Of a DNA stretch of 64,000 bases, positions 1-64,000 are shown piece after piece. Position 1 is the first letter of the stretch; each line of letters starts with the position of its first letter. Position numbers and translations under genes: made by a program. Origin of the DNA: Salinicola halimionae. GTDB taxonomy: Bacteria > Pseudomonadota > Gammaproteobacteria > Pseudomonadales > Halomonadaceae. The DNA is taken from assembly GCF_003206065.1 (NCBI RefSeq), contig NZ_PZJQ01000004.1, positions 556,864 through 620,863 on the forward strand, written 5' to 3'. The notes beneath the pieces were generated by a model. That model was not told the origin of the DNA. It saw nothing but the letters and a program-made list of their open reading frames with translations, and searched no databases.

Positions 1-1
1 C

Positions 2-1189
2 GCCTATCGCTTCTTTTCCACCGACAAGCGCAAGTTCATCATCGCCGATACCCCGGGTCACGAGCAGTACACCCGCAACATGGCCACCGGCGCTTCCACC
101 GCGAGTCTGGCGGTAATCCTGATCGATGCGCGTTACGGGGTACAGGTGCAGACCCGGCGCCACAGCTTCATCGCCGATCTGCTGGGTATTCAGCATCTGG
201 TGATCGCGGTCAACAAGATGGACCTGGTCGGCTACTCCCAGGCACGCTTCGATGAGATCGTCGCCGACTATCGTGAATTTGCCGAGAAGCTCGACGCCAG
301 GGACATCCGGTTCGTGCCGATGTCGGCACTGGACGGCGACAATGTCGTCAATCGCAGCGAGCACATGCCCTGGTATCGGGTCGACGGCGCGCCCGGCCCC
401 GCGATGCTCGAGTTGCTCGAGAGCGTCGAGGTCATTCACGACAGCAATCTCTCCGATCTGCGCCTGCCGGTGCAGTACGTCAACCGACCCAATCTCGATT
501 TTCGCGGCTACTGCGGAACGCTCGAGGCTGGCATCCTGCGCCCGGGGCAGGCGGTCAAGGCGCTGCCGTCGGGCAAGCTTTCCACCATCGATCGCATCGT
601 AACTTTCGACGGCGATCTGGAGGAAGCCTACCCCGGTCAGGCAATCACCGTCACCCTGACGGACGAGATCGACATTTCCCGCGGCGACTGGCTGGTGGCG
701 GCTGATGCCGAGGTCGAACAGTCCCGTGCGTTGGCCGCCGATATCGTCTGGATGCATGATGCAGCCCTGGAGCCAGGCCGGCTTTACGATTTCAAGATCG
801 GTACCCAGGAGATCGCCGGCAAGATCGCGGCGATCGATTACCAGATCGACGTCAACACCCTCGAGCATCATGATGCCGCCAGTCTGCCGCTCAATGCCAT
901 CGGCCGCTGCCGGGTCGAACTGACCGCCAGTGTGCCGCTGGACGATTACCGCAAAAGCCCCGGCACCGGGAGTTTCGTGGTGATCGACCGTCTGAGCAAC
1001 ATCACGGTGGGCGCAGGTCTGATTCGGGGCGCTGTCGAGGAGTCGACGCATTCTTCAGCGGCGGATGGCGAGGTCGACTGGCAGGCGTTCGAAGTCGAAT
1101 TCAATGCGCTGATCCGTAAGCATTTCCCGCATTGGGAGGCGAAGGATATGGGTGAGTTGCTGAAAGGCGTTTCACGCGAGAGGCGTTAA
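2..1189 (+). CDS. cysN: Sulfate adenylyltransferase subunit 1 (CysN), 5' truncated by the window edge
   Basis: This is the GTPase subunit of ATP sulfurylase, which works with CysD to activate sulfate to adenosine 5'-phosphosulfate in the cytoplasm. The frame is open from base 2, and the first visible residues already include the G3 motif [11 protein letters not shown], so only the N-terminal P-loop region is missing. G4 is visible as NKMDL, followed by EF-Tu-like beta-barrel domains. The protein ends shortly after [17 protein letters not shown], so there is no fused APS kinase (CysC) domain. cysD would be expected just upstream, outside the window. The serine acetyltransferase gene follows after 166 bp, which keeps two cysteine-pathway steps adjacent. 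Family identity is very secure. Confidence 0.96.
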
Positions 1190-1355
1190 GGGAAAAGGGC
1201 ATCAGCAAGAGAGGCGAGCGTCCAGGCACGAGCAGAGAAGCCATGAGTCGCTTTGAGAAATCGTGGCGATTCCCTGCGACATTTGGCCCAGGCGCCGCCA
1301 GGTGTATCATGCCGCTTCGGCCCGACGCTTGCGTCCGTGATAGAAAGGAACCTCT

Positions 1356-2267
1356 ATGCAACACGTCAACTGGCAGCTCGACGGTATCGTGTCCCAGCTA
1401 CGCGCCACTCGCGAGCAGTGGCGCGCCCAGAACGGTCGAGAGAAAGAGAAGGGTTGTCGTGAATTGCCGTCGCGGCATCGCATTCGGGAAACTCTGGAAT
1501 TCCTGAGCGGGGCCATCTTCCCGATGCGGCTTGGGCCATCGGATCTGCGTAAGGAGAGCGAGGACTTCTACGTCGGTCACACGCTGGATCGTGCGCTCAA
1601 TGCGCTGCACGAGGAAGTGTTGCTCGAGTTGCGCTACATGGCGCGGCTCAACGGCGACAAGGCATCCGAGCATCAAGCGTCGGCGACACAGATCATTCAG
1701 GGCTTCGCGGACGGTCTGCCGAACCTGCGTCGCCGTCTCGACGACGATGTCATGGCGGCATTCTACGGCGACCCGGCCGCGCGCAGCGTCGACGAAGTAC
1801 TGCTTTGCTATCCCGGCGTTCACGCCGTGATCTACCACCGCATTGCCCACTATTTCTATCAGGCGGGAGCTGGACTGGTGGCGCGAATCATCGCCGAGCT
1901 GGCCCACTCCGACACCGGCATCGACATCCATCCCGGTGCGCAGATCGGCGAAGGATTCTTCATCGATCACGGTACCGGTGTGGTTATCGGGGAAACCGCG
2001 ATCATCGGCAACCGCGTGCGTCTCTATCAGGCGGTCACGCTCGGCGCCAAACGCTTCCCGGCAGATGAAAAAGGGCACCTGGAGAAAGGCTTGCCGCGCC
2101 ACCCGATCGTCGAGGACGACGTGGTCATCTACGCCGGGGCGACGATCCTCGGCCGTATCACGGTAGGCAAGGGGGCGATCATCGGCGGTAATGTTTGGCT
2201 CACCTGTAGCGTGGAGCCAGGCCGCAACATCACCCAGGCCAATATCCAGAGTGGGCCGTGCCCCTGA
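1356..2267 (+). CDS. cysE: Serine O-acetyltransferase (CysE/EpsC type)
   Basis: This enzyme transfers acetyl from acetyl-CoA to L-serine to give O-acetylserine, the carbon acceptor for sulfide in cysteine synthesis. The 303-residue protein has an alpha-helical N-terminal half (about residues 1-170) and a C-terminal left-handed beta-helix of hexapeptide repeats, with the signature DIHPGAQIGEGFFIDHGTGV and GNVWLTCSVEPG near the end. The long N-terminal part (LRKESEDFYVGHTLDRALN) matches the EpsC branch rather than E. coli CysE. The ATG is preceded by GAAAGGA. The C-terminus stops at QSGPCP and lacks the long CysE tail that ends in Ile and binds the sulfhydrylase. Family identity is secure; symbol usage (cysE or epsC) varies. 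Confidence 0.94.
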   Translation: MQHVNWQLDGIVSQLRATREQWRAQNGREKEKGCRELPSRHRIRETLEFLSGAIFPMRLGPSDLRKESEDFYVGHTLDRALNALHEEVLLELRYMARLNGDKASEHQASATQIIQGFADGLPNLRRRLDDDVMAAFYGDPAARSVDEVLLCYPGVHAVIYHRIAHYFYQAGAGLVARIIAELAHSDTGIDIHPGAQIGEGFFIDHGTGVVIGETAIIGNRVRLYQAVTLGAKRFPADEKGHLEKGLPRHPIVEDDVVIYAGATILGRITVGKGAIIGGNVWLTCSVEPGRNITQANIQSGPCP

Positions 2268-2294
2268 GGCCAAGCGACGAATAGGGTTCCATGG

Positions 2295-2315
2295 CGCGCG
2301 GCTTTGGGCCGCGCG
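2295..2315. terminator. Possible hairpin after the serine acetyltransferase gene
   Basis: An 8-bp G+C stem (CGCGCGGC pairing with GCCGCGCG) closes a 5-base loop 28 bases after the stop codon. There is no T-run behind it, so intrinsic termination is doubtful; it may only be a 3'-end stabilising stem. Confidence 0.3.
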
Positions 2316-2420
2316 TCGTCGTCTGGAAGGCGCCTCTGCTCTTTCCCTTAGTCAGCTAACGCATCGTCAGCGTCGATCAAGGCCGGTATAGTGAGCCCGC
2401 CTTCCACGTCGAGATGACCC

Positions 2421-4496
2421 ATGCAGAACGATTCCAGGACGAGAACGCGCTGGCAGCACTGGCGTGAAATGAACCGCCAGCTATGGCGGTTGGGGCTCAT
2501 CGGGGTCGTCACTCTGACTTTGATGCGTTTGGCGTTGTGGCAACTCGAGGCGCCACCTTCTCTGGATGTGCCAACCGGCGAGATCGTTAGCGCGTTCTGG
2601 ATGGGCCTGCGTTTCGACGCCAAGATCATGGCGACGCTTCTCGGTCCCTGGCTGCTGCTGGGGACGGTACTGTTGCCGCTGCCACGAATCGTCATCGCGA
2701 CTTGGCGCCGGCTGTGGCTGGTATGGACGATCGTGATCATGGTACTGGTCAATCTGCTGGCATTGATCAACCATTTCTATTTCAGCTTCTATCAGGGCCC
2801 GATCAATGCGTTGATCTTTGGCCTATTCGAGGATGACACTCAGGCGGTACTGCGGACCATCTGGAGCGATTATCCGGTACTGCCTCTGCTGGTCGTGCTG
2901 ATTGGCATGACGGGGACTCAGGTTGCGTTGATGCGCCGTGGTCAGCGCCGTCAGCGGCGTCGGCTCGGCTGGCGTTGGGCGAGCGTTTTAGCTGTCGTTT
3001 CGCTCGTGGCGCTGGTCGGACTCGGGCGGGGTAGTCTGGGCGCGTTTCCGCTGCGCGAAATGCACATGGCCGTCTCGTCGAATGCCTTCGTCAATGATCT
3101 GGTACCCAGCGGCCCGCAGGCATTCTATCTGGCCTGGGGAGAACGCGAGGTGAGTCAGATCGATGACGACCCACGCTCTGGGTTGAAGCGTTACGGGTTC
3201 GCCACGCCGATGCAAGCGGCGTCGGCGCTGGGCTGGTCCGGGCTGGATACGCCGCAGGCGGTATCCGATCGGATGACCGAGAAGACACCTGCCGTCGCCG
3301 CCGCAGAACGCCGGCCACCGCACGTGGTGGTGAGCCTGATGGAAAGCTGGGGGCGACCCCCGCTGGATTTCGACGATCCCGAACACAACGATCTTCTGGG
3401 TCGTTTACGACCGTGGCTGGAAAAGAGGGCCGACTACTTCCCCCACGCATTGTCATCCGGCAATGGCACCCATCCCAGTCTGGAGGGGCTGCTGTTCGAC
3501 ACGCCGATCACGCCACTGACGCAGGGGCGTTACGGCTATCGGCAGTACTCCACTTCTGCGGTTGCCCCCTACGAGCGCGAGGGTTACCACACCGTATTCC
3601 TGACGTCCGGCTCGGCACATTGGCGCAACCTCGATGGTGCGCTCAAGCGTCAGGGATTCGACGAGGTGTTGGGTGAAAATGCCATTCGGGAACGCTTTCC
3701 CGAGGCGAGCGGGAGCACCTGGGGACTCTACGACGAGTGGATGTTTCGCTACGGTGAGGCGTTGCTGAAAGAGGCTGACGCCAAGGGTGAAAAAGTGTTG
3801 CTGGTGATGCTATCGATCACCAACCATCCGCCCTACGAAATCCCCGAAAGTTACACTCCCGCGCCCCTGGATGTCTCGCGTCTCGGCGACACGCTGGCGG
3901 CCTCGTCCGAATTGGGCGCGTCGATTCTTGAAACCTATCAATATGCCAACGACAGCATGGGCGGATTCCTCGACGACCTCGAAGGGGCGGGGCTCATGGA
4001 TCATACGCTGTTCGCGGCGACCGGCGATCACAACACCCGCTCGCTGATGAGCTATCCCGACTCAAGGGATCTGTTCGATCAATTCGGCGTGCCGATCCTG
4101 ATGTGGGTACCGCCGGCGTATCGAGAGGGCGGCAAAGCGCAGATCGACGATTGGACCAGCCATCGCGACATCTTCCCTACGCTTTGGGCGCATTCGCTCT
4201 CCAATGCTCAGGTGCCTTGGGTAGGGCGTGACCTTTATACACCGGAGGCGTCATCCATGGCGCTGACCTTCAACTACCAGGATGGTGGGGAAGGCGTGAT
4301 GGTGAGCAAGGCCGGCGCAGTCGCGAACCTGGCTCATCCGACCTACTATCGCTGGTCGAATGGGCTGTTGCAGGCCGAAACTGCGCCCTCCGAGGCGCTG
4401 AGTGAACAGGCGCGTCGCGCTCGAGCCCGCGTGGGTCTGGAAGATTGGCGAATTCGGCGCGAGGCGGTGGCGACGAAAGAGTCGCCCAAGCCCTGA
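2421..4496 (+). CDS. LTA synthase family membrane sulfatase-fold phosphotransferase
   Basis: This is a 691-residue inner-membrane protein. Roughly five hydrophobic helices fill residues 20-210, followed by a large periplasmic domain of the alkaline phosphatase/sulfatase superfamily (about 300-630). Visible motifs are VVSLMESWG (metal-binding Glu), SGNGTHPSLEGLL with the expected nucleophilic Thr, LTSGSAHWRNLDG and ATGDHNTRS near the C-terminal metal site. In Gram-negative bacteria this family transfers phosphoglycerol or phosphoethanolamine-type groups onto envelope glycans or lipids; the substrate here cannot be told from sequence. It is preceded by a 150-bp gap and followed, convergently, by cmoB after 13 bp. 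A role in periplasmic glucan or lipid decoration is inference. Confidence 0.8.
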   Translation: MQNDSRTRTRWQHWREMNRQLWRLGLIGVVTLTLMRLALWQLEAPPSLDVPTGEIVSAFWMGLRFDAKIMATLLGPWLLLGTVLLPLPRIVIATWRRLWLVWTIVIMVLVNLLALINHFYFSFYQGPINALIFGLFEDDTQAVLRTIWSDYPVLPLLVVLIGMTGTQVALMRRGQRRQRRRLGWRWASVLAVVSLVALVGLGRGSLGAFPLREMHMAVSSNAFVNDLVPSGPQAFYLAWGEREVSQIDDDPRSGLKRYGFATPMQAASALGWSGLDTPQAVSDRMTEKTPAVAAAERRPPHVVVSLMESWGRPPLDFDDPEHNDLLGRLRPWLEKRADYFPHALSSGNGTHPSLEGLLFDTPITPLTQGRYGYRQYSTSAVAPYEREGYHTVFLTSGSAHWRNLDGALKRQGFDEVLGENAIRERFPEASGSTWGLYDEWMFRYGEALLKEADAKGEKVLLVMLSITNHPPYEIPESYTPAPLDVSRLGDTLAASSELGASILETYQYANDSMGGFLDDLEGAGLMDHTLFAATGDHNTRSLMSYPDSRDLFDQFGVPILMWVPPAYREGGKAQIDDWTSHRDIFPTLWAHSLSNAQVPWVGRDLYTPEASSMALTFNYQDGGEGVMVSKAGAVANLAHPTYYRWSNGLLQAETAPSEALSEQARRARARVGLEDWRIRREAVATKESPKP

Positions 4497-4509
4497 GTTG
4501 GCCGATTCA

Positions 4510-5520
4510 TTATCTGGGCTTGCGGGCGATCAATGTAGCCCGGCGCGGCGCGGGATGACCCTCGACCGTCTTCGTGCGGTCGACGGGGTCCAGGAAATCG
4601 GCCAGTGAATGGAATGTCATCCACTTGGTCGCGCGCTGCTCGTCCAGCGCTGTCACCGTCTCGTCAACGCAGCGGATGGCCTCGAAGCCGCAGCGTTCGA
4701 GCCAGTGAGCCAGGGCTTTCGACGAGGGCAGAAAGTAGACGTTGGGCATGCTGGCGTAGCGCTCGCCGGGCATGAAGACCGTCTGTGCATCGCCCTCGAC
4801 AACCAGTGTTTCCAATACCAGTTCGCCGCCCGGCACCAACGTATCCTTCAACTGCAACAGGTGCTCCAGCGGCGAAGGACGGTGGTAGAGCACGCCCATC
4901 GAAAACACGGTGTCGAAGGCGGCGAGGTTTTCGGGTACGTCTTCGATGCCGACGGGCAGGAAATGGGTGCGATAGTCATCCGCGTTGCCCACGAAATGAC
5001 GCACGGCTTGAAACTGATAGTAGAAACGCGGGGAGGGATCGATCACCAGCACGAACGCTGCGCCATCGCCCGCCATGCGCCAGGCGTGATAACCGTTGCC
5101 GCCGCCGACATCGAGAACGCGGCGTCCCTTCAGCGGGGAGAGATGTGGAGCGACTCGTTGCCATTTCCAGTCCGAACGCCATTCGGTATCGATGTCGATA
5201 TCGCCAAGGCAGTAGGGGCCCTTGCGCCACGGCATCAGAATCTTCAGCAGGTTTTCGCAGCGCCTGCGGTCGGCATCGCTCAGCTCGAGTTCCACGCTGA
5301 CGCTGTCGGCCTGCAAGTCCACCTGGCGTGCCGAGGTCAGGGCGGGCAATTTGGCCACGGCCTTTTCCCACGCTGGCAGATCACCGTGCCGGCGTCGATC
5401 GAGCCCGCGTTCCAGTTGTTCGGGAATGCGTCCCAGCCATCGGTTCAGATCGTTGTCGAGGAAGGCGAGATAAAGCCGACGTTCGGCATCCTTGAACGTA
5501 TCGGTGGCAACGTCAGGCAT
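4510..5520 (-). CDS. cmoB: tRNA U34 carboxymethyltransferase CmoB
   Basis: CmoB transfers the carboxymethyl group of carboxy-S-adenosylmethionine to 5-hydroxyuridine 34 of tRNAs, making uridine-5-oxyacetic acid and widening wobble decoding. At 336 residues it has the usual length. An N-terminal region of about 100 residues precedes a Rossmann methyltransferase core with VLDVGGGNGYHAWRMAGDG as SAM-binding motif I, then FDTVFSMGVLYHRPSPLEHL. The C-terminal KWMTFHSLADFLDPVDRTKT is typical of the family. Its start codon overlaps the end of cmoA by 8 bp, so the two are translationally coupled and form a two-gene operon in pathway order. Confidence 0.96.
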   Translation of the reverse strand: MPDVATDTFKDAERRLYLAFLDNDLNRWLGRIPEQLERGLDRRRHGDLPAWEKAVAKLPALTSARQVDLQADSVSVELELSDADRRRCENLLKILMPWRKGPYCLGDIDIDTEWRSDWKWQRVAPHLSPLKGRRVLDVGGGNGYHAWRMAGDGAAFVLVIDPSPRFYYQFQAVRHFVGNADDYRTHFLPVGIEDVPENLAAFDTVFSMGVLYHRPSPLEHLLQLKDTLVPGGELVLETLVVEGDAQTVFMPGERYASMPNVYFLPSSKALAHWLERCGFEAIRCVDETVTALDEQRATKWMTFHSLADFLDPVDRTKTVEGHPAPRRATLIARKPR

Positions 5521-6310
5521 CTTTGACCGCCGCCTTTTCCTTGGGTGCTGCCTTGTCGTTGAAAGCCGCCTTGTCCTTGAAAGCGATCAGGGAGGCGAAA
5601 TTGAGATACTGGAACCAGGTCGTGACTCGCGAGAAGCCGGCCTGGGCCAATCGTTCATGATGCGTCGCCAGCGAGTCCGGTATCAGCACGTTCTCCAACG
5701 CGGTACGCTTCTGACTGATTTCCATGTCGCTGTAGCCGTTGGCGCGCTTGAAGTCGTGATAGCGCTCGACCAGCCAGGCATTCTCCTGTTCATCCTCTGC
5801 GACGATCTTTTCCGACAGCACCAGAATGCCGCCGGGCTCCAGCGCCGCGAACAGTTTGGCGATCACGGCATCGCGATCCGCCGGCGGCAGGAACTGCAGG
5901 GTGAAGTTGAGCACGATCATGCCGCTGGGACGGTAGTCGAGATGACGAATGTCGCCCTCGACGAACGTGATCCGATGATTGGGGCTTTCTTCAGCCGCGG
6001 TCTCGCACGCTCGCGCGATCATCGTCGGAGAAAGGTCGACGCCGGTCAGCTCGAAAGCATCGGCGGGCAGGCGGCCCGCCAGGGCCAAGCCCACGGCGCC
6101 CAGCGAGCAACCCAGATCGTAGACATGGGCGCCATGGCGCAAGTGGCGTTCGGCGATGACACCGAACATGCCGAGAATCTGGCCGTAGCCGGGAATCGAG
6201 CGCCGGACCATATCCGGGAAGCAGGCCACGACCCGTTCGTCGAACGAAAAACTTGCCACACGATCGAGGGGTGTCGAAAAGATGGCGTCACGGTAAGATG
6301 CGTCAATCAT
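5513..6310 (-). CDS. cmoA: Carboxy-S-adenosyl-L-methionine synthase CmoA
   Basis: CmoA converts SAM and prephenate into carboxy-SAM, the unusual cofactor that CmoB consumes. The 265-residue protein has the class I methyltransferase fold with motif I as VYDLGCSLGAVGLALAGRL and a conserved VVACFPDMVRRSIPGY segment near the N-terminus. The C-terminus carries a low-complexity Lys/Ala-rich tail (about 20 residues of KDKAAFNDKAAPKEKAA type) that is longer than in E. coli and is probably disordered. It is the first gene of a cmoA-cmoB operon and is transcribed divergently from pgi across a 119-bp gap that must hold both promoters. Confidence 0.96.
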   Translation of the reverse strand: MIDASYRDAIFSTPLDRVASFSFDERVVACFPDMVRRSIPGYGQILGMFGVIAERHLRHGAHVYDLGCSLGAVGLALAGRLPADAFELTGVDLSPTMIARACETAAEESPNHRITFVEGDIRHLDYRPSGMIVLNFTLQFLPPADRDAVIAKLFAALEPGGILVLSEKIVAEDEQENAWLVERYHDFKRANGYSDMEISQKRTALENVLIPDSLATHHERLAQAGFSRVTTWFQYLNFASLIAFKDKAAFNDKAAPKEKAAVKDA

Positions 6311-6429
6311 TGCCGAAAGATATTCTTAATTGGGAGAGCGTGAAGCGAACGTAGCGCTGGGAATACGCCCGCCGTGGCAACAGTGTACGTTTTGCGTCTC
6401 TTCGCTGCACGTGACAAGGAGAGCAATAG

Positions 6430-8079
6430 ATGTCGATTCGTGAGACCCAGGCATGGAAAGCGCTCGAGCAGGAACTCGAGGGGGGGATGCGGGATGTTCA
6501 TCTGAAGACGCTGTTTCAGCAGTCTCCGCGCTTCGAGACGTTCTCCCTGGAGGCCGCGGGTATTCAGATGGACCTGTCCAAGCAGCGCTGGACGACGACG
6601 GTTCGGGAACAGTTGCTCTCCCTGGCGCGAGAGGCCGACGTGCCCGGCGCGATTCAACGGCTGCTATCGGGAGAACGTGTCAATCACACCGAAGATCGCC
6701 CCGCGCTGCATACCGCGCTGCGATTGCCGCGGGACGCCAAGCTCGAGGTGGAAGGTGTCGATGTCGTCCACGACGTGCACGCCACGCTCGACAAGATGGA
6801 AACCCTGGTCGATAAGCTGCTGAACGGTCAATGGCGCGGCGCGACAGGCAAGCCGATCACCGATGTCGTCAACCTGGGGGTCGGGGGGTCGGATCTGGGG
6901 CCGCTGATGGTCACGTCGGCGCTGACCGATTTCGAGCCCAAAGACGGTTTTGAGGTGTCGACACACTTCGCCTCGACCATGGATGGCTCGCAGCTGGCCG
7001 ACTTCCTGAGTTGGCTCAATCCCGAGACGACCCTGTTCATTCTGTCGTCGAAGTCCTTCGGCACCATCGACACGCTATCGAACGCCTCGACGGCGCTCGA
7101 CTGGATTGCCACTCGTCTGGGCTGCGGCGAGTCGTTGATCAAACGTTTCCACTTCGTCGGCGTGTCCACCAAGCCAGAAAAAATGACCGAATGGGGCATC
7201 GATCCCGCCAATCAGCTGCTGTTCTGGGATTGGGTCGGCGGTCGCTATTCGTTCTGGAGTGCGATCGGGCTGCCGATAGCGATCCGTGTCGGTATGGACA
7301 ATTTCCGCCAGTTGCTGGCGGGTGCCCACGCCATGGACGAGCACTTTCGCACCGCCGACCTGGCAGAAAATCTGCCGGTGCAGTTGGCGTTGATCGGTAT
7401 CTGGAACGTCAACTTTCTCGACATCCGTTCCCATGCCGTCCTGCCTTACGATGGTCGTCTCAAGCACCTGCCCGGCTATTTTCAGCAACTGGAAATGGAG
7501 TCGAATGGCAAGTCCGTGACCAATGGTGGCAAGGTCGTCGACTACTCTACCTGCCCGGTCATCTGGGGCGAAATCGGTCCAAATGGCCAGCACGCGTTCT
7601 ATCAGTTGCTGCACCAGGGCACTCAACCGGTAGCCTGCGATTTCATTGCGCCGGTCAATCGCTACAACGATGTCGAGGATGAGCGATTCCGCGGCGATCT
7701 GATGGCCCAGCACCGGTTGGCGCTGGCCAACTGCTTTGCTCAATCTCGAGTGTTGATGCTTGGCGATGATGCGGTGAAGTCCGACGGCACGCCGCCTAGC
7801 TACAAGCGTTATCGCGGCAACCAGCCATCCTCCACGCTGATGTTCGATAGCCTCAATCCGGCCACGTTGGGCGCATTGATCGCGCTCTACGAGCACAAGG
7901 TATTCGTACAGGGCGTGATCTGGGATATCGACTCCTTCGACCAGTGGGGTGTCGAGCTCGGCAAACAGATCGCCACCGAGACCGAAGAGATCATCGCTAC
8001 CCGAAGCGGATTGGAGGCTTTGGACGATTCCAGCCGCGGCTTGATCGAAGCCATCTGGACGGGGCAGCAGTCCCGGTGA
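6430..8079 (+). CDS. pgi: Glucose-6-phosphate isomerase
   Basis: This enzyme interconverts glucose 6-phosphate and fructose 6-phosphate in the cytoplasm, feeding glycolysis/Entner-Doudoroff flux and sugar-nucleotide synthesis. At 549 residues it matches the bacterial family length. The PGI signatures are plain: LGVGGSDLGPLMV near residue 150, GGRYSFWSAIGLPIA near 270 and the C-terminal region around DSFDQWGVELGKQIA near 500. A good ribosome site (AAGGAG) sits 9 bases before the ATG. The yqiA gene follows after 49 bp on the same strand. Confidence 0.98.
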   Translation: MSIRETQAWKALEQELEGGMRDVHLKTLFQQSPRFETFSLEAAGIQMDLSKQRWTTTVREQLLSLAREADVPGAIQRLLSGERVNHTEDRPALHTALRLPRDAKLEVEGVDVVHDVHATLDKMETLVDKLLNGQWRGATGKPITDVVNLGVGGSDLGPLMVTSALTDFEPKDGFEVSTHFASTMDGSQLADFLSWLNPETTLFILSSKSFGTIDTLSNASTALDWIATRLGCGESLIKRFHFVGVSTKPEKMTEWGIDPANQLLFWDWVGGRYSFWSAIGLPIAIRVGMDNFRQLLAGAHAMDEHFRTADLAENLPVQLALIGIWNVNFLDIRSHAVLPYDGRLKHLPGYFQQLEMESNGKSVTNGGKVVDYSTCPVIWGEIGPNGQHAFYQLLHQGTQPVACDFIAPVNRYNDVEDERFRGDLMAQHRLALANCFAQSRVLMLGDDAVKSDGTPPSYKRYRGNQPSSTLMFDSLNPATLGALIALYEHKVFVQGVIWDIDSFDQWGVELGKQIATETEEIIATRSGLEALDDSSRGLIEAIWTGQQSR

Positions 8080-8128
8080 TGACCCGTGGGGGTTCGCGAC
8101 GGATGAGCGACCTATTGGCGAGCGATCC

Positions 8129-8776
8129 ATGTTGAGAGAACCCGAACCGGTGCTTCGTCCCGCCAAGGCGCTGCTGTATCTGCATGGTTTCAACAGCAGC
8201 AGCGCATCGCCCAAGGCGCAGTTGGTCAAGCAAGCCTGCGCGGCGTTGGCGCAGCACGAAGGGCGCCCGCTCGAGTGTCTGACGCCGGATCTGTCGCATC
8301 GCCCTGACGTGGCATGGCAGCAGGCCGAAGCGGCTCTCGACGTGCTGGGTCACGAAGATACGCTGTTGGTCGGAAGCTCCATGGGGGGCTTCCTGGCCAC
8401 GATCCTGGCGGAGCGTCACGGTCTCCGCGCCGTATTGATCAATCCCGCGGTTCAGCCCGCCCGCTTCGTGGCCGATTATCTCGGACAAACGTTGGTCAAT
8501 GACGATTCCGGCGAGCGGTTCACGATCGACAATAGCTATTTCGACCAATTGACCGCGCTGCAGTGGGACTGCATCGTGCATCCACGACGCTATCTGTTAC
8601 TGCTGGGCGGCGCGGACGAAACGCTGGATTGTCGTGATGCGTTGCGCGCCTACGCCGGCAGCCGAACGCTGATTCACCCGGGCGGCGATCACAGTTTCAA
8701 TGTTCTACCCGACTATCTGCCCGCGCTTTTCTCCCACGGTGGCTGGCACGTACCGGCCTCGCTCGAGCTGACTTGA
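8129..8776 (+). CDS. yqiA: YqiA-type alpha/beta-hydrolase esterase
   Basis: This is a small (215-residue) single-domain serine esterase of the UPF0227/YqiA family. Visible features are LYLHGFNSSSASPKAQ forming the oxyanion-hole region, the nucleophile elbow GSSMGG (GxSxG), an Asp in GGADETLD and the catalytic His in HPGGDHSF. In enterobacteria yqiA lies directly upstream of parE, and the same arrangement is seen here with parE starting 257 bp downstream. The natural substrate is unknown. There is no signal peptide, so it is cytoplasmic. Confidence 0.88.
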   Translation: MLREPEPVLRPAKALLYLHGFNSSSASPKAQLVKQACAALAQHEGRPLECLTPDLSHRPDVAWQQAEAALDVLGHEDTLLVGSSMGGFLATILAERHGLRAVLINPAVQPARFVADYLGQTLVNDDSGERFTIDNSYFDQLTALQWDCIVHPRRYLLLLGGADETLDCRDALRAYAGSRTLIHPGGDHSFNVLPDYLPALFSHGGWHVPASLELT

Positions 8777-8808
8777 GCATGCCGCGGTGGTGTCGAATGG
8801 CAACGCGA

Positions 8809-8839
8809 TACTGTAGATTTGACCAGTAGAGTGTATCAT
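8809..8839. promoter_or_regulatory. LexA-like inverted repeat upstream of parE
   Basis: TACTG and CAGTA form perfect 5-bp arms around a 10-base centre (CTG-N10-CAG, the core spacing of gammaproteobacterial LexA boxes). One half-site reads CCAG rather than ACAG. A TATCAT that could act as a -10 box follows 6 bases later. The match is suggestive only. Confidence 0.22.
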
Positions 8840-8973
8840 CGTCGCCAGTCCCGCACGGGGTGGAGATATCGCGATGTCGGATCTTGTTCGGTAATCAGGC
8901 CTTGTCCGAGCCATGCCCTGCGCTAGCTAGGCGCGCTGTGACGATTCGATGGCGCCGCGATGTCGACCCTGCG

Positions 8974-9015
8974 ACTTTGACCATGCAACTTTGACCCAGT
9001 GACTTTGACCTTACA
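8974..9015 (+). repeat. Three 14-bp tandem repeats just upstream of parE
   Basis: The 9-mer ACTTTGACC occurs at 8974, 8988 and 9002, exactly 14 bases apart, each followed by a divergent 5-base tail. The array ends about 18 bases before the parE ATG. It could be a small iteron-like binding array or a slippage product; no function is established. Confidence 0.75.
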
Positions 9016-9033
9016 AACGTGGCGAGATCCTGC

Positions 9034-10914
9034 ATGACGCAATACAGTGCCAGCTCCATCGAGGTGCTCTCCGGCCTCGATCCGGTCCGCAAGCGACCGG
9101 GCATGTATACCGACACCACCCGTCCCAACCACATGGTGCAGGAAGTCATCGACAACAGCGTCGATGAGGCGCTGGCCGGGCACGCCCGGACAGTCCGTGT
9201 CGACCTGCTCGACGACGGCGGCATCGAGGTCTCCGATGACGGTCGCGGCATGCCGATCGATATCCATCCGGAACACGGCGTGACCGGGGTGGAGCTGATC
9301 CTTACCCGGCTCCACGCCGGCGGCAAGTTTTCCCAGTCGAGCTATCGCTTCTCCGGCGGTCTGCACGGCGTCGGGGTGTCGGTGGTCAACGCGCTGTCGA
9401 CGCGTCTCGAGGTCGAAGTGTGCCGCGATGGCAATCGCTATGGCATCGCGTTCGAGAAGGGCGAGAAGGTCGAGGAACTCTCGATCATCGGCAGCTGCGC
9501 CAAGCGGGCGACCGGCACCGTCGTGCGCTTCTGGCCGGAAGCCGATTATTTCGACAGCGCCAAGCTATCGCTACCCCGGTTGAAACATCTGCTGCGCGCC
9601 AAGGCAGTACTGTGCCCCGGGCTCAAAGTGGTGCTCAAGGAGACCGATGGCGCCGAGAACGTGTGGCAGTACGAAGATGGTCTGCGCGACTACCTCGCTC
9701 AGGCCACGGATGGCTTCGAGGTGCTGCCGCCGACACCGTTCATCGGTCATTTCGAGGACGATGAGCAGGGCGTCGACTGGGCCATTCAGTGGTTGCCCGA
9801 GGGCGGCGAACCGGTGCTCGAGTCCTACGTCAACCTGATCCCGACGCCGCTTGGCGGGACCCACGTCAACGGGTTCCGCAGCGGTCTGCTCGAGGCGGTG
9901 CGGGAATTTTGTGAATATCGCAGCCTGTTGCCGCGCGGCGTCAAGCTCTCTCCGGAAGATCTATGGGAGCGGGTCTCGTTCGTGCTCTCGATCAAGATGC
10001 TCGACCCGCAATTTGCCGGTCAGACCAAGGAGCGGCTGTCGTCACGCACGGTGGCGGGCTTCGTCTCCGGCGTGGTCAAGGATGCCTTTTCGCTGTGGCT
10101 CAACCATCACATCGATCAGGCCGAACAGCTCGCCGAGCTGGTAATCAATGCGGCCCAGCGGCGTCAGAAGAGTGCCAAGAAGGTGGCGCGCAAGAAGATC
10201 ACCTCGGGGCCGGCATTACCCGGCAAGCTGGCCGACTGTTCCGGTCAGGATCCCGTCTTCAGCGAGCTGTTTCTGGTCGAAGGGGATTCTGCCGGTGGCA
10301 GCGCCAAGCAGGCGCGCAATCGCGAGACGCAGGCGATCCTGCCGCTGCGCGGCAAGATTCTCAACACTTGGGAAGTCGAATCCAGCGACATCTACAGCTC
10401 CCAGGAAGTCCACGATATTGCCGTGGCGATCGGGCTCGATCCGGGCAGTGACGATCTCTCCAAGTTGCGCTACCACAAGGTCTGCATCCTGGCCGATGCC
10501 GATTCCGACGGCCTGCACATTGCGACGCTGCTGTGTGCGCTGTTCGTGCGCCACTTTCCGGCGCTGGTCGACGCGGGCCACGTCTTCGTCGCCATGCCGC
10601 CGCTGTATCGTATCGACCTGGGCAAGGAGGTCTTCTACGCCCTCGACGAGAGCGAGAAAGCGGCGACACTCAAACGCCTCGAAGGCAAGCGCGGCACGCC
10701 CAATGTGCAGCGTTTCAAGGGCCTGGGCGAGATGAGCCCGCTGCAGCTGCGCGAGACTACCATGGCCACGGATACGCGACGTCTGGTCCAGCTGACCCGG
10801 GAGCTCAACGACGGCACGCTGGAGATGATGGACATGCTGTTGGCACGCAAACGGGCAAGCGATAGAAAGAGCTGGCTGGAAGACTACGGTAATCTGGCCG
10901 AGATCGAGGTTTGA
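9034..10914 (+). CDS. parE: DNA topoisomerase IV subunit B
   Basis: ParE is the ATPase subunit of topoisomerase IV, which decatenates daughter chromosomes together with ParC. The GHKL ATPase motifs are present ([40 protein letters not shown]), followed by a transducer region and a TOPRIM domain with [18 protein letters not shown] and [12 protein letters not shown]. The chosen ATG gives a protein beginning [20 protein letters not shown], which matches the E. coli start and is 626 residues long. An upstream GTG at 9019 would add only five residues and has no visible ribosome site. parC follows after 1 bp, so the two subunits are co-translated. Confidence 0.97.
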
Positions 10915-10915
10915 A

Positions 10916-13168
10916 ATGACCATGGATATTCAGGTGGCGGAAGGCGACGTCGAGCGCCTTTCGCTCAAGGAGTACACCGAGAAGGCGTATCTCGACTATT
11001 CGATGTACGTGATTCTCGATCGCGCGTTGCCGCATATCGGCGACGGCATGAAGCCGGTTCAGCGGCGTATCGTCTACGCCATGCGCGAGCTATCGCTGAC
11101 CGCCAACGCCAAGTACAAGAAGTCGGCACGCACCGTTGGCGACGTGCTTGGCAAGTTTCATCCTCACGGCGATAGCGCCTGCTATGAGGCGATGGTGCTG
11201 ATGGCGCAGCCGTTCAGCTATCGCTACCCGCTGGTCGATGGGCAGGGTAACTGGGGTAGCCCGGACGACCCCAAATCGTTCGCCGCCATGCGCTACACCG
11301 AAGCGCGGCTGTCACGTTTCTCCGAGACGTTGCTGGCAGAGCTGGGGCAGGGCACCGTCGACTGGACGCCCAACTTCGATGGCACCATGAACGAACCCGC
11401 GGTGCTGCCATCGCGCCTTCCTCACGTGCTGCTCAACGGCGGCACGGGTATAGCCGTCGGCATGGCGACCGACATTCCCCCGCACAATGTGGTGGAAGTG
11501 GTCGAAGCGACGTGTCATCTACTGCGCCAGCCCGAAGCCAGTGTCGCGGATCTGATGCAGTATCTACCGGCGCCGGATTTCCCTACCGACGCCGAGATCA
11601 TTTCGCCGCCGGCCGATCTGCGCAAGCTCTACGAAACCGGTCGCGGCTCGGTCAAGCTACGCGCCCGTTACGAGCGCGAAGACAGCAATATCGTGATCAC
11701 TGCGGTGCCTTATCAGGTCAGCGGGGCCAAGGTGCTCGAACAGATCGCGGCCCAGATGCAGGCCAAGAAGCTACCCATGGTGGCCGATCTGCGTGATGAA
11801 TCGACGCACGAGACACCGACGCGTCTGGTGATCGAGCCACGCTCCAACCGTATCGATGCCGACGGGCTGATGGCACACCTGTTCGCCACCACCGATCTCG
11901 AGAAGAGCATTCGCGTCAATCTCAACGTGATCGCACTCGACGGCCGGCCGCGAGTCCTGGCGCTGAATGAGATGCTCGGCGAGTGGCTGACGTTCCGCCG
12001 TACCACCGTGCGCCGACGCCTCGAGCATCGACTCGGCAAGGTCGAGGATCGGTTGCATCTGCTCGAAGGCTTGCTGGTTGCGTATCTCAACATCGATGAA
12101 GTGATCCGCATCATTCGCGAGGAGGATGAACCCAAGCCCGCGTTGATGAGCGCGTTCGGTATCACCGAGCGTCAGGCGGAAGCCATCTTGGAGCTACGGT
12201 TGCGTCATCTCGCCAAGCTCGAGGAGATGAAGATTCGCGGCGAGCAGGATGAGCTCGAAGCTGAACGCAAACGCCTCAAGAAGCTGCTGGGCTCCGAAGC
12301 GGCGATGACAGACCTGGTCGAGAAGGAACTGCGCGAGGCGGCCGAGGCGTACGGCGATCCCCGTCGCTCGCCCCTGGTCGAGCGTAGCGAAGCCAAGGCG
12401 CTCTCCGAGGTCGAATTGGTGGGTGCCGACCCGGTGACCGTGGTGCTCTCCGACAAGGGTTGGATACGCGCGGCGCGGGGCCATGATATCGACCCCGCGG
12501 GGCTTTCCTATAAGGCAGGCGACAGTTTTCATCTGGCAGCCCGCGGCAAGACCAATCAGCCGCTGGTGCTGCTCGATGATAGCGGGCGCAGCTACACGTT
12601 GACGGCGCATAATCTACCCTCGGCACGCGGCCAGGGTGAGCCGGTGACCGGGCGCATCAATCCACCGGCCGGTGCCGCCATGACCGGTCTGATGCTCGAC
12701 GTGCCTAGCTCGCGCTATTTGCTGGCGTCCGATGGCGGCTACGGTTTCGTGGTCAAACTCGAGGATCTTCTGGGTAAGAACAAGGCCGGCAAATCGGTGC
12801 TCTCGGTTCCCAAGGGATGCAACGTGATGCCGCCCAAGGTGATCCCCGCGAGTGATGACGTGCGGGTGGCGGCGGTGTCCAACGAGGGGCGTCTATTGGT
12901 CTTCGCGCTGTCGCAATTACCCGAGATGTCGAAAGGCAAGGGCAACAAGATGATCGATATTCCGGGTGCCAAGGCGGCGAGGCGGGAAGAATTCGTGCGT
13001 GATCTGGTGCTACTGCCGGAGGGCGCAGCGCTGGTCGTGCACGCAGGCAAGCGCAAACAGACGCTGAAAACGGCAGATCTCGAGTATTACACCGGCGAGC
13101 GCGGCCGCCGAGGCAGCAAGCTGGCGAGAGGCTTCCAGAAGGTCGACCGACTCGAGGTCGAGTCCTGA
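10916..13168 (+). CDS. parC: DNA topoisomerase IV subunit A
   Basis: ParC is the DNA breakage-reunion subunit of topoisomerase IV. The 750-residue protein has the catalytic tyrosine in [11 protein letters not shown], the quinolone-resistance region as [11 protein letters not shown] (Ser and Glu at the usual sensitive positions, so no obvious target-site resistance), a coiled-coil arm around residues 370-450 and a C-terminal beta-pinwheel. It starts right behind parE. Unlike enterobacteria, where the two genes are separated, here they form a compact parE-parC operon. Confidence 0.97.
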
Positions 13169-13185
13169 ACGAAGCCTGACGCCGC

Positions 13186-13259
13186 TATCGACCTTCGGCA
13201 GGATCGGTCGATAACGGGCCATTGACGATAAGTCATTGATGACAGCCATTGATAAAGGC
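13186..13259 (+). repeat. Inverted repeat and three CATTGA direct repeats between parC and serB
   Basis: TATCGACC (13186-13193) and GGTCGATA (13206-13213) form an 8-bp inverted repeat. Right after it CATTGA recurs at 13220, 13234 and 13247, so the period is 14 then 13 bases. The array ends about 35 bases before the serB start. No T-run follows the hairpin, so it is not a convincing terminator. Confidence 0.6.
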
Positions 13260-13293
13260 GAGAAGGCGCATTGAGGCGCCTCGTGGGGAAACG

Positions 13294-14511
13294 ATGTCAC
13301 AACGTTTTGTGGTGCGAGCCACCGGGCCTGCACGGCCTGGCCAGACGGCTGCACTGGGTACGGCGCTGGTTAGTGCCAATTGCCGTTTGCTGGACTTGAG
13401 CCAGCATGTTGCCTTCGGTGAAGTGGCGCTGGAAGCGCTGGTCGAGACACCGGATGATCTCGGTGCGCTGCTGCCGACGGCCGGCGACGTGTTCGGGTTG
13501 GATTGTCGGGTCGAGAAGGTGTCTGCCGAAAGCGAGGCGCTGTGGGCGGACGTCGCCAAGGACTCGCGCTGGATACTGACCTTGATGGCGCCCTCGCTGT
13601 CCGCGGAAGTGATGGCAGAAGTCGGTGCGCTGACGGCCGAGCAGGGATTGACCATCCAGCAGGTGAAGCGGCTTTCTGCCGAAAGCCAGCTCGATGCGGC
13701 CCTGTCGGCAGACGCCGGTGCCTGTCTCGAATGGCAGCTCAGTGGGGCGGTACGCGACTCCACATCGCTACGCGAGAAGATCCTCGCCTTGAGCGAGCGC
13801 TTCGATGTCGATGTGGCACTGCAGCCTGGCAATCTCTGGCGGCAGCATCGCCGACTGATCTGCTTCGATATGGATTCGACCCTGATCCAGGCGGAGGTCA
13901 TCGATGAGTTGGCTCGACGTCATGGCGTCTATGACGACGTTGCCGTGGTCACCGAGCGTGCGATGCGGGGCGAACTCGATTTTCAGCAAAGCTTTCGCGA
14001 GCGCATGAGCAAGCTCGAGGGCCTGGATGAATCGGTGCTGGCAGAAATCGCCGAGTCTTTGCCGCTGATGCCGGGGCTCGAGCGACTGATGGGCTATCTC
14101 AAACGACTGGGTTACCGGACCGCGATTCTTTCCGGCGGCTTTACCTATTTCGCCCGTTACCTGCAGGAGCGGTTGGGTTTCGATGAGATCCATGCCAACG
14201 AACTGGTGATTCGCGACGGCAAGGTGACCGGGGAGGTGCAGGAGCCGATCATCGACGCCGAGCGCAAGGCAATGATACTCAAGCAGATCGTGGAGCGCGA
14301 AGGGTGGCACCCGGACCAGACCGTGGCCGTGGGCGATGGGGCCAACGACCTCAAGATGCTGGCGGTCGCTGGCATGGGCGTCGCGTTTCATGCCAAGCCG
14401 CTGGTGCGCCGTCAGGCCGAGCTTTCCGTGTCGATTATCGGACTCGATGGGCTGCTTTATCTACTGGGCTATTCCGTGTCGGATCTGGCGACGCTATCAG
14501 TGGACAGTTGA
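13294..14511 (+). CDS. serB: Phosphoserine phosphatase
   Basis: SerB removes phosphate from O-phosphoserine in the last step of L-serine synthesis, supplying the substrate of the serine acetyltransferase encoded at the start of the window. The protein has an N-terminal pair of ACT-like regulatory segments (about residues 1-180) and a HAD phosphatase domain with motif I CFDMDSTLIQAE, motif II ILSGGFTYFARY and motif IV VGDGANDLKML. The ATG with GGGGAAACG before it gives MSQRFVVRATG, 405 residues. An upstream start at 13249 would add 15 charged residues not expected in the family. Confidence 0.95.
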   Translation: MSQRFVVRATGPARPGQTAALGTALVSANCRLLDLSQHVAFGEVALEALVETPDDLGALLPTAGDVFGLDCRVEKVSAESEALWADVAKDSRWILTLMAPSLSAEVMAEVGALTAEQGLTIQQVKRLSAESQLDAALSADAGACLEWQLSGAVRDSTSLREKILALSERFDVDVALQPGNLWRQHRRLICFDMDSTLIQAEVIDELARRHGVYDDVAVVTERAMRGELDFQQSFRERMSKLEGLDESVLAEIAESLPLMPGLERLMGYLKRLGYRTAILSGGFTYFARYLQERLGFDEIHANELVIRDGKVTGEVQEPIIDAERKAMILKQIVEREGWHPDQTVAVGDGANDLKMLAVAGMGVAFHAKPLVRRQAELSVSIIGLDGLLYLLGYSVSDLATLSVDS

Positions 14512-14670
14512 GGGCGACGTCGCCCGTGGTGGCGGGCGAACAGCGGTGAGCGAGGATAAAGTTCGCATCGAAATGGTCGATAACGAAAAGTTACATAATG
14601 CCAGGTATCAGCGTTAATATTGTCCTCCTGACAGTTCATCGTTATCGCGCCATGTGTTTTCGGAGCCCTC

Positions 14671-16380
14671 ATGTCCGACTCTGCCTCCACGGATATCTAT
14701 CAAGCTCACGCCATGCGGGAATGGCTAGAGCCGCTCTGTCTTCAGGGCGGCGTCAATCTGGCGTTCAATGCCGCGGATAGCACCTCCTGGCCGGTGTTGC
14801 TCGACGATACCCTCCATGAGCAGGCGCTGATCGTGGATGTCTCGGCGGTGCCTGCCCTGTCGGATTCGCTGGCTCGGGGCGATTCGTTCCATCTTATCGG
14901 TCATGTCAGGGGAGCGCTGGTGCGTACCTCTGCGCTGATCGCGACGGCGCGGCTCGACGATTCGCAGCGAGTGCGTTTTCGCTGCAGCTATCCGGAATTC
15001 ATCAGCACCATGCACCGGCGCGGTACGTTTCGTGCCCCGCTGCGCCCCGAAATGGGGGTCGAGGCGCGCCTGACGCTGACAGCGGACGTGCCCGCCATCG
15101 AAACAGAAGTTCGTAACCTGTCGCTGGGAGGATGTCTGCTGGCCATGCGACTGGTGGACGCTGTCTCGCTCGCTCCCGATCAACCCGTGCTCGCGCTCGA
15201 ACTGCACTTTCCCAATCGCCAACGGCTCGATCTCAAGGGGCATATTCGGCATATCCGCACCGATGACGACTGGTCCGTGGCGTTGGTGGGCTGCGAGTTC
15301 GATGCGCTGCCGATCAATAGCGAGCGCATGTTGTGGTATTGCGTCAAGGAGATCGAACGCGAGGGGGTTCGTCGGGCATCGAGTAGCGACAAACCACTCG
15401 AGCCGTCAGCGCTGTTTCTGCTACCGCAAGGGCGTCGTCCTCAAACCGCCAAATCGGCGATTGCCGCCCAGGTTGTTACCGGCAATACGACGGCGCGACG
15501 GCTTCACCGAGTCGCCGACTATCTCAACGCCCAGAGTCTACAGCTTCAGAACGGGGGGACGATCGCACCATCGCTGTTGTCACGGCACGCCGATACCCTG
15601 CTGACGCTGGGTGCTCAGAGTCGGGAGTCGCTGCTCTATGCGCTGGGTTATCTCGAATCCGAGCCCGCTGCCGTGCGGCACGCGCTGGCGGTGGCGATTC
15701 GCGCCGCCGATCTGGCGCGCAGCCATGGATATGACAACGATTCGCTGAAAGCCATCGCGGCCAGCGCGCTGGTGCACGACCTTGGCAAGGCATCACTGCC
15801 GACCAGCCTGCTCGATAGCCGCGTGCCGTTGGCCGAGGAACAGCGGGCGCTGCTGCCGGAGCATGTCGCGCAGGTCAGCGAACGCCTGGTGGAGTGCCGT
15901 TGGCTGTCGCCGGCGATTGCCTCACCGGTGGTCGAGCAGGTCAATGAACGGCTCGATGGCAGTGGTTATCCCCACGGACTGCGTGGTGACGCTATTAGCG
16001 ATCTGGGTCGTATGCTTGCCGTGGTCGACGTCATTGATGCGCTGACACGGCCGCGTGCGGACCGTGAAGCCTGGCCGCTGGTCGAAGCGTACCGCCATCT
16101 GCTGAACCATCCGGACGTTTTCGACAATGTATGGGTACAACGCTACGTGCGTCTTTTTGGCGTCACGCCGGTGGGATCATTGGTGCGTTACGCCAATGGG
16201 GCGTTGGCGTGGGTGCAGCGGCTGGACGGTCAGGGTCGACCTTCACAGGTCCATGTGGTGCTCGATACCCGCAGTCGTCATCGGCGCCTTGACCTGGTGT
16301 TGGCACAGCGTGATCTCGATCAGCTCGGCCACCTCGAGGGTATCGTCGAGCCGGCCAAGTTTCAGCTTCAGTTGAGCTGA
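14671..16380 (+). CDS. PilZ domain protein with C-terminal degenerate HD-GYP domain
   Basis: This 569-residue soluble protein appears to link c-di-GMP sensing and turnover. Residues 1-110 look like a YcgR-type N-terminal domain. A PilZ domain follows, with the arginine motif HRRGTFR near residue 113 and NLSLGGC near 150. After a linker, residues 300-500 resemble HD-GYP: a His in AVRHALAVAI, the HD pair in ALVHDLGKASLP, a His in LPEHVAQ and DGSGYPHGL. The usual HHExxDGxGYP reads QVNERLDGSGYP, so two histidine metal ligands are missing, and phosphodiesterase activity may be lost or weak. It lies between serB and an M4 protease gene. It could tune c-di-GMP for the Alg44-type receptor at 53.5-55 kb; that link is inference. 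Confidence 0.75.
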   Translation: MSDSASTDIYQAHAMREWLEPLCLQGGVNLAFNAADSTSWPVLLDDTLHEQALIVDVSAVPALSDSLARGDSFHLIGHVRGALVRTSALIATARLDDSQRVRFRCSYPEFISTMHRRGTFRAPLRPEMGVEARLTLTADVPAIETEVRNLSLGGCLLAMRLVDAVSLAPDQPVLALELHFPNRQRLDLKGHIRHIRTDDDWSVALVGCEFDALPINSERMLWYCVKEIEREGVRRASSSDKPLEPSALFLLPQGRRPQTAKSAIAAQVVTGNTTARRLHRVADYLNAQSLQLQNGGTIAPSLLSRHADTLLTLGAQSRESLLYALGYLESEPAAVRHALAVAIRAADLARSHGYDNDSLKAIAASALVHDLGKASLPTSLLDSRVPLAEEQRALLPEHVAQVSERLVECRWLSPAIASPVVEQVNERLDGSGYPHGLRGDAISDLGRMLAVVDVIDALTRPRADREAWPLVEAYRHLLNHPDVFDNVWVQRYVRLFGVTPVGSLVRYANGALAWVQRLDGQGRPSQVHVVLDTRSRHRRLDLVLAQRDLDQLGHLEGIVEPAKFQLQLS

Positions 16381-16518
16381 TCCGGCTTCGACCGAGTTAT
16401 CGAACGAGACCAGCGAGACAGAGCTTTCTTGACAAAAAGGTACATTGGCAGCGCGGCGACGATCGACAGTTTGATCCACACTGTGAGCGGAACGCTATGA
16501 TGCACAGGAGGTGATCGA

Positions 16519-17571
16519 ATGGCTGGATCGACCGATTCCCCGGCTGTTGCCGGATTCATGCCACCCCATGTTCTCGAACGTATCATGTCGCACGGTAACG
16601 CGCGATTGCAGCAGTGTGCCCGCGCAACGCTGCAGGCCGACGCCCAATTTCGGTTGCGCACTGCCAGTGCGATCCAGGCACGGCCCGGGGATAGTCGCAA
16701 CCCCGGGGAGGCTGCGCGTTACATCTATTCCGCGAACAACCAGCAAATGCTGCCGGGTAACCTGATTCGCGAGGAAGGCGGTCCCGACAGCGGCGACGTT
16801 GCCGTCGATGAAGCTTACCAGTGGCTGGGCGCCACGCATGTCTTCTATTGGCAGGTTTTCGAGCGGGCTTCCATCGATGGCGATGGCATGGCCTTGCTGG
16901 GCACCGTCCATTATGGCGAAGACTACGATAACGCTTTCTGGAACGGCGCTCAGATGGTCTTCGGCGATGGTGATGGCGAATTGTTCAATCGTTTCACGGC
17001 AGCGCTCGATGTGGTCGCTCATGAATTGACTCATGGGGTGATCGAGCGTGAGGCGGGTCTCGTCTACGCCGATCAATCTGGGGCGCTCAATGAGTCTTTG
17101 GCCGATGTCTTCGGGACCCTGGTCAAGCAGCACCATTTCGAGCAGAGCGTCGAAGAGGCTGATTGGTTGATCGGCGAAGGACTGCTCACCGATCGTGTCA
17201 ATGGCCGCGCTCTGCGATCAATGGCCAACCCCGGCAGCGCCTATGACGATCCGGTGCTGGGCAAGGACCCTCAACCAGCCCACATGGACGATTTCGTGAG
17301 TACCTCTTCGGACAACGGGGGCGTGCACATCAATTCGGGTATCCCCAATCACGCGTTCTACCTTGCGGCGATGGCGTTCGGCGGCTTTGCCTGGGAACAA
17401 GCCGGCCCTATCTGGTTCGATGCGTTGACCGATCCAGGGCTACAGCGAGATGGCAATTTCGCGCAGTTTGCGCAACTGACGGTGGCCTGCGCCGCCAAGC
17501 GGTTTGGCGCCGATAGTGACGCCACACGTATCGTTCAGCGGGCATGGGCGGATGTAGGCGTGATCTCATGA
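16519..17571 (+). CDS. Protealysin-like M4 metallopeptidase
   Basis: This is a 350-residue thermolysin-family zinc protease. The zinc site is VAHELTHGVIERE (HExxH) with the third ligand in NESLADVFG, and the M4 substrate/catalytic histidine region is NGGVHINSGIPNHAFY. There is no secretion signal; instead the short N-terminal propeptide contains PPHVLERIMSHGN, the PP-motif of protealysin-like proteases, which are intracellular or leave the cell by unknown means. A near-perfect ribosome site (AGGAGGTG) precedes the ATG. The next gene overlaps the stop codon (ATGA) and encodes an emfourin-like inhibitor, the conserved partner of protealysins, which supports this subfamily assignment. Confidence 0.9.
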   Translation: MAGSTDSPAVAGFMPPHVLERIMSHGNARLQQCARATLQADAQFRLRTASAIQARPGDSRNPGEAARYIYSANNQQMLPGNLIREEGGPDSGDVAVDEAYQWLGATHVFYWQVFERASIDGDGMALLGTVHYGEDYDNAFWNGAQMVFGDGDGELFNRFTAALDVVAHELTHGVIEREAGLVYADQSGALNESLADVFGTLVKQHHFEQSVEEADWLIGEGLLTDRVNGRALRSMANPGSAYDDPVLGKDPQPAHMDDFVSTSSDNGGVHINSGIPNHAFYLAAMAFGGFAWEQAGPIWFDALTDPGLQRDGNFAQFAQLTVACAAKRFGADSDATRIVQRAWADVGVIS

Positions 17572-18002
17572 GCAATCAAGGCGGCTTCTGGCTGGAGCCG
17601 ACCAGCGTTTTACTGGTTACCCGACAGGGTGGTTTCGTCGTGGCTCCCGGCCTATCGGCGCCTAGGCGTATCGACTGCCAGGAGCTGAGCGAGCCGCAGC
17701 GGAGAAAGCTGCAAGCGGTACTCGAAGAACTCGATCAACGAGGCGCTGGTGACCAGCACACTGAGTGCCAATGCCCTGAACGCCAGAGCCCGGCCGATTC
17801 GCACCCAGGTTCACAAGATGCGACTCGTCGAAGCGCCAATCCCCCTGCAGGCGTTGCAGACGGACGATGGTTTCATGTCACGCTGGAGATTTCGTCGGGT
17901 TTTCCATCCCATGAATGGGAACTGGACGAGCGAGCGGCTCCCAGGTCGTTGATTGGCCTGTGGAAACGGGGGGTTCAGGTGCTCGATGAAAGTGACGATT
18001 AA
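17568..18002 (+). CDS. Emfourin-like protealysin inhibitor
   Basis: This 144-residue acidic protein is encoded by a gene whose ATG overlaps the stop of the M4 protease gene in an ATGA junction, giving tight translational coupling. The N-terminal part has a small beta-rich pattern (SVLLVTRQGGFVVAPGLSAP, then LSEPQRRKLQAVLEEL), which fits what I recall of emfourin, the slow-tight protein inhibitor found beside protealysin genes. The middle is hydrophilic and probably disordered (residues 60-90). The C-terminal part (WFHVTLEISSGF) may complete the fold. The name rests mainly on context plus modest sequence resemblance; no enzyme motif is present. Confidence 0.65.
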   Translation: MSNQGGFWLEPTSVLLVTRQGGFVVAPGLSAPRRIDCQELSEPQRRKLQAVLEELDQRGAGDQHTECQCPERQSPADSHPGSQDATRRSANPPAGVADGRWFHVTLEISSGFPSHEWELDERAAPRSLIGLWKRGVQVLDESDD

Positions 18003-18100
18003 CCGGGAAGGCTAGGGCTGACGGGTTTTTTTTCATCTGATCGGAACTCTTCCGATAGTTTGCCCTCAGAGTAAGTAGCCCAGGACGGGCACACAGCGTA

Positions 18101-18132
18101 GGCCGAGCCTGAATTGGGTTCGGCCTTTTTTT
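18101..18132 (+). terminator. Rho-independent terminator after the protease-inhibitor pair
   Basis: GGCCGA at 18101 pairs with TCGGCC ending at 18125, with extra G-C pairs inside, and is followed directly by seven Ts. A smaller perfect 7-bp hairpin (ATCGGAA/TTCCGAT, 18040-18056) lies upstream. The gap 18003-18254 holds nothing else recognisable. Confidence 0.85.
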
Positions 18133-18254
18133 GTCCGTCGCTTTCTCTCGATAGCTGCGATTTTCTTGCCCGGCGGCGTTCTATCGGATGACCGGCTTTC
18201 ACGTTGGCCCGACAACAGGCCCGCTTTTACTACCGTTTCACGGTAACCAGAAAG

Positions 18255-18764
18255 ATGCGACAACGCTTCATCAGGACACTACGCCGACCGGCAGCAATGG
18301 GGCTGCTGGCCATAGTCGTCATCTCGATATTTTCCAGCCAACTGAGAGAAGTCCGAGATGGCGGATCGGAGCGACAGCCTCCCGCGACTCCTGCTGCTCG
18401 TCTCGCGCAGTCGTCAGGAGCACGGGCCAATGCCGAAGAGACGCTGAGCCGGGCCTTCGATACCCGCCGGGAGGCATTTTGGATCGAGGCATCAGGGAGG
18501 GTCGTGCGTGTATTGCCGGATGACCGAGAGGGAAGTCGTCATCAGCGCATCATCGTTGCACTCGCAACCGGGCAGACGCTGCTGATTGCGCACAATATCG
18601 ATATCGCGCCGCGGCTGAAGTCGCTCGTACCGGGGGATCGATTACGCTTTCGCGGAAAGTATGTCTGGAATGCTCAGGGTGGCGTGATTCACTGGACTCA
18701 CCATGATCCGAGCGGCGCCCGCGTCGGCGGCTGGCTGGAGCTCGACGGGCGGCGCTACCGTTAG
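18255..18764 (+). CDS. DUF3465 family membrane-anchored protein
   Basis: This 169-residue protein has an N-terminal membrane anchor or signal (PAAMGLLAIVVISIFS) and a C-terminal OB-like domain recognisable as DUF3465 by GSRHQRIIVALATGQTLLIA, HNIDIAPRLKSLVPGDRLRF and GVIHWTHHDPSG. The family is of unknown function. The domain should face the periplasm. I chose the ATG at 18255; a TTG at 18204 would add 17 residues ahead of the hydrophobic segment. The gene ends against a 15-bp triple repeat and a convergent glycosyltransferase gene. Confidence 0.8.
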   Translation: MRQRFIRTLRRPAAMGLLAIVVISIFSSQLREVRDGGSERQPPATPAARLAQSSGARANAEETLSRAFDTRREAFWIEASGRVVRVLPDDREGSRHQRIIVALATGQTLLIAHNIDIAPRLKSLVPGDRLRFRGKYVWNAQGGVIHWTHHDPSGARVGGWLELDGRRYR

Positions 18765-18767
18765 CGA

Positions 18768-18812
18768 CGCTATCGTCGAAGGCACTATCGTCAAAGGCAC
18801 TATCGTCGGAAG
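18768..18812 (+). repeat. Three 15-bp tandem repeats between convergent genes
   Basis: CGCTATCGTCGAAGG (18768), CACTATCGTCAAAGG (18783) and CACTATCGTCGGAAG (18798) follow each other without a gap. They begin three bases after the DUF3465 stop codon and end ten bases before the convergent glycosyltransferase stop codon. Confidence 0.9.
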
Positions 18813-18822
18813 CAATGGTCCC

Positions 18823-19566
18823 TCAGCGCGCGTAGACGCGAACCCGGCGTTTGCTCGGTGGGCGCTGCGCGTGCCAGCGCCGGGAAAGCCACCACATGCC
18901 AAGCCAGTCTCGGGTGTGTCCCGCCATCCGTGCGGGTATCGACCAGCGCGAAGGCCGCGGTGTCGACGACACCTGACGCCGATTGACGCGGTAACTGCCG
19001 ATACGGCCGCCGCTGCGACGAATCAGCAACGGCAGAAAACGATGCAGGTTTTCCACAGAGGGCAGGGCGGTCAGCACGTCGCGCTGAATCAGGCGAAGGC
19101 CACAGCGTTCGCTATCAGCCAGCTCGATACCGGCGGATCTGGCTGCTCGGAAAAGTGGCTTTCTCCAGCGACAGCGCGGGTCGAGCGGAATCCCTTCGAT
19201 CAGGGTCAACCCTTGATGCCGGGCTTCGCAGAGCATGTCGGGAATATCGTGCGGGTCATCTCTTCCGTGAGCATCGAGCGTGACGATCCACTCTCCCCGA
19301 GCGAGGCTGCCGGCCTGCCACAAGGCGGCGTCCGCGCCGATGGCGGCCGTCTGACGATAGAGCCGGATCCGGCTATCGGTATCCGCCAGTTGCGTCAAGT
19401 TGCCCCGGTCGTCTCCGTCATCGCTCTCGCCGGAATCGATGACGATGAACTCGAGATCCTTCGCATGACGAAGGGCGCTGGATGCTTCGGCGACAACGCT
19501 GCCGACGCGGTGCGAGGCGTCTTGTACGATGATCACGAGTGACAGTTTGGGTAGTTCGAGCATCAT
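18823..19566 (-). CDS. Family 2 glycosyltransferase, ArnC/dolichol-phosphate-sugar synthase like, no membrane domain
   Basis: This is a 247-residue GT-A fold protein beginning MMLELPKLSLVIIVQDASHR, with IGADAALWQAGSLARGEWIV and TLDAHGRDDPHDIPDML aligning to the ArnC/DPM group (where DADGQDDP is usual). Two deviations stand out: the nucleotide-binding region reads VIDSGESDDGD instead of VDDGSTD, and the DAD metal motif reads DAH. There is no C-terminal transmembrane pair, unlike ArnC. It may be a diverged enzyme or a decaying one. ACAGGA precedes the start. An Arg-rich C-terminus (RPPSKRRVRVYAR) could contact the membrane. Neighbours are a PmrAB-type sensor/regulator pair read divergently. Confidence 0.65.
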   Translation of the reverse strand: MMLELPKLSLVIIVQDASHRVGSVVAEASSALRHAKDLEFIVIDSGESDDGDDRGNLTQLADTDSRIRLYRQTAAIGADAALWQAGSLARGEWIVTLDAHGRDDPHDIPDMLCEARHQGLTLIEGIPLDPRCRWRKPLFRAARSAGIELADSERCGLRLIQRDVLTALPSVENLHRFLPLLIRRSGGRIGSYRVNRRQVSSTPRPSRWSIPARMAGHTRDWLGMWWLSRRWHAQRPPSKRRVRVYAR

Positions 19567-19917
19567 GAAATCCTGTGGGTTTCCAAAGCGTCGACTTTGC
19601 TCGTCTCGTTCGGAGTCGCCACTATGACAGCCTAATCTTAAAATCGGCTTACACTCGCCCTGGATATGCCGCCGATTACCGGACGAGCCCATGACGATGG
19701 CAGGGCAGGAACGGCATAACGGCGACGGTATCGCGACCCAGCGGGAACCAACCGCAGGATGGCGTTGTATTGAAGGGTGGCATTTTGTACAAGGATGGCA
19801 TCGTACTGATAGCGCGATGATTTGAGACATGGAGCGATCTGACCGATAAGAGACGCGCTTCGAAAGCCAGGTTTCGTCGAAAATGGCGATTGGAAGGCGA
19901 ACGTAAGAGAGAGTGCC
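19567..19917. repeat. 351-bp divergent intergenic region holding three 18-bp tandem repeats (19760-19813)
   Basis: TGGCGTTGTATTGAAGGG (19760), TGGCATTTTGTACAAGGA (19778) and TGGCATCGTACTGATAGC (19796) are contiguous and in exact 18-bp phase, ending 104 bases before the response-regulator ATG. The gap must also hold promoters for the glycosyltransferase and the two-component operon, but I see no clear -35/-10 pair. A single CTTAA half-site (near 19633) is not enough to call a PmrA box. Confidence 0.8.
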
Positions 19918-20580
19918 ATGAGGGTAATGCTGGTTGAAGACGATCCATTGCTGGGTGAGGGGGTCGTCGATGTACTGCGGCGCGAGCAGATGGTGCCTGA
20001 GTGGCTCATGGAGGGGCGCGGGGTCTGCGAAGCGCTCGACGACTCCACTTTCGACGCATTGATACTAGACCTCGGGTTACCGGATATCGATGGTCTCGAG
20101 GTGTTGAGGCAGCTGCGTGAGGCTCAAAGTCAGATTCCGGTACTGGTGCTGACCGCGAGGGACGACGTCGTCAATCGGATTCGCGGGCTCGATAGCGGCG
20201 CCGACGACTATCTGATCAAGCCGTTCGACAATGGCGAGCTGCTGGCGCGGCTGAGGGCGCTGGTTAGGCGTAGTGCAGGGCGCGCTTCACCGTTGGTGAA
20301 CTGTGGTCGATTGACGCTGGATCCGGCGGCTCATGAGATACGCTTCGATCAGACGGTGGTCGCTCTGGGTCGCCGCGAGCACGATCTGCTGGCCTATCTG
20401 ATGACGCATCCCGGTCAGGTATTCACTCGGGACCAACTGGTCGAGGTGCTTTACGGCTGGGATGCCGAGGTCGAGAGCAACGTGATCGAGGTGCACGTTC
20501 ATCATCTGCGGCGGAAGTTCGGCAGCGACGTGGTGTCGACCGTGCGCAACGTCGGTTACCGGTTGGGAGTGGCAGATTGA
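19918..20580 (+). CDS. OmpR/PhoB-family response regulator (PmrA/QseB-like)
   Basis: This 220-residue DNA-binding regulator has a receiver domain with acidic pocket E7/D8/D9, phosphoacceptor D51 in LILDLGLPD, a conserved Thr in VLTARDD and the Lys in LIKPFDN. The winged-helix output domain (residues 125-220) ends VSTVRNVGYRLG. The overall pattern, including LGRREHDLLAYLMTHPGQVF, resembles the PmrA/QseB/TctD group. Its stop overlaps the start of the histidine kinase gene, so the two are coupled. Targets are unknown; regulation of envelope modification is plausible from the family and the divergent glycosyltransferase. Confidence 0.9.
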   Translation: MRVMLVEDDPLLGEGVVDVLRREQMVPEWLMEGRGVCEALDDSTFDALILDLGLPDIDGLEVLRQLREAQSQIPVLVLTARDDVVNRIRGLDSGADDYLIKPFDNGELLARLRALVRRSAGRASPLVNCGRLTLDPAAHEIRFDQTVVALGRREHDLLAYLMTHPGQVFTRDQLVEVLYGWDAEVESNVIEVHVHHLRRKFGSDVVSTVRNVGYRLGVAD

Positions 20581-21974
20581 TCTCGATTCGTCGCTATCTT
20601 CGGCGCGTCCTGCTGATCTCGGTGACGCTGATTACTTCGATCGCGGCGCTCTGGAGTTATCACGACACTCGTGACCAGATCAACGAGCTATTCGATGCCG
20701 AGCTGGCGCAGACCACACGGACGATGGTGGCGCTCTACTTCGAGTACCGTGGCGATCAGGGCCGGGAGTCTCGGCAGATGATCCGTGATCTTCAACTGCA
20801 GCCGGTCCTGGTGCCTGACAGCGTGACCGATGCGCCGACACCGTTGGGCCACCCGTATGAGAAGAAATTGGGGTTCCAGATATGGGACGCCGACGGTCAT
20901 GCCCTGCTTGGCATGAAAACGCCGGGTCTGCTGGATACGCTGATTCCGGCGCCAGGCTACGCGCACGCCGAAGGTGGCGGTCACGACTGGCGCACGTTCA
21001 CGCTGTATGACGAGGTTCACGGCGTCTGGGCCAGCGCCGCCCAACGGGATGACGTGCGTGACGAACTGACCTGGCAGATCGCCTTGCGCAATTTGATGCC
21101 GCCGGTCATCGGCGTGCTATTGATCGCTCTGCTGATTCCGTTTGCCATCGCCAGAGGGTTCTTGCCGCTGTTGCGCATCAGCCGACAGATCACCGCGCGC
21201 CAACCGAGCTACCTCGAGCCCATCGATGGAAGCCAGGTGCCGGAAGAGATTCGTGGCATGGTCAGTGCGCTCAACGGTCTGTTCGGGCGGCTGGCCGAGA
21301 CGCTGGAAAAGGAACGGCGATTTACCGCCAATGCCGCGCATGAGCTGCGCACTCCGCTGGCCGCGATCAAGGTGCATGCCCAGAATCTGCTGAGTGACAC
21401 CGGCGAGGAACGCTCTCAACGGGGGGCCCGCTCGATCATCTACGGCGTCGATCGCATGACTCGCGTGGTCGAGCAACTCCTGACGCTTTCCCGGCTGGAA
21501 AACGACGGCGGCCTGAATCGGCAGACGATCGACTTGACTCGATTGGGACGAGAACTGCAGCGGGACATTCAGCCGCTCATAGACAGCCGAGAGATTCTGT
21601 TCATTCAGGAGATTCCCGAGACGCTGAGCGTGCTCAGCTACGAGAACGGGCTTTATGTGCTGCTGCGCAATCTGCTCGACAATGCCGTGCGCTATACCCC
21701 GGAGGGCGGCTCGGTGCACCTGCGAATGTGGCAAGCAGCGGACGGGCTGCGCATCGAGATTGCGGATAGCGGGCCGGGAATCCCGGTCGCCGAACGGGAG
21801 CGCGTGTTCGAACGCTTCGTGAGGCTTGCCGGGCAGCGTACCAGCGGGTCGGGGCTCGGCCTGTCGATCGTCAGGGAGCTGGCCGAACGGCTCGGCGGAG
21901 ATATCCGACTCGAGGAGACGTCGCTGCCGGTCGCCAGCGGGTTGAGCGTTCATGTCACGTTGCCGCTATCCTGA
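20577..21974 (+). CDS. Sensor histidine kinase (PmrB/QseC-like)
   Basis: This 465-residue inner-membrane kinase is the partner of the preceding regulator. One membrane helix lies near residues 8-28, a periplasmic sensor domain spans about 30-180, and a second helix lies near 178-200 (MPPVIGVLLIALLIPFAIA). A HAMP-like linker follows, then the H-box NAAHELRTPLAAIKVH, the N-box LRNLLDNAVRYTP and G-boxes DSGPGIPV and GSGLGLSIV. The start is a TTG in a TTGA overlap with the regulator stop codon, unusual but well supported because no in-frame ATG lies before the first membrane helix. The signal sensed is unknown. Confidence 0.9.
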   Translation: MISIRRYLRRVLLISVTLITSIAALWSYHDTRDQINELFDAELAQTTRTMVALYFEYRGDQGRESRQMIRDLQLQPVLVPDSVTDAPTPLGHPYEKKLGFQIWDADGHALLGMKTPGLLDTLIPAPGYAHAEGGGHDWRTFTLYDEVHGVWASAAQRDDVRDELTWQIALRNLMPPVIGVLLIALLIPFAIARGFLPLLRISRQITARQPSYLEPIDGSQVPEEIRGMVSALNGLFGRLAETLEKERRFTANAAHELRTPLAAIKVHAQNLLSDTGEERSQRGARSIIYGVDRMTRVVEQLLTLSRLENDGGLNRQTIDLTRLGRELQRDIQPLIDSREILFIQEIPETLSVLSYENGLYVLLRNLLDNAVRYTPEGGSVHLRMWQAADGLRIEIADSGPGIPVAERERVFERFVRLAGQRTSGSGLGLSIVRELAERLGGDIRLEETSLPVASGLSVHVTLPLS

Positions 21975-22020
21975 GTTTTGACCAAACCGGTCGATCGAAC
22001 TGCAAACAGGATATTTGCCG

Positions 22021-22338
22021 ATGTTGCGTTTTCTCGTGCCACTACTGACGCTGATCGTGTTCATGGGATACACGACCTTCGCGATTGCCACCAGCGACCA
22101 GACGCTGGGCCAATTCGCCAGCGGCTTGATGAGTCGTCCAACGACCGCAATGGTAGTGTTCGATGTCTATCTGGCGTTGATCATGATCGCGGTATGGATG
22201 TTTGTCGACGCACGCCGACGCGGTCACGGCATCGGCTATCTGCTGGTGTTCTACGTCATCACCTTCTGCTTTGGCTCCGCCGGGCCGCTGGCCTATCTGA
22301 CCCTGCGCGGCTGGCGAGATTATCGACATCTTTCCTAG
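22021..22338 (+). CDS. Small DUF2834-like membrane protein
   Basis: This 105-residue, very hydrophobic protein has three probable membrane helices: residues 3-22, 43-61 and 71-97, the last ending FGSAGPLAYLTLRGW. The pattern resembles DUF2834 proteins. It begins 46 bases after the kinase gene on the same strand and may be co-transcribed. No function is known. The ATG was preferred over a TTG six bases upstream. Confidence 0.65.
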   Translation: MLRFLVPLLTLIVFMGYTTFAIATSDQTLGQFASGLMSRPTTAMVVFDVYLALIMIAVWMFVDARRRGHGIGYLLVFYVITFCFGSAGPLAYLTLRGWRDYRHLS

Positions 22339-22360
22339 TGATAACACCGGGTTGAGTCGC

Positions 22361-23407
22361 TCATAACGGTGTCTTGCTCTTTTCACCGGGGACTTCACGC
22401 ACCAGTCGCGGCATCAGAAAACCGGCGAGACGCTGACGCAGCGCTTCCATCAGCTGGCGCGCCTCATCGTCGGGCACGTCGAAGTGCGCCGCGCCGGCCA
22501 CCGGGTCGAGTACATGCAGGTAGTAGGGCAGAATGCCCGCCTCGAACAGTCGCTCGGAAAGTCTCTCGAGCGCCCCGACATCGTCATTGACGCCACGCAG
22601 CAGCACGCTCTGATTGAGCAGGGTGACGCCGGCGGCCTTGAGCCGTTCGCAGGCAGCGATGACGGCCTCGTCGATCTCCTGGGCGTGATTGATGTGCAGT
22701 ACCACCACTTTCTGTAGCCGCGTACCACCCAGCCAGTCGAGCAGGGCGTCGTTTACGCGATCGGGAATTACCACCGGCAGGCGGGTATGGATACGCAGCC
22801 GCTTGAGGTGAGGGATCGCTTCCAGGCGTTTGACCAGTGTTGCCAGGCGACGGTCCGGCGAGGCGAGGGGATCGCCACCGGAGAGAATCGCCTCGTGAAT
22901 CGAGTCGTCATCACGCAGATAATCCAGCGTCTGCTCCCACTCGTTCATCGAGGGGGCATTGTCGGCGTAAGGGAAATGCCTGCGAAAACAGTAACGGCAG
23001 TTGATGGCGCAGGTCGGGCTGGCGATCAGCAACGCCCGGCCGGGATACTTGTGGATCAACGCCGGCCTGGGAGTGTGATCGCGCTCTTCCAGCGGGTCGT
23101 CGACGAAGCCCTGCACTGCATCGCTTTCGGCGACCAGCGGCAGCACCTGGCGCAGCAGTGGATCCTCGGGATCGCCGCGCCGCATCCGGGCGAGATACGC
23201 CAGCGGTACCCGCACGGGGAACAGCTCGTGGCCCGTTCGCGCGCCTAATATCCACGCCGGGTCCAGGGCCAGATGCCGGCATAGCGCAACGGGGTCACGG
23301 ATCACATCGCGCAGCTGCTGCTGCCAGTCGCCGGTTGGTGTATCGGGCACGGGTGCCACGGGTACGACCTCTTCGCAATGCACAGCGATCGGGGTTCGGG
23401 TTATCAT
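22361..23407 (-). CDS. epmB: EF-P (R)-beta-lysine pathway lysine 2,3-aminomutase EpmB
   Basis: EpmB is a radical-SAM, PLP-dependent aminomutase that converts L-alpha-lysine to (R)-beta-lysine for attachment to elongation factor P. The 4Fe-4S/SAM motif CxxxCxxC is visible as CAINCRYCFRRHFPY, followed by EAILSGGDPLASPD and the PLP/lysine site region. At 348 residues from the chosen ATG it has the length of E. coli YjeK, shorter than clostridial aminomutases. It is divergent from efp across about 97 bp. epmA lies 1.7 kb away, so the whole modification pathway is clustered. A GTG at 23416 would add three residues. Confidence 0.95.
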   Translation of the reverse strand: MITRTPIAVHCEEVVPVAPVPDTPTGDWQQQLRDVIRDPVALCRHLALDPAWILGARTGHELFPVRVPLAYLARMRRGDPEDPLLRQVLPLVAESDAVQGFVDDPLEERDHTPRPALIHKYPGRALLIASPTCAINCRYCFRRHFPYADNAPSMNEWEQTLDYLRDDDSIHEAILSGGDPLASPDRRLATLVKRLEAIPHLKRLRIHTRLPVVIPDRVNDALLDWLGGTRLQKVVVLHINHAQEIDEAVIAACERLKAAGVTLLNQSVLLRGVNDDVGALERLSERLFEAGILPYYLHVLDPVAGAAHFDVPDDEARQLMEALRQRLAGFLMPRLVREVPGEKSKTPL

Positions 23408-23504
23408 GCTGACCACTTAAAATCAGAGCGCATGCCGCAGGGCATGACGCGGAATTGGGATTTGTCGTCGCGGATGGCCCGCGATCGTTCATTTGTGAGG
23501 AATC

Positions 23505-24071
23505 ATGGCGAACTATTCTACCAACGAATTCAAGGGCGGCCTGAAGGTCATGCTGGACGGCGACCCGTGCAACATTCTCGAGAACGAATTCGTCAAGCCG
23601 GGTAAAGGCCAGGCTTTCAGTCGCGTCAAGTTGCGCAACCTGAACACCGGGCGCGTCTGGGAGCGCACGTTCAAATCCGGCGAATCGCTGGAAGGCGCCG
23701 ACGTCATGGACCTGGACATGGAGTATGTCTATTCCGATGGCGACATGTGGCACTTCATGAAGACCGACGGCACCTTCGAGCAGTACGCGGTCGACAAGAA
23801 AGCTATTGGCGATGTCGAGAAGTGGCTCAAGGAACAGGCGGTCTACACCGTGACGCTGTGGAACGATAACGCGATTGCCGTCTCTCCGCCCAACTTCCTC
23901 GAGCTCGAAGTGGTAGAAACGGACCCGGGCCTCAAGGGCGATACCGCTCAGGGTGGCTCCAAGCCGGCGAAACTCTCGTCCGGTGCCGTGGTTCGTGTGC
24001 CACTGTTCATCAATCAGGGTGAGATTCTCAAGATCGATACGCGCAGCGGAGAGTATGTCTCCCGCGCATGA
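23505..24071 (+). CDS. efp: Translation elongation factor P
   Basis: EF-P binds the ribosome between the P and E sites and relieves stalling at proline stretches. The 188-residue protein has the expected three beta-barrel domains. The loop [12 protein letters not shown] places Lys34, the site of beta-lysylation, in the E. coli-type context, consistent with epmA and epmB nearby. GAGG lies 7 bases before the ATG. A terminator hairpin follows at 24152. Confidence 0.98.
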
Positions 24072-24088
24072 TCATTCGCGGTCAGTGC

Positions 24089-24138
24089 TATTACGCTCGG
24101 CGATAATGCGCTGAGCAATGATGTGCTGAGAAATGATG
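24089..24138 (+). repeat. 15-bp tandem repeat array after efp
   Basis: TAATGCGCTGAGCAA (24104) and TGATGTGCTGAGAAA (24119) are contiguous 15-bp units. They are preceded by a weaker copy, TATTACGCTCGGCGA (24089), and followed by a partial TGATGATTCG. The array begins 18 bases after the efp stop codon and runs to just before its terminator. Confidence 0.65.
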
Positions 24139-24151
24139 ATTCGTCTTCGCT

Positions 24152-24178
24152 GGCCACGCTTTTGCGTGGCCTTCGTCG
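24152..24178 (+). terminator. Likely efp transcription terminator
   Basis: A perfect 8-bp stem GGCCACGC/GCGTGGCC encloses a TTTT loop and is followed by the T-rich but interrupted TTCGTCGTT. Confidence 0.65.
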
Positions 24179-24249
24179 TTAGGGCAAAGACCGCCGTCAA
24201 GGCCGGCCGGTGGCGCGTCGCCTGCCGTTCGTCGAGCGTGTCGATATTC

Positions 24250-24273
24250 GCAAGACGGTTTGCAAGACGGTTT
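24250..24273 (+). repeat. Perfect 12-bp direct tandem repeat upstream of the dehydrogenase gene
   Basis: GCAAGACGGTTT occurs twice in a row (24250 and 24262), followed by a degenerate third copy, ACAAAAGGGTGC. It lies 52 bases before the next start codon. Confidence 0.8.
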
Positions 24274-24325
24274 ACAAAAGGGTGCTGCCAGAAGGCATGC
24301 CGGATCGTGAACGGGGGAGCAAGGA

Positions 24326-25096
24326 ATGGCTAGATTGAGCGGACGCAAAGCGCTGGTCACCGGTGGCGCCAGCGGGATCGGTCTGGCGACGGTGGAACGC
24401 TTTCTCGCCGAGGGTGCTGACGTCATCGTGCTGGATCGCGACACGGTTGCTCTCGAGCGCGAATCGACGAGGCTCGCTGCCCGCTTTGCCTCGCTCTGTG
24501 TGGGGGTCGAGGCCGATGTGGCCGATGTCGACAGCATTGCTGCCGGCGTCGAGCAGGCACTCGCGGCGACGGGGAGCATCGATATCCTGGTCAATGCCGC
24601 TGGCGTCAACGTCTTCGGCGATCCACTCGAACTCGATCGGGAAACCTGGCGGCGCTGCCTGGCGATCAATCTGGAGGGCGCGTGGCACTGCATTCAGGCG
24701 GTACTGCCGGGCATGCTTGAGGCGGGCTATGGCCATGTGGTCAATATCGCTTCCGTTCATGGTCACAAGATCATTCCGGGCGCTTTTCCTTACCCCATTG
24801 CCAAGCACGGCCTGATCGGGCTGACGCGCTCGCTGGGCATCGAATACGCGGATCGCGGCATTCGGGTCAATTCGATCTCGCCGGGGCTGATTCGCACGCC
24901 CGCCGCCGAGGCCTGGTTGGCGCAATGCGACGAGCAGGAGCGCCAGCGTCAGGTCGATTTACTGCCCTGCAAGCGGATGGGCGAAGCCGACGAAGTCGCC
25001 AATACGGCGCTATTCCTGGCCAGTGACGAAGCCCGTTTCATCAACGCCACCGATATCCTGATCGACGGTGGGCGCAGTCAGGTCTACCACCTGTGA
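24326..25096 (+). CDS. Short-chain dehydrogenase/reductase (SDR), substrate unknown
   Basis: This 256-residue classical SDR has the NAD(P)-binding motif TGGASGIGLATVERF near residue 13, LDRD at the end of beta-2 (Asp suggesting NAD preference), NAAGVN, catalytic Ser in VNIASVHG and Tyr/Lys in YPIAK, and NSISPGLIRTP downstream. AAGGA precedes the ATG. Its stop codon overlaps the GTG start of epmA (GTGA), so it is co-translated with the EF-P ligase. A role in EF-P modification is a guess from context; a sugar or hydroxyacid dehydrogenase is equally possible. Confidence 0.85.
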   Translation: MARLSGRKALVTGGASGIGLATVERFLAEGADVIVLDRDTVALERESTRLAARFASLCVGVEADVADVDSIAAGVEQALAATGSIDILVNAAGVNVFGDPLELDRETWRRCLAINLEGAWHCIQAVLPGMLEAGYGHVVNIASVHGHKIIPGAFPYPIAKHGLIGLTRSLGIEYADRGIRVNSISPGLIRTPAAEAWLAQCDEQERQRQVDLLPCKRMGEADEVANTALFLASDEARFINATDILIDGGRSQVYHL

Positions 25097-26082
25097 CGCC
25101 CATCTCCGATTCCGATGACTGGCAACCCACGGCGTCGATCGAAACGCTGCGCGAGCGAGCGCGTCTGATGGCAGGAATTCGCTTCTTCTTCGCGGTGCGA
25201 GACGTGCTGGAAGTCGAGACACCGATTCTTGGCCATGGCGGCAGTACCGACCCGCATCTCGATTCGCTGTCGCTCGACGCGACCACATCGAATGGTCGTG
25301 AGCGCCTGTGGCTGCAGACCTCGCCGGAATTTCACATGAAGCGGCTACTGGCCGCAGGCAGTGGCGCCATATTTCAGCTGGCACGGAGTTTTCGCGACGG
25401 CGAGATCGGACGGCGGCATAATCTCGAATTCACCATGCTCGAGTGGTACCGCCCGGGCTTCTCGCTGATCGATCTGATCGACGAGTGCGAGTTGCTGATT
25501 CGCGAAGTGCTGCCGGTCGACCCGGGTCCATTGCGCCAGCGTCGCTATCGGGATCTCTTTCGCGAGACACTCGATATCGACCCGTTCATCACTTCGCTTG
25601 AGATCCTGCGCCAACGCGCCGAGGAAATCGGCCGGCTATCGATGGGTGATACCGATCGTGATGGCTGCCTCGACTTGCTGATGAGCCTAGCTATCGAGCC
25701 GCAGCTGGGCCGAAATGGCATCGATGTCGTCGTCGACTATCCCGCCTCTCAGGCGGCCCTGGCCCGAAAGCATCGAGATCCGGAAGATGGCGCGGGAGTG
25801 GCCTCACGGTTCGAGATCTATCTCCAGGGGCTCGAGCTCGCCAACGGCTATGACGAACTGACCGATGCCGCGGAGCAGGCCGCGCGCTTCCTGAATGACA
25901 ATCTTCAGCGCGAGTCGCTGGGCAAGCCGACGGTCGATATCGACCGGCGCCTCATCGCCGCGCTCGAACACGGCATGCCCGCCGGCAGTGGCGTGGCGCT
26001 CGGGGTCGACCGTCTCATTCAACTGGCGCTGGGCAAGGACTCGATCGCCGAGGTCATGGCGTTTCCCTCGCCACGTTGTTGA
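25093..26082 (+). CDS. epmA: EF-P lysine aminoacylase EpmA
   Basis: EpmA (also called GenX/PoxA) is a truncated class II lysyl-tRNA synthetase paralogue that attaches (R)-beta-lysine to Lys34 of EF-P. The 329-residue protein lacks the anticodon-binding domain. Class II motif 2 is seen as FRDGEIGRRHNLEFTMLEWY and motif 3 as GSGVALGVDRLIQL; TSPEFHMKRLLAAG is typical of LysRS relatives. It starts with GTG inside the stop codon of the SDR gene. With efp and epmB nearby it completes the pathway except for the EpmC hydroxylase, which is not in view. Confidence 0.95.
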   Translation: MTPISDSDDWQPTASIETLRERARLMAGIRFFFAVRDVLEVETPILGHGGSTDPHLDSLSLDATTSNGRERLWLQTSPEFHMKRLLAAGSGAIFQLARSFRDGEIGRRHNLEFTMLEWYRPGFSLIDLIDECELLIREVLPVDPGPLRQRRYRDLFRETLDIDPFITSLEILRQRAEEIGRLSMGDTDRDGCLDLLMSLAIEPQLGRNGIDVVVDYPASQAALARKHRDPEDGAGVASRFEIYLQGLELANGYDELTDAAEQAARFLNDNLQRESLGKPTVDIDRRLIAALEHGMPAGSGVALGVDRLIQLALGKDSIAEVMAFPSPRC

Positions 26083-26135
26083 CCCGTGCCTCCCAGGGTC
26101 GGTTGTCTACGGGGCGGTTGTCGCCGGCCGGCGAT

Positions 26136-26552
26136 TTAGTCGTCGATACGTCCGCGCAGGCGTTTCTTCTGGCCGTGTTTCGTCTTTTGATCGGCGCGCT
26201 TGCGTTTGGCGTTGTGGCTGGGCTTGGTCGCGCGGCGCGGCTTGTCGCCGTACAGCACCGGTTTGATCAGCTCTTTCAATCGAGCCAGTGCCGCTTCGCG
26301 ATTGAGCTCCTGCGTGCGGTGTTCCTGCGACTTGATCACGACGACGCCGTCCCGCGTGATGCGGCGATCGCTGAGCGCCAGCAGCTTTTCCTTGAAGCCG
26401 GGATGCAGGCTCGAGGCGCGGATATCGAAACGCAGGTGAATCGCCGAAGAGACCTTGTTGACGTTCTGGCCCCCCGCGCCTTGCGCTCGCACGGCGATGA
26501 GCTCGATCTCGTTGTCGGGAATTGACACGTTGCGGGAGATTTCGAGTGTCAT
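26136..26552 (-). CDS. arfB: Alternative ribosome-rescue factor ArfB (peptidyl-tRNA hydrolase)
   Basis: ArfB (YaeJ) releases peptides from ribosomes stalled on mRNAs without a stop codon. The 138-residue protein contains the catalytic GGQ in AQGAGGQNVNKVSS, the release-factor domain 3 fold (residues 1-110), and the basic C-terminal tail (RRATKPSHNAKRKRADQKTK) that enters the empty mRNA channel. GAGGGAG precedes the ATG. It is convergent with epmA across 53 bp. Confidence 0.95.
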   Translation of the reverse strand: MTLEISRNVSIPDNEIELIAVRAQGAGGQNVNKVSSAIHLRFDIRASSLHPGFKEKLLALSDRRITRDGVVVIKSQEHRTQELNREAALARLKELIKPVLYGDKPRRATKPSHNAKRKRADQKTKHGQKKRLRGRIDD

Positions 26553-26663
26553 GGCAGGCTCCCTCTCTGGTGTCTTGGCAGAATTTAATCGCGTCCGAAA
26601 AATCTGCCCGTTCTTGAAGATGGTACGGATGCGTTCGAAACGTGGTGTGACGACTAGCCGCGT

Positions 26664-27509
26664 CTAAACGGTTCCAGGCAGCTCACCCAGGCGTTGCCCC
26701 ATGCTGATCGGGTTGCCCTCGGGGTCGAAGTCACCGAACGCGGTTTCGCGACCCAGGCACATCACTACGGTGGAGCCGAGCTTGAAGCGGCCCATCTCCT
26801 GGCCTTTCTCGATCACGATCGGTTCATCGAATCGGGTGGTCTGCACGCGGCCGCTCAACGGGGTAACCTGCCCGGCCCACGTCGTTTCGATCCCGGCGAC
26901 GATCATCGCGCCGACCAGCACCATCGCCAACGGTCCGCGTTCGGTATCGAAGATACAGACCAGCCGTTCGTTGCGGGCGAAAAGCCCGGGAACATAGTTG
27001 GCGGTGGCACTGTTGACCGAGAACAACCGCCCCGGAACGTAGGTCATCTCGCGCAGAGTGCCAGTCATCGGCATGTGGACTCGATGATAATCCTTCGGTG
27101 CGAGATAGACCGTGGCGAAGCTGCCCTGACGAAAGGGTGCCGCGCGCGAAACATCGCCGCCGAGCAAGGCGCTGAGCGAGTAGGTCTGGCCCTTGGCCTG
27201 GATCAGCGTGCCGTGTTCGATACGCCCGTAGCGCGAAAGCACGCCATCGGCCGGCGATACCAGTCCCTCGCCGATAGGGCGGGCGTCGAGCTTGAGTTCG
27301 CGGGTGAAGAAGTCATTGAAGCAAGGGTAGGCGCCGGGATCCGGTTGTCGGGCCTGGCTCATGTCGACGCCGTATGTCTCGATGAAACGGCGAATGAACA
27401 GATCCTTGACCCAGGCAATCCGACAATCGGCGAGTTGGCCGATCAGTCGCGAGATCGCATGTTGGGGCAGGGGGTACTGGATTCTGGCGAAGAGTTCCTG
27501 GCGATCCAC
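26664..27509 (-). CDS. psd: Phosphatidylserine decarboxylase proenzyme
   Basis: Psd makes phosphatidylethanolamine from phosphatidylserine at the inner membrane. The proenzyme self-cleaves at an LGST motif to create the pyruvoyl group; here [12 protein letters not shown] places the cleavage about 30 residues from the C-terminus. [14 protein letters not shown] and the Asp in [11 protein letters not shown] complete the autocatalytic site. Length is 281 residues with a GTG start. The sseA gene lies upstream on the same strand and rsgA nearby, as in many gammaproteobacteria. Confidence 0.96.
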
Positions 27510-27672
27510 GATGATGGCCCCGATATTGGAAGACAGACCAGCTTAACGTCGGACAGGCTGGAAGGCGGACTAAGGTAGCGAGACTACCCGTTCCGTGCAA
27601 TAGAGCGTCATGCTGGCGTCGAGCGCCGATCACCACATCGACGGGCGGCGCTGATGTCATTGGTCCGGCGGG

Positions 27673-28503
27673 CTATTTCTCGATGGGGGTATCGTCGCGA
27701 TTGCCCCACTCTTTCCATGAGCCAGGATAGGCGCGAACGTTGTCGTAACCGAGTGCCTTGGCGGCGAGCCAGGTCAGGCCGCTGCGGTGGTGGGTCTGGC
27801 AGTGGGTGACAATTTCCTTGTCCTGGGTCAGGCCGCGAGCTTCCAGCTCGGAGACGAGCTCGGCGTAATCGCGCAGGCGTAGCTCCCGGTCTTTATCCAT
27901 CACCTCCAGCCAGTCGAGATTGACCGCTCCGGGGATATGGCCGAGCTTCCGATTGTCGCCCTTGACGCCGCGGTACTCTTCGTCGGAGCGAGCGTCCCAG
28001 ATCGCTAGGCCAGGGTCGCCGAGACGCTCGAGCAGCTCCTCGCGCCGGATCTGGACCTCAGGGTTGAGATAAGCCGCCTCGTACTCGGCGGGCGTGGGGG
28101 AGGCGGGCGTGGTGGATACCGGCTGACCGTCGGCGCGCCAGGCATGGATACCACCGTTGAGATAGGAGTAGCGGCGGTGCCCGATCAGCTCCAGCGTCCA
28201 CAGTAGCCGCCCGGCCCAGCCGCCACCCTCATCGTCGTAGGCAACGACGTGGGTTTCCGGCGTCAGCCCGAGTTCCGAGAACAGCGTGCTCAGGGTGGCT
28301 TCGGAAGGCACGTCGTTGGGCATGTCGCCAGTGCCTGCCAGTAAGCGACGGGACTCGAGAAAGATCGCGCCCGGCACGTGCCCCGATTCGTAGCTTTCGG
28401 CCTTGAGCGGTACGTCGATGATCAGCAAATGCGGGTCTTCGAGATGACGGGATAGCGTGGCCGGATCCAGAATCAGTGGCAGCTGAGGAATTTCCGAGCT
28501 CAT
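27673..28503 (-). CDS. sseA: Two-domain rhodanese, 3-mercaptopyruvate/thiosulfate sulfurtransferase
   Basis: This 276-residue cytoplasmic protein has two rhodanese domains. The C-terminal domain carries the active-site loop THCQTHHRSGLT with the persulfide-forming Cys; the N-terminal domain (DVVLKAES-like DVPLKAES start, AYDDEGGGWAGRLLW) lacks the cysteine, as usual. The loop differs from the CGSGVT of classic mercaptopyruvate enzymes and is closer to thiosulfate types, so the donor is uncertain. The ATG at 28503 with AGGAGT before it gives MSSEIPQLPL; an upstream start would add 21 residues. Confidence 0.85.
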   Translation of the reverse strand: MSSEIPQLPLILDPATLSRHLEDPHLLIIDVPLKAESYESGHVPGAIFLESRRLLAGTGDMPNDVPSEATLSTLFSELGLTPETHVVAYDDEGGGWAGRLLWTLELIGHRRYSYLNGGIHAWRADGQPVSTTPASPTPAEYEAAYLNPEVQIRREELLERLGDPGLAIWDARSDEEYRGVKGDNRKLGHIPGAVNLDWLEVMDKDRELRLRDYAELVSELEARGLTQDKEIVTHCQTHHRSGLTWLAAKALGYDNVRAYPGSWKEWGNRDDTPIEK

Positions 28504-28780
28504 GAGCGGCGACTCCTGTATTGGTGATGTTGCGCTAGCGATGATGATGGCACATACGCCTGCCACTCGGGTAGCGAGCGGGTGGCGGTATCGAGCGTAT
28601 TCGTTATACTGCGCGCCGCTCGAAAGTGGCCTCTATCTGTTTGCCATACGAAGCCCGGACAGGGTTTTTTGACCCAATGACCGATTGGCGCTTTCCATAG
28701 GGCCGTCCTCGGCTACAAAATTCACGGACGCGAATCGCTCGCGTCACCAATAACAATCATGATTGCCAGGAGATTGCTGC

Positions 28781-30109
28781 GTGCTTGAAAAAATGTTCTC
28801 TCTACGCTCGTTGGGTACGACGGTTAAAACCGAAGTGCTGGCGGGCATCGCGACCTTCCTGGCAGCGATGTACATCATCGTGGTCAACCCTTCGATCCTC
28901 TCCAGCGCGGGTGTACCGTTTGCCGGCGCGCTCACGGCCACCGTCCTGATCAGCTTCTTCGGCAGCGTGATGATGGGGCTCTATGCGCGCAATCCGATTC
29001 TGGTCGCGCCGGGCATGGGTATCAATGCACTTTTCACCTATACCATGGTGCTGGGTGCCGGGATCGAGTGGCAGACCGCGCTGGGTTGCGTGTTCTGGTC
29101 CGGCGTGCTGTTCGGGATTCTGGCGCTGTTCAACGTGCGCCGCTATGTGGTCGATGCGATACCGGCGACGCTGCGCCACGCCATCGCCTGCGGCATCGGA
29201 CTGTTCATCACCGTGATCGGCCTCGTCAACGCCGGCATGCTGGTCTCCAATCCGGCCACTGTGGTCGGGCTCGGTGAGATGACGCCGACATTGGTCACGT
29301 TCCTGATCGGCCTCGGTATCACCGCCGTGCTGGTGGCGAAGCGCCTGCAAGGCGCGCTGATTCTGGGTATCGTCGTCACCACGCTCATCGCCATCCCCAT
29401 CGGCCGGCTGTGGGGTGACGCCAGTGCCATGTCGCCCACCGGCTCGCCGACGCTGGTCAACTTCCACGGCATCTTCGCCTGGCCCGATTTTGGCGCCATG
29501 GGGCAGGTCGATTTTCTGGGCGCGCTGTCGATCGCCTACTGGCCGTTCATTTTCGTGATTCTGTTCACCACGTTCTTCGATGCGATGTCGACCTTCATCG
29601 GCGTATGCCAGGCGGGCAATCTGCTCGACGCGGATGGCGAGCCACGCAACATTCGCCGCTCGATGATGGTGGACGCGGCCTCGGCATTGATCTCGGCGCC
29701 GCTAGGCACCAGTCCGGCCAATGCCTACGTCGAATCCGCCGCGGGTATCAGCCAGGGCGGACGCTCCGGTCTGGTCGCCGTTGTCGCGGGGCTGCTGTTT
29801 CTGCCGTTTCTGTTCCTGTCGCCGCTGCTGGCACTGGTCCCGGCCATTGCCACTGCGCCGGCGCTGATCATGGTGGGCGTGTTCATGCTGTCACCGATTC
29901 GGACCATCGATTGGCAGCAGTACGACGATGCGATTCCGGCCTTCGTGGCGATGATGTTGATCCCGCTGACCTACTCGATCACCCACGGCGTGGTGTTCGG
30001 CTTTCTGACCTTCGTGGTGGTCAAGGTGGGGGTAGGCAAGTCGCAGGAAGTGCGTCCGGCGATGTGGGTGCTGTTTTTCCTTTCCATTTTAATGTTGTTT
30101 GAAGGTTGA
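28781..30109 (+). CDS. NCS2-family (AzgA-type) purine permease
   Basis: This inner-membrane transporter of 442 residues has about 12-14 helices and probably imports adenine, guanine or hypoxanthine by proton symport. AzgA-type features include NPSILSSAGVPFAGALTAT, VAPGMGINALFTYTMVLG and TTFFDAMSTFIGVCQAGN. A GTG at 28781, seven bases after AGGAGA, is the best start. The 277-bp leader (28504-28780) contains a TATACT (28605) that could be a -10 box but no good -35, and I see no purine riboswitch. Confidence 0.88.
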   Translation: MLEKMFSLRSLGTTVKTEVLAGIATFLAAMYIIVVNPSILSSAGVPFAGALTATVLISFFGSVMMGLYARNPILVAPGMGINALFTYTMVLGAGIEWQTALGCVFWSGVLFGILALFNVRRYVVDAIPATLRHAIACGIGLFITVIGLVNAGMLVSNPATVVGLGEMTPTLVTFLIGLGITAVLVAKRLQGALILGIVVTTLIAIPIGRLWGDASAMSPTGSPTLVNFHGIFAWPDFGAMGQVDFLGALSIAYWPFIFVILFTTFFDAMSTFIGVCQAGNLLDADGEPRNIRRSMMVDAASALISAPLGTSPANAYVESAAGISQGGRSGLVAVVAGLLFLPFLFLSPLLALVPAIATAPALIMVGVFMLSPIRTIDWQQYDDAIPAFVAMMLIPLTYSITHGVVFGFLTFVVVKVGVGKSQEVRPAMWVLFFLSILMLFEG

Positions 30110-30299
30110 TCCAGACTGCCTGCGCTCGATCACTCTTTGTTAAAAAGCGGCTCGAAGTATTCATTTACAAACACGTAAACTCCGTCTTCTCGCCGTTTTT
30201 TGCCTTGATTGATCTTCGCTCGGCAAGTCTGGATGTTTATCGTCGGCATTCGAGACATTGTCACTATCCAAAAATCGCCGCAGGCAGCTTTTGTGGCGA

Positions 30300-31346
30300 T
30301 CATCGGGACGCGACGATGTCGTCTCTGATGCGCTGAAAACTGGCGAAACGTTGAGGATGGATATCGCCGCGCTCGACGGCGCCGAGCAATGCGCAGCCGG
30401 GCTCCTGACGGTGGCGGCAGTCGCGAAATCGGCAGCGGCCGAGAAAGGGGCGGAACTCGATGAAACCTTCCGCCAGTTCGCGCTCGTCGAGATGCCACAG
30501 GCCGAACTCGCGGATGCCGGGGGAGTCGATCAGGTCGCCTCGTCTCTCTCCGTCGATCGCTGTTTCCAGCGGCAGCGGATATAGGCGGGCGGTGGTGGTG
30601 GTGTGCTTGCCTTTGCGGGACTCCGTCGACAGCGCGCCGATTCGCAGAGTTTCCTCGGGCAATAGCTTGTCGATCAACGAGGATTTGCCGACCCCGCTCT
30701 GGCCGACGAACACCGAGGTGCGACCTGCCAGTTGACCGTGCAGGGCGTCCAGGCCGTGTTCGCCGCGTGCGGAAGCCTCGATCAGTGGATACCCCAGCGC
30801 ATCGTAGCGTATCAGCCACTCGCGTAGTGCGCCGCCCTCGTCGGGCAGCAGGTCGCTCTTGTTGAGCACCAGCACCGGGGGAATGCCGGTGCTCTCGGCG
30901 GCGACGAGATAACGGTCGATCAGGTTGGGGTGCGGTTCGGGCTCGACCGCGACGACGATCAGAATCTGATCGATGTTGGCGGCGACCGGGCGCAACTGAC
31001 CATGGGTGTCGGGACGTTCGAGCACGCTGTGACGCTCGCCGCGGGCGACCACCACGCCACTTCCGTCGCTGGCTTCGCGCCAGATCACCTGGTCGCCGGT
31101 CACCAGACCTTCGAGATTGGCGCGCAAATGACAACGGTGCAGCCGAACCTGATCACCCTCGACGGATTCCACTTCCAGCGAACGGCCGAAGTGCGCGGCG
31201 ACCCGGCCGGGGCGTTCCGTGCCGTATTCGCCGGCATCGAGACGTCCGCTATCGCGCTCGTCCTTTTTTGATGCTCTTTCGGCGCGTTCGGCCTGGATCT
31301 TCTCCACGCGCCAGCGCTGTTGGCGGGTCAATTTGCGGCGGCTCAT
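30300..31346 (-). CDS. rsgA: Small ribosomal subunit biogenesis GTPase RsgA
   Basis: RsgA checks late 30S assembly and releases RbfA. The 348-residue protein is a circularly permuted GTPase: an OB domain (about 35-110), then G4 LNKSDLLPD, G1 GQSGVGKSSLIDKLLP and G3 DSPGIREFG. A zinc-finger C-terminus follows (CRFRDCRHRQEPGC). The basic N-terminus (MSRRKLTRQQRWRVEKIQ) is typical. It is convergent with the purine permease gene over a 190-bp gap with no clear feature, and divergent from orn. Confidence 0.97.
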   Translation of the reverse strand: MSRRKLTRQQRWRVEKIQAERAERASKKDERDSGRLDAGEYGTERPGRVAAHFGRSLEVESVEGDQVRLHRCHLRANLEGLVTGDQVIWREASDGSGVVVARGERHSVLERPDTHGQLRPVAANIDQILIVVAVEPEPHPNLIDRYLVAAESTGIPPVLVLNKSDLLPDEGGALREWLIRYDALGYPLIEASARGEHGLDALHGQLAGRTSVFVGQSGVGKSSLIDKLLPEETLRIGALSTESRKGKHTTTTARLYPLPLETAIDGERRGDLIDSPGIREFGLWHLDERELAEGFIEFRPFLGRCRFRDCRHRQEPGCALLGAVERGDIHPQRFASFQRIRDDIVASR

Positions 31347-31496
31347 GGTTTATGAAGACTCATGGTGGTCGGTGTCTGGCGGATGGGTTTGCTCTCCCGT
31401 TGTGCCCTGGGGGTAGAATGGCGGGCATTGTAGCCTTTACCGTCTTGCCGTGTCCGCCCGCGTTCCTTGCCGGGCGACACCAACCTGGAGCCGTTC

Positions 31497-32066
31497 ATGT
31501 CTGACCCATCCACTTCAAGCGCCCGCCGTGACCTTCTGGTCTGGATCGATCTGGAAATGACCGGACTCGATCCCGATCGAGAGCGCATCATCGAGGTGGC
31601 AACGTTGATCACCGATGGCGATCTGAACCTGATCGCCGAGGGTCCGGTGCTGGCCGTGCATCAGTCGGACACGCTGCTCGAGGGCATGGACGAGTGGAAT
31701 CAGAAGACTCACGGTGAATCTGGCCTCATCCAGCGGGTACGTGAAAGCACCACCGACACCTCCGAAGCGGAACGTCGGACGCTCGAGTTTCTGGCGACCT
31801 ACGTCGAGACTGGTACCTCGCCGGTATGCGGTAACAGCGTGCATCAGGATCGACGCTTCATGGAACGCGAAATGCCGGCGCTGAACAATTTCTTTCATTA
31901 CCGCAATCTGGATGTCTCGACGTTGAAGGAACTGGCCAAGCGCTGGAATCCGGCGGCGGCGAGCAGCTTCACCAAGCAGAATACCCATCAGGCGCTGGAC
32001 GATATTCGCGAATCTTTGGCAGAGCTCAAGCATTACCGTGAGACGTTCCTCAAGCTGCCAGGCTAA
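31497..32066 (+). CDS. orn: Oligoribonuclease
   Basis: Orn degrades 2-5-nt RNAs and is the pGpG hydrolase that finishes c-di-GMP breakdown. The DEDDh residues are visible in [11 protein letters not shown], the middle [11 protein letters not shown] and the C-terminal [17 protein letters not shown]. Length is 189 residues from the ATG preceded by GGAG. Start sites further upstream lack family support. The gene stands alone between rsgA and queG, as in E. coli, and is functionally relevant to the c-di-GMP proteins elsewhere in this window. Confidence 0.97.
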
Positions 32067-32094
32067 GCGCCAGGCCTGGGATCATCGTAAGGCG

Positions 32095-33186
32095 TCAGTC
32101 GCTGGCAATACGCGCCTCGCGCTTGGTGCGTTGCTCTTCCAGCGCCCAGCGCACATGTTCGCGCACCAGATCCGAGGGGTAGGCGAGACGAGCCCGCAGC
32201 GCGCTCTCGACGCGCTCGCTCCAGGGCGCATTACCCAGCCCGATGGCGAGATTGCGCAGCCAGCGCCGATAGCCGATGCGTCGGATCGGACTGCCTTCGG
32301 TGCGCTTGAGAAATTCGATCTCACTCCAGGCGAACAGGTCGATCAGCTCGGCCCGGTCGAGGTCGTGGCGCGGCGCGAAATCCGGCTCGATGCTGGCGCG
32401 GGTGAAGCGGGTGAAAGGGCAGAACAGCTGGCAGTCGTCGCAGCCGTAGACACGATTACCCATGGCCTGGCGAAACTCAATGGGGATGCTGCCGTGGAGC
32501 TCGATGGTCAGATACGAGATGCAGCGCCGGGCGTCGATCACCTTGTCGTCGATGATGGCGTTCGTCGGGCAGGCCGTCTGACAACTGGAGCAGGAACCGC
32601 AGTGATCGCGTTCGAAGGGCGGGTCCACCGGTAGCGGCAGATCGGTATACAGCTCGCCGAGAAAGAACAGCGAACCTGCCTGGGGGTTGAGCAGCATGGC
32701 GTTCTTGCCGAACCAGCCGAGCCCTGCTTTTTGCGCCAGGGCGCGTTCCATCACCGGCGCCGAGTCGACGAAGGCGCGGTAGCCGATCTCGCCGACTTCG
32801 TCCTCGATTCTGCGGGCCAGTTGATCGAGACGCTTGCGGATCAGTTTGTGATAGTCGCGGCCGAGGGCGTAGCGTGAAACATACGCTTTCTGCGGTTGTC
32901 CGAGTACTTTAGTGGTTTCGACCTCGGGCGGCAGATAATCCATTCGCGCGCTGATCACTCTCAGCGTTCCGGGCACCAGCTCCTGCGGCCGCGTGCGTTT
33001 TTTGCCGTGTTTGGCCATGTAGTGCATCTCGCCGTGATTCCCGGCTTCCAGCCAGCGCTGTAGATAGCGCTCATGGGTCTGCAGATCGGTATCGGTAATA
33101 CCGATCGCCTGGAAGCCGAGTTCACGTCCCCACTGCTTGATGCGTGAGGCGAGTTCGTTGCCGTCGATGCTGGATGGTTGTGACAT
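32095..33186 (-). CDS. queG: Epoxyqueuosine reductase QueG
   Basis: QueG reduces epoxyqueuosine to queuosine in tRNA using cobalamin and two 4Fe-4S clusters. The protein (363 residues) shows the first cluster motif GSCSSCQTACPTNAI and the second VYGCDDCQLFCPF, an N-terminal cobalamin-binding domain and a C-terminal HEAT-like helical tail (RRWLRNLAIGLGNAPWSERV). The ATG at 33186 gives MSQPSSIDGNELASRIKQWG, which matches the family start; a GTG five codons upstream is less likely. It is divergent from the nnr operon. Confidence 0.96.
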   Translation of the reverse strand: MSQPSSIDGNELASRIKQWGRELGFQAIGITDTDLQTHERYLQRWLEAGNHGEMHYMAKHGKKRTRPQELVPGTLRVISARMDYLPPEVETTKVLGQPQKAYVSRYALGRDYHKLIRKRLDQLARRIEDEVGEIGYRAFVDSAPVMERALAQKAGLGWFGKNAMLLNPQAGSLFFLGELYTDLPLPVDPPFERDHCGSCSSCQTACPTNAIIDDKVIDARRCISYLTIELHGSIPIEFRQAMGNRVYGCDDCQLFCPFTRFTRASIEPDFAPRHDLDRAELIDLFAWSEIEFLKRTEGSPIRRIGYRRWLRNLAIGLGNAPWSERVESALRARLAYPSDLVREHVRWALEEQRTKREARIASD

Positions 33187-33376
33187 ACCGCAGAGAAGCA
33201 CACAGGATGGGGGTGTCGGGTGCGCTACCCTACACCACTATTCAGCCGAACGTCAGTCCTGGCGGAGCGCCGGCCGAACGACAACCATTGCCAGACTGAA
33301 CGGCATCACCGGCAATCGACGGCCCTTTTCGCTGTCACTTATCTGAAACCCTTTTCAGGAAACGAGAGGAGCCACG

Positions 33377-34891
33377 ATGTCCGCCTTTTCCCAGCAACCG
33401 CTCTATCTGGCCGATCAGGTCCGTGAACTGGATCGGCGAACCATCGAGGCAGAAGGCGATGGCTTCGCATTGATGCGGCGGGCTGGCGAGTCGGCCTATG
33501 ACACGCTGCGTGCCCGCTGGCCGCGAGTACGTCGCCTCTGCGTGCTGTGCGGCGGCGGCAACAATGGTGGCGATGGTTATGTCATCGCGGCGCTGGCCGT
33601 CGCCGATGGCCTGATGGTCGATCTGGTCGCACTCAAGCCGGTTGCCGAGCTGGACGGCAATGCTCGGCGGGCGGCGGTGCTGGCGGCGGAAGCCGGTGTC
33701 GAACCGGTGGCGTGGGAGGACGGGCTGACCCTCGACGGCGAGCTGATGATCGACGCGATGCTGGGTACCGGCGCTTATGGCGCCCCTCGCGAGCCCTATG
33801 CCGCCGCGATCGCCGAGGTCAATGCGAGCGGCTGCCCAGTGCTGGCCATCGATGTGCCTTCCGGTGTCGATGTCGATACCGGCCATGTCGAAGCGGGCGC
33901 GATCAAGGCCACACTGACGATCACCTTCATCGGTGACAAGTTAGGGCTGCATACCGGCGCGGCGCTCGATGTCGTCGGGGAGCTCGTCTATGCCTCGCTG
34001 GGCGTGGACCCGCAGCGCCATGGCGATGTCATCCCGGTGGCCTGGCGCCAGGCGCGCGAGGATCTGGCAATAGCGCTACCGCCACGCTCGCCCAATAGCC
34101 ACAAGGGCACTTACGGCCATGTGCTGGTGGTCGCCGGCGCTCCCGGCATGGGCGGTGCCGCGCTGATGACCAGCGAGCTGGCGGCGCGGGTCGGTGCCGG
34201 CAAGGTCAGCCTTGCTACCGATGCCGCGCATGTCTCGGCCAGTCTGACTCGGTTCCCCGAGATCATGGCGCGAGGCGTGCGCGGATCGCCGGATCTCGAA
34301 CCGATGGTCGAGGCCGCCGATGTCATCGCCGTAGGCCCGGGGATCGGTAGCGGCGCCTGGGGCCAAGCTGCGCTGCAAGGCGTGCTCGATGCGAGCAAAC
34401 CTTGCGTGGTCGACGCCGATGCGCTCAATTTGCTGGCGCGCTATGAGACACCGTACCGCCGCGACGACTGGGTTCTGACGCCGCATCCCGGCGAGGCAGG
34501 GCGCCTGCTGGGGATTTCCACTGCCGAGGTGCAGCGGGATCGGCGTCGTGCCGTCATCGCCCTGCATCAGCGCTGGGGCGGCACGATCGTGCTCAAGGGT
34601 GCGGGCACGCTGGTCTACGACGGCGAACGGCTCACCCTTTGCCCGTTCGGCAATCCCGGCATGGCCAGCGGCGGCATGGGCGATGCCCTGACCGGCATCA
34701 TCGCCGGGTTCGTCGGTCAGTTGCCCTCGCTTGACGCCGCCGCGAGGGTCGGCGTGCTAGTTCATGCGCTGGCGGCCGACGCTGCAGCTTTGGATGTCGG
34801 CGAGCGTGGTTTGCTGGCGACTGATCTGGCATCCTATGCGCGAACTTTAGCCAACCCTCAACCGTTTCCGAGTCATGCCGATCATTCTTAG
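33377..34891 (+). CDS. nnr: Bifunctional NAD(P)HX epimerase/dehydratase
   Basis: This enzyme repairs hydrated NADH and NADPH. The N-terminal YjeF_N epimerase domain (residues 1-215) contains CGGGNNGGDGYVIA and IDVPSGVDVDTG. The C-terminal ribokinase-like dehydratase domain (225-500) has LTPHPGEAGRLLG and NPGMASGGMGDALTGIIAGF. Length, 504 residues, is standard. GAGAGGAG precedes the ATG. The stop overlaps tsaE by 17 bp, starting a long overlapping gene string. Confidence 0.96.
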   Translation: MSAFSQQPLYLADQVRELDRRTIEAEGDGFALMRRAGESAYDTLRARWPRVRRLCVLCGGGNNGGDGYVIAALAVADGLMVDLVALKPVAELDGNARRAAVLAAEAGVEPVAWEDGLTLDGELMIDAMLGTGAYGAPREPYAAAIAEVNASGCPVLAIDVPSGVDVDTGHVEAGAIKATLTITFIGDKLGLHTGAALDVVGELVYASLGVDPQRHGDVIPVAWRQAREDLAIALPPRSPNSHKGTYGHVLVVAGAPGMGGAALMTSELAARVGAGKVSLATDAAHVSASLTRFPEIMARGVRGSPDLEPMVEAADVIAVGPGIGSGAWGQAALQGVLDASKPCVVDADALNLLARYETPYRRDDWVLTPHPGEAGRLLGISTAEVQRDRRRAVIALHQRWGGTIVLKGAGTLVYDGERLTLCPFGNPGMASGGMGDALTGIIAGFVGQLPSLDAAARVGVLVHALAADAAALDVGERGLLATDLASYARTLANPQPFPSHADHS

Positions 34892-35384
34892 CGACGAAGC
34901 CACCCAGGTTGCCTTGGGAGAATCTCTGGGTCGGGCGCTGGCCGGTCGCGGTCAGGTTCACCTGATCGGCGATCTTGGCGCCGGCAAGACTACGCTAGCG
35001 CGAGGCATCTTGCGGGCCTATGGCCACGTCGGTGCGGTCAAGAGCCCGACCTACACGCTCGTCGAGCCCTACGAGACCGCCTCGGCTCGTGTCTATCATT
35101 TTGATCTCTACCGCCTGGGCGACCCCGAGGAGCTGGAGTTCATCGGTGCCCGCGACATGCTGGGCGGCGACGCGCTGTGTCTGATCGAATGGCCCAGTCG
35201 GGGGGCGGGCTGGTTGCCGGCCCCGGATCTTGAGATTCACCTCGAGGTGGTTGCTGGTGGCCGCCGAGCGTTGGCAAGAGCGCGGAGCCAGCGTGGGCAC
35301 GCCGTACTGGCCAAGCTGCCGGTGGAGTTGCACGATTCGATGAGTGGTGAAGTACCCGTCAGTCACAAGGAAGATGAATGCTGA
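34875..35384 (+). CDS. tsaE: tRNA threonylcarbamoyladenosine synthesis ATPase TsaE
   Basis: TsaE is the P-loop ATPase that supports TsaB-TsaD in making t6A37 on ANN-decoding tRNAs. Walker A is LIGDLGAGKTTLARGIL, followed by VKSPTYTLVEPYE and HFDLYRLGDPEELEFIG, and CLIEWPSRG. At 169 residues it is slightly longer than usual, with a basic C-terminal tail. It overlaps nnr by 17 bp and amiC by 7 bp. Confidence 0.96.
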   Translation: MPIILSDEATQVALGESLGRALAGRGQVHLIGDLGAGKTTLARGILRAYGHVGAVKSPTYTLVEPYETASARVYHFDLYRLGDPEELEFIGARDMLGGDALCLIEWPSRGAGWLPAPDLEIHLEVVAGGRRALARARSQRGHAVLAKLPVELHDSMSGEVPVSHKEDEC

Positions 35385-36973
35385 AAGATGTTCGAGAGAT
35401 ATCGCCCACTAACGCGGCTTCATCGTGCGATGTCTCGACGCGATACCGTGCTGGCGTTCTCAGAGGTCTGCTGCTGCTGGTGACCTTCTTGACGGGTTGG
35501 ATTCGACGCGGCGGCGATCGGGTCAAGGATGTCGACGTCAGACGCCGGAAGCTGATCGCGCTGACCTCGCTGTGCTGCCTCGGTGCCGTAGGTCAGGCCC
35601 AGGCGGTCGAGGTGGACAACCTGCGGTTATGGTCGGCGCCGGACCATGTCAGGCTCGTGTTCGACATGTCGGGGCCGGTCAACGCCAATGTCTTTACTCT
35701 CGATAATCCCGATCGAGTCGTTATCGATCTCGACAATACCAATCTGGATTTCGACATCGACAAGCTCGAACTGGACGATAGCGCCATCTCCAAGGTGCGG
35801 ACCGGTGTGCGCGAAAGCGGCGGGCTGCGTGTCGTGCTCGATGTCGACCGCGCCGTCGTTCCCAAGAGCTTTACCCTGCCGCCCAACGAGCAGTACAGCG
35901 ACCGCTTCGTTCTCGATCTCGATTATCCCGGCGCCAGCGCGGTCAAGGATCCCATCGACCCCATCGAGGCAATGATCCGCGATCAGGAAATCGCCGCGAA
36001 GCGGGCACAGACCGAAGCGGTTGCCGAGGGCAATCCGAAGAAGGCCGCGGCGGTGGCATCGACCGCCGAAGCGCAGCCGCATCCCAAGCGCGATATTATC
36101 GTCGCCGTCGATCCCGGTCACGGAGGGGAAGATCCCGGCGCCTCGGGGCCCGACGGCACGCACGAGAAGGATATCGTGCTGCAGATCGCCCGCAAGGTGA
36201 AACAGCGCTTCGATCAGACACCAGGCTTCAAGGCGTTTCTGACCCGAGACAGCGACTATTATGTCGGCCTGCGTCAGCGGACTCTGATCGCCCGGCAGCA
36301 GAAAGCGGATTTCTTCGTGTCGATTCACGCCGACGCCGTGCGCAGCAGACAGCCTTATGGCAGCTCGGTCTATGCCTTGTCTCAAGGTGGAGCGACCTCG
36401 GAAAACGCGCGTTGGCTGGCGGCCAGCGAGAACCAGTCGGATCTGATCGGTGGTGTCGATGGCAGTCTCAGCCTCGATGACAAGGATGAGGTGCTGCGTG
36501 GCGTGCTGCTCGACCTGACCATGACCGCGACAATGAACGACTCGCTGGCGACAGGCGGTCAGGTGCTCGATCAGCTCGGGCGAATCAACAAACTGCACAA
36601 GTCCAGTGTCGAGCAGGCGGGCTTCGTGGTGCTGAAATCGCCGGACATTCCGTCACTGCTGGTCGAAACCGGCTTCATTTCCAATCCGCGCGAAGAGGCG
36701 CAGCTCAAGTCTTCCGCGCACCAGGCCAAGTTGGCCCAGGCAATCTACGACGGTATCGTCGCGCATTTCCGACAGCACCCGCCGCCCTCCAGCCTGCTGG
36801 CCTGGCGGCGCGATCAGGGCCGCGGCAACGCCAGTAACGAGTACCGCGTGAAGGGGGGCGATACGCTGTCCCAGGTGGCATCCAGTCACCGGATCAGCAT
36901 GAAGGCGCTGAAACAGGCCAACGGACTGGATAGCGATATTCTGCGGGTGGGCCAAGTGCTGACCATTCCATGA
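35378..36973 (+). CDS. amiC: N-acetylmuramoyl-L-alanine amidase with AMIN and LysM domains (AmiB/AmiC type)
   Basis: This periplasmic zinc amidase splits septal peptidoglycan. Order: N-terminal targeting region, AMIN domain (about 75-190), Amidase_3 domain (about 230-460) with VDPGHGGEDPGASGP, a zinc-ligand Glu in HEKDIVL, SIHADA and catalytic Glu in VETGFISNP, and a C-terminal LysM (YRVKGGDTLSQVASSHRIS). The targeting region is odd: about 50 residues precede a twin-arginine-like VDVRRRKLIALTSLCCLGAV signal, with an extra hydrophobic stretch before it. The ATG at 35378 has AAGGAA upstream; no better in-frame start is visible. Confidence 0.93.
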   Translation: MLKDVREISPTNAASSCDVSTRYRAGVLRGLLLLVTFLTGWIRRGGDRVKDVDVRRRKLIALTSLCCLGAVGQAQAVEVDNLRLWSAPDHVRLVFDMSGPVNANVFTLDNPDRVVIDLDNTNLDFDIDKLELDDSAISKVRTGVRESGGLRVVLDVDRAVVPKSFTLPPNEQYSDRFVLDLDYPGASAVKDPIDPIEAMIRDQEIAAKRAQTEAVAEGNPKKAAAVASTAEAQPHPKRDIIVAVDPGHGGEDPGASGPDGTHEKDIVLQIARKVKQRFDQTPGFKAFLTRDSDYYVGLRQRTLIARQQKADFFVSIHADAVRSRQPYGSSVYALSQGGATSENARWLAASENQSDLIGGVDGSLSLDDKDEVLRGVLLDLTMTATMNDSLATGGQVLDQLGRINKLHKSSVEQAGFVVLKSPDIPSLLVETGFISNPREEAQLKSSAHQAKLAQAIYDGIVAHFRQHPPPSSLLAWRRDQGRGNASNEYRVKGGDTLSQVASSHRISMKALKQANGLDSDILRVGQVLTIP

Positions 36974-37001
36974 TCCGGGCCAATGAACGGGGAGGTTGCC
37001 G

Positions 37002-39011
37002 ATGACTGATTTGCCGACCAGCGAGTCACCACGCATCCGCATTCTCGATCCTCGGCTGGCCAACCAGATTGCCGCCGGCGAAGTCGTCGAGCGCCCGGCC
37101 TCGGTGGTCAAGGAGATCGTCGAAAACGCCATCGACGCTGGCAGCCGACGTATCGAGGTCGAACTCGAGGCGGGCGGTTCGCGATTGATTCGGGTGCGCG
37201 ACGACGGTATCGGCATTGGCGCGGACGATCTCCCACTGGCGCTTTCGCGTCACGCCACCAGCAAGATCGCTTCGCTCGACGACCTCGAGGACGTTTCCAG
37301 TCTGGGGTTTCGCGGCGAGGCGCTGGCGTCGATCAGCTCGGTATCGCGCCTGGAGTTGATTTCCAACGCTGCCGATGATCCTTCCGGTGGTTGGCGTGTC
37401 GTTGCCGAAGGCCGGCAGATGGAGCCCCGGGTGACACCGGCGCCGCATCCGCGGGGTACCTCGGTGCTGATTCGCGATCTGTTTTTCAATACGCCGGCAC
37501 GGCGCAAGTTTCTCCGCACCGAGAAGACCGAGTTCGGCCACGTCGAGGAAGCCTTTCGGCGGTTGGCACTGTCGCGTTTCGATATCACCTGGCTGCTGCG
37601 ACACAATCAGAAAGTCGTGCATCAGCTGCCGGGCGTTGCCTCCGACCAGGTCGGGCGGGAGCGTCGCATCAGTGCGATGCTGGGCAAGCGTTTCCTGAAC
37701 GAGGCGCTGCATGTCGATCTGGAGGCCACGGGGCTGCGGCTGTGGGGCTGGGTCGGGCAGCCGACCTATTCGCGGGCGCAGGCCGATCAGCAGTACTTCT
37801 TCGTCAATGGTCGTATCGTCAGGGATCGACTGGTTGCGCATGCCATTCGTCAGGCCTACCGCGACGTGATGTTTCACGGCCGCCACCCGGTGTTCGTGCT
37901 CTATCTGGAGCTCGATCCGCGGGTAGTGGACGTTAACGTGCACCCGACCAAGCATGAAGTGCGCTTTCGCGACGGCCGGCTGGTTCACGACTTCCTGTTC
38001 TCGAGCCTGCATCACGCGTTGGCGTCGGTGAAACCCAACAACAGCGAGCCAGGCGTCGACGATTACCCGGCGGGGATGCCCGGAAACGCTGAGCAGAGTG
38101 GATCGAATCACTCGCCGAGTGGACCTGATGGCTCTGATGTCGAAACTTCGGACTGGCAGCAGCAACGCATGTCGCTGGCCGTGCAGCACGGAGGCGGCGC
38201 GGAATCGTATTCGTCGCGCCCTGAATCACAGCGGGCGGATCGTCCCGCCGCGCAGCGGATCCGCGAATTCATGGCGGGGTATCACGCGCTGCATCCGGAT
38301 CACGAGGCCTCGCTGCTCAACGCGCGTGGCGATGGCACGGGCGCGCCCGGTGGTGAGGCGGCTGATGTGGCGCTCGGGGAACGACCGGCGGCGGTGACGA
38401 CGCTTACACAAGCCGATGATACCCAGGCGCCACCGCTGGGCTACGCTGTGGCGCAGCTGCACGGTGTCTACATTCTTGCCCAGACCGCGCGCGGCATGGT
38501 CATCGTGGATATGCACGCCGCCCACGAGCGCATCGTCTACGAACGCATGAAGCAGCAAATTCACGTCGGCGCGCTCGACGCGCAGCCGCTACTGGTGCCG
38601 GTCTCCATGGCGGTCAGCGCGGGTGAGGCCGAAGTCGCCGAACAGGAGCGCGACGCCTTTGCCCGTCTGGGGGTCGTGCTTGACGCCGCTGGCCCCGAGA
38701 CGTTGTTGATACGCCAGGTGCCGGCGCTGCTGGCGGACGCGGATATCGAACCGTTGGTCCGCGACATGCTCGGTGATCTCGAGCGCTTCGGACGTTCCGA
38801 TCGTCTCGAGACCCGTATCAATGAGCTGCTCAGCACCATGGCTTGCCATGGCAGCGTGCGTGCCAATCGACTGCTCACGATTCCCGAAATGAACGCGCTG
38901 CTGCGCGACATGGAGCGTACCGAGCGCAGCGGCCAGTGTAATCATGGCCGTCCCACCTGGACCGAAATGTCGATGCCGCAGCTCGACAAGCTGTTTCTTC
39001 GCGGCCAGTGA
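37002..39011 (+). CDS. mutL: DNA mismatch repair protein MutL (endonuclease type)
   Basis: MutL couples mismatch recognition by MutS to strand removal. GHKL ATPase motifs are [36 protein letters not shown] and [12 protein letters not shown] long Ser/Gln/Pro-rich linker (about 350-450) joins the C-terminal dimerisation domain. That domain contains [15 protein letters not shown], which fits the nicking-endonuclease motif DQHA(X)2E(X)4E with Met for Gln, plus [10 protein letters not shown] and CNHGRP metal-site motifs. So, unlike E. coli MutL, this protein probably nicks DNA itself. GGGAGG lies six bases before the ATG. Confidence 0.96.
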
Positions 39012-40009
39012 ACGAGGACGACGATCACGTGAACGACGGACATTCTGATACCTCGTCGCCGCACGGAACGCGGCGTGACGAGCGGCCGCTGGCGATCCTG
39101 CTGCTCGGCCCTACGGCCTCCGGCAAGACGGACAACGCCATTGCATTGCATCAACGTTTCGGCGCCGAGCTGATCAGCGTCGATTCCGCGATGGTCTATC
39201 GCGACATGGACATCGGCACGGCCAAGCCGTCCTCTGAAGAGCTGACGCGAGCGCCGCATCGCCTGATCGACATTCGCGATCCGGCCGAGGTCTACACGGC
39301 GGCCGACTTTCGTCTCGATGCCCTGCGCGAGATGGAAGCCATCACTGCCTGCGGCAAAATGCCGCTGCTGGTGGGCGGGACGATGATGTACGCCAAGCGC
39401 CTGGTCGAAGGCGTCGCCTCCATGCCGAGCGCCGATCCGGCGTTGCGTGAACGGCTGCGACAGCGTGGCGAGCGTGAGGGCTTCGAGGCCCTGCATATGG
39501 AGCTCTCCCGGGTCGATCCCCAGGCGGCCGAAGCCATTCACCCACGGAATCGACAGCGTCTGATTCGAGCGCTGGAAGTGTATCTCGTCAGCGGTGTGAC
39601 GCTCTCCGAACACTGGCAACGTCAGCAACGCGAAAACTTTCCCTGGCGCCTGTTGTCCATAGCTCTCGCGCCCGCCGAGCGTCACGTTTTGCATGAGCGT
39701 ATCGCGAAGCGCTTCGATGCCATGCTTGCCGATGGATTTATCTCGGAAGTGGCGGCATTGAAGCAGCGGGGCGATCTTTATCCGGAACTGCCGGCTATGC
39801 GCAGTGTCGGTTACCGGCAGGCATGGGAATATCTCGAAGGCGCGTACGGTAAAGATGCTCTACGCGAACGAGGTATCGCCGCCACCCGCCAGTTGGCCAA
39901 GCGCCAACTGACCTGGTTGCGGCGCTGGCCCGATCTGCACTGGGTCGATAGCTGTGCGTCGGATGTCGGCGAGCGGATTGCGAAAATCGTGCGTGACCAC
40001 GGCAGTTAG
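39008..40009 (+). CDS. miaA: tRNA dimethylallyltransferase MiaA
   Basis: MiaA prenylates A37 of tRNAs that read UNN codons. Walker A is [17 protein letters not shown]; other conserved segments are [39 protein letters not shown] and [12 protein letters not shown]. Length is 333 residues from a GTG that overlaps the mutL stop (GTGA), which leaves an acidic N-terminal extension of about 20 residues; a GTG at 39029 is a possible alternative start. It is followed by hfq, the conserved order. Confidence 0.96.
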
Positions 40010-40100
40010 CGTAAAATGGCGGGCTTCGTCGAGACCTATACTCGCGGCACGCGATGCCGCCGGTGTGATGCCGAGTCAGAACGAATCGCCGCCCAACTAA

Positions 40101-40130
40101 AACAGCACCATTCATAACAGCATTAGGGAG
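40101..40130 (+). repeat. Weak 15-bp tandem duplication in the hfq leader
   Basis: AACAGCACCATTCAT and AACAGCATTAGGGAG are adjacent and share the first seven bases and 9 of 15 positions. The second unit contains the hfq ribosome-binding site (GGGAG). Confidence 0.35.
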
Positions 40131-40136
40131 AGCAAC

Positions 40137-40388
40137 ATGTCCAAAGGACAGTCCCTTCAGGATCCATACCTGAATATTCTGCGCAAGGAGCGCATCCCGG
40201 TGTCCATTTTTCTGGTCAACGGCATCAAGTTGCAGGGGCAGATCGAGTCGTTCGACCAGTTTGTCATCCTGTTACGCAACACCGTCAGTCAGATGGTTTA
40301 CAAACACGCCATTTCGACGGTCGTACCGTCCCGTAATGTCCGGTTGCCGCCGCAAGATCCCGCCGCTGCGCCCGGACTCGATAGCTAA
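40137..40388 (+). CDS. hfq: RNA chaperone Hfq
   Basis: Hfq is a ring-forming Sm-like protein that pairs small RNAs with mRNAs. The 83-residue sequence has the Sm1 core ([20 protein letters not shown]), the Sm2 signature YKHAIST and a short Pro-rich C-terminus. A TAAAAT at 40012 could be the -10 box of its own promoter inside the miaA-hfq gap. hflX follows after 14 bp. Confidence 0.98.
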
Positions 40389-40402
40389 TCGAGAGGTAGT
40401 GA

Positions 40403-41725
40403 TTGTTTTTTGAACGTCCCGACGCCGGCGAAACGGCGATTTTGGTCCATGTGGACTTCCAGGACGAGCAGGAGCGCGAAGACTCGGGTGAACTCCTGGA
40501 GTTGGTGCGCTCTGCCGGGGCGGAGTCGGCTTCCCTGATTCAGGGGAGTCGGCGCCGCCCCGACCCTCGTTACTTTATCGGCAGTGGCAAACTCGAAGAG
40601 GTCAAGGCCGCACTCGAGACCCACAAGGCCGAACTGGTCATTTTCAATCATGCCCTGTCTCCCTCTCAGCAGCGCAATATCGAGCGCACGCTCGAATGTC
40701 GCGTGCTCGATCGAACGGGGCTGATTCTCGATATTTTCGCGCAACGCGCGCGCACCCACGAAGGCAAGCTCCAGGTCGAACTGGCTCAGCTCGAGTACAT
40801 GTCCACGCGACTGGTACGTGGCTGGACCCACCTCGAACGGCAGAAGGGCGGTATCGGCCTGCGTGGCCCGGGCGAGACGCAGCTGGAAACCGACCGGCGC
40901 CTGCTGCGCGGCCGGATCAAGTCGATCAACAAGCGCCTCGAGAAGGTCCGCAAGCAGCGTGATCAAAATCGACGCGCCAGAGCCAGGGCGGAAATCCCGA
41001 GTGTATCGCTGGTGGGCTATACCAACGCGGGAAAATCGACGCTGTTCAATGCGATCACCGCCGCAGAGGTGTATGCCGCCGACCAGCTGTTCGCGACGCT
41101 CGATCCGACACTGCGGCGTCTGGACGTGCCGGACGTCGGCGACGTCGTGCTGGCGGACACAGTGGGATTCATCCGGCATCTGCCGCACAAGCTGGTCGAG
41201 GCCTTCCGGGCAACGCTACAGGAGGCCACCGAGGCCAGCCTGATCGTCCACGTGATCGATGCCGGTGATCCGGATCGGGAGCTCAATGTCGCGCAGGTGG
41301 ACAGCGTGCTGTCCGAAATCGATGCCGACGACGTACCGCGGCTGCTGGTGATGAACAAGATCGACCTGCTGGGCTCGTCGCCGCGAATCGAGCGCGACGG
41401 ACACGGGTTCCCGCAGGTGGTCTGGCTGTCGGCCCGTGACGGTGAAGGCCTCGAGCTGCTGCGCGAAGCGCTCGGCGAATGGCTGGCCGAGGATATTCTC
41501 GAGATCCGCTTGACGCTGACGCCCGAGCAAGGTCGACTACGAGCGGCGCTGCATGAATCGCAAGCCGTACAAAATGAAACGTTCGACGAGCACGGCCGCT
41601 CGAATCTGGAGATTCGCTTGCCCCGGCGGGAGTTTATGCAGATGATGGCTCGCTTGAATGAACGCGCCGATGATTACTTGCCCGCCTCGGAAAAGACGCC
41701 GGTTGCCGATTGGGAGCAGGTCTGA
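40403..41725 (+). CDS. hflX: Ribosome-associated GTPase HflX
   Basis: HflX splits stalled or heat-damaged 70S ribosomes. The 440-residue protein has the N-terminal HflX domain (residues 1-190, with GSGKLEEVKAALETHKAELV), a coiled coil, and a GTPase domain: G1 VGYTNAGKSTLFNAIT, G3 ADTVGFIRHLPHKL, G4 NKIDLL. The start is a TTG behind GAGAGG, giving MFFERPDAGE, a form common in this family. It is followed by a 187-bp gap before hflK. Confidence 0.96.
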   Translation: MFFERPDAGETAILVHVDFQDEQEREDSGELLELVRSAGAESASLIQGSRRRPDPRYFIGSGKLEEVKAALETHKAELVIFNHALSPSQQRNIERTLECRVLDRTGLILDIFAQRARTHEGKLQVELAQLEYMSTRLVRGWTHLERQKGGIGLRGPGETQLETDRRLLRGRIKSINKRLEKVRKQRDQNRRARARAEIPSVSLVGYTNAGKSTLFNAITAAEVYAADQLFATLDPTLRRLDVPDVGDVVLADTVGFIRHLPHKLVEAFRATLQEATEASLIVHVIDAGDPDRELNVAQVDSVLSEIDADDVPRLLVMNKIDLLGSSPRIERDGHGFPQVVWLSARDGEGLELLREALGEWLAEDILEIRLTLTPEQGRLRAALHESQAVQNETFDEHGRSNLEIRLPRREFMQMMARLNERADDYLPASEKTPVADWEQV

Positions 41726-41860
41726 GGCGAGGAAAACTACGCAGGGGAGCTTCGTGGCCTGACGATCAGGCCCGGAGATGCAGGCCAAGAGCGATTCGAC
41801 ATCAGTTCGAACTGACCTTTTGCACGCCAGTGCACCGCCACGGCGGCTCCCGATGCCATG

Positions 41861-41896
41861 CGTAACGCTTTGGCCTGACGCAACGCTTTGACTGCA
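41861..41896 (+). repeat. Two 18-bp tandem repeats upstream of hflK
   Basis: CGTAACGCTTTGGCCTGA (41861) and CGCAACGCTTTGACTGCA (41879) are contiguous and share 13 of 18 positions, ending 16 bases before the hflK ATG. A shorter duplication (TGCACGCCAG, TGCACCGCCA; 41821-41840) lies just upstream. Confidence 0.7.
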
Positions 41897-41912
41897 TCAT
41901 TGGAGACTAGGT

Positions 41913-43160
41913 ATGGCTTGGAATGAGCCTGGTGGTGGCAACAACCAACAGGACCCCTGGGGTGGCGGTGGGGGCCGACGCCCGAGTGGTAATGATGGCA
42001 AAAACGGCGATGGCAACAACGGCGGAAAGAATCAAGGTCCGCCGGACCTCGATGAGGCCCTGAAGAAGTTTCAGGACAAGATCAATCGCATGCTGGGCGG
42101 CCGCGGCAAGCGTTCCAGTTCGGGCGGTGGGTCCGGTGGCGATGGGTCCGACGGCGGCAAACGCAATCCTTTCATGTTGCCGATCCTGGTATTGATCGTT
42201 GCACTCGTGATCTGGGCCGGGTCCGGTTTCCATCTGATCGATCAGTCCGAGCGAGGTGTGGTTTTCCGGCTCGGTAAGTACACCGACACCCTGACACCCG
42301 GTCTGCACTGGAATCCGCCGATCATCGATCGCGTGGATAACGTCAACGTGACCAGCATTCGGTCTGCAACGCAGACGGATTCGATGCTGACCAGCGATGA
42401 AAACATCGTTCATGTGAGTGTCTCGGCACAATATGTGGTGAGCGATTCACACGCCTTTCTGGTCAACGTCAACGAGCCTGAGATGACGCTGCAGAATGCC
42501 ATGGACTCCGCGTTGCGTCAGGAAGTCGGCAACATGCATCTTCAGGAGATCCTGACCACAGGTCGTGATCGGCTGGGGCAGCGAGTCTTCGAGCGTCTGA
42601 CGGCTTACATGGATGCCTACGGGACTGGCCTGCGATTGCAGACGGTCAACGTCGAGTCGACCGCGCCGCCGGATCAGGTCCAGAATGCTTTCGATGATGT
42701 CATTCGTGCCCGGGAAGAGCGTCAGCGCTCGATCAACCAGGCCAATGCTTACAGTCAGGCCGTCGTGCTCGAGGCCAAGGGTCAGCAGCGGCGCCTGATC
42801 GAGGAAGCCGATGGCTACAAGGCAGCTTCAGTTGCTGATGCGACGGGGCAGACCAATCGCTTCAATTCGCTGCTGGGTGAATATCAGCAGGCGCCGGATG
42901 TGACGCGTGAGCGTCTCTATCTGGAAACCATGAGCCAGGTGCTCAGCAAGACACCCAAGGCGCTCGTCGATCTGGGCGACGGCAACGGTGTGACCGTACT
43001 GCCGCTCAATCAGATGCAGGCAGGGGGCAACAGCAGCAAAAGCGATTCCTCGTCGATGAACATGCAGCAGCTCGAACAGATATCACGACAGGTCGTCGAT
43101 CACATGAATAGCGGCTCGCAGCAGCCGACGCGTAGTTCCAGCCTGCGGGAGGGTCGCTAA
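41913..43160 (+). CDS. hflK: FtsH protease modulator HflK
   Basis: HflK and HflC form a large SPFH-domain cage around FtsH in the inner membrane and modulate its proteolysis. This 415-residue protein has a Gly/Asn-rich cytoplasmic N-terminus (residues 1-85), one membrane helix (FMLPILVLIVALVIWAGSGF), the SPFH domain starting at SERGVVFRLG, and a long helical segment with QAVVLEAKGQQRRLIEEADG. The C-terminal tail is Ser/Gln-rich. GGAG precedes the ATG. Its stop overlaps hflC in a TAATG junction. Confidence 0.96.
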   Translation: MAWNEPGGGNNQQDPWGGGGGRRPSGNDGKNGDGNNGGKNQGPPDLDEALKKFQDKINRMLGGRGKRSSSGGGSGGDGSDGGKRNPFMLPILVLIVALVIWAGSGFHLIDQSERGVVFRLGKYTDTLTPGLHWNPPIIDRVDNVNVTSIRSATQTDSMLTSDENIVHVSVSAQYVVSDSHAFLVNVNEPEMTLQNAMDSALRQEVGNMHLQEILTTGRDRLGQRVFERLTAYMDAYGTGLRLQTVNVESTAPPDQVQNAFDDVIRAREERQRSINQANAYSQAVVLEAKGQQRRLIEEADGYKAASVADATGQTNRFNSLLGEYQQAPDVTRERLYLETMSQVLSKTPKALVDLGDGNGVTVLPLNQMQAGGNSSKSDSSSMNMQQLEQISRQVVDHMNSGSQQPTRSSSLREGR

Positions 43161-44125
43161 TGTTTAACAATCGCGCCCTGATTGGGGTCATCGTTCTGGC
43201 ACTGTTGGCATGGTTTGCCAGTGCCAGCTTCTATGTCGTCAATGAAACCGAACGTGCCATCAAACTGCGGTTTGGTGAAGTGATCGAAAACGATATCGGC
43301 CCCGGTCTGCACTTCAAGCTGCCGGTGTTCAACACGGTGCGCATCTTCGATGTGCGTGTGCAGACGGTCGATTCCAGTGCGACACGCTACCTGACGGCCG
43401 ACTCCAAGGCGGTCATCGTCGATTCTTTCGTTAAATGGAAAATTGCCGATCCGCAGCAGTTCTACGAGGCCACGCGGGGAGATATTCAGGTTGCCGAAAA
43501 CCTGATTGCGCCGCGAACCGACGAAGCCTTGCGTAACAAGTTCGGTCAGACCGAGATGTCCTCGATCATCCAGGAGCGAATCGCTGCCGAGAGCGATGAC
43601 AAGGAGCTGCCGGGCAAGGACAAGGGCGCCGACACCGTCGAGGGAGCCCGTGAAGAGCTGATGGTCGAGCCGGTACAGCAGCTCGATCAGGCGATGCGCG
43701 ATGAGTTGGGGGTTCATATCCTCGATATTCGCGTCAAGCGAATCGAGCTGCCCCCCGAAGTGACTCAGGCCGTCTACGAGCGCATGAATTCCGAGCGGGA
43801 GCAGGCAGCGCGAACCTATCGGGCAGAGGGGTCTCAGCAGGCCGAAGCGATTCGTGCCGATGCCGACCGTCAGCGCCAGGAAATTTTGGCCAGTGGTCGT
43901 CAGCAAGCAGAAACCACCCGCGGCGAGGGTGATGCGCAGGCGGCGAAAATCTATGCCGGCGCTTACCAGCAGGCCCCGGATTTCTTCTCGTTTTACCGTT
44001 CCATGCAGGCCTACCGCGACAGCTTCAGTGGCGAAGGCAAGGATCTGTTGGTCCTGAGTCCGGATAACAGCGACTTCTTCCGTTACCTGAAAAACCCGAC
44101 GCCGGCGGAGGCGACCTCTCCTTGA
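43160..44125 (+). CDS. hflC: FtsH protease modulator HflC
   Basis: This is the partner of HflK: one N-terminal membrane helix (ALIGVIVLALLAWFASASFY), an SPFH domain beginning NETERAIKLRFGEVI, and a helical region (RQEILASGRQQAETTRGEGD). Compared with E. coli it has an acidic insert around residues 150-165 (ESDDKELPGKDKGADTVEG). Length is 321 residues. The ATG shares one base with the hflK stop, indicating coupled translation. Confidence 0.96.
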   Translation: MFNNRALIGVIVLALLAWFASASFYVVNETERAIKLRFGEVIENDIGPGLHFKLPVFNTVRIFDVRVQTVDSSATRYLTADSKAVIVDSFVKWKIADPQQFYEATRGDIQVAENLIAPRTDEALRNKFGQTEMSSIIQERIAAESDDKELPGKDKGADTVEGAREELMVEPVQQLDQAMRDELGVHILDIRVKRIELPPEVTQAVYERMNSEREQAARTYRAEGSQQAEAIRADADRQRQEILASGRQQAETTRGEGDAQAAKIYAGAYQQAPDFFSFYRSMQAYRDSFSGEGKDLLVLSPDNSDFFRYLKNPTPAEATSP

Positions 44126-44152
44126 GGAAGGGTTTCAGAGCATAGGAAATCG

Positions 44153-44183
44153 AACGCCCGCGGGATTTCCCTGCGGGCGTTTC
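44153..44183 (+). terminator. Hairpin after hflC
   Basis: AACGCCCGC (44153) pairs with GCGGGCGTT (ending 44181), and an inner GGGA/TCCC extends the stem. Only TT then C follows, so it is probably the weaker of two tandem terminators. Confidence 0.6.
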
Positions 44184-44198
44184 GTGATACCATTATAT

Positions 44199-44222
44199 AG
44201 CCGGGTCTCGCCCGGCTTTTTT
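44199..44222 (+). terminator. Strong rho-independent terminator before hisZ
   Basis: A perfect 7-bp stem AGCCGGG/CCCGGCT with a 5-base loop is followed by a six-T run. It should end transcripts from the nnr-hflC string, so hisZ and purA need their own promoter. Confidence 0.85.
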
Positions 44223-44378
44223 GTGCGGAATGTATTCGTGCGGCCCGCTCCTGCGCGTCATCGTTACTGTCCGGGAGCAGGCTGCACGGCGCGGCTTTCA
44301 GCTGCGGCTATCATGGGATGGTACGGCGGAAGCTCGCCTTCCAATCATTACCGAATTACCGCTGGGCAGGATAGGCTC

Positions 44379-45560
44379 ATGACGATCGCTGACCGCTGGT
44401 TGCTACCCGACGGCATGGATGAAGTATTGCCGCCGCAAGCGACCCGGATGGAGGAGTTGCGTCGGACGCTGCTCGACCTGTACGACCGCTGGGGTTATGA
44501 CTTGGTCATGCCGCCACCGGTCGAGTTCCTCGACTCGCTGCTGACCGGCACTGGCACCGATCTCGACTTGCAGACATTCAAGTTGACCGACCAGCTTACC
44601 GGCCGAATGATGGGCGCCAGCGCCGATGTGACCCCTCAGGTCTCGCGAATGGATGCCCACTCGCTGAAGCGCCAGGGGCCGGTGCGTCTGTGCTACTGCA
44701 CCACGGTGCTGCGGGCTCAGGCGGACAAGCATCAGGGCGGTCGGAGTCCGATGCAGGTCGGTGTCGAACTGTTCGGCCACGCCGGCCTGGAGGCCGATAT
44801 CGAGGTGCTGCGGCTGGCGCTGTCCAGTCTCGAAGCGGCGGGGGCGAGCAAGGTTCATCTGGCATTGAGTCACATCGCGATCTATCGCGAGCTGGTGCGT
44901 GCCGCGGACTGGCGCGCCGATGTCGAAAGGTCATTGTTCGATGCCATCGAGCGCAAGGCGTTCATTGTCGTCGACGAGCTGGTCGCGGCCAACGTCGAAG
45001 ACCCCAAGTTGGCCCGCATGCTCAGCGAGCTGCCGCGGTTGCACGGCGGGGCGGAGATTCTCGAACATGCCCGATTGGCGTTGGCCGAGGCTCCGAGTGC
45101 CGTGCGGGAAGCGCTGGAGCAGCTGGTGCGGCTGCATCGCGGCGTCGTTGCCGAGCATCCCGAGGTGTCGCTCTACTTCGACCTGGCCGAGCTTAGAGGC
45201 TACCAGTATCACACCGGGATGGTGTTCGCCGCTTACGTGCCTGGCTATGGTCAGGCCCTGAGCAAGGGTGGACGCTACGATGATACGGGGCAGGCGTTCG
45301 GCCGGGCTCGACCGGCCACCGGATTTTCCATGGACCTCAAGCAGCTGGCGACGCTGGCTGAGCGGGAACCGCCAACGGACGGTGTCTGGGCGCCCAGTGA
45401 AGAAGATGCTGCGCTCAATGACGCCATCAATCGCCTGAGGGATCAGGGCGAGCGCGTGATCCAGGCGCTGCCCGGCCAGAATACTGGCCCGGAGGCGCAT
45501 CGCTGCAATCGTCACTTGGTACGCCAAGCGGACGAATGGCGTATAGAGCCGCTGAACTAG
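44379..45560 (+). CDS. hisZ: ATP phosphoribosyltransferase regulatory subunit HisZ
   Basis: HisZ is a catalytically inactive histidyl-tRNA synthetase paralogue that activates the short form of HisG for the first step of histidine synthesis. The protein (393 residues) starts MTIADRWLLPDGMDEVLPPQ, carries degenerate class II motifs (MMGASADVTPQVSRMDAH, LRGYQYHTGMVFAAY, GGRYDD) and lacks the anticodon-binding domain. The ATG has GCAGG upstream; the frame stays open for 65 more codons through the terminator region, which is not coding. Position next to purA is as in Pseudomonas and relatives. Confidence 0.95.
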   Translation: MTIADRWLLPDGMDEVLPPQATRMEELRRTLLDLYDRWGYDLVMPPPVEFLDSLLTGTGTDLDLQTFKLTDQLTGRMMGASADVTPQVSRMDAHSLKRQGPVRLCYCTTVLRAQADKHQGGRSPMQVGVELFGHAGLEADIEVLRLALSSLEAAGASKVHLALSHIAIYRELVRAADWRADVERSLFDAIERKAFIVVDELVAANVEDPKLARMLSELPRLHGGAEILEHARLALAEAPSAVREALEQLVRLHRGVVAEHPEVSLYFDLAELRGYQYHTGMVFAAYVPGYGQALSKGGRYDDTGQAFGRARPATGFSMDLKQLATLAEREPPTDGVWAPSEEDAALNDAINRLRDQGERVIQALPGQNTGPEAHRCNRHLVRQADEWRIEPLN

Positions 45561-45610
45561 GCTGACGTCGGTCAGGGGCCGATGCCGGTACCGAAAACGG
45601 ATCGCGATGA

Positions 45611-46942
<1,332 letters not shown>

Positions 46943-46983
46943 TCGCCAGCGCTTTCAGCACGAAGCGATAACATGAGCCTGAT

Positions 46984-47018
46984 GACACGACCCGCTGCCA
47001 AAAGCAGCGGGTCGTGTC
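46984..47018. terminator. Bidirectional terminator between purA and the polysaccharide locus
   Basis: A perfect 15-bp inverted repeat, with arms GACACGACCCGCTGC and GCAGCGGGTCGTGTC and loop CAAAA, separates the convergent purA and PL38-like genes. The right flank is GTTTGGGG and there is no long T-run either way, but stem stability and position make it a shared terminator. Confidence 0.8.
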
Positions 47019-47032
47019 GTTTGGGGGCGTCA

Positions 47033-48235
47033 TCACTGAGGGTCTGGCATCGTCAGTGACAGTAGCGAGGTGGGTTTGGAAACCAAATCTTCCGTTCGTG
47101 TCCATTTGTTCACGAGGACGCCGGCGCGATGATCATCATCGAGTAGGTGATGACGCTGTGCCATCACCAGATTAGGCAGCGCGATGGCGGGGTGGAAGCC
47201 GTGCAGCTCCCGATACGGCCAAGCGTGGGGATTGGCCGCACGCTCGGCAATCCAGCGATAGGCCGCAGCGAGGCGTTCTCGATCCGCGTCACTGTCGGGC
47301 CAGCGCAGGCCGAGTGTCGATGACTCCTCGAGGAGTGTCGACCAGGCCTCGAGATTGAAATTGACGTAATGCCACGGCCGAGTGCGCGCCAACTCCAGCG
47401 GCTGGGCTCCGCCTTCTGCGATCTGCGTCGCTATCCGATGCGATGCGCTATGCAACTGACGCCCGGCCAGTGCCTGACGATCGACGAATCTGGCGAACGC
47501 CACGATCTGAGCGTCGTACCAGGTGCCGTGGTTGTTGCGTTTGGCATGTTCGTCCTGCCCATTCTTACTGGTCAGCATCCAGTCCAGATAATCGCTATAC
47601 CACTGTTTCAGCCCTTGCAGTGTTTCCACCGTCATCGCCGGTGCTGGCTCGAGCCGACGGATCGACTGTGCAAGCTCGATCAGCAGACGGCTTTCGATGA
47701 GTCCGATGCCGCGGCCGTCGATTCGCCCCGGTATGGCCTGGGCGTAGAGCAGGTTCGGTGCCATTCGGGTCTCGGACGTGATGAACCAATGGCGTAGCTG
47801 AGTGACGGCACGCTGAGCATATTCGCTGTCGTCGGTGAGACGATAGCGCCATGACAACGTGTTGACCGTATCGGTGAAATCGATCAGGCGCTGCTTGTCG
47901 GTCGCGTCTCCCCGTGTTGCCTGGTTGTATTCGCCGTCGCGCCGTTCGTAGGGGAGCCCTTCTGGGCAGTCCGGATCCGGCCACCAGTAGGGCGCGAAGC
48001 TGAAATAGTCGTGCGGATTACCACTGGCCGGCAGCTGCGTTTTGTCCGTGACGCTGTAGAGCGGAGTGTGCAGCTCGAGGGCGGCCTTGTGAATGACGGC
48101 CGAGGCCGCGACATTTGTCGCGGCCTCGGGGATTATCGATTTGGCCCATGCCGCTGGCGGCAAGAGCGACAGCGCCAGCGATGTGAACACGAATGTCAGA
48201 ACGCGGCGGCAATGGCTGCGAAGGTGGCGGATCAT
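47033..48235 (-). CDS. Alginate_lyase-domain (PL38-like) polyuronate lyase, exported
   Basis: This 400-residue periplasmic or secreted protein has a signal peptide (FVFTSLALSLLPPAAWA) and an alpha/alpha-toroid alginate-lyase domain. Signature segments are GNPHDYFSFAPYWWPDPDCP, GRIDGRGIGLIESRLL and KRNNHGTWYDAQ, which I associate with PL38, a family with reported alginate and beta-1,4-glucuronan lyase members (from memory). Asn-Asn-His and the Tyr after it are the likely catalytic cluster. Its ATG overlaps the stop of the Sel1 gene (ATGA), so it is the last gene of the operon. Likely role: trimming polymer or clearing periplasmic polymer. The substrate is inferred. Confidence 0.78.
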   Translation of the reverse strand: MIRHLRSHCRRVLTFVFTSLALSLLPPAAWAKSIIPEAATNVAASAVIHKAALELHTPLYSVTDKTQLPASGNPHDYFSFAPYWWPDPDCPEGLPYERRDGEYNQATRGDATDKQRLIDFTDTVNTLSWRYRLTDDSEYAQRAVTQLRHWFITSETRMAPNLLYAQAIPGRIDGRGIGLIESRLLIELAQSIRRLEPAPAMTVETLQGLKQWYSDYLDWMLTSKNGQDEHAKRNNHGTWYDAQIVAFARFVDRQALAGRQLHSASHRIATQIAEGGAQPLELARTRPWHYVNFNLEAWSTLLEESSTLGLRWPDSDADRERLAAAYRWIAERAANPHAWPYRELHGFHPAIALPNLVMAQRHHLLDDDHRAGVLVNKWTRTEDLVSKPTSLLSLTMPDPQ

Positions 48236-50991
48236 GTCGAAGAAGCATCGCCCGCGGCAGAGGCGACCTCCGGGTCTTCGAGCAGATCCTGCAGGGTTTC
48301 GATCGCGGTCTTGCTATTCCCTTCCATGACACCGTCCAGCCAGATCATCGCCTGCTGCTGATTGACGAACTCGACGCCACGAGTCTGCAGAAAGGCCTGG
48401 GCCAGCGAGAGGCTGGCGGACTGATGCCCTTGGCGCGCGGCATCGACCAGCAACTCGGCGCCCTTATGAGTATCGCGGGGGAGTACGTCGCCGCTCAGAT
48501 AGGCGCGGCCCAGCGTCGCTTCAGCACCAGCATGACCGGTGTCGGCCGCCGCCGTGAGTAGCTGCTTACCTCGTGCGATATCTTGCGTGATGCCGCCTTG
48601 CCCCTCGAGATAGGCTGCGCCTAAAGATGCCTGGGCGGAGACGTTACCGTTGTCGGCCGCGCGGGACAGCCATTCGACGGCTTGATCCGCATCCTGGCTG
48701 ACGCCATTGCCTTCGAGATAGGATTGCCCGAGCAGACGTTGGGCGTTGTCGTCGTCGCGTTGCGCTGCCTGAGTGAGATAGCGCACACCGCGCTCAGGGT
48801 CCTCGGCGACGCCATTGCCGTTGAGATACGCTTCGCCGAGGGTGACGCCAGCCGAGCCATGCCCGGCGTTGGCAGCCTGGGTCAGCAGTCTGACGCCGCG
48901 TTGCGGGTCGGCGGAAACCCCATCGCCGCTCAGCAGCATTTGGCCGAGATCGGCTTTGGCGCCAACATGGCCTGCGGCAACCGCGCGTTCGAAATAGCTG
49001 GCGGCACGCGACTTGTTGGCCCCGACGCCCAAGCCTTCGGCGTACATCCTGCCTAACGAAGCAGTCGCGCCCGGATGGCCTTCATCGGCGGCGCGCGTGA
49101 GCCATTTTCGGGCGCTGGCATAGTTGGCTCGTACACCCTCACCGCGCAGGTAGGCGCGGCCGAGATCCGCCATGGCAGGTACTTGGCCCATCTGGGCTGC
49201 GCGAATCAGATCATCGACATTGCCTTGCTCGCCGCTGGCACGATAGGTGCGTGCCAGCGCCTGCCGGGCAGAGGGGTGGCCGGCGCGAGCGGCACGTTGT
49301 AGCCAGAGCTCGGATCGGCTCAGATCCGGCGGCACACCGGTGCCGTCGCGATAGGCGCGGCCGAGTACGACCATGGCATAGGCATCGCCCTGATTGGCGG
49401 CCTCCTCGAGTAGCTTGACGCCCTGTTGGCTGGAACCGGGCAGCTTACCCTCGATATATCCTTGGCCGAGTCGCGTCTTGGAAGTCGTGTCTTCGGAATT
49501 CTGCTCGACGGCCTGGCTCAGCCACTGCTGGGCCTTGGCGGGATCGCGTTGGAGACCGACGCCATCCATGTAAGCGATCCCCAGAGTTCGGGCGGCGCCG
49601 CTCTGCTGTTGTTTGGCCGCCTCGCTCAGCAGTGACACTCCTCTCACCGGATCAGCCGGTGTGCCTTCTCCCTTGAGATAAGCTTCACCCAGACGTGCCG
49701 TGGCATAGGGATGCCCCAGCTTGTAGGCACGTTCGAGATATTCGACGCCGCGCTGCGGCTGCGCTTGAACCTTGTCACCGTCCAGGTAGACGTTACCCAG
49801 TAGCGCGAGCGCATAGGCGTCGTTCTTTTGCGCTGCGCTTTCCAGTAGCTGGATGCCACGCTGGGGATTCGCTGGCAGCACGTCGCCCACCAGGTAGGCC
49901 TGGCCCAGGCTTCGAGCGGCGTCGAGCTGGCCTCGCTCGGCGGCATTCGTCAGCCACTTTTCGGCAAGGCTCGGATTGGGCGTGACCCGGCCTTCACCTA
50001 GATAGGCTTGGCCTAACCAGTAGGCGGCATCGACGTTGCCGGATCCCGCGGCACGCTGAAGCATGTCCAGGCCTTTGGCGGGATCCCGCTGCTTGACCAG
50101 CAAACGCCCGGCAGCGGCCAGCGCTTGCGGGTCGCCGCTGTCGGCGGCTTGACTCAACCATTGCCGCTGGCGCTCCGGTTGCGGCAGCAAGCCGTCCTCG
50201 GCGTAGAGTCGCGACAAGGCGAGCATGGCACCCACATCGCCACCCTGGGCACGCGGTGTCATTGCCTGAGCATAACGCTCGGCATAGGCGTGAGACTGGC
50301 CCGGGTTGCTGTCGAACGCGCCACCGGTAGCGGTGTTTTCGGCTAATGCCTGCAAGGCGCGGGGCTCGTTCAGTGCCGCTGCCTGCTCGAGCTGTTCTCT
50401 CGCGGCATCGACATCGCGAGGGACGCCTTCGCCGGCCAGCTGCATCTCGGCGACTTCGATACGTGCGCTGGGGTTGCCATCGTGATCGATGGCCTGATGG
50501 AACAGATTCCACGCCAAAGCCGGGTCGCGCATGACGCCATCGCCGGTGCGATAGAGTCGGCCCAGCTTCAATGATGCATTGTCGAGGCCGCTGAAGTCGT
50601 AGGGAACGGCCTGGCGGTAGTAGTGCGCAGCCAACGTTGGATCGCGGGGTACGCCATCGCCATCGTCATAAATTCGCGCGAGTTCGTAGCTGGCTTCAGG
50701 GTGGGTTCTCGCCATCGGCTTGAGCAGCTCGATAGCCTTGAGGCTCTCGCCCTTGGCCTCTAGGCCGCGAATATATTCCACGCGGTTCCAATCGGTAGAG
50801 GGCATCGATTCGATGTAGTGATGCGCGAACAGCTCTCGGTCCTGGGCGGCAATCGGCTGCGTCTGATAGCTGCTCTGACCCGCGCAGGCGGTGAGCATGA
50901 TTACCGAGGCGAGGCCCAGCAGAAGGCGGTTGCCCGGGCGGCTTAGTGTCACTGGTAGTGCGTTACGAATCGAGTTGCGAGTCGTCGTCAT
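48232..50991 (-). CDS. Giant Sel1-repeat outer-membrane lipoprotein, AlgK-like
   Basis: This 919-residue lipoprotein has a lipobox LTAC near residue 36 (VIMLTACAGQ). Almost everything after it is Sel1-like TPR repeats of about 36 residues with the pattern ALLGNVYLDGDKV...A..YLERA; by length there could be around two dozen. Pseudomonas AlgK, the outer-membrane TPR scaffold of the alginate secretion complex, is about half this size. The position between lyase genes in an alg8-alg44 locus supports an AlgK-like scaffold role, perhaps guiding the polymer through the periplasm. No AlgE porin gene is adjacent. Near-identical repeat DNA makes copy-number change by recombination plausible. Confidence 0.82.
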   Translation of the reverse strand: MTTTRNSIRNALPVTLSRPGNRLLLGLASVIMLTACAGQSSYQTQPIAAQDRELFAHHYIESMPSTDWNRVEYIRGLEAKGESLKAIELLKPMARTHPEASYELARIYDDGDGVPRDPTLAAHYYRQAVPYDFSGLDNASLKLGRLYRTGDGVMRDPALAWNLFHQAIDHDGNPSARIEVAEMQLAGEGVPRDVDAAREQLEQAAALNEPRALQALAENTATGGAFDSNPGQSHAYAERYAQAMTPRAQGGDVGAMLALSRLYAEDGLLPQPERQRQWLSQAADSGDPQALAAAGRLLVKQRDPAKGLDMLQRAAGSGNVDAAYWLGQAYLGEGRVTPNPSLAEKWLTNAAERGQLDAARSLGQAYLVGDVLPANPQRGIQLLESAAQKNDAYALALLGNVYLDGDKVQAQPQRGVEYLERAYKLGHPYATARLGEAYLKGEGTPADPVRGVSLLSEAAKQQQSGAARTLGIAYMDGVGLQRDPAKAQQWLSQAVEQNSEDTTSKTRLGQGYIEGKLPGSSQQGVKLLEEAANQGDAYAMVVLGRAYRDGTGVPPDLSRSELWLQRAARAGHPSARQALARTYRASGEQGNVDDLIRAAQMGQVPAMADLGRAYLRGEGVRANYASARKWLTRAADEGHPGATASLGRMYAEGLGVGANKSRAASYFERAVAAGHVGAKADLGQMLLSGDGVSADPQRGVRLLTQAANAGHGSAGVTLGEAYLNGNGVAEDPERGVRYLTQAAQRDDDNAQRLLGQSYLEGNGVSQDADQAVEWLSRAADNGNVSAQASLGAAYLEGQGGITQDIARGKQLLTAAADTGHAGAEATLGRAYLSGDVLPRDTHKGAELLVDAARQGHQSASLSLAQAFLQTRGVEFVNQQQAMIWLDGVMEGNSKTAIETLQDLLEDPEVASAAGDASST

Positions 50992-51128
50992 GTGAATCTC
51001 TCCTTTTGGGTCAGGCCCGTCATTCGTCCCTGAAGCGGGCCATGAGTCGTCGTTTTTCGAGCCCGAGTGTCGCCACTGTCGCGTGAGCTATCCTGCCGAT
51101 AGCGAGCATCGGCACGGGTTTCGGGTGT

Positions 51129-51144
51129 CGGTATTCAAATACCG
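51129..51144. other. Palindrome in the lyase to Sel1 intercistronic gap
   Basis: CGGTATT and AATACCG flank a 2-base centre, 18 bases beyond the PL5 gene stop in the 170-bp gap. It could be an mRNA 3'-end or processing stem, or a dyad binding site. The rest of the gap holds nothing recognisable apart from a good ribosome site (GGAGAG) before the Sel1 gene. Confidence 0.4.
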
Positions 51145-51161
51145 GCGTTCAGATATGATGC

Positions 51162-52466
51162 TCAGGCGTCGGGCTCGAAAGTCGCGAGCTCTTTCTCATC
51201 GGGCTCCCGCAAGGCACGGGACTGGGCCTTGGGGTTCATGAAATAGAAGGTGACGTAGCCCCCGGCACTGCGATTGTCGATGGGGCGTTTCTGGCTGACG
51301 TAGTGAGAAACTCGCGAGTCGCTGCGATGACTGAGATAGATCTCCATCCAGGCGAGATACTGCTCGTCATCGAGAAAGCCGTAGTACTGCGCATGCGTTG
51401 CCATGTCACCCAGTGCGGCCGGATCGTCGAAGGTATCCAGCGCGAACTGAACGGCATCGTCGATGGTGTGGCCGTGATACTCGAAGTCGAACAGGTCGTA
51501 ACCCTGGCGAGAGGCCACCTGCATGATGTTGACTAGATAGAGCAATGCATAGTTCTGATAGTGGCTGGCACGTCTGCCACGCGCCATTTCATGCGGTAGA
51601 GCGCCACGCGGCGTCAGATCGTTGAGTGCCGAATAGATGGCGCTGATGCCGAACTGGAACAGCTCGTCGTCATCCGTCAGAACGCCGATCATGCTGGCGT
51701 ATAGGGCTCGGCGGTAGAAGTGGTTATTGCAACAGCTCGGGTCACCACCGCGGATGGACGAATGTTTGTGGGCCAGCGTGTTGAGCCAATGATTGATTCG
51801 CTCGATCGCCTCCGGACGTTTGGCCGCCACCGCGGGGCGCACGATCGAATAAGACATTGCGGCAGCAAACATCATCGATTCCGTCGAGTACCAGCCCTGA
51901 GGCTCGAGGCGGTTGTAGTAGAACTGGCTCAGCGCATCTTGCGTCGCCCACTTGTCCAGAAACTGAACCAGGCAGTCGGCGTAGTAATCGTCTCCGGAGG
52001 CGACATACGAACCGGCTAGATTCGATACGGTGTCCTCGAAATCGAACAGCGGCTCGGAAGCCAGTTCCCAGGCCTTGGGTTGTGGATAATAGCCGGGGAT
52101 CCGGATCACACTGTCCAGCGGCGGCTTGGACAGCTCCTGACGGCAGCTGGGGCCGTGCTTGAGCTGATCGCGGTTGTACTGCAGCAGATCGTTGTCGGTA
52201 CGTTGCAGCATCGCCATCCGTGCCTTGACGTCGAAATAGGACGCATCGGGATCGGTGACCGTGTACTCGGACAGATCGAGTTTCTGGCGCTGGGCGTAGC
52301 TCATCGTCGGATCTGTGGCAGCGGTCTTGTCTGCCGGAGCGGCCTCGTCTGTCTGGGACGACTGAGCGGCCTGAACCGACAGCGCCAGACTGAAAGTTGC
52401 GAGACCCAACAGCAGCCTGAAGCGGTGATGCAGGCCGAATCGGCCTGCGGATGACGTCCGGTTCAT
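51162..52466 (-). CDS. PL5-family (AlgL-type) polyuronate lyase
   Basis: This exported lyase of 434 residues has a signal peptide (FRLLLGLATFSLALSVQA) and an alpha/alpha-barrel PL5 domain. The catalytic region reads PSCCNNHFYRRALYASMIGV (compare NNHSYW in AlgL), followed by LPHEMARGRRASHYQNYALL, which matches the AlgL Arg/Tyr segment. In Pseudomonas, AlgL removes polymer trapped in the periplasm; PL5 members acting on polyglucuronate are known (Stenotrophomonas). The ATG at 52466 has GGGAG upstream; a GTG at 52499 overlapping the previous stop would add 11 residues before the signal peptide. A double Cys before the catalytic NNH is unusual. Confidence 0.85.
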   Translation of the reverse strand: MNRTSSAGRFGLHHRFRLLLGLATFSLALSVQAAQSSQTDEAAPADKTAATDPTMSYAQRQKLDLSEYTVTDPDASYFDVKARMAMLQRTDNDLLQYNRDQLKHGPSCRQELSKPPLDSVIRIPGYYPQPKAWELASEPLFDFEDTVSNLAGSYVASGDDYYADCLVQFLDKWATQDALSQFYYNRLEPQGWYSTESMMFAAAMSYSIVRPAVAAKRPEAIERINHWLNTLAHKHSSIRGGDPSCCNNHFYRRALYASMIGVLTDDDELFQFGISAIYSALNDLTPRGALPHEMARGRRASHYQNYALLYLVNIMQVASRQGYDLFDFEYHGHTIDDAVQFALDTFDDPAALGDMATHAQYYGFLDDEQYLAWMEIYLSHRSDSRVSHYVSQKRPIDNRSAGGYVTFYFMNPKAQSRALREPDEKELATFEPDA

Positions 52467-52495
52467 GAGAATCGACTCCCTGTCGAGAGGATGAA

Positions 52496-53398
52496 TCACC
52501 CCTTAGGGGTCATCAGAGTGAAGTCGGCAAAATCGACGGACTGATCTCGCGGGGTCCGCCAGTCACTGCCGTGGCCGCCGAAGAAGGTCGAGAACATCAG
52601 CCCGTCGATATGCACGTCGTCCGTGGTGCGATAGACGATGCCCTGTTGCTCGAGCGTCGGTTGCCCATTGATCCAGACGCGGGCAACGCCGTTTTCCTGA
52701 GCGGGATCGTTGAGCACGATTTCCTCTTCTACGGTCATCCACTGGCCCGGCGTGAAAAGCCAGCGGCCGCGGCCGACCGATTCGCCGTAGTCGCTGTCCT
52801 TGTTGACGACGTATTCATAAAGTTCGCCCTGACCCTGCTTGCGCCACATGAAGCGCATCGAGAAACCATTCTTGCCGGTGACCTCATCGCCGCCGGTAGG
52901 ACCATCGCCGCCATAGAGCCCCGGCAACTTGCCACCCTTGACGAAATCGAACCCGGCCGGAAAGCGCACCTGATAACGCAGGCAGGCACGATCGGCCTGA
53001 CGCAGCGCCGGCGCCGGCATCACGAAGCCGGCGCCGCCTTCTTCGGCGTCGCTGGGCGAGGAAGTTCCCTCGGGATAATTGACACGCAGCGCCGGAGCAT
53101 CGAGGCCACTTTCGGCACTGTCGAGTATCCGTAGATTCTGTTCACCCCAGCGGCGCTGGCCGCCGAGGCCGTCCTTGACCCATGCTTTGGGGTCGGATTT
53201 TGCATTCGCGCTCATGGCCATCGTCTGTACCGGCGCATAACGCGTCGAGCAGGCCGCGACCTGAGGCTGGGTCAGCGAACTGCTGCTCGCGGCCTGCGCG
53301 GGGAGGGAAGCCAGCGTCAATGCGCCGGCGGTCAGAACGGCCGCGCTCAGCGGGCGAATCAGGGAGTGTCGAGTTTTACCGAGTGTGGATAACGTCAT
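52496..53398 (-). CDS. PL14/PL20-type jelly-roll polysaccharide lyase, exported
   Basis: This 300-residue protein has a signal peptide (RPLSAAVLTAGALTLASLPAQA). The body is a beta-jelly-roll lyase domain recognised by FPAGFDFVKGGKLPGLYGG, MRFMWRKQGQGELYEYV, GRGRWLFTPGQWMTVEEEI and GLMFSTFFGGHGSDW, hallmarks of the PL14-like fold shared with PL20 glucuronan lyases. PL14/PL20 enzymes cleave alginate or beta-1,4-glucuronan. The ATG with GGAGA upstream starts the signal peptide; the frame is open further upstream through an 18-bp repeat array that I regard as non-coding. The Pseudomonas alg operon has no counterpart. Confidence 0.8.
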   Translation of the reverse strand: MTLSTLGKTRHSLIRPLSAAVLTAGALTLASLPAQAASSSSLTQPQVAACSTRYAPVQTMAMSANAKSDPKAWVKDGLGGQRRWGEQNLRILDSAESGLDAPALRVNYPEGTSSPSDAEEGGAGFVMPAPALRQADRACLRYQVRFPAGFDFVKGGKLPGLYGGDGPTGGDEVTGKNGFSMRFMWRKQGQGELYEYVVNKDSDYGESVGRGRWLFTPGQWMTVEEEIVLNDPAQENGVARVWINGQPTLEQQGIVYRTTDDVHIDGLMFSTFFGGHGSDWRTPRDQSVDFADFTLMTPKG

Positions 53399-53541
53399 GA
53401 TCGTCTCCTTGGCGATGTCCGTTTCGAGATCGGGCTCCGACGTGCTTTCCGGTCGAGCCGTGCTTTTCGATTGAACCGTGCTTGCCAATCTAGAAGGTGC
53501 GGTTTGGTCAACCGTGCTGATTGAACACGGCCGGCAATGGC
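53399..53541 (-). repeat. Five-unit 18-bp repeat array between alg44-like and lyase genes (53441-53530)
   Basis: On the plus strand CGTGCTTTCCGGTCGAGC (53441), CGTGCTTTTCGATTGAAC (53459) and CGTGCTTGCCAATCTAGA (53477) follow in exact 18-bp phase. A diverged unit lies at 53495, and CGTGCTGATTGAACACGG (53513) resumes the phase. The array sits in the leader of the jelly-roll lyase gene. Confidence 0.8.
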
Positions 53542-55011
53542 TCAATTCATCGCGCTTTTCATGCCCTCGGACGCGCGCCCCCATAACGACTGAACGCCTT
53601 GAGCCATGGCGCGCCCGGCCTGATAAGTCCATTCGGCGGCGGTGTCGAGCATCGGCGCTTCGGTAAAACGAACGTCGACCGGCGTTCCCACGGCACTGGC
53701 GGGCAGCGGCTTTTCCGGCACCAGTAGAACGCTCGCCACGTTCTGCTGTTGGCGGACCCAGTCCGGGAAGCCGGCACGCGGCTGACGCTCGACATCCAGC
53801 GCGACGCTGCGCACGCGGGCGGGAATCGGCTCCGAGGCGTTGGGCAGGGCGATGTAGGCCTTCTGATGGTTTTCGATATCGCCGATGTCATCCATGTGCA
53901 CCAGCGCCTCGACCATGATGTCGTTGTTGCTGGTGCTGACCAGCGTCATTACCCGGTCGCCTTCGTTGACGTAGGTACCGCCGGCGGCGCTGAGTGCCCA
54001 TGCCACTTCACACTCACACGGGCTGTAGATGGTGTTGGCGGAAACCCGCGATTTGTAGGCGTCGATGCGTGAGCTTTCGTAGTCCCGCGCGGTTTCGAAC
54101 TGCTCGACACGTGTCTTGGCGATCTTCGGTGACAGCGTCTCGTAGCCCAGCTCACCCTCCGCCGGATTGGAGGACGTTGCCACACTGACCTTGGCGCCGC
54201 CGGGATTGTCGAGACTCTTCTGCAGGTTATCGATCAGGCGCTTGTTGTAGTCGAACGAGGCCTGAGACAGCAGCAGATCGTTCTGCAGCTCGGCGTTGTT
54301 GACGTCGATCAGCGGCTGATCGCGCTCGACCTTGTCGCCGGCCTTGAGGTCGAGATCCTTCAGCTGGCCGGCGCCCGGCGCCAGAATGTCCGTACGCGGT
54401 GCGGTCACTGCGGCAAAGCTCGGCTCGATCAAAAAGACGTTGCGGTAGACCGTCGCGGCCACGGCGGCGGTCAATACGCCTGCTGCGACCAGCAGAGCCA
54501 GATAGCGGAACATCGGAATGCGACGCTTGGGTTTGGTGGCGGGAGTCGCCACGTTTGCGCGCCGTTTGCGCGGCGTCTGAGCGTCTTGCTGATCGACCAG
54601 ACCGTCGAGGCTGACGTGGCGTCCGCTCATCTGAGCGCGAATCACTCGTCGCAGGATGTCGCGCTGGCGGGTGTCCATCTGGGTGAATTCGAACGCGATG
54701 CGCTGGCGTCGGCCTTCGCCGATATCGCGCAGTGGGCGCGCCATGGCTGAGAGTGCCAACTCGACGCCGCTGGCTGTGAGCATCAGCGCAACCGGAATCT
54801 CGCGATGACGCTCAAGATGCATCGACGTCTCTGCGGAAAAACCGCCTATCGAGAGGTCATGACCCTTGACCACGCGGTCATCGCCCAGGCGCACGTTGAA
54901 GGGCATTTCGACACGAACGTGGTGACGTTCGTCGCGGCGCTCGTGGCGCAGCTGGTCCGGATCGTGCTGCGAATCGTTGTCGTTGTCCGAATTGTTGAAG
55001 TGATCTGACAT
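53542..55011 (-). CDS. alg44: Alg44-like c-di-GMP receptor with PilZ and membrane-fusion domains
   Basis: This 489-residue inner-membrane protein pairs with the synthase. After a hydrophilic Asp/Asn-rich start comes a cytoplasmic PilZ domain (about 22-125) with both c-di-GMP motifs: R29HHVR33 (RxxxR) and DLSIGG at 52-57. One membrane helix (FRYLALLVAAGVLTAAVAAT, about residue 170) leads to a periplasmic HlyD-like region with APGAGQLKDLDLKAGDKVER (lipoyl-type half-motif), a short hairpin and IYSPCECEVAWALSAAGGTY. This is the domain order of Pseudomonas Alg44, which gates alginate polymerisation on c-di-GMP binding. AAGGAG precedes the ATG, 27 bp behind the synthase stop. Confidence 0.87.
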   Translation of the reverse strand: MSDHFNNSDNDNDSQHDPDQLRHERRDERHHVRVEMPFNVRLGDDRVVKGHDLSIGGFSAETSMHLERHREIPVALMLTASGVELALSAMARPLRDIGEGRRQRIAFEFTQMDTRQRDILRRVIRAQMSGRHVSLDGLVDQQDAQTPRKRRANVATPATKPKRRIPMFRYLALLVAAGVLTAAVAATVYRNVFLIEPSFAAVTAPRTDILAPGAGQLKDLDLKAGDKVERDQPLIDVNNAELQNDLLLSQASFDYNKRLIDNLQKSLDNPGGAKVSVATSSNPAEGELGYETLSPKIAKTRVEQFETARDYESSRIDAYKSRVSANTIYSPCECEVAWALSAAGGTYVNEGDRVMTLVSTSNNDIMVEALVHMDDIGDIENHQKAYIALPNASEPIPARVRSVALDVERQPRAGFPDWVRQQQNVASVLLVPEKPLPASAVGTPVDVRFTEAPMLDTAAEWTYQAGRAMAQGVQSLWGRASEGMKSAMN

Positions 55012-55038
55012 GATGAAATCTCCTTGGTGTTCCCTGGC

Positions 55039-57000
55039 TTACTGGCGGTTCATGGCCAGCGCTTTCTCGTCCTTGTGGCTTTCGCCCAGTACCAGCGATA
55101 GATCCGTTAGCCGAATATCGTGACCGCCGACCTGAAGCTGGCACGGTTGCTGTGCTTCACACTGCAACCGGCCGGCGCTGGCGAGCGTGGTGTCTCCTGA
55201 CGTGATCTGCGTAGACAGGCCGGGGCCGATCTGCAGCCTCGTCGGGTGGTCTGGATCGCCATAGCCGTGAAGGCTGGCGCCGCGAATCCTATCCAGCGCC
55301 GCGACGTCGTCCTCAAAGCTTGCGTCGAGCCGATAGTCGCCGGCAGGTAGATGGATGCTGCCATCTTCCGGCGCATCGGCCAGCGTTAGCGCCAGCCAGC
55401 GGTTATCGCTGGCATTGTCCTCATCGGCCGCCTCCGGCTGCGCACCGACCATTGCCGCTACCGAAAGACGATCTGCCGGTGCCATGATTCCGCCGAAAAT
55501 GGCCAGAACGAATACCAGAATGCCGAAGTAGAGCGCGTGAATAAGATGGCCGCCGAGGCGCTGACGACGGGCTGCGCGAGGGTCATCCGGTTCGCCGGCG
55601 GAAATCCCCTGGCGAGACCAGGTCTGACGATTGAAGCGGAAACTGACCCAGGTCTTGAGAATTGCGCCGCTGAGCTGGTTGTAGTAGAGCATCGGCACCC
55701 AAAGCGCACTCCAGCGCCCCCGCTGCCACGCCAGTACCAAGCTGGTAATGCCGCGCGTCATCACGATCCACAACAGGTAGGCGAAGATAAATGATGGACG
55801 TACGAACAGCGTCAGCATCACCGCGATGGTCGGGCCAATCAGCGTGGTCCACATGGAAAGGCGCTGATCGACGAGACTCCACCAGGTAAACCAGCCCATG
55901 CGGCTCGGACCCAGCGCGATGGCGCGACCATTGGTGCGCAGCATGTTGCCGAACCAGCGGCGCATCAGATCCTGCGTCGATTTAAAGAATCGTCGACGCT
56001 CGGGTAACTCCTCGAAACCGGTCACGATGACATCGGGGATGTAGAGCATTTTCCAGCGATGCTTGAGCAGCCAGAACCAGGTCGACTTGTCATCCCCGGA
56101 AAGAAACTTGAAGTTGCCAAAGCGCCAGTGATCGACGTGATCGCTCTCGACCAGGTCGATGAATTCCGGTTCGGTGGCGATATCGGCTCGAAAGGCGCTG
56201 TAGCGACCGGTCAATACCAGCAGTCGTTCGGAAACCGAGGTCGAACTCATGACCAGGTGGCGTTGCGCGTAACGCAGGTCATACCACTCCTTGGTCACGT
56301 CATTGCCGATCACCACCGCGTTGTTATTGGTGGTAATCGCACCTAGATCGTCTTTGGCCAGAAAAAATGACAGTGAGCGTTCCAGCGTGCCGGGTTGAAT
56401 GCGGATGTCTCCATCCATGCTGACCAGCAGCGAACGATGGGTTGGCATGCAGCGAGAGATGGCACGCAGCACTTCGGCCATGGCTGAACGCTTGCCGTCC
56501 CCTTTCTGAAACATGTAGCGCACGCTGATGTTATCGGGCCAGCCGTGTTCTTCCATGACCTGATCGATGATGTCGACGTCGCTGCGATCGGCAATGGCGG
56601 CAAATAGCGTGGTCGGTACGTTGTAATCGGCGGCATCGCGGATCAGGGCGTCGTAAACGGCGAATGTGACCTCGGTATCGATGCGAAACGAGGTGCACAG
56701 GATATAGAGCGCGTCCGGCGTCTCGGTGGCACCGACGGCATCGGCCTCGGCGCGCAGCCGCGGGAACATCCGGCGGTTGTACCAGACCGAACGTAACGCC
56801 TGCACGAACCACCATGAGTAGCGCCAGGCGCCTATCAAGCCCACGGCGAAGATGAAGCTCTTCGAGCCTGGATGAAAAACCTCGCCCGGCAGGTGTGTCA
56901 CCAATAGCAGAACCAGCGTGGCAAGCAGCAACATGACCGTAATCTCGGTCGCTATTGACGCCTTGCTGGGTCTGGCTTGAGTGTAATTGATATGGCTCAT
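55039..57000 (-). CDS. alg8: Alg8-like processive family 2 glycosyltransferase with extra C-terminal periplasmic domain
   Basis: This is the membrane polymerase of the locus, 653 residues. The first about 490 align along their length with Alg8: LPGEVFHPGSKSFIFAVGLI, CTSFRIDTEVTFAVYDALIR, the donor/metal motif SMDGDIRI, LRYAQRHLVMSS, LTGRYSAFRAD, ESDHVDHWRFGNFKFLSGDD and the acceptor-site QDLMRRWFGN. Membrane helices lie near 20-65 and 390-470. Unlike Alg8 (about 494 residues), it continues with one more helix (ALYFGILVFVLAIFGGI) and about 140 periplasmic residues containing DGSIHLPAGDYRLDAS, which resembles the first coils of a beta-helix. The start has AAAGGA seven bases upstream inside a 12-bp repeat array. 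The sugar nucleotide used is probably UDP-GlcA, from the linked ugd. Confidence 0.87.
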   Translation of the reverse strand: MSHINYTQARPSKASIATEITVMLLLATLVLLLVTHLPGEVFHPGSKSFIFAVGLIGAWRYSWWFVQALRSVWYNRRMFPRLRAEADAVGATETPDALYILCTSFRIDTEVTFAVYDALIRDAADYNVPTTLFAAIADRSDVDIIDQVMEEHGWPDNISVRYMFQKGDGKRSAMAEVLRAISRCMPTHRSLLVSMDGDIRIQPGTLERSLSFFLAKDDLGAITTNNNAVVIGNDVTKEWYDLRYAQRHLVMSSTSVSERLLVLTGRYSAFRADIATEPEFIDLVESDHVDHWRFGNFKFLSGDDKSTWFWLLKHRWKMLYIPDVIVTGFEELPERRRFFKSTQDLMRRWFGNMLRTNGRAIALGPSRMGWFTWWSLVDQRLSMWTTLIGPTIAVMLTLFVRPSFIFAYLLWIVMTRGITSLVLAWQRGRWSALWVPMLYYNQLSGAILKTWVSFRFNRQTWSRQGISAGEPDDPRAARRQRLGGHLIHALYFGILVFVLAIFGGIMAPADRLSVAAMVGAQPEAADEDNASDNRWLALTLADAPEDGSIHLPAGDYRLDASFEDDVAALDRIRGASLHGYGDPDHPTRLQIGPGLSTQITSGDTTLASAGRLQCEAQQPCQLQVGGHDIRLTDLSLVLGESHKDEKALAMNRQ

Positions 57001-57007
57001 TGGAATG

Positions 57008-57068
57008 TCCTTTGAGTCGTCCCTTGAATCGACCCTGGAGTCGCTCCCTGCGTCCGAGATCCCGCTCG
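57008..57068 (-). repeat. Four to five 12-bp repeats, each with a Shine-Dalgarno-like core, ending at the alg8 start
   Basis: Read on the coding (minus) strand, the units are CGAGCGGGATCT, CGGACGCAGGGAG, CGACTCCAGGGT, CGATTCAAGGGA and CGACTCAAAGGA, then CATTCCA and the ATG. The last unit is the natural ribosome-binding site, and each preceding unit has a purine core of the same kind in 12-bp phase. The rest of the 167-bp ugd-alg8 gap (57069-57167) shows nothing clear. Confidence 0.8.
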
Positions 57069-57167
57069 GCAGGCACGACGTTCCTGTGGCCAGCGCGTTG
57101 GCGCTGGCTGAAACCGTGTGTGAAATCGGTGGCCGGCGGTCACTGATGCCGCCGGCGGAGACAGTCG

Positions 57168-58577
57168 TTACAGCGTGTAGGCGACGTTCGAACGGCCAAG
57201 CTTTGCTTGAGTTGCCGAGGCGGTGGCGTCGTTGTCGATCGGGATACGCAGCGAGTCGGCGCGGCCGACGGCGAAATAGAGCAGGCCAGCAGCACGCACG
57301 CTTTCCGGATTGAAAAGGTTGCGCCCGTCGATGATCGCCGGCGTGGCCAGTTGCTCGCGCAGACGGCGGAAGTCGACCGTGCGGAAGGCCTTCCATTCGG
57401 TACAGATGACCAGTGCATCGGCACCTGCCAGGGTGTCGTCGCGACGCTTTGTCAGCGTCAAATCGTCGCGTTCGCCGTAGATACGGTGACACTCCTTCAT
57501 CGCTTCCGGGTCATAGGCACGAACCTTGCCGCCTGCCGCCCAGATCGCTTCCATCAGCTCGCGGCTCGGGGCTTCGCGCATATCATCGGTATTGGGTTTG
57601 AAGGCCAGCCCCCACACGGCGATGGTCTTGCCTTGCAGGTCACCGTCCAGCGCCTGAAAAAGTTTGGTGAACAGGCTCGCCTTCTGGCGATAGTTGACCG
57701 CTTCCACGGCATTAAGTAGTTGTGCCTCGTAACCGACAGTGCTGGCGGTGCGGGCCAGGGCCTGGACGTCCTTCGGAAAACACGAGCCGCCGTAGCCACA
57801 GCCTGGATAGATAAAGCTGTAACCGATTCGCGGATCGCTGCCGATCCCCCGGCGCACGTTCTCGACGTCGGCGCCAAGACGCTCGGCCAGATTCGAGACT
57901 TCGTTCATGAAGCTGATCTTGGTGGCCAGCATGGCGTTGGCGGCATACTTGGTCAGCTCGGCGCTGCGAATGTCCATGAACATCAACTTTTCCTGGCGCC
58001 GGTTATACGGGGCATAACATTCGCGCATCAGCGGCTCGACGCGTGGAGAGTCGCAACCAATGATGATGCGGGCGCCCTGGGAGAAATCTTCGACCGCCGA
58101 CCCTTCCTTGAGGAATTCGGGGTTCGAGCAGACGTCGTACGGGATATCGACGTCGCGTTGATGGAGGCGCTGATTGATAGTGGCGGACACGCGATCTGCC
58201 GTACCTACCGGTACCGTGGATTTGTCGATGACCAGCTTGTACTCCTGCATATGCTCGGCAATGGTGTCGGCCACGCTGAGCACGTACTTGAGGTCGGCGC
58301 TGCCGTCTTCGTCCGGTGGGGTGCCTACGGCGATGAACTGCAGTGTACCGAAGCCGACCGCTTCAACCGGATCGGTCGTGAACAGTAACCGCTCTTCAGC
58401 CACGTTTTGCTTGACCAGCGTTTCCAGACCCGGCTCATAGATCGGCACGATGCCATTTTTAAGGCCGTTGATCTTGTCGCTGTCGACGTCCATGCACATG
58501 ACTTCGTGGCCGGCATCGGCGAGGCAGGTGCCGGTGACGAGACCCACATATCCCGTTCCAAAAATGGTGATCCGCAT
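57168..58577 (-). CDS. ugd: UDP-glucose 6-dehydrogenase
   Basis: Ugd oxidises UDP-glucose to UDP-glucuronate with two NAD. The 469-residue protein begins [20 protein letters not shown] (Rossmann motif) and shows [49 protein letters not shown] with the catalytic Cys, and [16 protein letters not shown]. These are UDP-glucose-type signatures; GDP-mannose dehydrogenase (AlgD) has a different Cys loop and NPEFLREGTA-type segment. An extra Ala/Thr-rich C-terminal tail of about 20 residues is present. AAGGAG precedes the ATG. It is the first gene of the polysaccharide locus, in the place algD occupies in Pseudomonas, and points to UDP-GlcA as precursor. Confidence 0.94.
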
Positions 58578-59165
58578 GATGGCGCTCCTTGCTATGTTCG
58601 TATCGTTACGTTTCCGCCCGCTCATTCTTCGCGTTGGCAATATCGGTCATGCGATATGCCAACCAACGGCAGTCGTTCCGTACTTTAATCACGGATGATC
58701 TGGTGTTCGGCTTTACTGGTGGTCACTCACTTCGGATAGCGAATCTGACCTTACAAAAAGCCATGAAATCAAAAGACTAATTTTCATTAGTGGTTTAAGT
58801 TATTGATTTATAGCTGTCTTTCGTATTTTTCTGACTTACAGCCGATGACAAACAGCGTTTTCGAAATGTGGCACCAACGTTAGGATCAAAGCGTTCCACG
58901 GTCCAATTCAGAAAAAATGCATGTAATTGAGCATGCGCTTTTCGTGTCGTTGTATTGCACAGGGTGTGTCCTTATACCGACGTCTAATGTCTGCGATTGG
59001 AGACGTGGAAATGGCTTGAAATCACCTTTATGTATTTATATGTAATCAAAATGTTTTTTAGAGAAATAAATGTTTCAAAATAATTCTTCTTGTGTGGATT
59101 TGTTTTTCGTAATTTGACGACGTCGAAGCCCGCTGTCCGAATTCCGTGCTCGATTTACCGGGTTT
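58578..59165. other. AT-rich non-coding region between the polysaccharide locus and suf
   Basis: Beyond the palindrome, roughly 58680-59110 is visibly A+T-rich (many TTTT/AAAA/ATTTAT runs) in an otherwise G+C-rich window. No open frame with family resemblance occurs. It must hold the ugd promoter, but I cannot fix a -35/-10 pair. TGGCAC-N5-TTAG near 58870 is only a poor sigma-54 match and points the wrong way. The base composition would suit a silencer-bound or acquired region boundary. Confidence 0.6.
58633..58663. promoter_or_regulatory. Imperfect palindrome upstream of ugd
   Basis: GTTGGCAATATCG (58633-58645) and CGATATGCCAAC (58652-58663) form an inverted repeat with one unpaired base and a 6-base spacer, centred 71 bases before the ugd ATG. 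Length and symmetry suit a dimeric regulator, or a leader hairpin. Confidence 0.5.
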
Positions 59166-59309
59166 GTGGGTTCCGACTCGCTTCGCTTGATTATCCTCTG
59201 CTTGCTGATCGTCATGGCCTGCGTGATCGTCATGCCTATTCGCTTGCCGAAGCTGGCGAGCCCGGGTCAGCGTGGCGACTGGGTTCACACCGGGGGGAAA
59301 GAGGACTAA
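59166..59309 (+). CDS. Possible 47-residue single-pass membrane protein
   Basis: A GTG-started frame encodes 47 residues with a strong hydrophobic segment (LRLIILCLLIVMACVIVMPI) and a polar C-terminus (RGDWVHTGGKED). The helix-then-polar layout looks protein-like, but there is no ribosome site and no family I recognise, and the stop codon lies in the -10 region of the suf regulator promoter. It may be an unannotated small membrane protein or chance. Confidence 0.3.
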   Translation: MGSDSLRLIILCLLIVMACVIVMPIRLPKLASPGQRGDWVHTGGKED

Positions 59310-59322
59310 AATGGTCCTATAT
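59284..59322 (+). promoter_or_regulatory. suf operon promoter overlapped by an IscR type-1-like operator
   Basis: TTCACA (59284) and TAAAAT (59307) are separated by 17 bp, each one mismatch from sigma-70 consensus. Over the -10 box lies 59298-59322, whose core GACTAAAATGGTC and trailing TATAT agree with about 18 of 25 positions of the E. coli IscR type 1 consensus (my hand alignment). This predicts autorepression by the Fe-S form of the regulator encoded 33 bases downstream. Confidence 0.65.
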
Positions 59323-59354
59323 GGCGGCTGTCAGGACCGAGAGGGCATTACAGC

Positions 59355-59831
59355 GTGCTGAAATTATCGAAGTTGACGGATTATGCGGCAGTAATCATGG
59401 CGCAGATCGCGCGTCAGTCGGACCAGGCGCATACGGCATCGGAACTGGCTCAACGCGTCCATCTGCCGCTGCCGACAGTGAGCAAGATGCTCAAGAAGCT
59501 GGCGAAGAGCGGGCTGCTGGAGTCGCGCCGGGGTTCTCATGGGGGGTACGTGCTGTCGCGGTCTCCGGTGGAGATCACGGCCAGCGATATTATTGCCGCC
59601 ATCGAAGGACCGATCGGTATGACGGAATGCAGCCATGCCGATGGAGATTGCGAGCTGTTGAATACCTGCGGCGTTGCCGACAATTGGCAACGTGTGTCGC
59701 AGGCGATACGCACGCTGCTGGATTGCGTGACGTTGGCGCATCTCGCGCAGTCCAATCCGATCAAGCTGCCCGTGCAGCTACCGATTCAGAGTGTGACGCT
59801 GCCAACGACGGCAGCGTCGCGCGAACATTAA
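59355..59831 (+). CDS. Rrf2-family SUF system Fe-S regulator
   Basis: This 158-residue winged-helix regulator of the IscR/SufR-like group starts (GTG) MLKLSKLTDYAAVIMAQIAR, with the recognition helix region LPLPTVSKMLKKLAKSGLLE, GSHGGYVLSRSP as wing and a cysteine cluster CSHADGDCELLNTC that likely binds an Fe-S cluster. It is first in the suf operon and probably senses cluster status to repress it, as IscR does for isc. A promoter with an IscR-like operator lies just upstream. No isc genes are in the window. Confidence 0.9.
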   Translation: MLKLSKLTDYAAVIMAQIARQSDQAHTASELAQRVHLPLPTVSKMLKKLAKSGLLESRRGSHGGYVLSRSPVEITASDIIAAIEGPIGMTECSHADGDCELLNTCGVADNWQRVSQAIRTLLDCVTLAHLAQSNPIKLPVQLPIQSVTLPTTAASREH

Positions 59832-59939
59832 GAGGGCGTGGCGAGGGAGAGCCGAGCGGCGGCAGTGAATTGCCTGATCGTGCCGGTGTCCGAGATCGCG
59901 TCTTCGTCATAAGACTCTCTGTGGAGAGGAGTGAAGACC

Positions 59940-61382
59940 ATGGCTAGCGAAGAGATGGAGCAGTTGGTCCGTCGCGAATACAAGCAAGGATTCGTGACCG
60001 ACATCGAAAGCGATACCGTGCCGCCGGGCCTTGATGAAAGCACCATTGCTTTCATTTCCCAGAAAAAGGGAGAGCCCGAGTGGATGCTCGAGTGGCGTCT
60101 CGAGGCTTACTATCAGTGGCTCAAGATGACGACGCCGTCCTGGGCGCATCTGGAATATCCACCGATCGACTATCAGGCGATCTCCTATTTCAGTGCGCCG
60201 AAAAAGCCCGAGGACCGACCCCAGAGTCTGGACGAGGTCGATCCCAAGCTGCTTGAAACCTACGAGAAGCTGGGTATCCCGCTACACGAGCGCGCAGCGC
60301 TGGCAGGGGTTGCCGTGGATGCGGTGTTCGACTCCGTCTCGGTGACGACGACCTTCAAGGAGAAGCTCCATGAAGCGGGCGTTATCTTCTGCTCCATCTC
60401 AGAAGCGATTCGTGAATATCCGGAGCTGGTACGCCAGTATCTAGGCACCGTCGTACCGCAGGCGGATAACTATTTCGCCGCGCTCAATTCGGCGGTCTTC
60501 ACCGACGGCTCCTTCGTCTACGTGCCGGAAGGCGTGAAATGTCCGATGGAGCTTTCCACCTACTTCCGGATCAATGCTGCCAACACCGGTCAGTTCGAGC
60601 GCACCTTGATCGTCTGCGACAAGCGGGCGCAAGTCTCCTATCTCGAAGGTTGTACCGCGCCGCAACGCGATGAAAATCAGCTGCATGCGGCAGTAGTCGA
60701 GCTAGTGGCCCTCGAGGACGCCTACATCAAGTACTCCACGGTGCAAAATTGGTATCCGGGAGATGAGAACGGCAAGGGCGGTATCTATAACTTCGTGACC
60801 AAGCGTGGCGATTGTCGCGGTGATCGCTCCCGCATCAGCTGGACGCAGGTCGAGACCGGTTCGGCGATTACCTGGAAGTATCCATCCTGCATGTTGCGCG
60901 GCAAGGAGAGTGTCGGCGAGTTCTACTCGGTCGCCGTCACCAATGGGCGCCAACAGGCCGATACCGGCACCAAGATGATCCATATCGGCGAAAACACGCG
61001 TTCGACCATCGTCGCCAAGGGGATCGCCGCCGGCCGTAGCGATCAGGCCTATCGCGGTCTGGTCAAGATCGGCCCACGAGCCAAGGGCGCGCGCAACTAC
61101 ACCCAGTGCGATTCACTGCTGATCGGCGATCAGTGCGGGGCGCACACGTTTCCCTATCAGGAAATCGGCAATAGCACCGCGACTGTCGAGCACGAGGCGA
61201 CTACCTCCAAGATCGCCGACGACCAGCTCTTCTACTGCCGTGCGCGTGGCATCGATGAGGAGGATGCCGTGAGCATGATCGTCAACGGTTTCTGCAAGGA
61301 TGTCTTCCAGGAGCTGCCGATGGAGTTTGCGGTCGAGGCTGAAGCGCTGCTCAACGTGACGTTGGAAGGCTCGGTGGGCTGA
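59940..61382 (+). CDS. sufB: Fe-S cluster scaffold subunit SufB
   Basis: SufB is the scaffold on which the SufBC2D complex builds Fe-S clusters. The 480-residue protein shows [20 protein letters not shown], a C-terminal beta-helix with [21 protein letters not shown], the cluster/sulfur-relay Cys in [15 protein letters not shown], and [21 protein letters not shown] start at the ATG 59940, 10 bases behind GGAG; a GTG at 59931 is too close to that site. Separated from the regulator by 108 bp and from sufC by 75 bp with two hairpins. Confidence 0.96.
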
Positions 61383-61395
61383 ACCGCTGCCACTG

Positions 61396-61439
61396 TCGAA
61401 TTCATATGCCAATTCGAGAGACTGCGTCTGCGGTCTCTC
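61396..61439 (+). other. Two adjacent hairpins between sufB and sufC
   Basis: TCGAATT/AATTCGA (61396-61417) forms a 7-bp stem with an 8-base loop. GAGAGACTGC/GCGGTCTCTC (61416-61439, one T-G wobble) forms a 10-bp stem with a 4-base loop. No U-tract follows, so an mRNA processing or stability element is more likely than full termination. Confidence 0.55.
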
Positions 61440-61457
61440 TCGTATCAAGGGTTTCAC

Positions 61458-62210
61458 ATGCTCGAAGTCAAAGATCTTCATGTCACCATCGAGGACAAGG
61501 CTATCCTCAAGGGCCTCGACCTGACCGTAAACGCCGGTGAGGTTCACGCCATCATGGGCCCGAATGGCGCCGGCAAGTCGACGCTGTCGGCGGTGATTGC
61601 CGGCAAGGACGGCTATGAAGTCACTCAGGGAACGATTCTGTTCGAAGGGCAGGACGTGCTCGAAATGGAAATCGAGGAGCGCGCGCGCGCCGGCTTGCTG
61701 CTGGGGTTCCAGTACCCGATCGAGATCCCCGGGGTCAAGAATATCTACCTGCTCAAGGCAGCGCTCAATGCACAGCGTGCCGCTCGTGGTGAAGGCGAAA
61801 TCCCGGCGCCGGAATTCATGAAGCTGGTACGTGAAAAGAGCGCCGAGATGAAGATGGATCCGAGCTTCTTGCAGCGCGCGGTCAACGAAGGCTTCTCCGG
61901 CGGCGAGAAGAAGCGTAACGAGATCCTGCAGATGCTGGTACTGCAGCCGAAGCTGGCGATGCTGGACGAGATCGACTCCGGTCTCGATATCGATGCCATG
62001 AAGGTCGTCGCCGACGGCGTCAACTCGTTGCGCAGCGCCGATCGCGCGATCCTGATGGTGACCCATTATCAGCGCCTGCTCAATCATATCGTGCCGGACC
62101 GCGTTCACGTGCTGGTCGACGGTCGAATCGTCAAGAGCGGCGATAAGGATCTGGCGCTGGAACTCGAGGCTCGAGGCTATGAATGGGTATTGGAGGAGTC
62201 TGTCGCATGA
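61458..62210 (+). CDS. sufC: Fe-S assembly ATPase SufC
   Basis: SufC is the ABC-type ATPase that powers the SufBC2D scaffold. The 250-residue protein has Walker A MGPNGAGKSTLSAVI, the Q-loop GFQYPIEIPGV, signature FSGGEKKRNEILQML, Walker B LAMLDEIDSGLDIDA and the switch His in LMVTHYQRLL. Soluble, no membrane segment. Its stop overlaps the sufD ATG (ATGA). Confidence 0.97.
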   Translation: MLEVKDLHVTIEDKAILKGLDLTVNAGEVHAIMGPNGAGKSTLSAVIAGKDGYEVTQGTILFEGQDVLEMEIEERARAGLLLGFQYPIEIPGVKNIYLLKAALNAQRAARGEGEIPAPEFMKLVREKSAEMKMDPSFLQRAVNEGFSGGEKKRNEILQMLVLQPKLAMLDEIDSGLDIDAMKVVADGVNSLRSADRAILMVTHYQRLLNHIVPDRVHVLVDGRIVKSGDKDLALELEARGYEWVLEESVA

Positions 62211-63544
62211 GTGCAGCGGAACGCTTTCTTCAGCGTCTGACCGCACGCCGCGCCGACGATCCGAGCTGGGTTGCGGCACGCCGGCAGGCCGGCGCGGCGC
62301 GATTCGAGGCGATGGGTTTTCCGACTCGTCGTGACGAACACTGGAAATATACCGACGTGCGTCGCATCGCCGAGGGTGACTTCGCGCTAGCCTCCGACGT
62401 CGCATTCGATGCTGCAAGCTTCGATGCCCTGCGTCTCGAGATCGATGCGCATCGCCTGGTATTCGTTGACGGTCAATTTAGCGCCACACTGTCGGATCTC
62501 GACGCGTTGCCGACGGGTGTTTCGGTCGAGCCTCTTTCCCAGGCGATGGTCGCCAATCACGAGGCCGTCGGTGGATCATTGGGCCGTTTGGCGGGTGTCG
62601 ATTTCTCGCCCTTTACCGCGCTCAACACCGCGTTCGCGGATGAGGGCGCCATCATTCGTTTGTCTGCCGGCACCGTCGTCGATAAGCCGATCTATCTGTT
62701 GATGCTGTCGCGCGCTGGCTCACAGCCGGTAATGAGCCATCCGCGGGTACTGGTCGAAGCCGGCGCGCGTACCGAGGCAACGATCATCGAGCACTATGCC
62801 GGTGAGCCCGAGGCGGCGAACTTCACCAATGTGGTGACCGAAGTGATGCTCGACCGGGGTGCCATCATCGATCATTACAAGCTGCAGGAAGCCGCACTGA
62901 CGGATTTGCATGTGGCCAGTATTCATGTCGACCAAGGGCGCGACAGCCACTTCAATTCGTACAACATGAACCTGGGCGGGGCATTGGTGCGCACGGATCT
63001 GGTGACGGATCTGAATGCCGAAGGCGCTGAAGCAGCCTACAACGGACTGTTCTTCGTGCAGGGTCGTCAGCACGTCGATAACCATACGCTGGTCAATCAC
63101 AATGCGCCGCGCACTTTCTCCAACGAGAACTACAAGGGCGTACTCGATGACCGCTCTCGCGGTGTGTTCAACGGCAAAGTCTTCGTCAAGAAGGACGCGC
63201 AGCAGATCGAGGCGTATCAGAACAACGCCAACCTGTTGCTTTCCGATCGTGCCGAAATCGATACAAAGCCGGAACTGGTGATCTACGCCGACGATGTCAA
63301 ATGTTCTCACGGCGCCACTACCGGCCAGTTGGATGAAGATGCCGTCTATGCGTTACGAAGTCGCGGTATCGATGAGCCGATGGCGCGAGCATTGCTGACG
63401 TTGGCATTCGTCGGCGAGGTCATGGACAAGGTGCGCCTCAACGTCATCGCCGAGCGTGTCGAACGAGCCGTTGCTGGGCGTCTGCCGGAGCGCTTCAACC
63501 TGGCTGACCTGGTGGAAACCGCCGAGGCCATTCAGGAGGCTTGA
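62207..63544 (+). CDS. sufD: Fe-S cluster scaffold subunit SufD
   Basis: SufD is the SufB paralogue in the scaffold complex. The 445-residue protein has a helical N-terminus (FPTRRDEHWKYTDVRRI), a beta-helix core with IIDHYKLQEAALTDLHVASI and NHNAPRTFSNENYKGVLDDR, and the C-terminal CSHGATTGQLDEDAVYALRS containing the conserved Cys and His. The ATG overlaps the sufC stop; the earlier in-frame start at 62183 would lie inside sufC. Confidence 0.96.
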   Translation: MSAAERFLQRLTARRADDPSWVAARRQAGAARFEAMGFPTRRDEHWKYTDVRRIAEGDFALASDVAFDAASFDALRLEIDAHRLVFVDGQFSATLSDLDALPTGVSVEPLSQAMVANHEAVGGSLGRLAGVDFSPFTALNTAFADEGAIIRLSAGTVVDKPIYLLMLSRAGSQPVMSHPRVLVEAGARTEATIIEHYAGEPEAANFTNVVTEVMLDRGAIIDHYKLQEAALTDLHVASIHVDQGRDSHFNSYNMNLGGALVRTDLVTDLNAEGAEAAYNGLFFVQGRQHVDNHTLVNHNAPRTFSNENYKGVLDDRSRGVFNGKVFVKKDAQQIEAYQNNANLLLSDRAEIDTKPELVIYADDVKCSHGATTGQLDEDAVYALRSRGIDEPMARALLTLAFVGEVMDKVRLNVIAERVERAVAGRLPERFNLADLVETAEAIQEA

Positions 63545-63545
63545 G

Positions 63546-64000
63546 ATGACCGCGATTACCGATCTGACGCTGGACCTGGCGGCGGTGCGCCGGGATTTTC
63601 CGATTCTCGATCGGGAAGTTCACGGTAAGCCATTGATCTATCTCGACAACGCGGCTACCAGCCAGACGCCGGTGGCGGTGATCGACAGCCTTAGTGACTA
63701 TTATCGTCGCTACAACGCCAATATTCATCGCGGCCTGCATACACTGGCCGACGAGGCAACAGCTGCCTTCGAGGGCGTGCGCACGACGGTCCAGCGCCAC
63801 ATCAATGCGTTCGAACCGCGCGAGATCGTATTTACGCGGGGGACCACCGAAGCGATCAATCTGGTGGCCAACAGCTGGGGCCGGGCCAACCTGAAGGCTG
63901 GCGACGAAGTGGTGATTTCTTTGATGGAGCATCACTCCAATATCGTGCCCTGGCAGTTGCTCGAGCGCGAGTTGGGTATCGTGATCAAGGTCATCCCCGT
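63546..64000 (+). CDS. sufS: Cysteine desulfurase SufS, truncated by the window end
   Basis: SufS is the PLP-dependent desulfurase that supplies sulfur to the Suf scaffold. The first 151 residues are present: AAVRRDFPILDREVHGKPLI, YLDNAATSQTP, NIHRGLHTLADEAT, FTRGTTEAINLVANSWG and LMEHHSNIVPW with the PLP-stacking His. The PLP lysine and active Cys lie beyond the window. It begins 1 bp after the sufD stop, so sufB-C-D-S form one operon. Confidence 0.95.
   Translation, partial: MTAITDLTLDLAAVRRDFPILDREVHGKPLIYLDNAATSQTPVAVIDSLSDYYRRYNANIHRGLHTLADEATAAFEGVRTTVQRHINAFEPREIVFTRGTTEAINLVANSWGRANLKAGDEVVISLMEHHSNIVPWQLLERELGIVIKVIP

Follow-up and report, generated by a model that had tools for sequence, protein, structure and literature searches.

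The genome of Salinicola halimionae carries a compact gene cluster that looks like an alginate locus but in which a UDP-glucose dehydrogenase (UGD) replaces the GDP-mannose dehydrogenase (GMD), raising the question of which polymer it makes. The cluster occupies positions 47033-58577 of the window, by which we mean the whole analysed stretch of 64,000 nucleotides. An initial annotation had proposed a seven-gene unit polymerising UDP-glucuronate under c-di-GMP control into a polymer that is neither epimerised nor acetylated.

Gene content and conservation of the locus

The seven genes code, in this order, for a UGD, an Alg8-like synthase, an Alg44-like PilZ/HlyD protein, a PL14 lyase, a PL5 lyase, a Sel1-repeat lipoprotein and a PL38-like lyase. 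All of them lie on the minus strand, confirming the single transcriptional direction described initially, and their families were identified by Pfam. Gene starts were picked by eye from ATG codons, signal peptides and the lipobox were also judged by eye, and the CAZy family labels derive from Pfam and the closest solved structures. Plus-strand genes mark the boundaries of the locus, on one side a gene that we take from its sequence to be purA-like (45611..46942) and on the other what are presumably an IscR/SufR-like regulator and sufB-like genes (59355..61382), the latter boundary being common to part of the relatives. The available parts of two articles, one on Salinicola genomes and one on another halophile (PMC5518125, PMC7892980), do not mention the locus. 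A BcsB search of the S. halimionae genome retrieved a separate cellulose-type locus only.

The order ugd-alg8-alg44-PL14-PL5-Sel1 recurs in 66 of the 79 loci of a genome scan that favours close relatives, and the gene set is therefore not a chance grouping. The PL38-like gene was present in 10 of the 79 and located directly after the Sel1 gene, as here, in only 5. The gene-order search thus reduced the seven-gene unit to a conserved core of six genes, to which PL38 is an add-on. In the halomonad loci ugd is the first gene of the operon. It was found in 15 of the 16 fetched at ~20 kb, and in the exception (G029) a UGD with 75% identity sits elsewhere in the genome.

Dehydrogenase and synthase

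The operon dehydrogenase (57168..58577, minus strand; 469 aa) has the UGD domains (PF03721/PF00984/PF03720) and active-site Cys motif, which differs from the motif GFAFGGSCLPKD of the GMD reference from an alginate locus. Its closest solved structure by sequence is 2y0e and, judging by family only, it would oxidise UDP-glucose to UDP-glucuronate. A GMD elsewhere in the genome had been named by the initial annotation as a finding that would speak against a glucuronan. None was recognised in this 99.99%-complete genome, where PF03721 gave 7 matches, 4 of them classified and none a GMD, the other 3 being short (21-28 bits; weak matches to this model, at ~31 bits or less, were classified in part only). 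Further UGDs are found in the genome besides the operon copy. UGD supplies other glycans too.

The synthase (55039..57000, minus strand; 653 aa, PF13641) belongs to the processive GT2 enzymes and is 34-38% identical to the Alg8 of four alginate loci, with no match among solved-structure sequences at E 0.01. It falls in a clade of 19 rows (support 100/96) that includes 0 of the 30 GMD-linked rows; the places of two long-branched rows, L093 (genome G796) and L047 (G127), are flagged as unsure. Only 8 positions passed the filter separating the 19 synthases of this UGD/GalU clade from the 30 GMD-linked ones. The class difference appears as N226/L260/V262 here (codons at 56215..56325, minus strand; that of S172 at 56485-56487) against E/V/T in the alginate-type synthases. 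Residues 226 and 262 were N and V in 73/73 readable rows with a UGD neighbour (L260 in 72), as well as in the GalU row, and E and T in 71/71 rows with a GMD neighbour, although the row counts are not independent because this association between residue and dehydrogenase reflects one, at most two, evolutionary switches. L047 was tallied as a UGD neighbour in this count despite being labelled 'none' on the tree, since its UGD belongs to another operon and is separated by unrelated genes; we rejected it as an independent UGD-linked locus. It has the N/L/V residues and no lyase genes nearby. These class-separating residues offer a candidate handle on the choice between GDP-mannuronate and UDP-glucuronate.

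At its C-terminus the synthase has an extension (approximately residues 518-653; 55042..55449, minus strand). The C-terminus is long in 71 of 88 halomonad-type rows and short in 17, some loci having been fetched twice. A search with the extension gave 65 matches among the reading frames of the loci, and the first 59, which were checked, were all synthases. Residues 226 and 262 sit near catalytic motifs.

The UGD in the operon, the lack of a recognisable GMD, the separate clade and the residue signature support, rather than prove, the UDP-glucuronate substrate proposed initially. Judged from its genes, the locus probably represents an alginate-type synthase-dependent polyuronate system with UDP-glucuronate as donor, and the product would most likely be a plain 1,4-linked glucuronan. 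We infer the identity and linkage of the polymer, its regulation and its export along the following lines. By homology, binding of c-di-GMP to the PilZ domain of the Alg44-like protein would activate the Alg8-like synthase, which would polymerise UDP-glucuronate and thread the chain into the periplasm. The PL5 lyase, like AlgL, would clear stranded periplasmic polymer, PL14 and PL38 may trim, release or recycle chains, and the Sel1 lipoprotein would replace AlgK as a periplasmic/outer-membrane guide.

Regulation, lyases and export

The Alg44-like protein (53542..55011, minus strand; 489 aa) has an N-terminal PilZ domain (PF07238, 26.6 bits against a cut-off of 22.5) followed by a HlyD/membrane-fusion domain (PF13437, HlyD_3). 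The PilZ motif region R25xxxR29 ... D52xSxxG57 (54841..54939, minus strand), with the c-di-GMP meaning described for such motifs (PMC8461298), keeps its residues in 69-72 of 74 homologue rows. This conservation argues for the c-di-GMP control claimed initially, as support and not as proof.

Three lyase families had been described in the locus and all three were found, with one label corrected. The first enzyme (52496..53398, minus strand; 300 aa) matched PF21294 (Polysacc_lyase_14) with 223 bits, above the cut-off, and its closest solved structure by sequence is 5gmt; because its PF14099 match was below the cut-off of that model, we call it PL14 rather than 'PL20-like'. The stretches GGKLPGL, FSxRxMW and GELYxY are conserved among 76 rows. 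PF05426 was detected with 137 bits in the PL5 protein, located at the AlgL position (51162..52466, minus strand; 434 aa), and with 253 bits in the PL38-like protein added to the core (47033..48235, minus strand; 400 aa). By sequence, the PL5 protein is closest to the A1-III structure 1hv6, and its residues N248, H249, R296 and Y303 align with N191/H192/R239/Y246 of A1-III; of 84 rows, 82 keep these catalytic residues, one has a gap and one an X. W195 of A1-III corresponds to R252 in the halomonad PL5. The PL38-like protein resembles, along most of its sequence, 3nfv and 8bdq, its closest solved structures, which we take to be PL38 structures, and its NNH and RTRPWHY stretches are conserved in 10/10 rows. 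All three lyases have N-termini that by eye resemble signal peptides.

Clearing of polymer from the periplasm is a described role of AlgL (PMC8829089). PL5 enzymes have been described as mannuronate-specific, and the same source reports that the PL5 lyase Smlt1473 accepts poly-glucuronic acid (PMC11784403). Within PL38, CUL-I is a glucuronan lyase inactive on alginate and Aly38A acts on alginate (PMC9029943). The lyase families are thus no proof of a glucuronan, because members of PL5 and PL38 also act on alginate and PL14-like genes are found beside E-type synthases. We also rejected PL14 as a marker of glucuronan loci, having found it beside an E-type synthase (L100) and a PL14-like gene product in the GMD-containing locus L149.

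Hyaluronan synthase makes a two-sugar polymer with a single GT2 enzyme, and the synthase studied here might likewise alternate UDP-glucuronate with a second UDP-sugar to give a glycosaminoglycan-like copolymer. The lyases could fit such a product, since Smlt1473 also cleaves hyaluronate (PMC11784403) and glycosaminoglycans are substrates of an Akkermansia PL38 (PMC11790493). However, Alg8 and Alg44 make alginate as a mannuronate homopolymer (PMC9734138), and no second sugar-nucleotide gene was seen conserved across the loci examined. We regard a copolymer as unlikely next to the plain glucuronan.

The Sel1 lipoprotein (48232..50991, minus strand; 919 aa, lipobox LTAC36 by eye) is found at the AlgK position and matched PF08238 in 14 stretches with 361 bits in total, against ~440-490 aa for the AlgK-like references of alginate loci. 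Of the components listed for synthase-dependent exopolysaccharide systems (PMC9734138), counterparts of the GT2 synthase, the c-di-GMP receptor, the periplasmic enzyme and the TPR protein (here the Sel1 lipoprotein) are present, and the beta-barrel was not found in the PF13372 search. Neither the locus itself nor its other copies (the second copies L210 and L212 and the Caenispirillum copy L167) contain a recognisable AlgE homologue, and these copies were not seen to share any additional gene. The genome of S. halimionae (G000) had no match to PF13372 (AlgE) either, but this is weak evidence because the same model missed the AlgE-like protein in the alginate locus L048 (G138).

With no such exporter recognised and three lyases carrying signal-peptide-like N-termini, the glucuronan may be retained within or on the envelope, serving these halophiles as an osmotic or envelope polymer that the three enzymes turn over. 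Sequence searches easily miss exporters, though, as the case of L048 illustrates, and they could be unlinked: two genomes with the locus (G065 and G029) have a PF13372 match elsewhere, and the search covered exporters of the AlgE type. An envelope polymer seems improbable on balance, with the qualification that it overlaps the glucuronan reading, so that the odds of the two are not exclusive.

Relation to alginate and other known systems

The alginate locus of Pseudomonas and Azotobacter (algD-8-44-K-E-G-X-L-I-J-F-A) shares with this one the Alg8-like GT2, the PilZ/HlyD Alg44-like protein, a PL5 enzyme in the role of AlgL and a repeat lipoprotein in that of AlgK. The differences are the replacement of GMD by UGD, the lack of recognisable AlgE, AlgG, AlgX, AlgI, AlgJ and AlgF in the locus, the extra PL14 and PL38-like lyases, a synthase placed in a different clade, with N226/L260/V262 in place of E/V/T, and a repeat lipoprotein about twice as long. 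The description 'non-epimerised, non-acetylated' has support only at the level of the locus; in the rest of the genome a single partial match to the ALGX family was seen.

The homology to Alg8, Alg44 and AlgL and the AlgK-like repeats would also fit an ordinary mannuronate-based alginate, if GDP-mannuronate came from an enzyme that escaped recognition and the UGD worked for a different glycan, and the label 'atypical alginate operons' has been given to loci without algKE and modification genes (PMC7112194). We consider this very unlikely. Besides the separate clade and its fixed residues, no GMD was recognised in any of the 11 genomes with a synthase lacking the E/T residues (G000, G009, G007, G029, G039, G021, G796, G1016, G1428, G127 and G706), while both alginate-type controls (G1374 and G1433) had one GMD each, with 48-49% identity to the reference and 171-172 bits with PF03721; a further E-type genome, the 79%-complete G460, yielded none either, so that the detection or the linkage of GMD is imperfect. 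Single-sequence searches of the halomonad loci examined recognised no ManC, AlgG, AlgX, AlgI or AlgJ. Dehydrogenases L243, L251, L256, L257, L262 and L323, from N-type genomes, scored marginally closer to the reference GMD than to the reference UGD, with only 25-30% identity. The atypical operons resemble this locus in lacking outer-membrane (algKE) and modification genes. They differ in that the 2020 article calls them alginate variants of deep-sea bacteria; its available text mentions neither a change of sugar donor nor the word Halomonas (PMC7112194).

A glucan made from UDP-glucose or another neutral UDP-sugar, with the lyases and UGD acting on side groups or unrelated glycans, could be suggested by the distant Maritalea member (G796, L093), where galU (TIGR01099 above cut-off) and not ugd adjoins alg8-alg44-PL5, and by G1016 (83% complete, N-type synthase), where neither galU nor ugd was seen in the 20-kb stretch around the synthase and no UGD was recognised in the genome, yet it is highly improbable since ugd comes first in the halomonad operons, the Maritalea UGD is ~20 kb from the synthase locus, and the members of the 19-row clade with enough flank, together with L222 and L311, keep a PL5 whose catalytic residues are intact where aligned. 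The long-branched sister L047 has no PL5.

The glucuronan favoured here would be a polyglucuronate like those of Sinorhizobium meliloti M5N1CS and Peteryoungia rosettiformans, which unlike the predicted product are acetylated; in S. meliloti a glucuronan lyase accompanies production, and the same 2023 article states that the genes and loci for bacterial glucuronan biosynthesis were unknown (PMC10180729). Sinorhizobium was not represented among the 14 records that matched Alg8 in a search of plasmids. Matches on rhizobial megaplasmids were rejected as glucuronan loci: the three examined, L057, L058 and L059, look alginate-like because they carry GMD and AlgG-like genes and GMD-linked synthases are E-type. 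The family to which G599 belongs (Rhizobiaceae, to judge from its Rhizobium-like synthase) had an Alg8 match in 26 of 346 genomes; one of the 26, G1428, combines the N/L/V residues with an alg8-alg44-PL5 locus, and another, G1250, was unreadable.

Class I hyaluronan synthases are processive GT2 enzymes using UDP-sugars, and the synthase described here resembles them and the cellulose synthase BcsA/BcsB in this respect, differing in its lack of a solved-chain match at E 0.01. BcsA is under PilZ/c-di-GMP control (PMC8461298), whereas here the PilZ domain is on the separate Alg44-like protein. The Pap cluster of Pseudomonas ogarae/fluorescens F113 is also predicted to make an acidic polysaccharide from its UDP-glucose dehydrogenase PapA, but it is a 16-gene heteropolysaccharide cluster without a typical c-di-GMP-binding domain (PMC7716237), and given its different gene set we rejected it as the same system (PMC7716237, PMC10850567).

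More broadly, Proteobacteria might have a distinct, horizontally transferable synthase class for polyglucuronate (N226/L260/V262, with the minimal core alg8-alg44-PL5) parallel to alginate; in halophiles its product would be an envelope glucuronan, lacking an AlgE-type exporter and kept in turnover by three lyases. We put this generalisation forward as doubtful. The locus occurs in many halophile genomes and is a concrete candidate for the genes of glucuronan biosynthesis. Its synthase signature would provide a way to re-annotate loci otherwise read as alginate, and the locus could open a route to designed polyuronates.

Gene content and distribution of the locus

The locus comprises seven genes on the minus strand (47033-58577; start sites picked by eye) and is bounded by plus-strand neighbours that we take, from their sequences, to be a purA-like gene on one side and an IscR-like/suf cluster on the other. 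Its G+C content (57-64%) is not distinct from that of the flanks (57-61%). Pfam and NCBIfam domains were those of a UDP-glucose dehydrogenase (UGD), a GT2 synthase, PilZ plus HlyD in the Alg44-like protein, PL14 (PF21294) and Sel1 repeats, with PF05426 in two of the lyases. By sequence, the best solved structures were 2y0e for the UGD, 5gmt for PL14, A1-III (1hv6) for PL5 and 3nfv/8bdq for the PL38-like protein; the synthase had no match among solved chains at E 0.01. The Sel1 protein carries a lipobox (LTAC, by eye), and its AlgK match is driven by the repeats and lies far under the cut-off (151 bits vs 700). At its C-terminus the synthase is extended by ~135 residues (55042-55449); 71 of the 88 halomonad-type rows, some of them from loci entered twice, have the long form. 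Searched among the reading frames of the loci, the extension gave 65 matches, and none of the 59 checked lay outside synthases; its stretch DGSIHLPAGDYRL gave us the impression of the opening of a beta-helix.

Synthase matches were found in 31 of the 146 genomes searched as relatives, own genome counted, and in 10 of the 18 genomes of the same genus. Sixteen halomonad loci at ~20 kb all contained alg8-alg44-PL14-PL5-Sel1, and 15 of them also ugd. A named scan of the best 80 of at least 540 relatives, biased to query-like loci, provided 79 loci; it puts the window near Salinicola (synthase 89% identical to that of S. salarius) and shows the locus in Halomonas, Billgrantia, Modicisalibacter, Litchfieldella, Onishia and Franzmannia too. 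The gene order proposed in the initial annotation held in part: ugd-alg8-alg44-PL14-PL5-Sel1 was present in 66 of the 79 loci, some genes being doubled or split (a share within this query-favouring scan, not a frequency across bacteria), while the PL38-like gene appeared in 10, in five of them directly after Sel1. Of the remaining 13, contig ends truncate four (L173, L180, L216, L217), one is rearranged (L167), three are smaller relatives (L222, L225, L228) and five look alginate-like or fall in no group (L230, L231, L233, L234, L235). Two loci without the purA flank (L210 and L212) keep the six core genes and share no other gene. A second PL14-PL5 pair follows Sel1 in L188, L190, L192, L193 and L232. 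The rearranged copy, from Caenispirillum salinarum, has a 65% identical synthase and all six core genes, with ugd elsewhere in the order, which suggests that the unit has been horizontally transferred.

Synthase phylogeny and residue signature

When 58 synthases were placed on a maximum-likelihood tree, those of halomonads grouped together (17 rows, support 100/100), and with G796 (taken to be Maritalea mobilis) and G1016 they made up a clade of 19 rows (100/96). All 30 rows linked to GDP-mannose dehydrogenase (GMD) fall outside this larger clade. The synthases of G796 (L093) and G127 (L047) have long branches and a less sure placement. Maritalea is a distant clade member and not the closest of the non-halomonad relatives.

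Eight positions passed a filter separating the 19 UGD/GalU-clade rows from the 30 GMD-linked ones. Three of them (226/260/262), adjoining the conserved GKR, TTN and TGR motifs, were traced in 262 synthase loci representing 181 distinct rows. With a GMD neighbour (n=71), 70 rows read E/V/T and one E/I/T; with a UGD neighbour, 72 read N/L/V (including L047), one N/Q/V and five were cut off and not fully readable. The single GalU neighbour went with N/L/V and the three ManC-only neighbours with E/V/T. Rows without a dehydrogenase in the available stretch were E/V/T (19), N/L/V (7) or N/V/C (2). Among readable rows none crosses between the classes. Some of the 181 rows played no part in defining the signature, but close relatives are numerous among them and the phylogeny implies just one or two switches; the table serves to check consistency and is no statistical test. 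The intermediate N/V/C occurs in a small synthase group (L095, L074), and L095 adjoins what are presumably RND efflux-type genes.

Dehydrogenases and the sugar donor

Outside the halomonad/G796/G1016 clade the dehydrogenase near the synthase is a GMD where recognisable, often with ManC, AlgG, AlgX and AlgI/J nearby, except in L047, which has a UGD neighbour but not in the same operon. The initial annotation had staked its reading on no GMD being required from elsewhere in the genome, and none was found among the four classified of the seven PF03721 matches in the own genome. The seven comprise two UGDs, that of the operon and another sharing 70% identity with it, along with an E. coli-type UGD-like protein (NF011631, 697 bits vs cut-off 757), one protein with 36% identity to UGD and three short matches (21-28 bits). 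Genome-wide searches did not recognise a GMD in G009, G007, G029, G039, G021, G796 or G1016, nor was one recognised among the matches listed (E <= 1e-12) for G1428, G127 and G706. Some dehydrogenases of these N-type genomes score marginally closer to the reference GMD than to the reference UGD, with only 25-30% identity; both controls with E-type synthases (G1374, G1433) have a GMD with 48-49% identity. Two genomes count against the proposed donor switch: UGD was also not recognised in G1016 (83% complete), nor GMD in G460 (79% complete, E-type synthase). In Maritalea galU lies directly upstream of alg8-alg44-PL5 (TIGR01099, 337.9 bits vs cut-off 326.8; a second GalU model stayed under its threshold), with a UGD ~20 kb and a PL38-like domain ~9 kb from the synthase locus.

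Regulation, lyases and predicted product

Control by c-di-GMP, also proposed at the outset, agrees with the PilZ motifs R25xxxR29 and D52xSxxG57, whose residues are each conserved in 69-72 of 74 Alg44-like rows. A GGDEF-EAL protein is encoded two genes upstream of the synthase in L311 (G1428, C42:50500-70400). This alg8-alg44-PL5 locus has an N/L/V synthase and is also preceded by the gene of a small protein that matches BcsS below threshold; its genome is in the family of G599, probably Rhizobiaceae.

PL5 residues N248, H249, R296 and Y303 are kept in 82 of 84 rows (the exceptions being one gap and one X), and the aligned A1-III residues are described as catalytic or ligand-contacting in PMC8829089. 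Since these residues are conserved, as are stretches of PL14 (76 rows) and of the PL38-like protein (10 rows), the lyases look active. CUL-I and TpPL38A are glucuronan lyases and Aly38A an alginate lyase (excerpts of PMC9029943), and Smlt1473 takes poly-glucuronate, poly-mannuronate and hyaluronate (excerpts of PMC11784403); the lyase families permit glucuronan without requiring it. PL14 also lies directly beside an Alg44-like gene and the E-type synthase of the incomplete genome G460 (L100), and a 600-aa PL14-like protein lies inside a GMD locus (L149, G1040). In G003, of the same genus and without the synthase, two long PF05426 proteins 36-38% identical to the PL38-like one lie close together (C20:307478-315163; L268, L276), perhaps a polyuronate-use locus.

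Single-sequence searches of the halomonad loci recognised no AlgE, AlgG, AlgX, AlgI, AlgJ or AlgF homologues. Genome-wide, the low-sensitivity model PF13372 had no match in the own genome, and its matches in G065 and G029 lie at other sites than the locus. A partial ALGX-family match lies elsewhere in the own genome (31 bits vs cut-off 26.5), with one in G009 and none in five further genomes searched. RTX-repeat proteins occur in two loci of this synthase clade, L093 (13649-16009, with Beta_helix/NosD domains) and L167 (6268-9453, with CBM_2 and an ABC transporter beside); we speculate that they might be secreted polymer modifiers, perhaps a C5-epimerase acting on polyglucuronate.

Searches of the open-licence PubMed Central literature turned up no account of the gene set, which may be described elsewhere. 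The genes and loci of glucuronan biosynthesis are stated to be still unknown in PMC10180729. Alginate operons termed atypical, which lack genes for transport or modification, have been reported, the passages concerned (PMC7112194) making no mention of a sugar change. Alginate-like loci of Rhizobium megaplasmids (L057, L058, L059) have a GMD, a 1246-1255-aa AlgG-like protein and large Sel1 or Sel1-like proteins. Because the GMD that defines alginate systems was searched for and not recognised, we do not class the Salinicola locus among them; it appears to work in the same way. A homopolymer made from UDP-glucuronate is, with fair probability, the predicted product. Among alginate-type synthase systems under c-di-GMP control, this one represents a new variant that most likely makes polyglucuronate.
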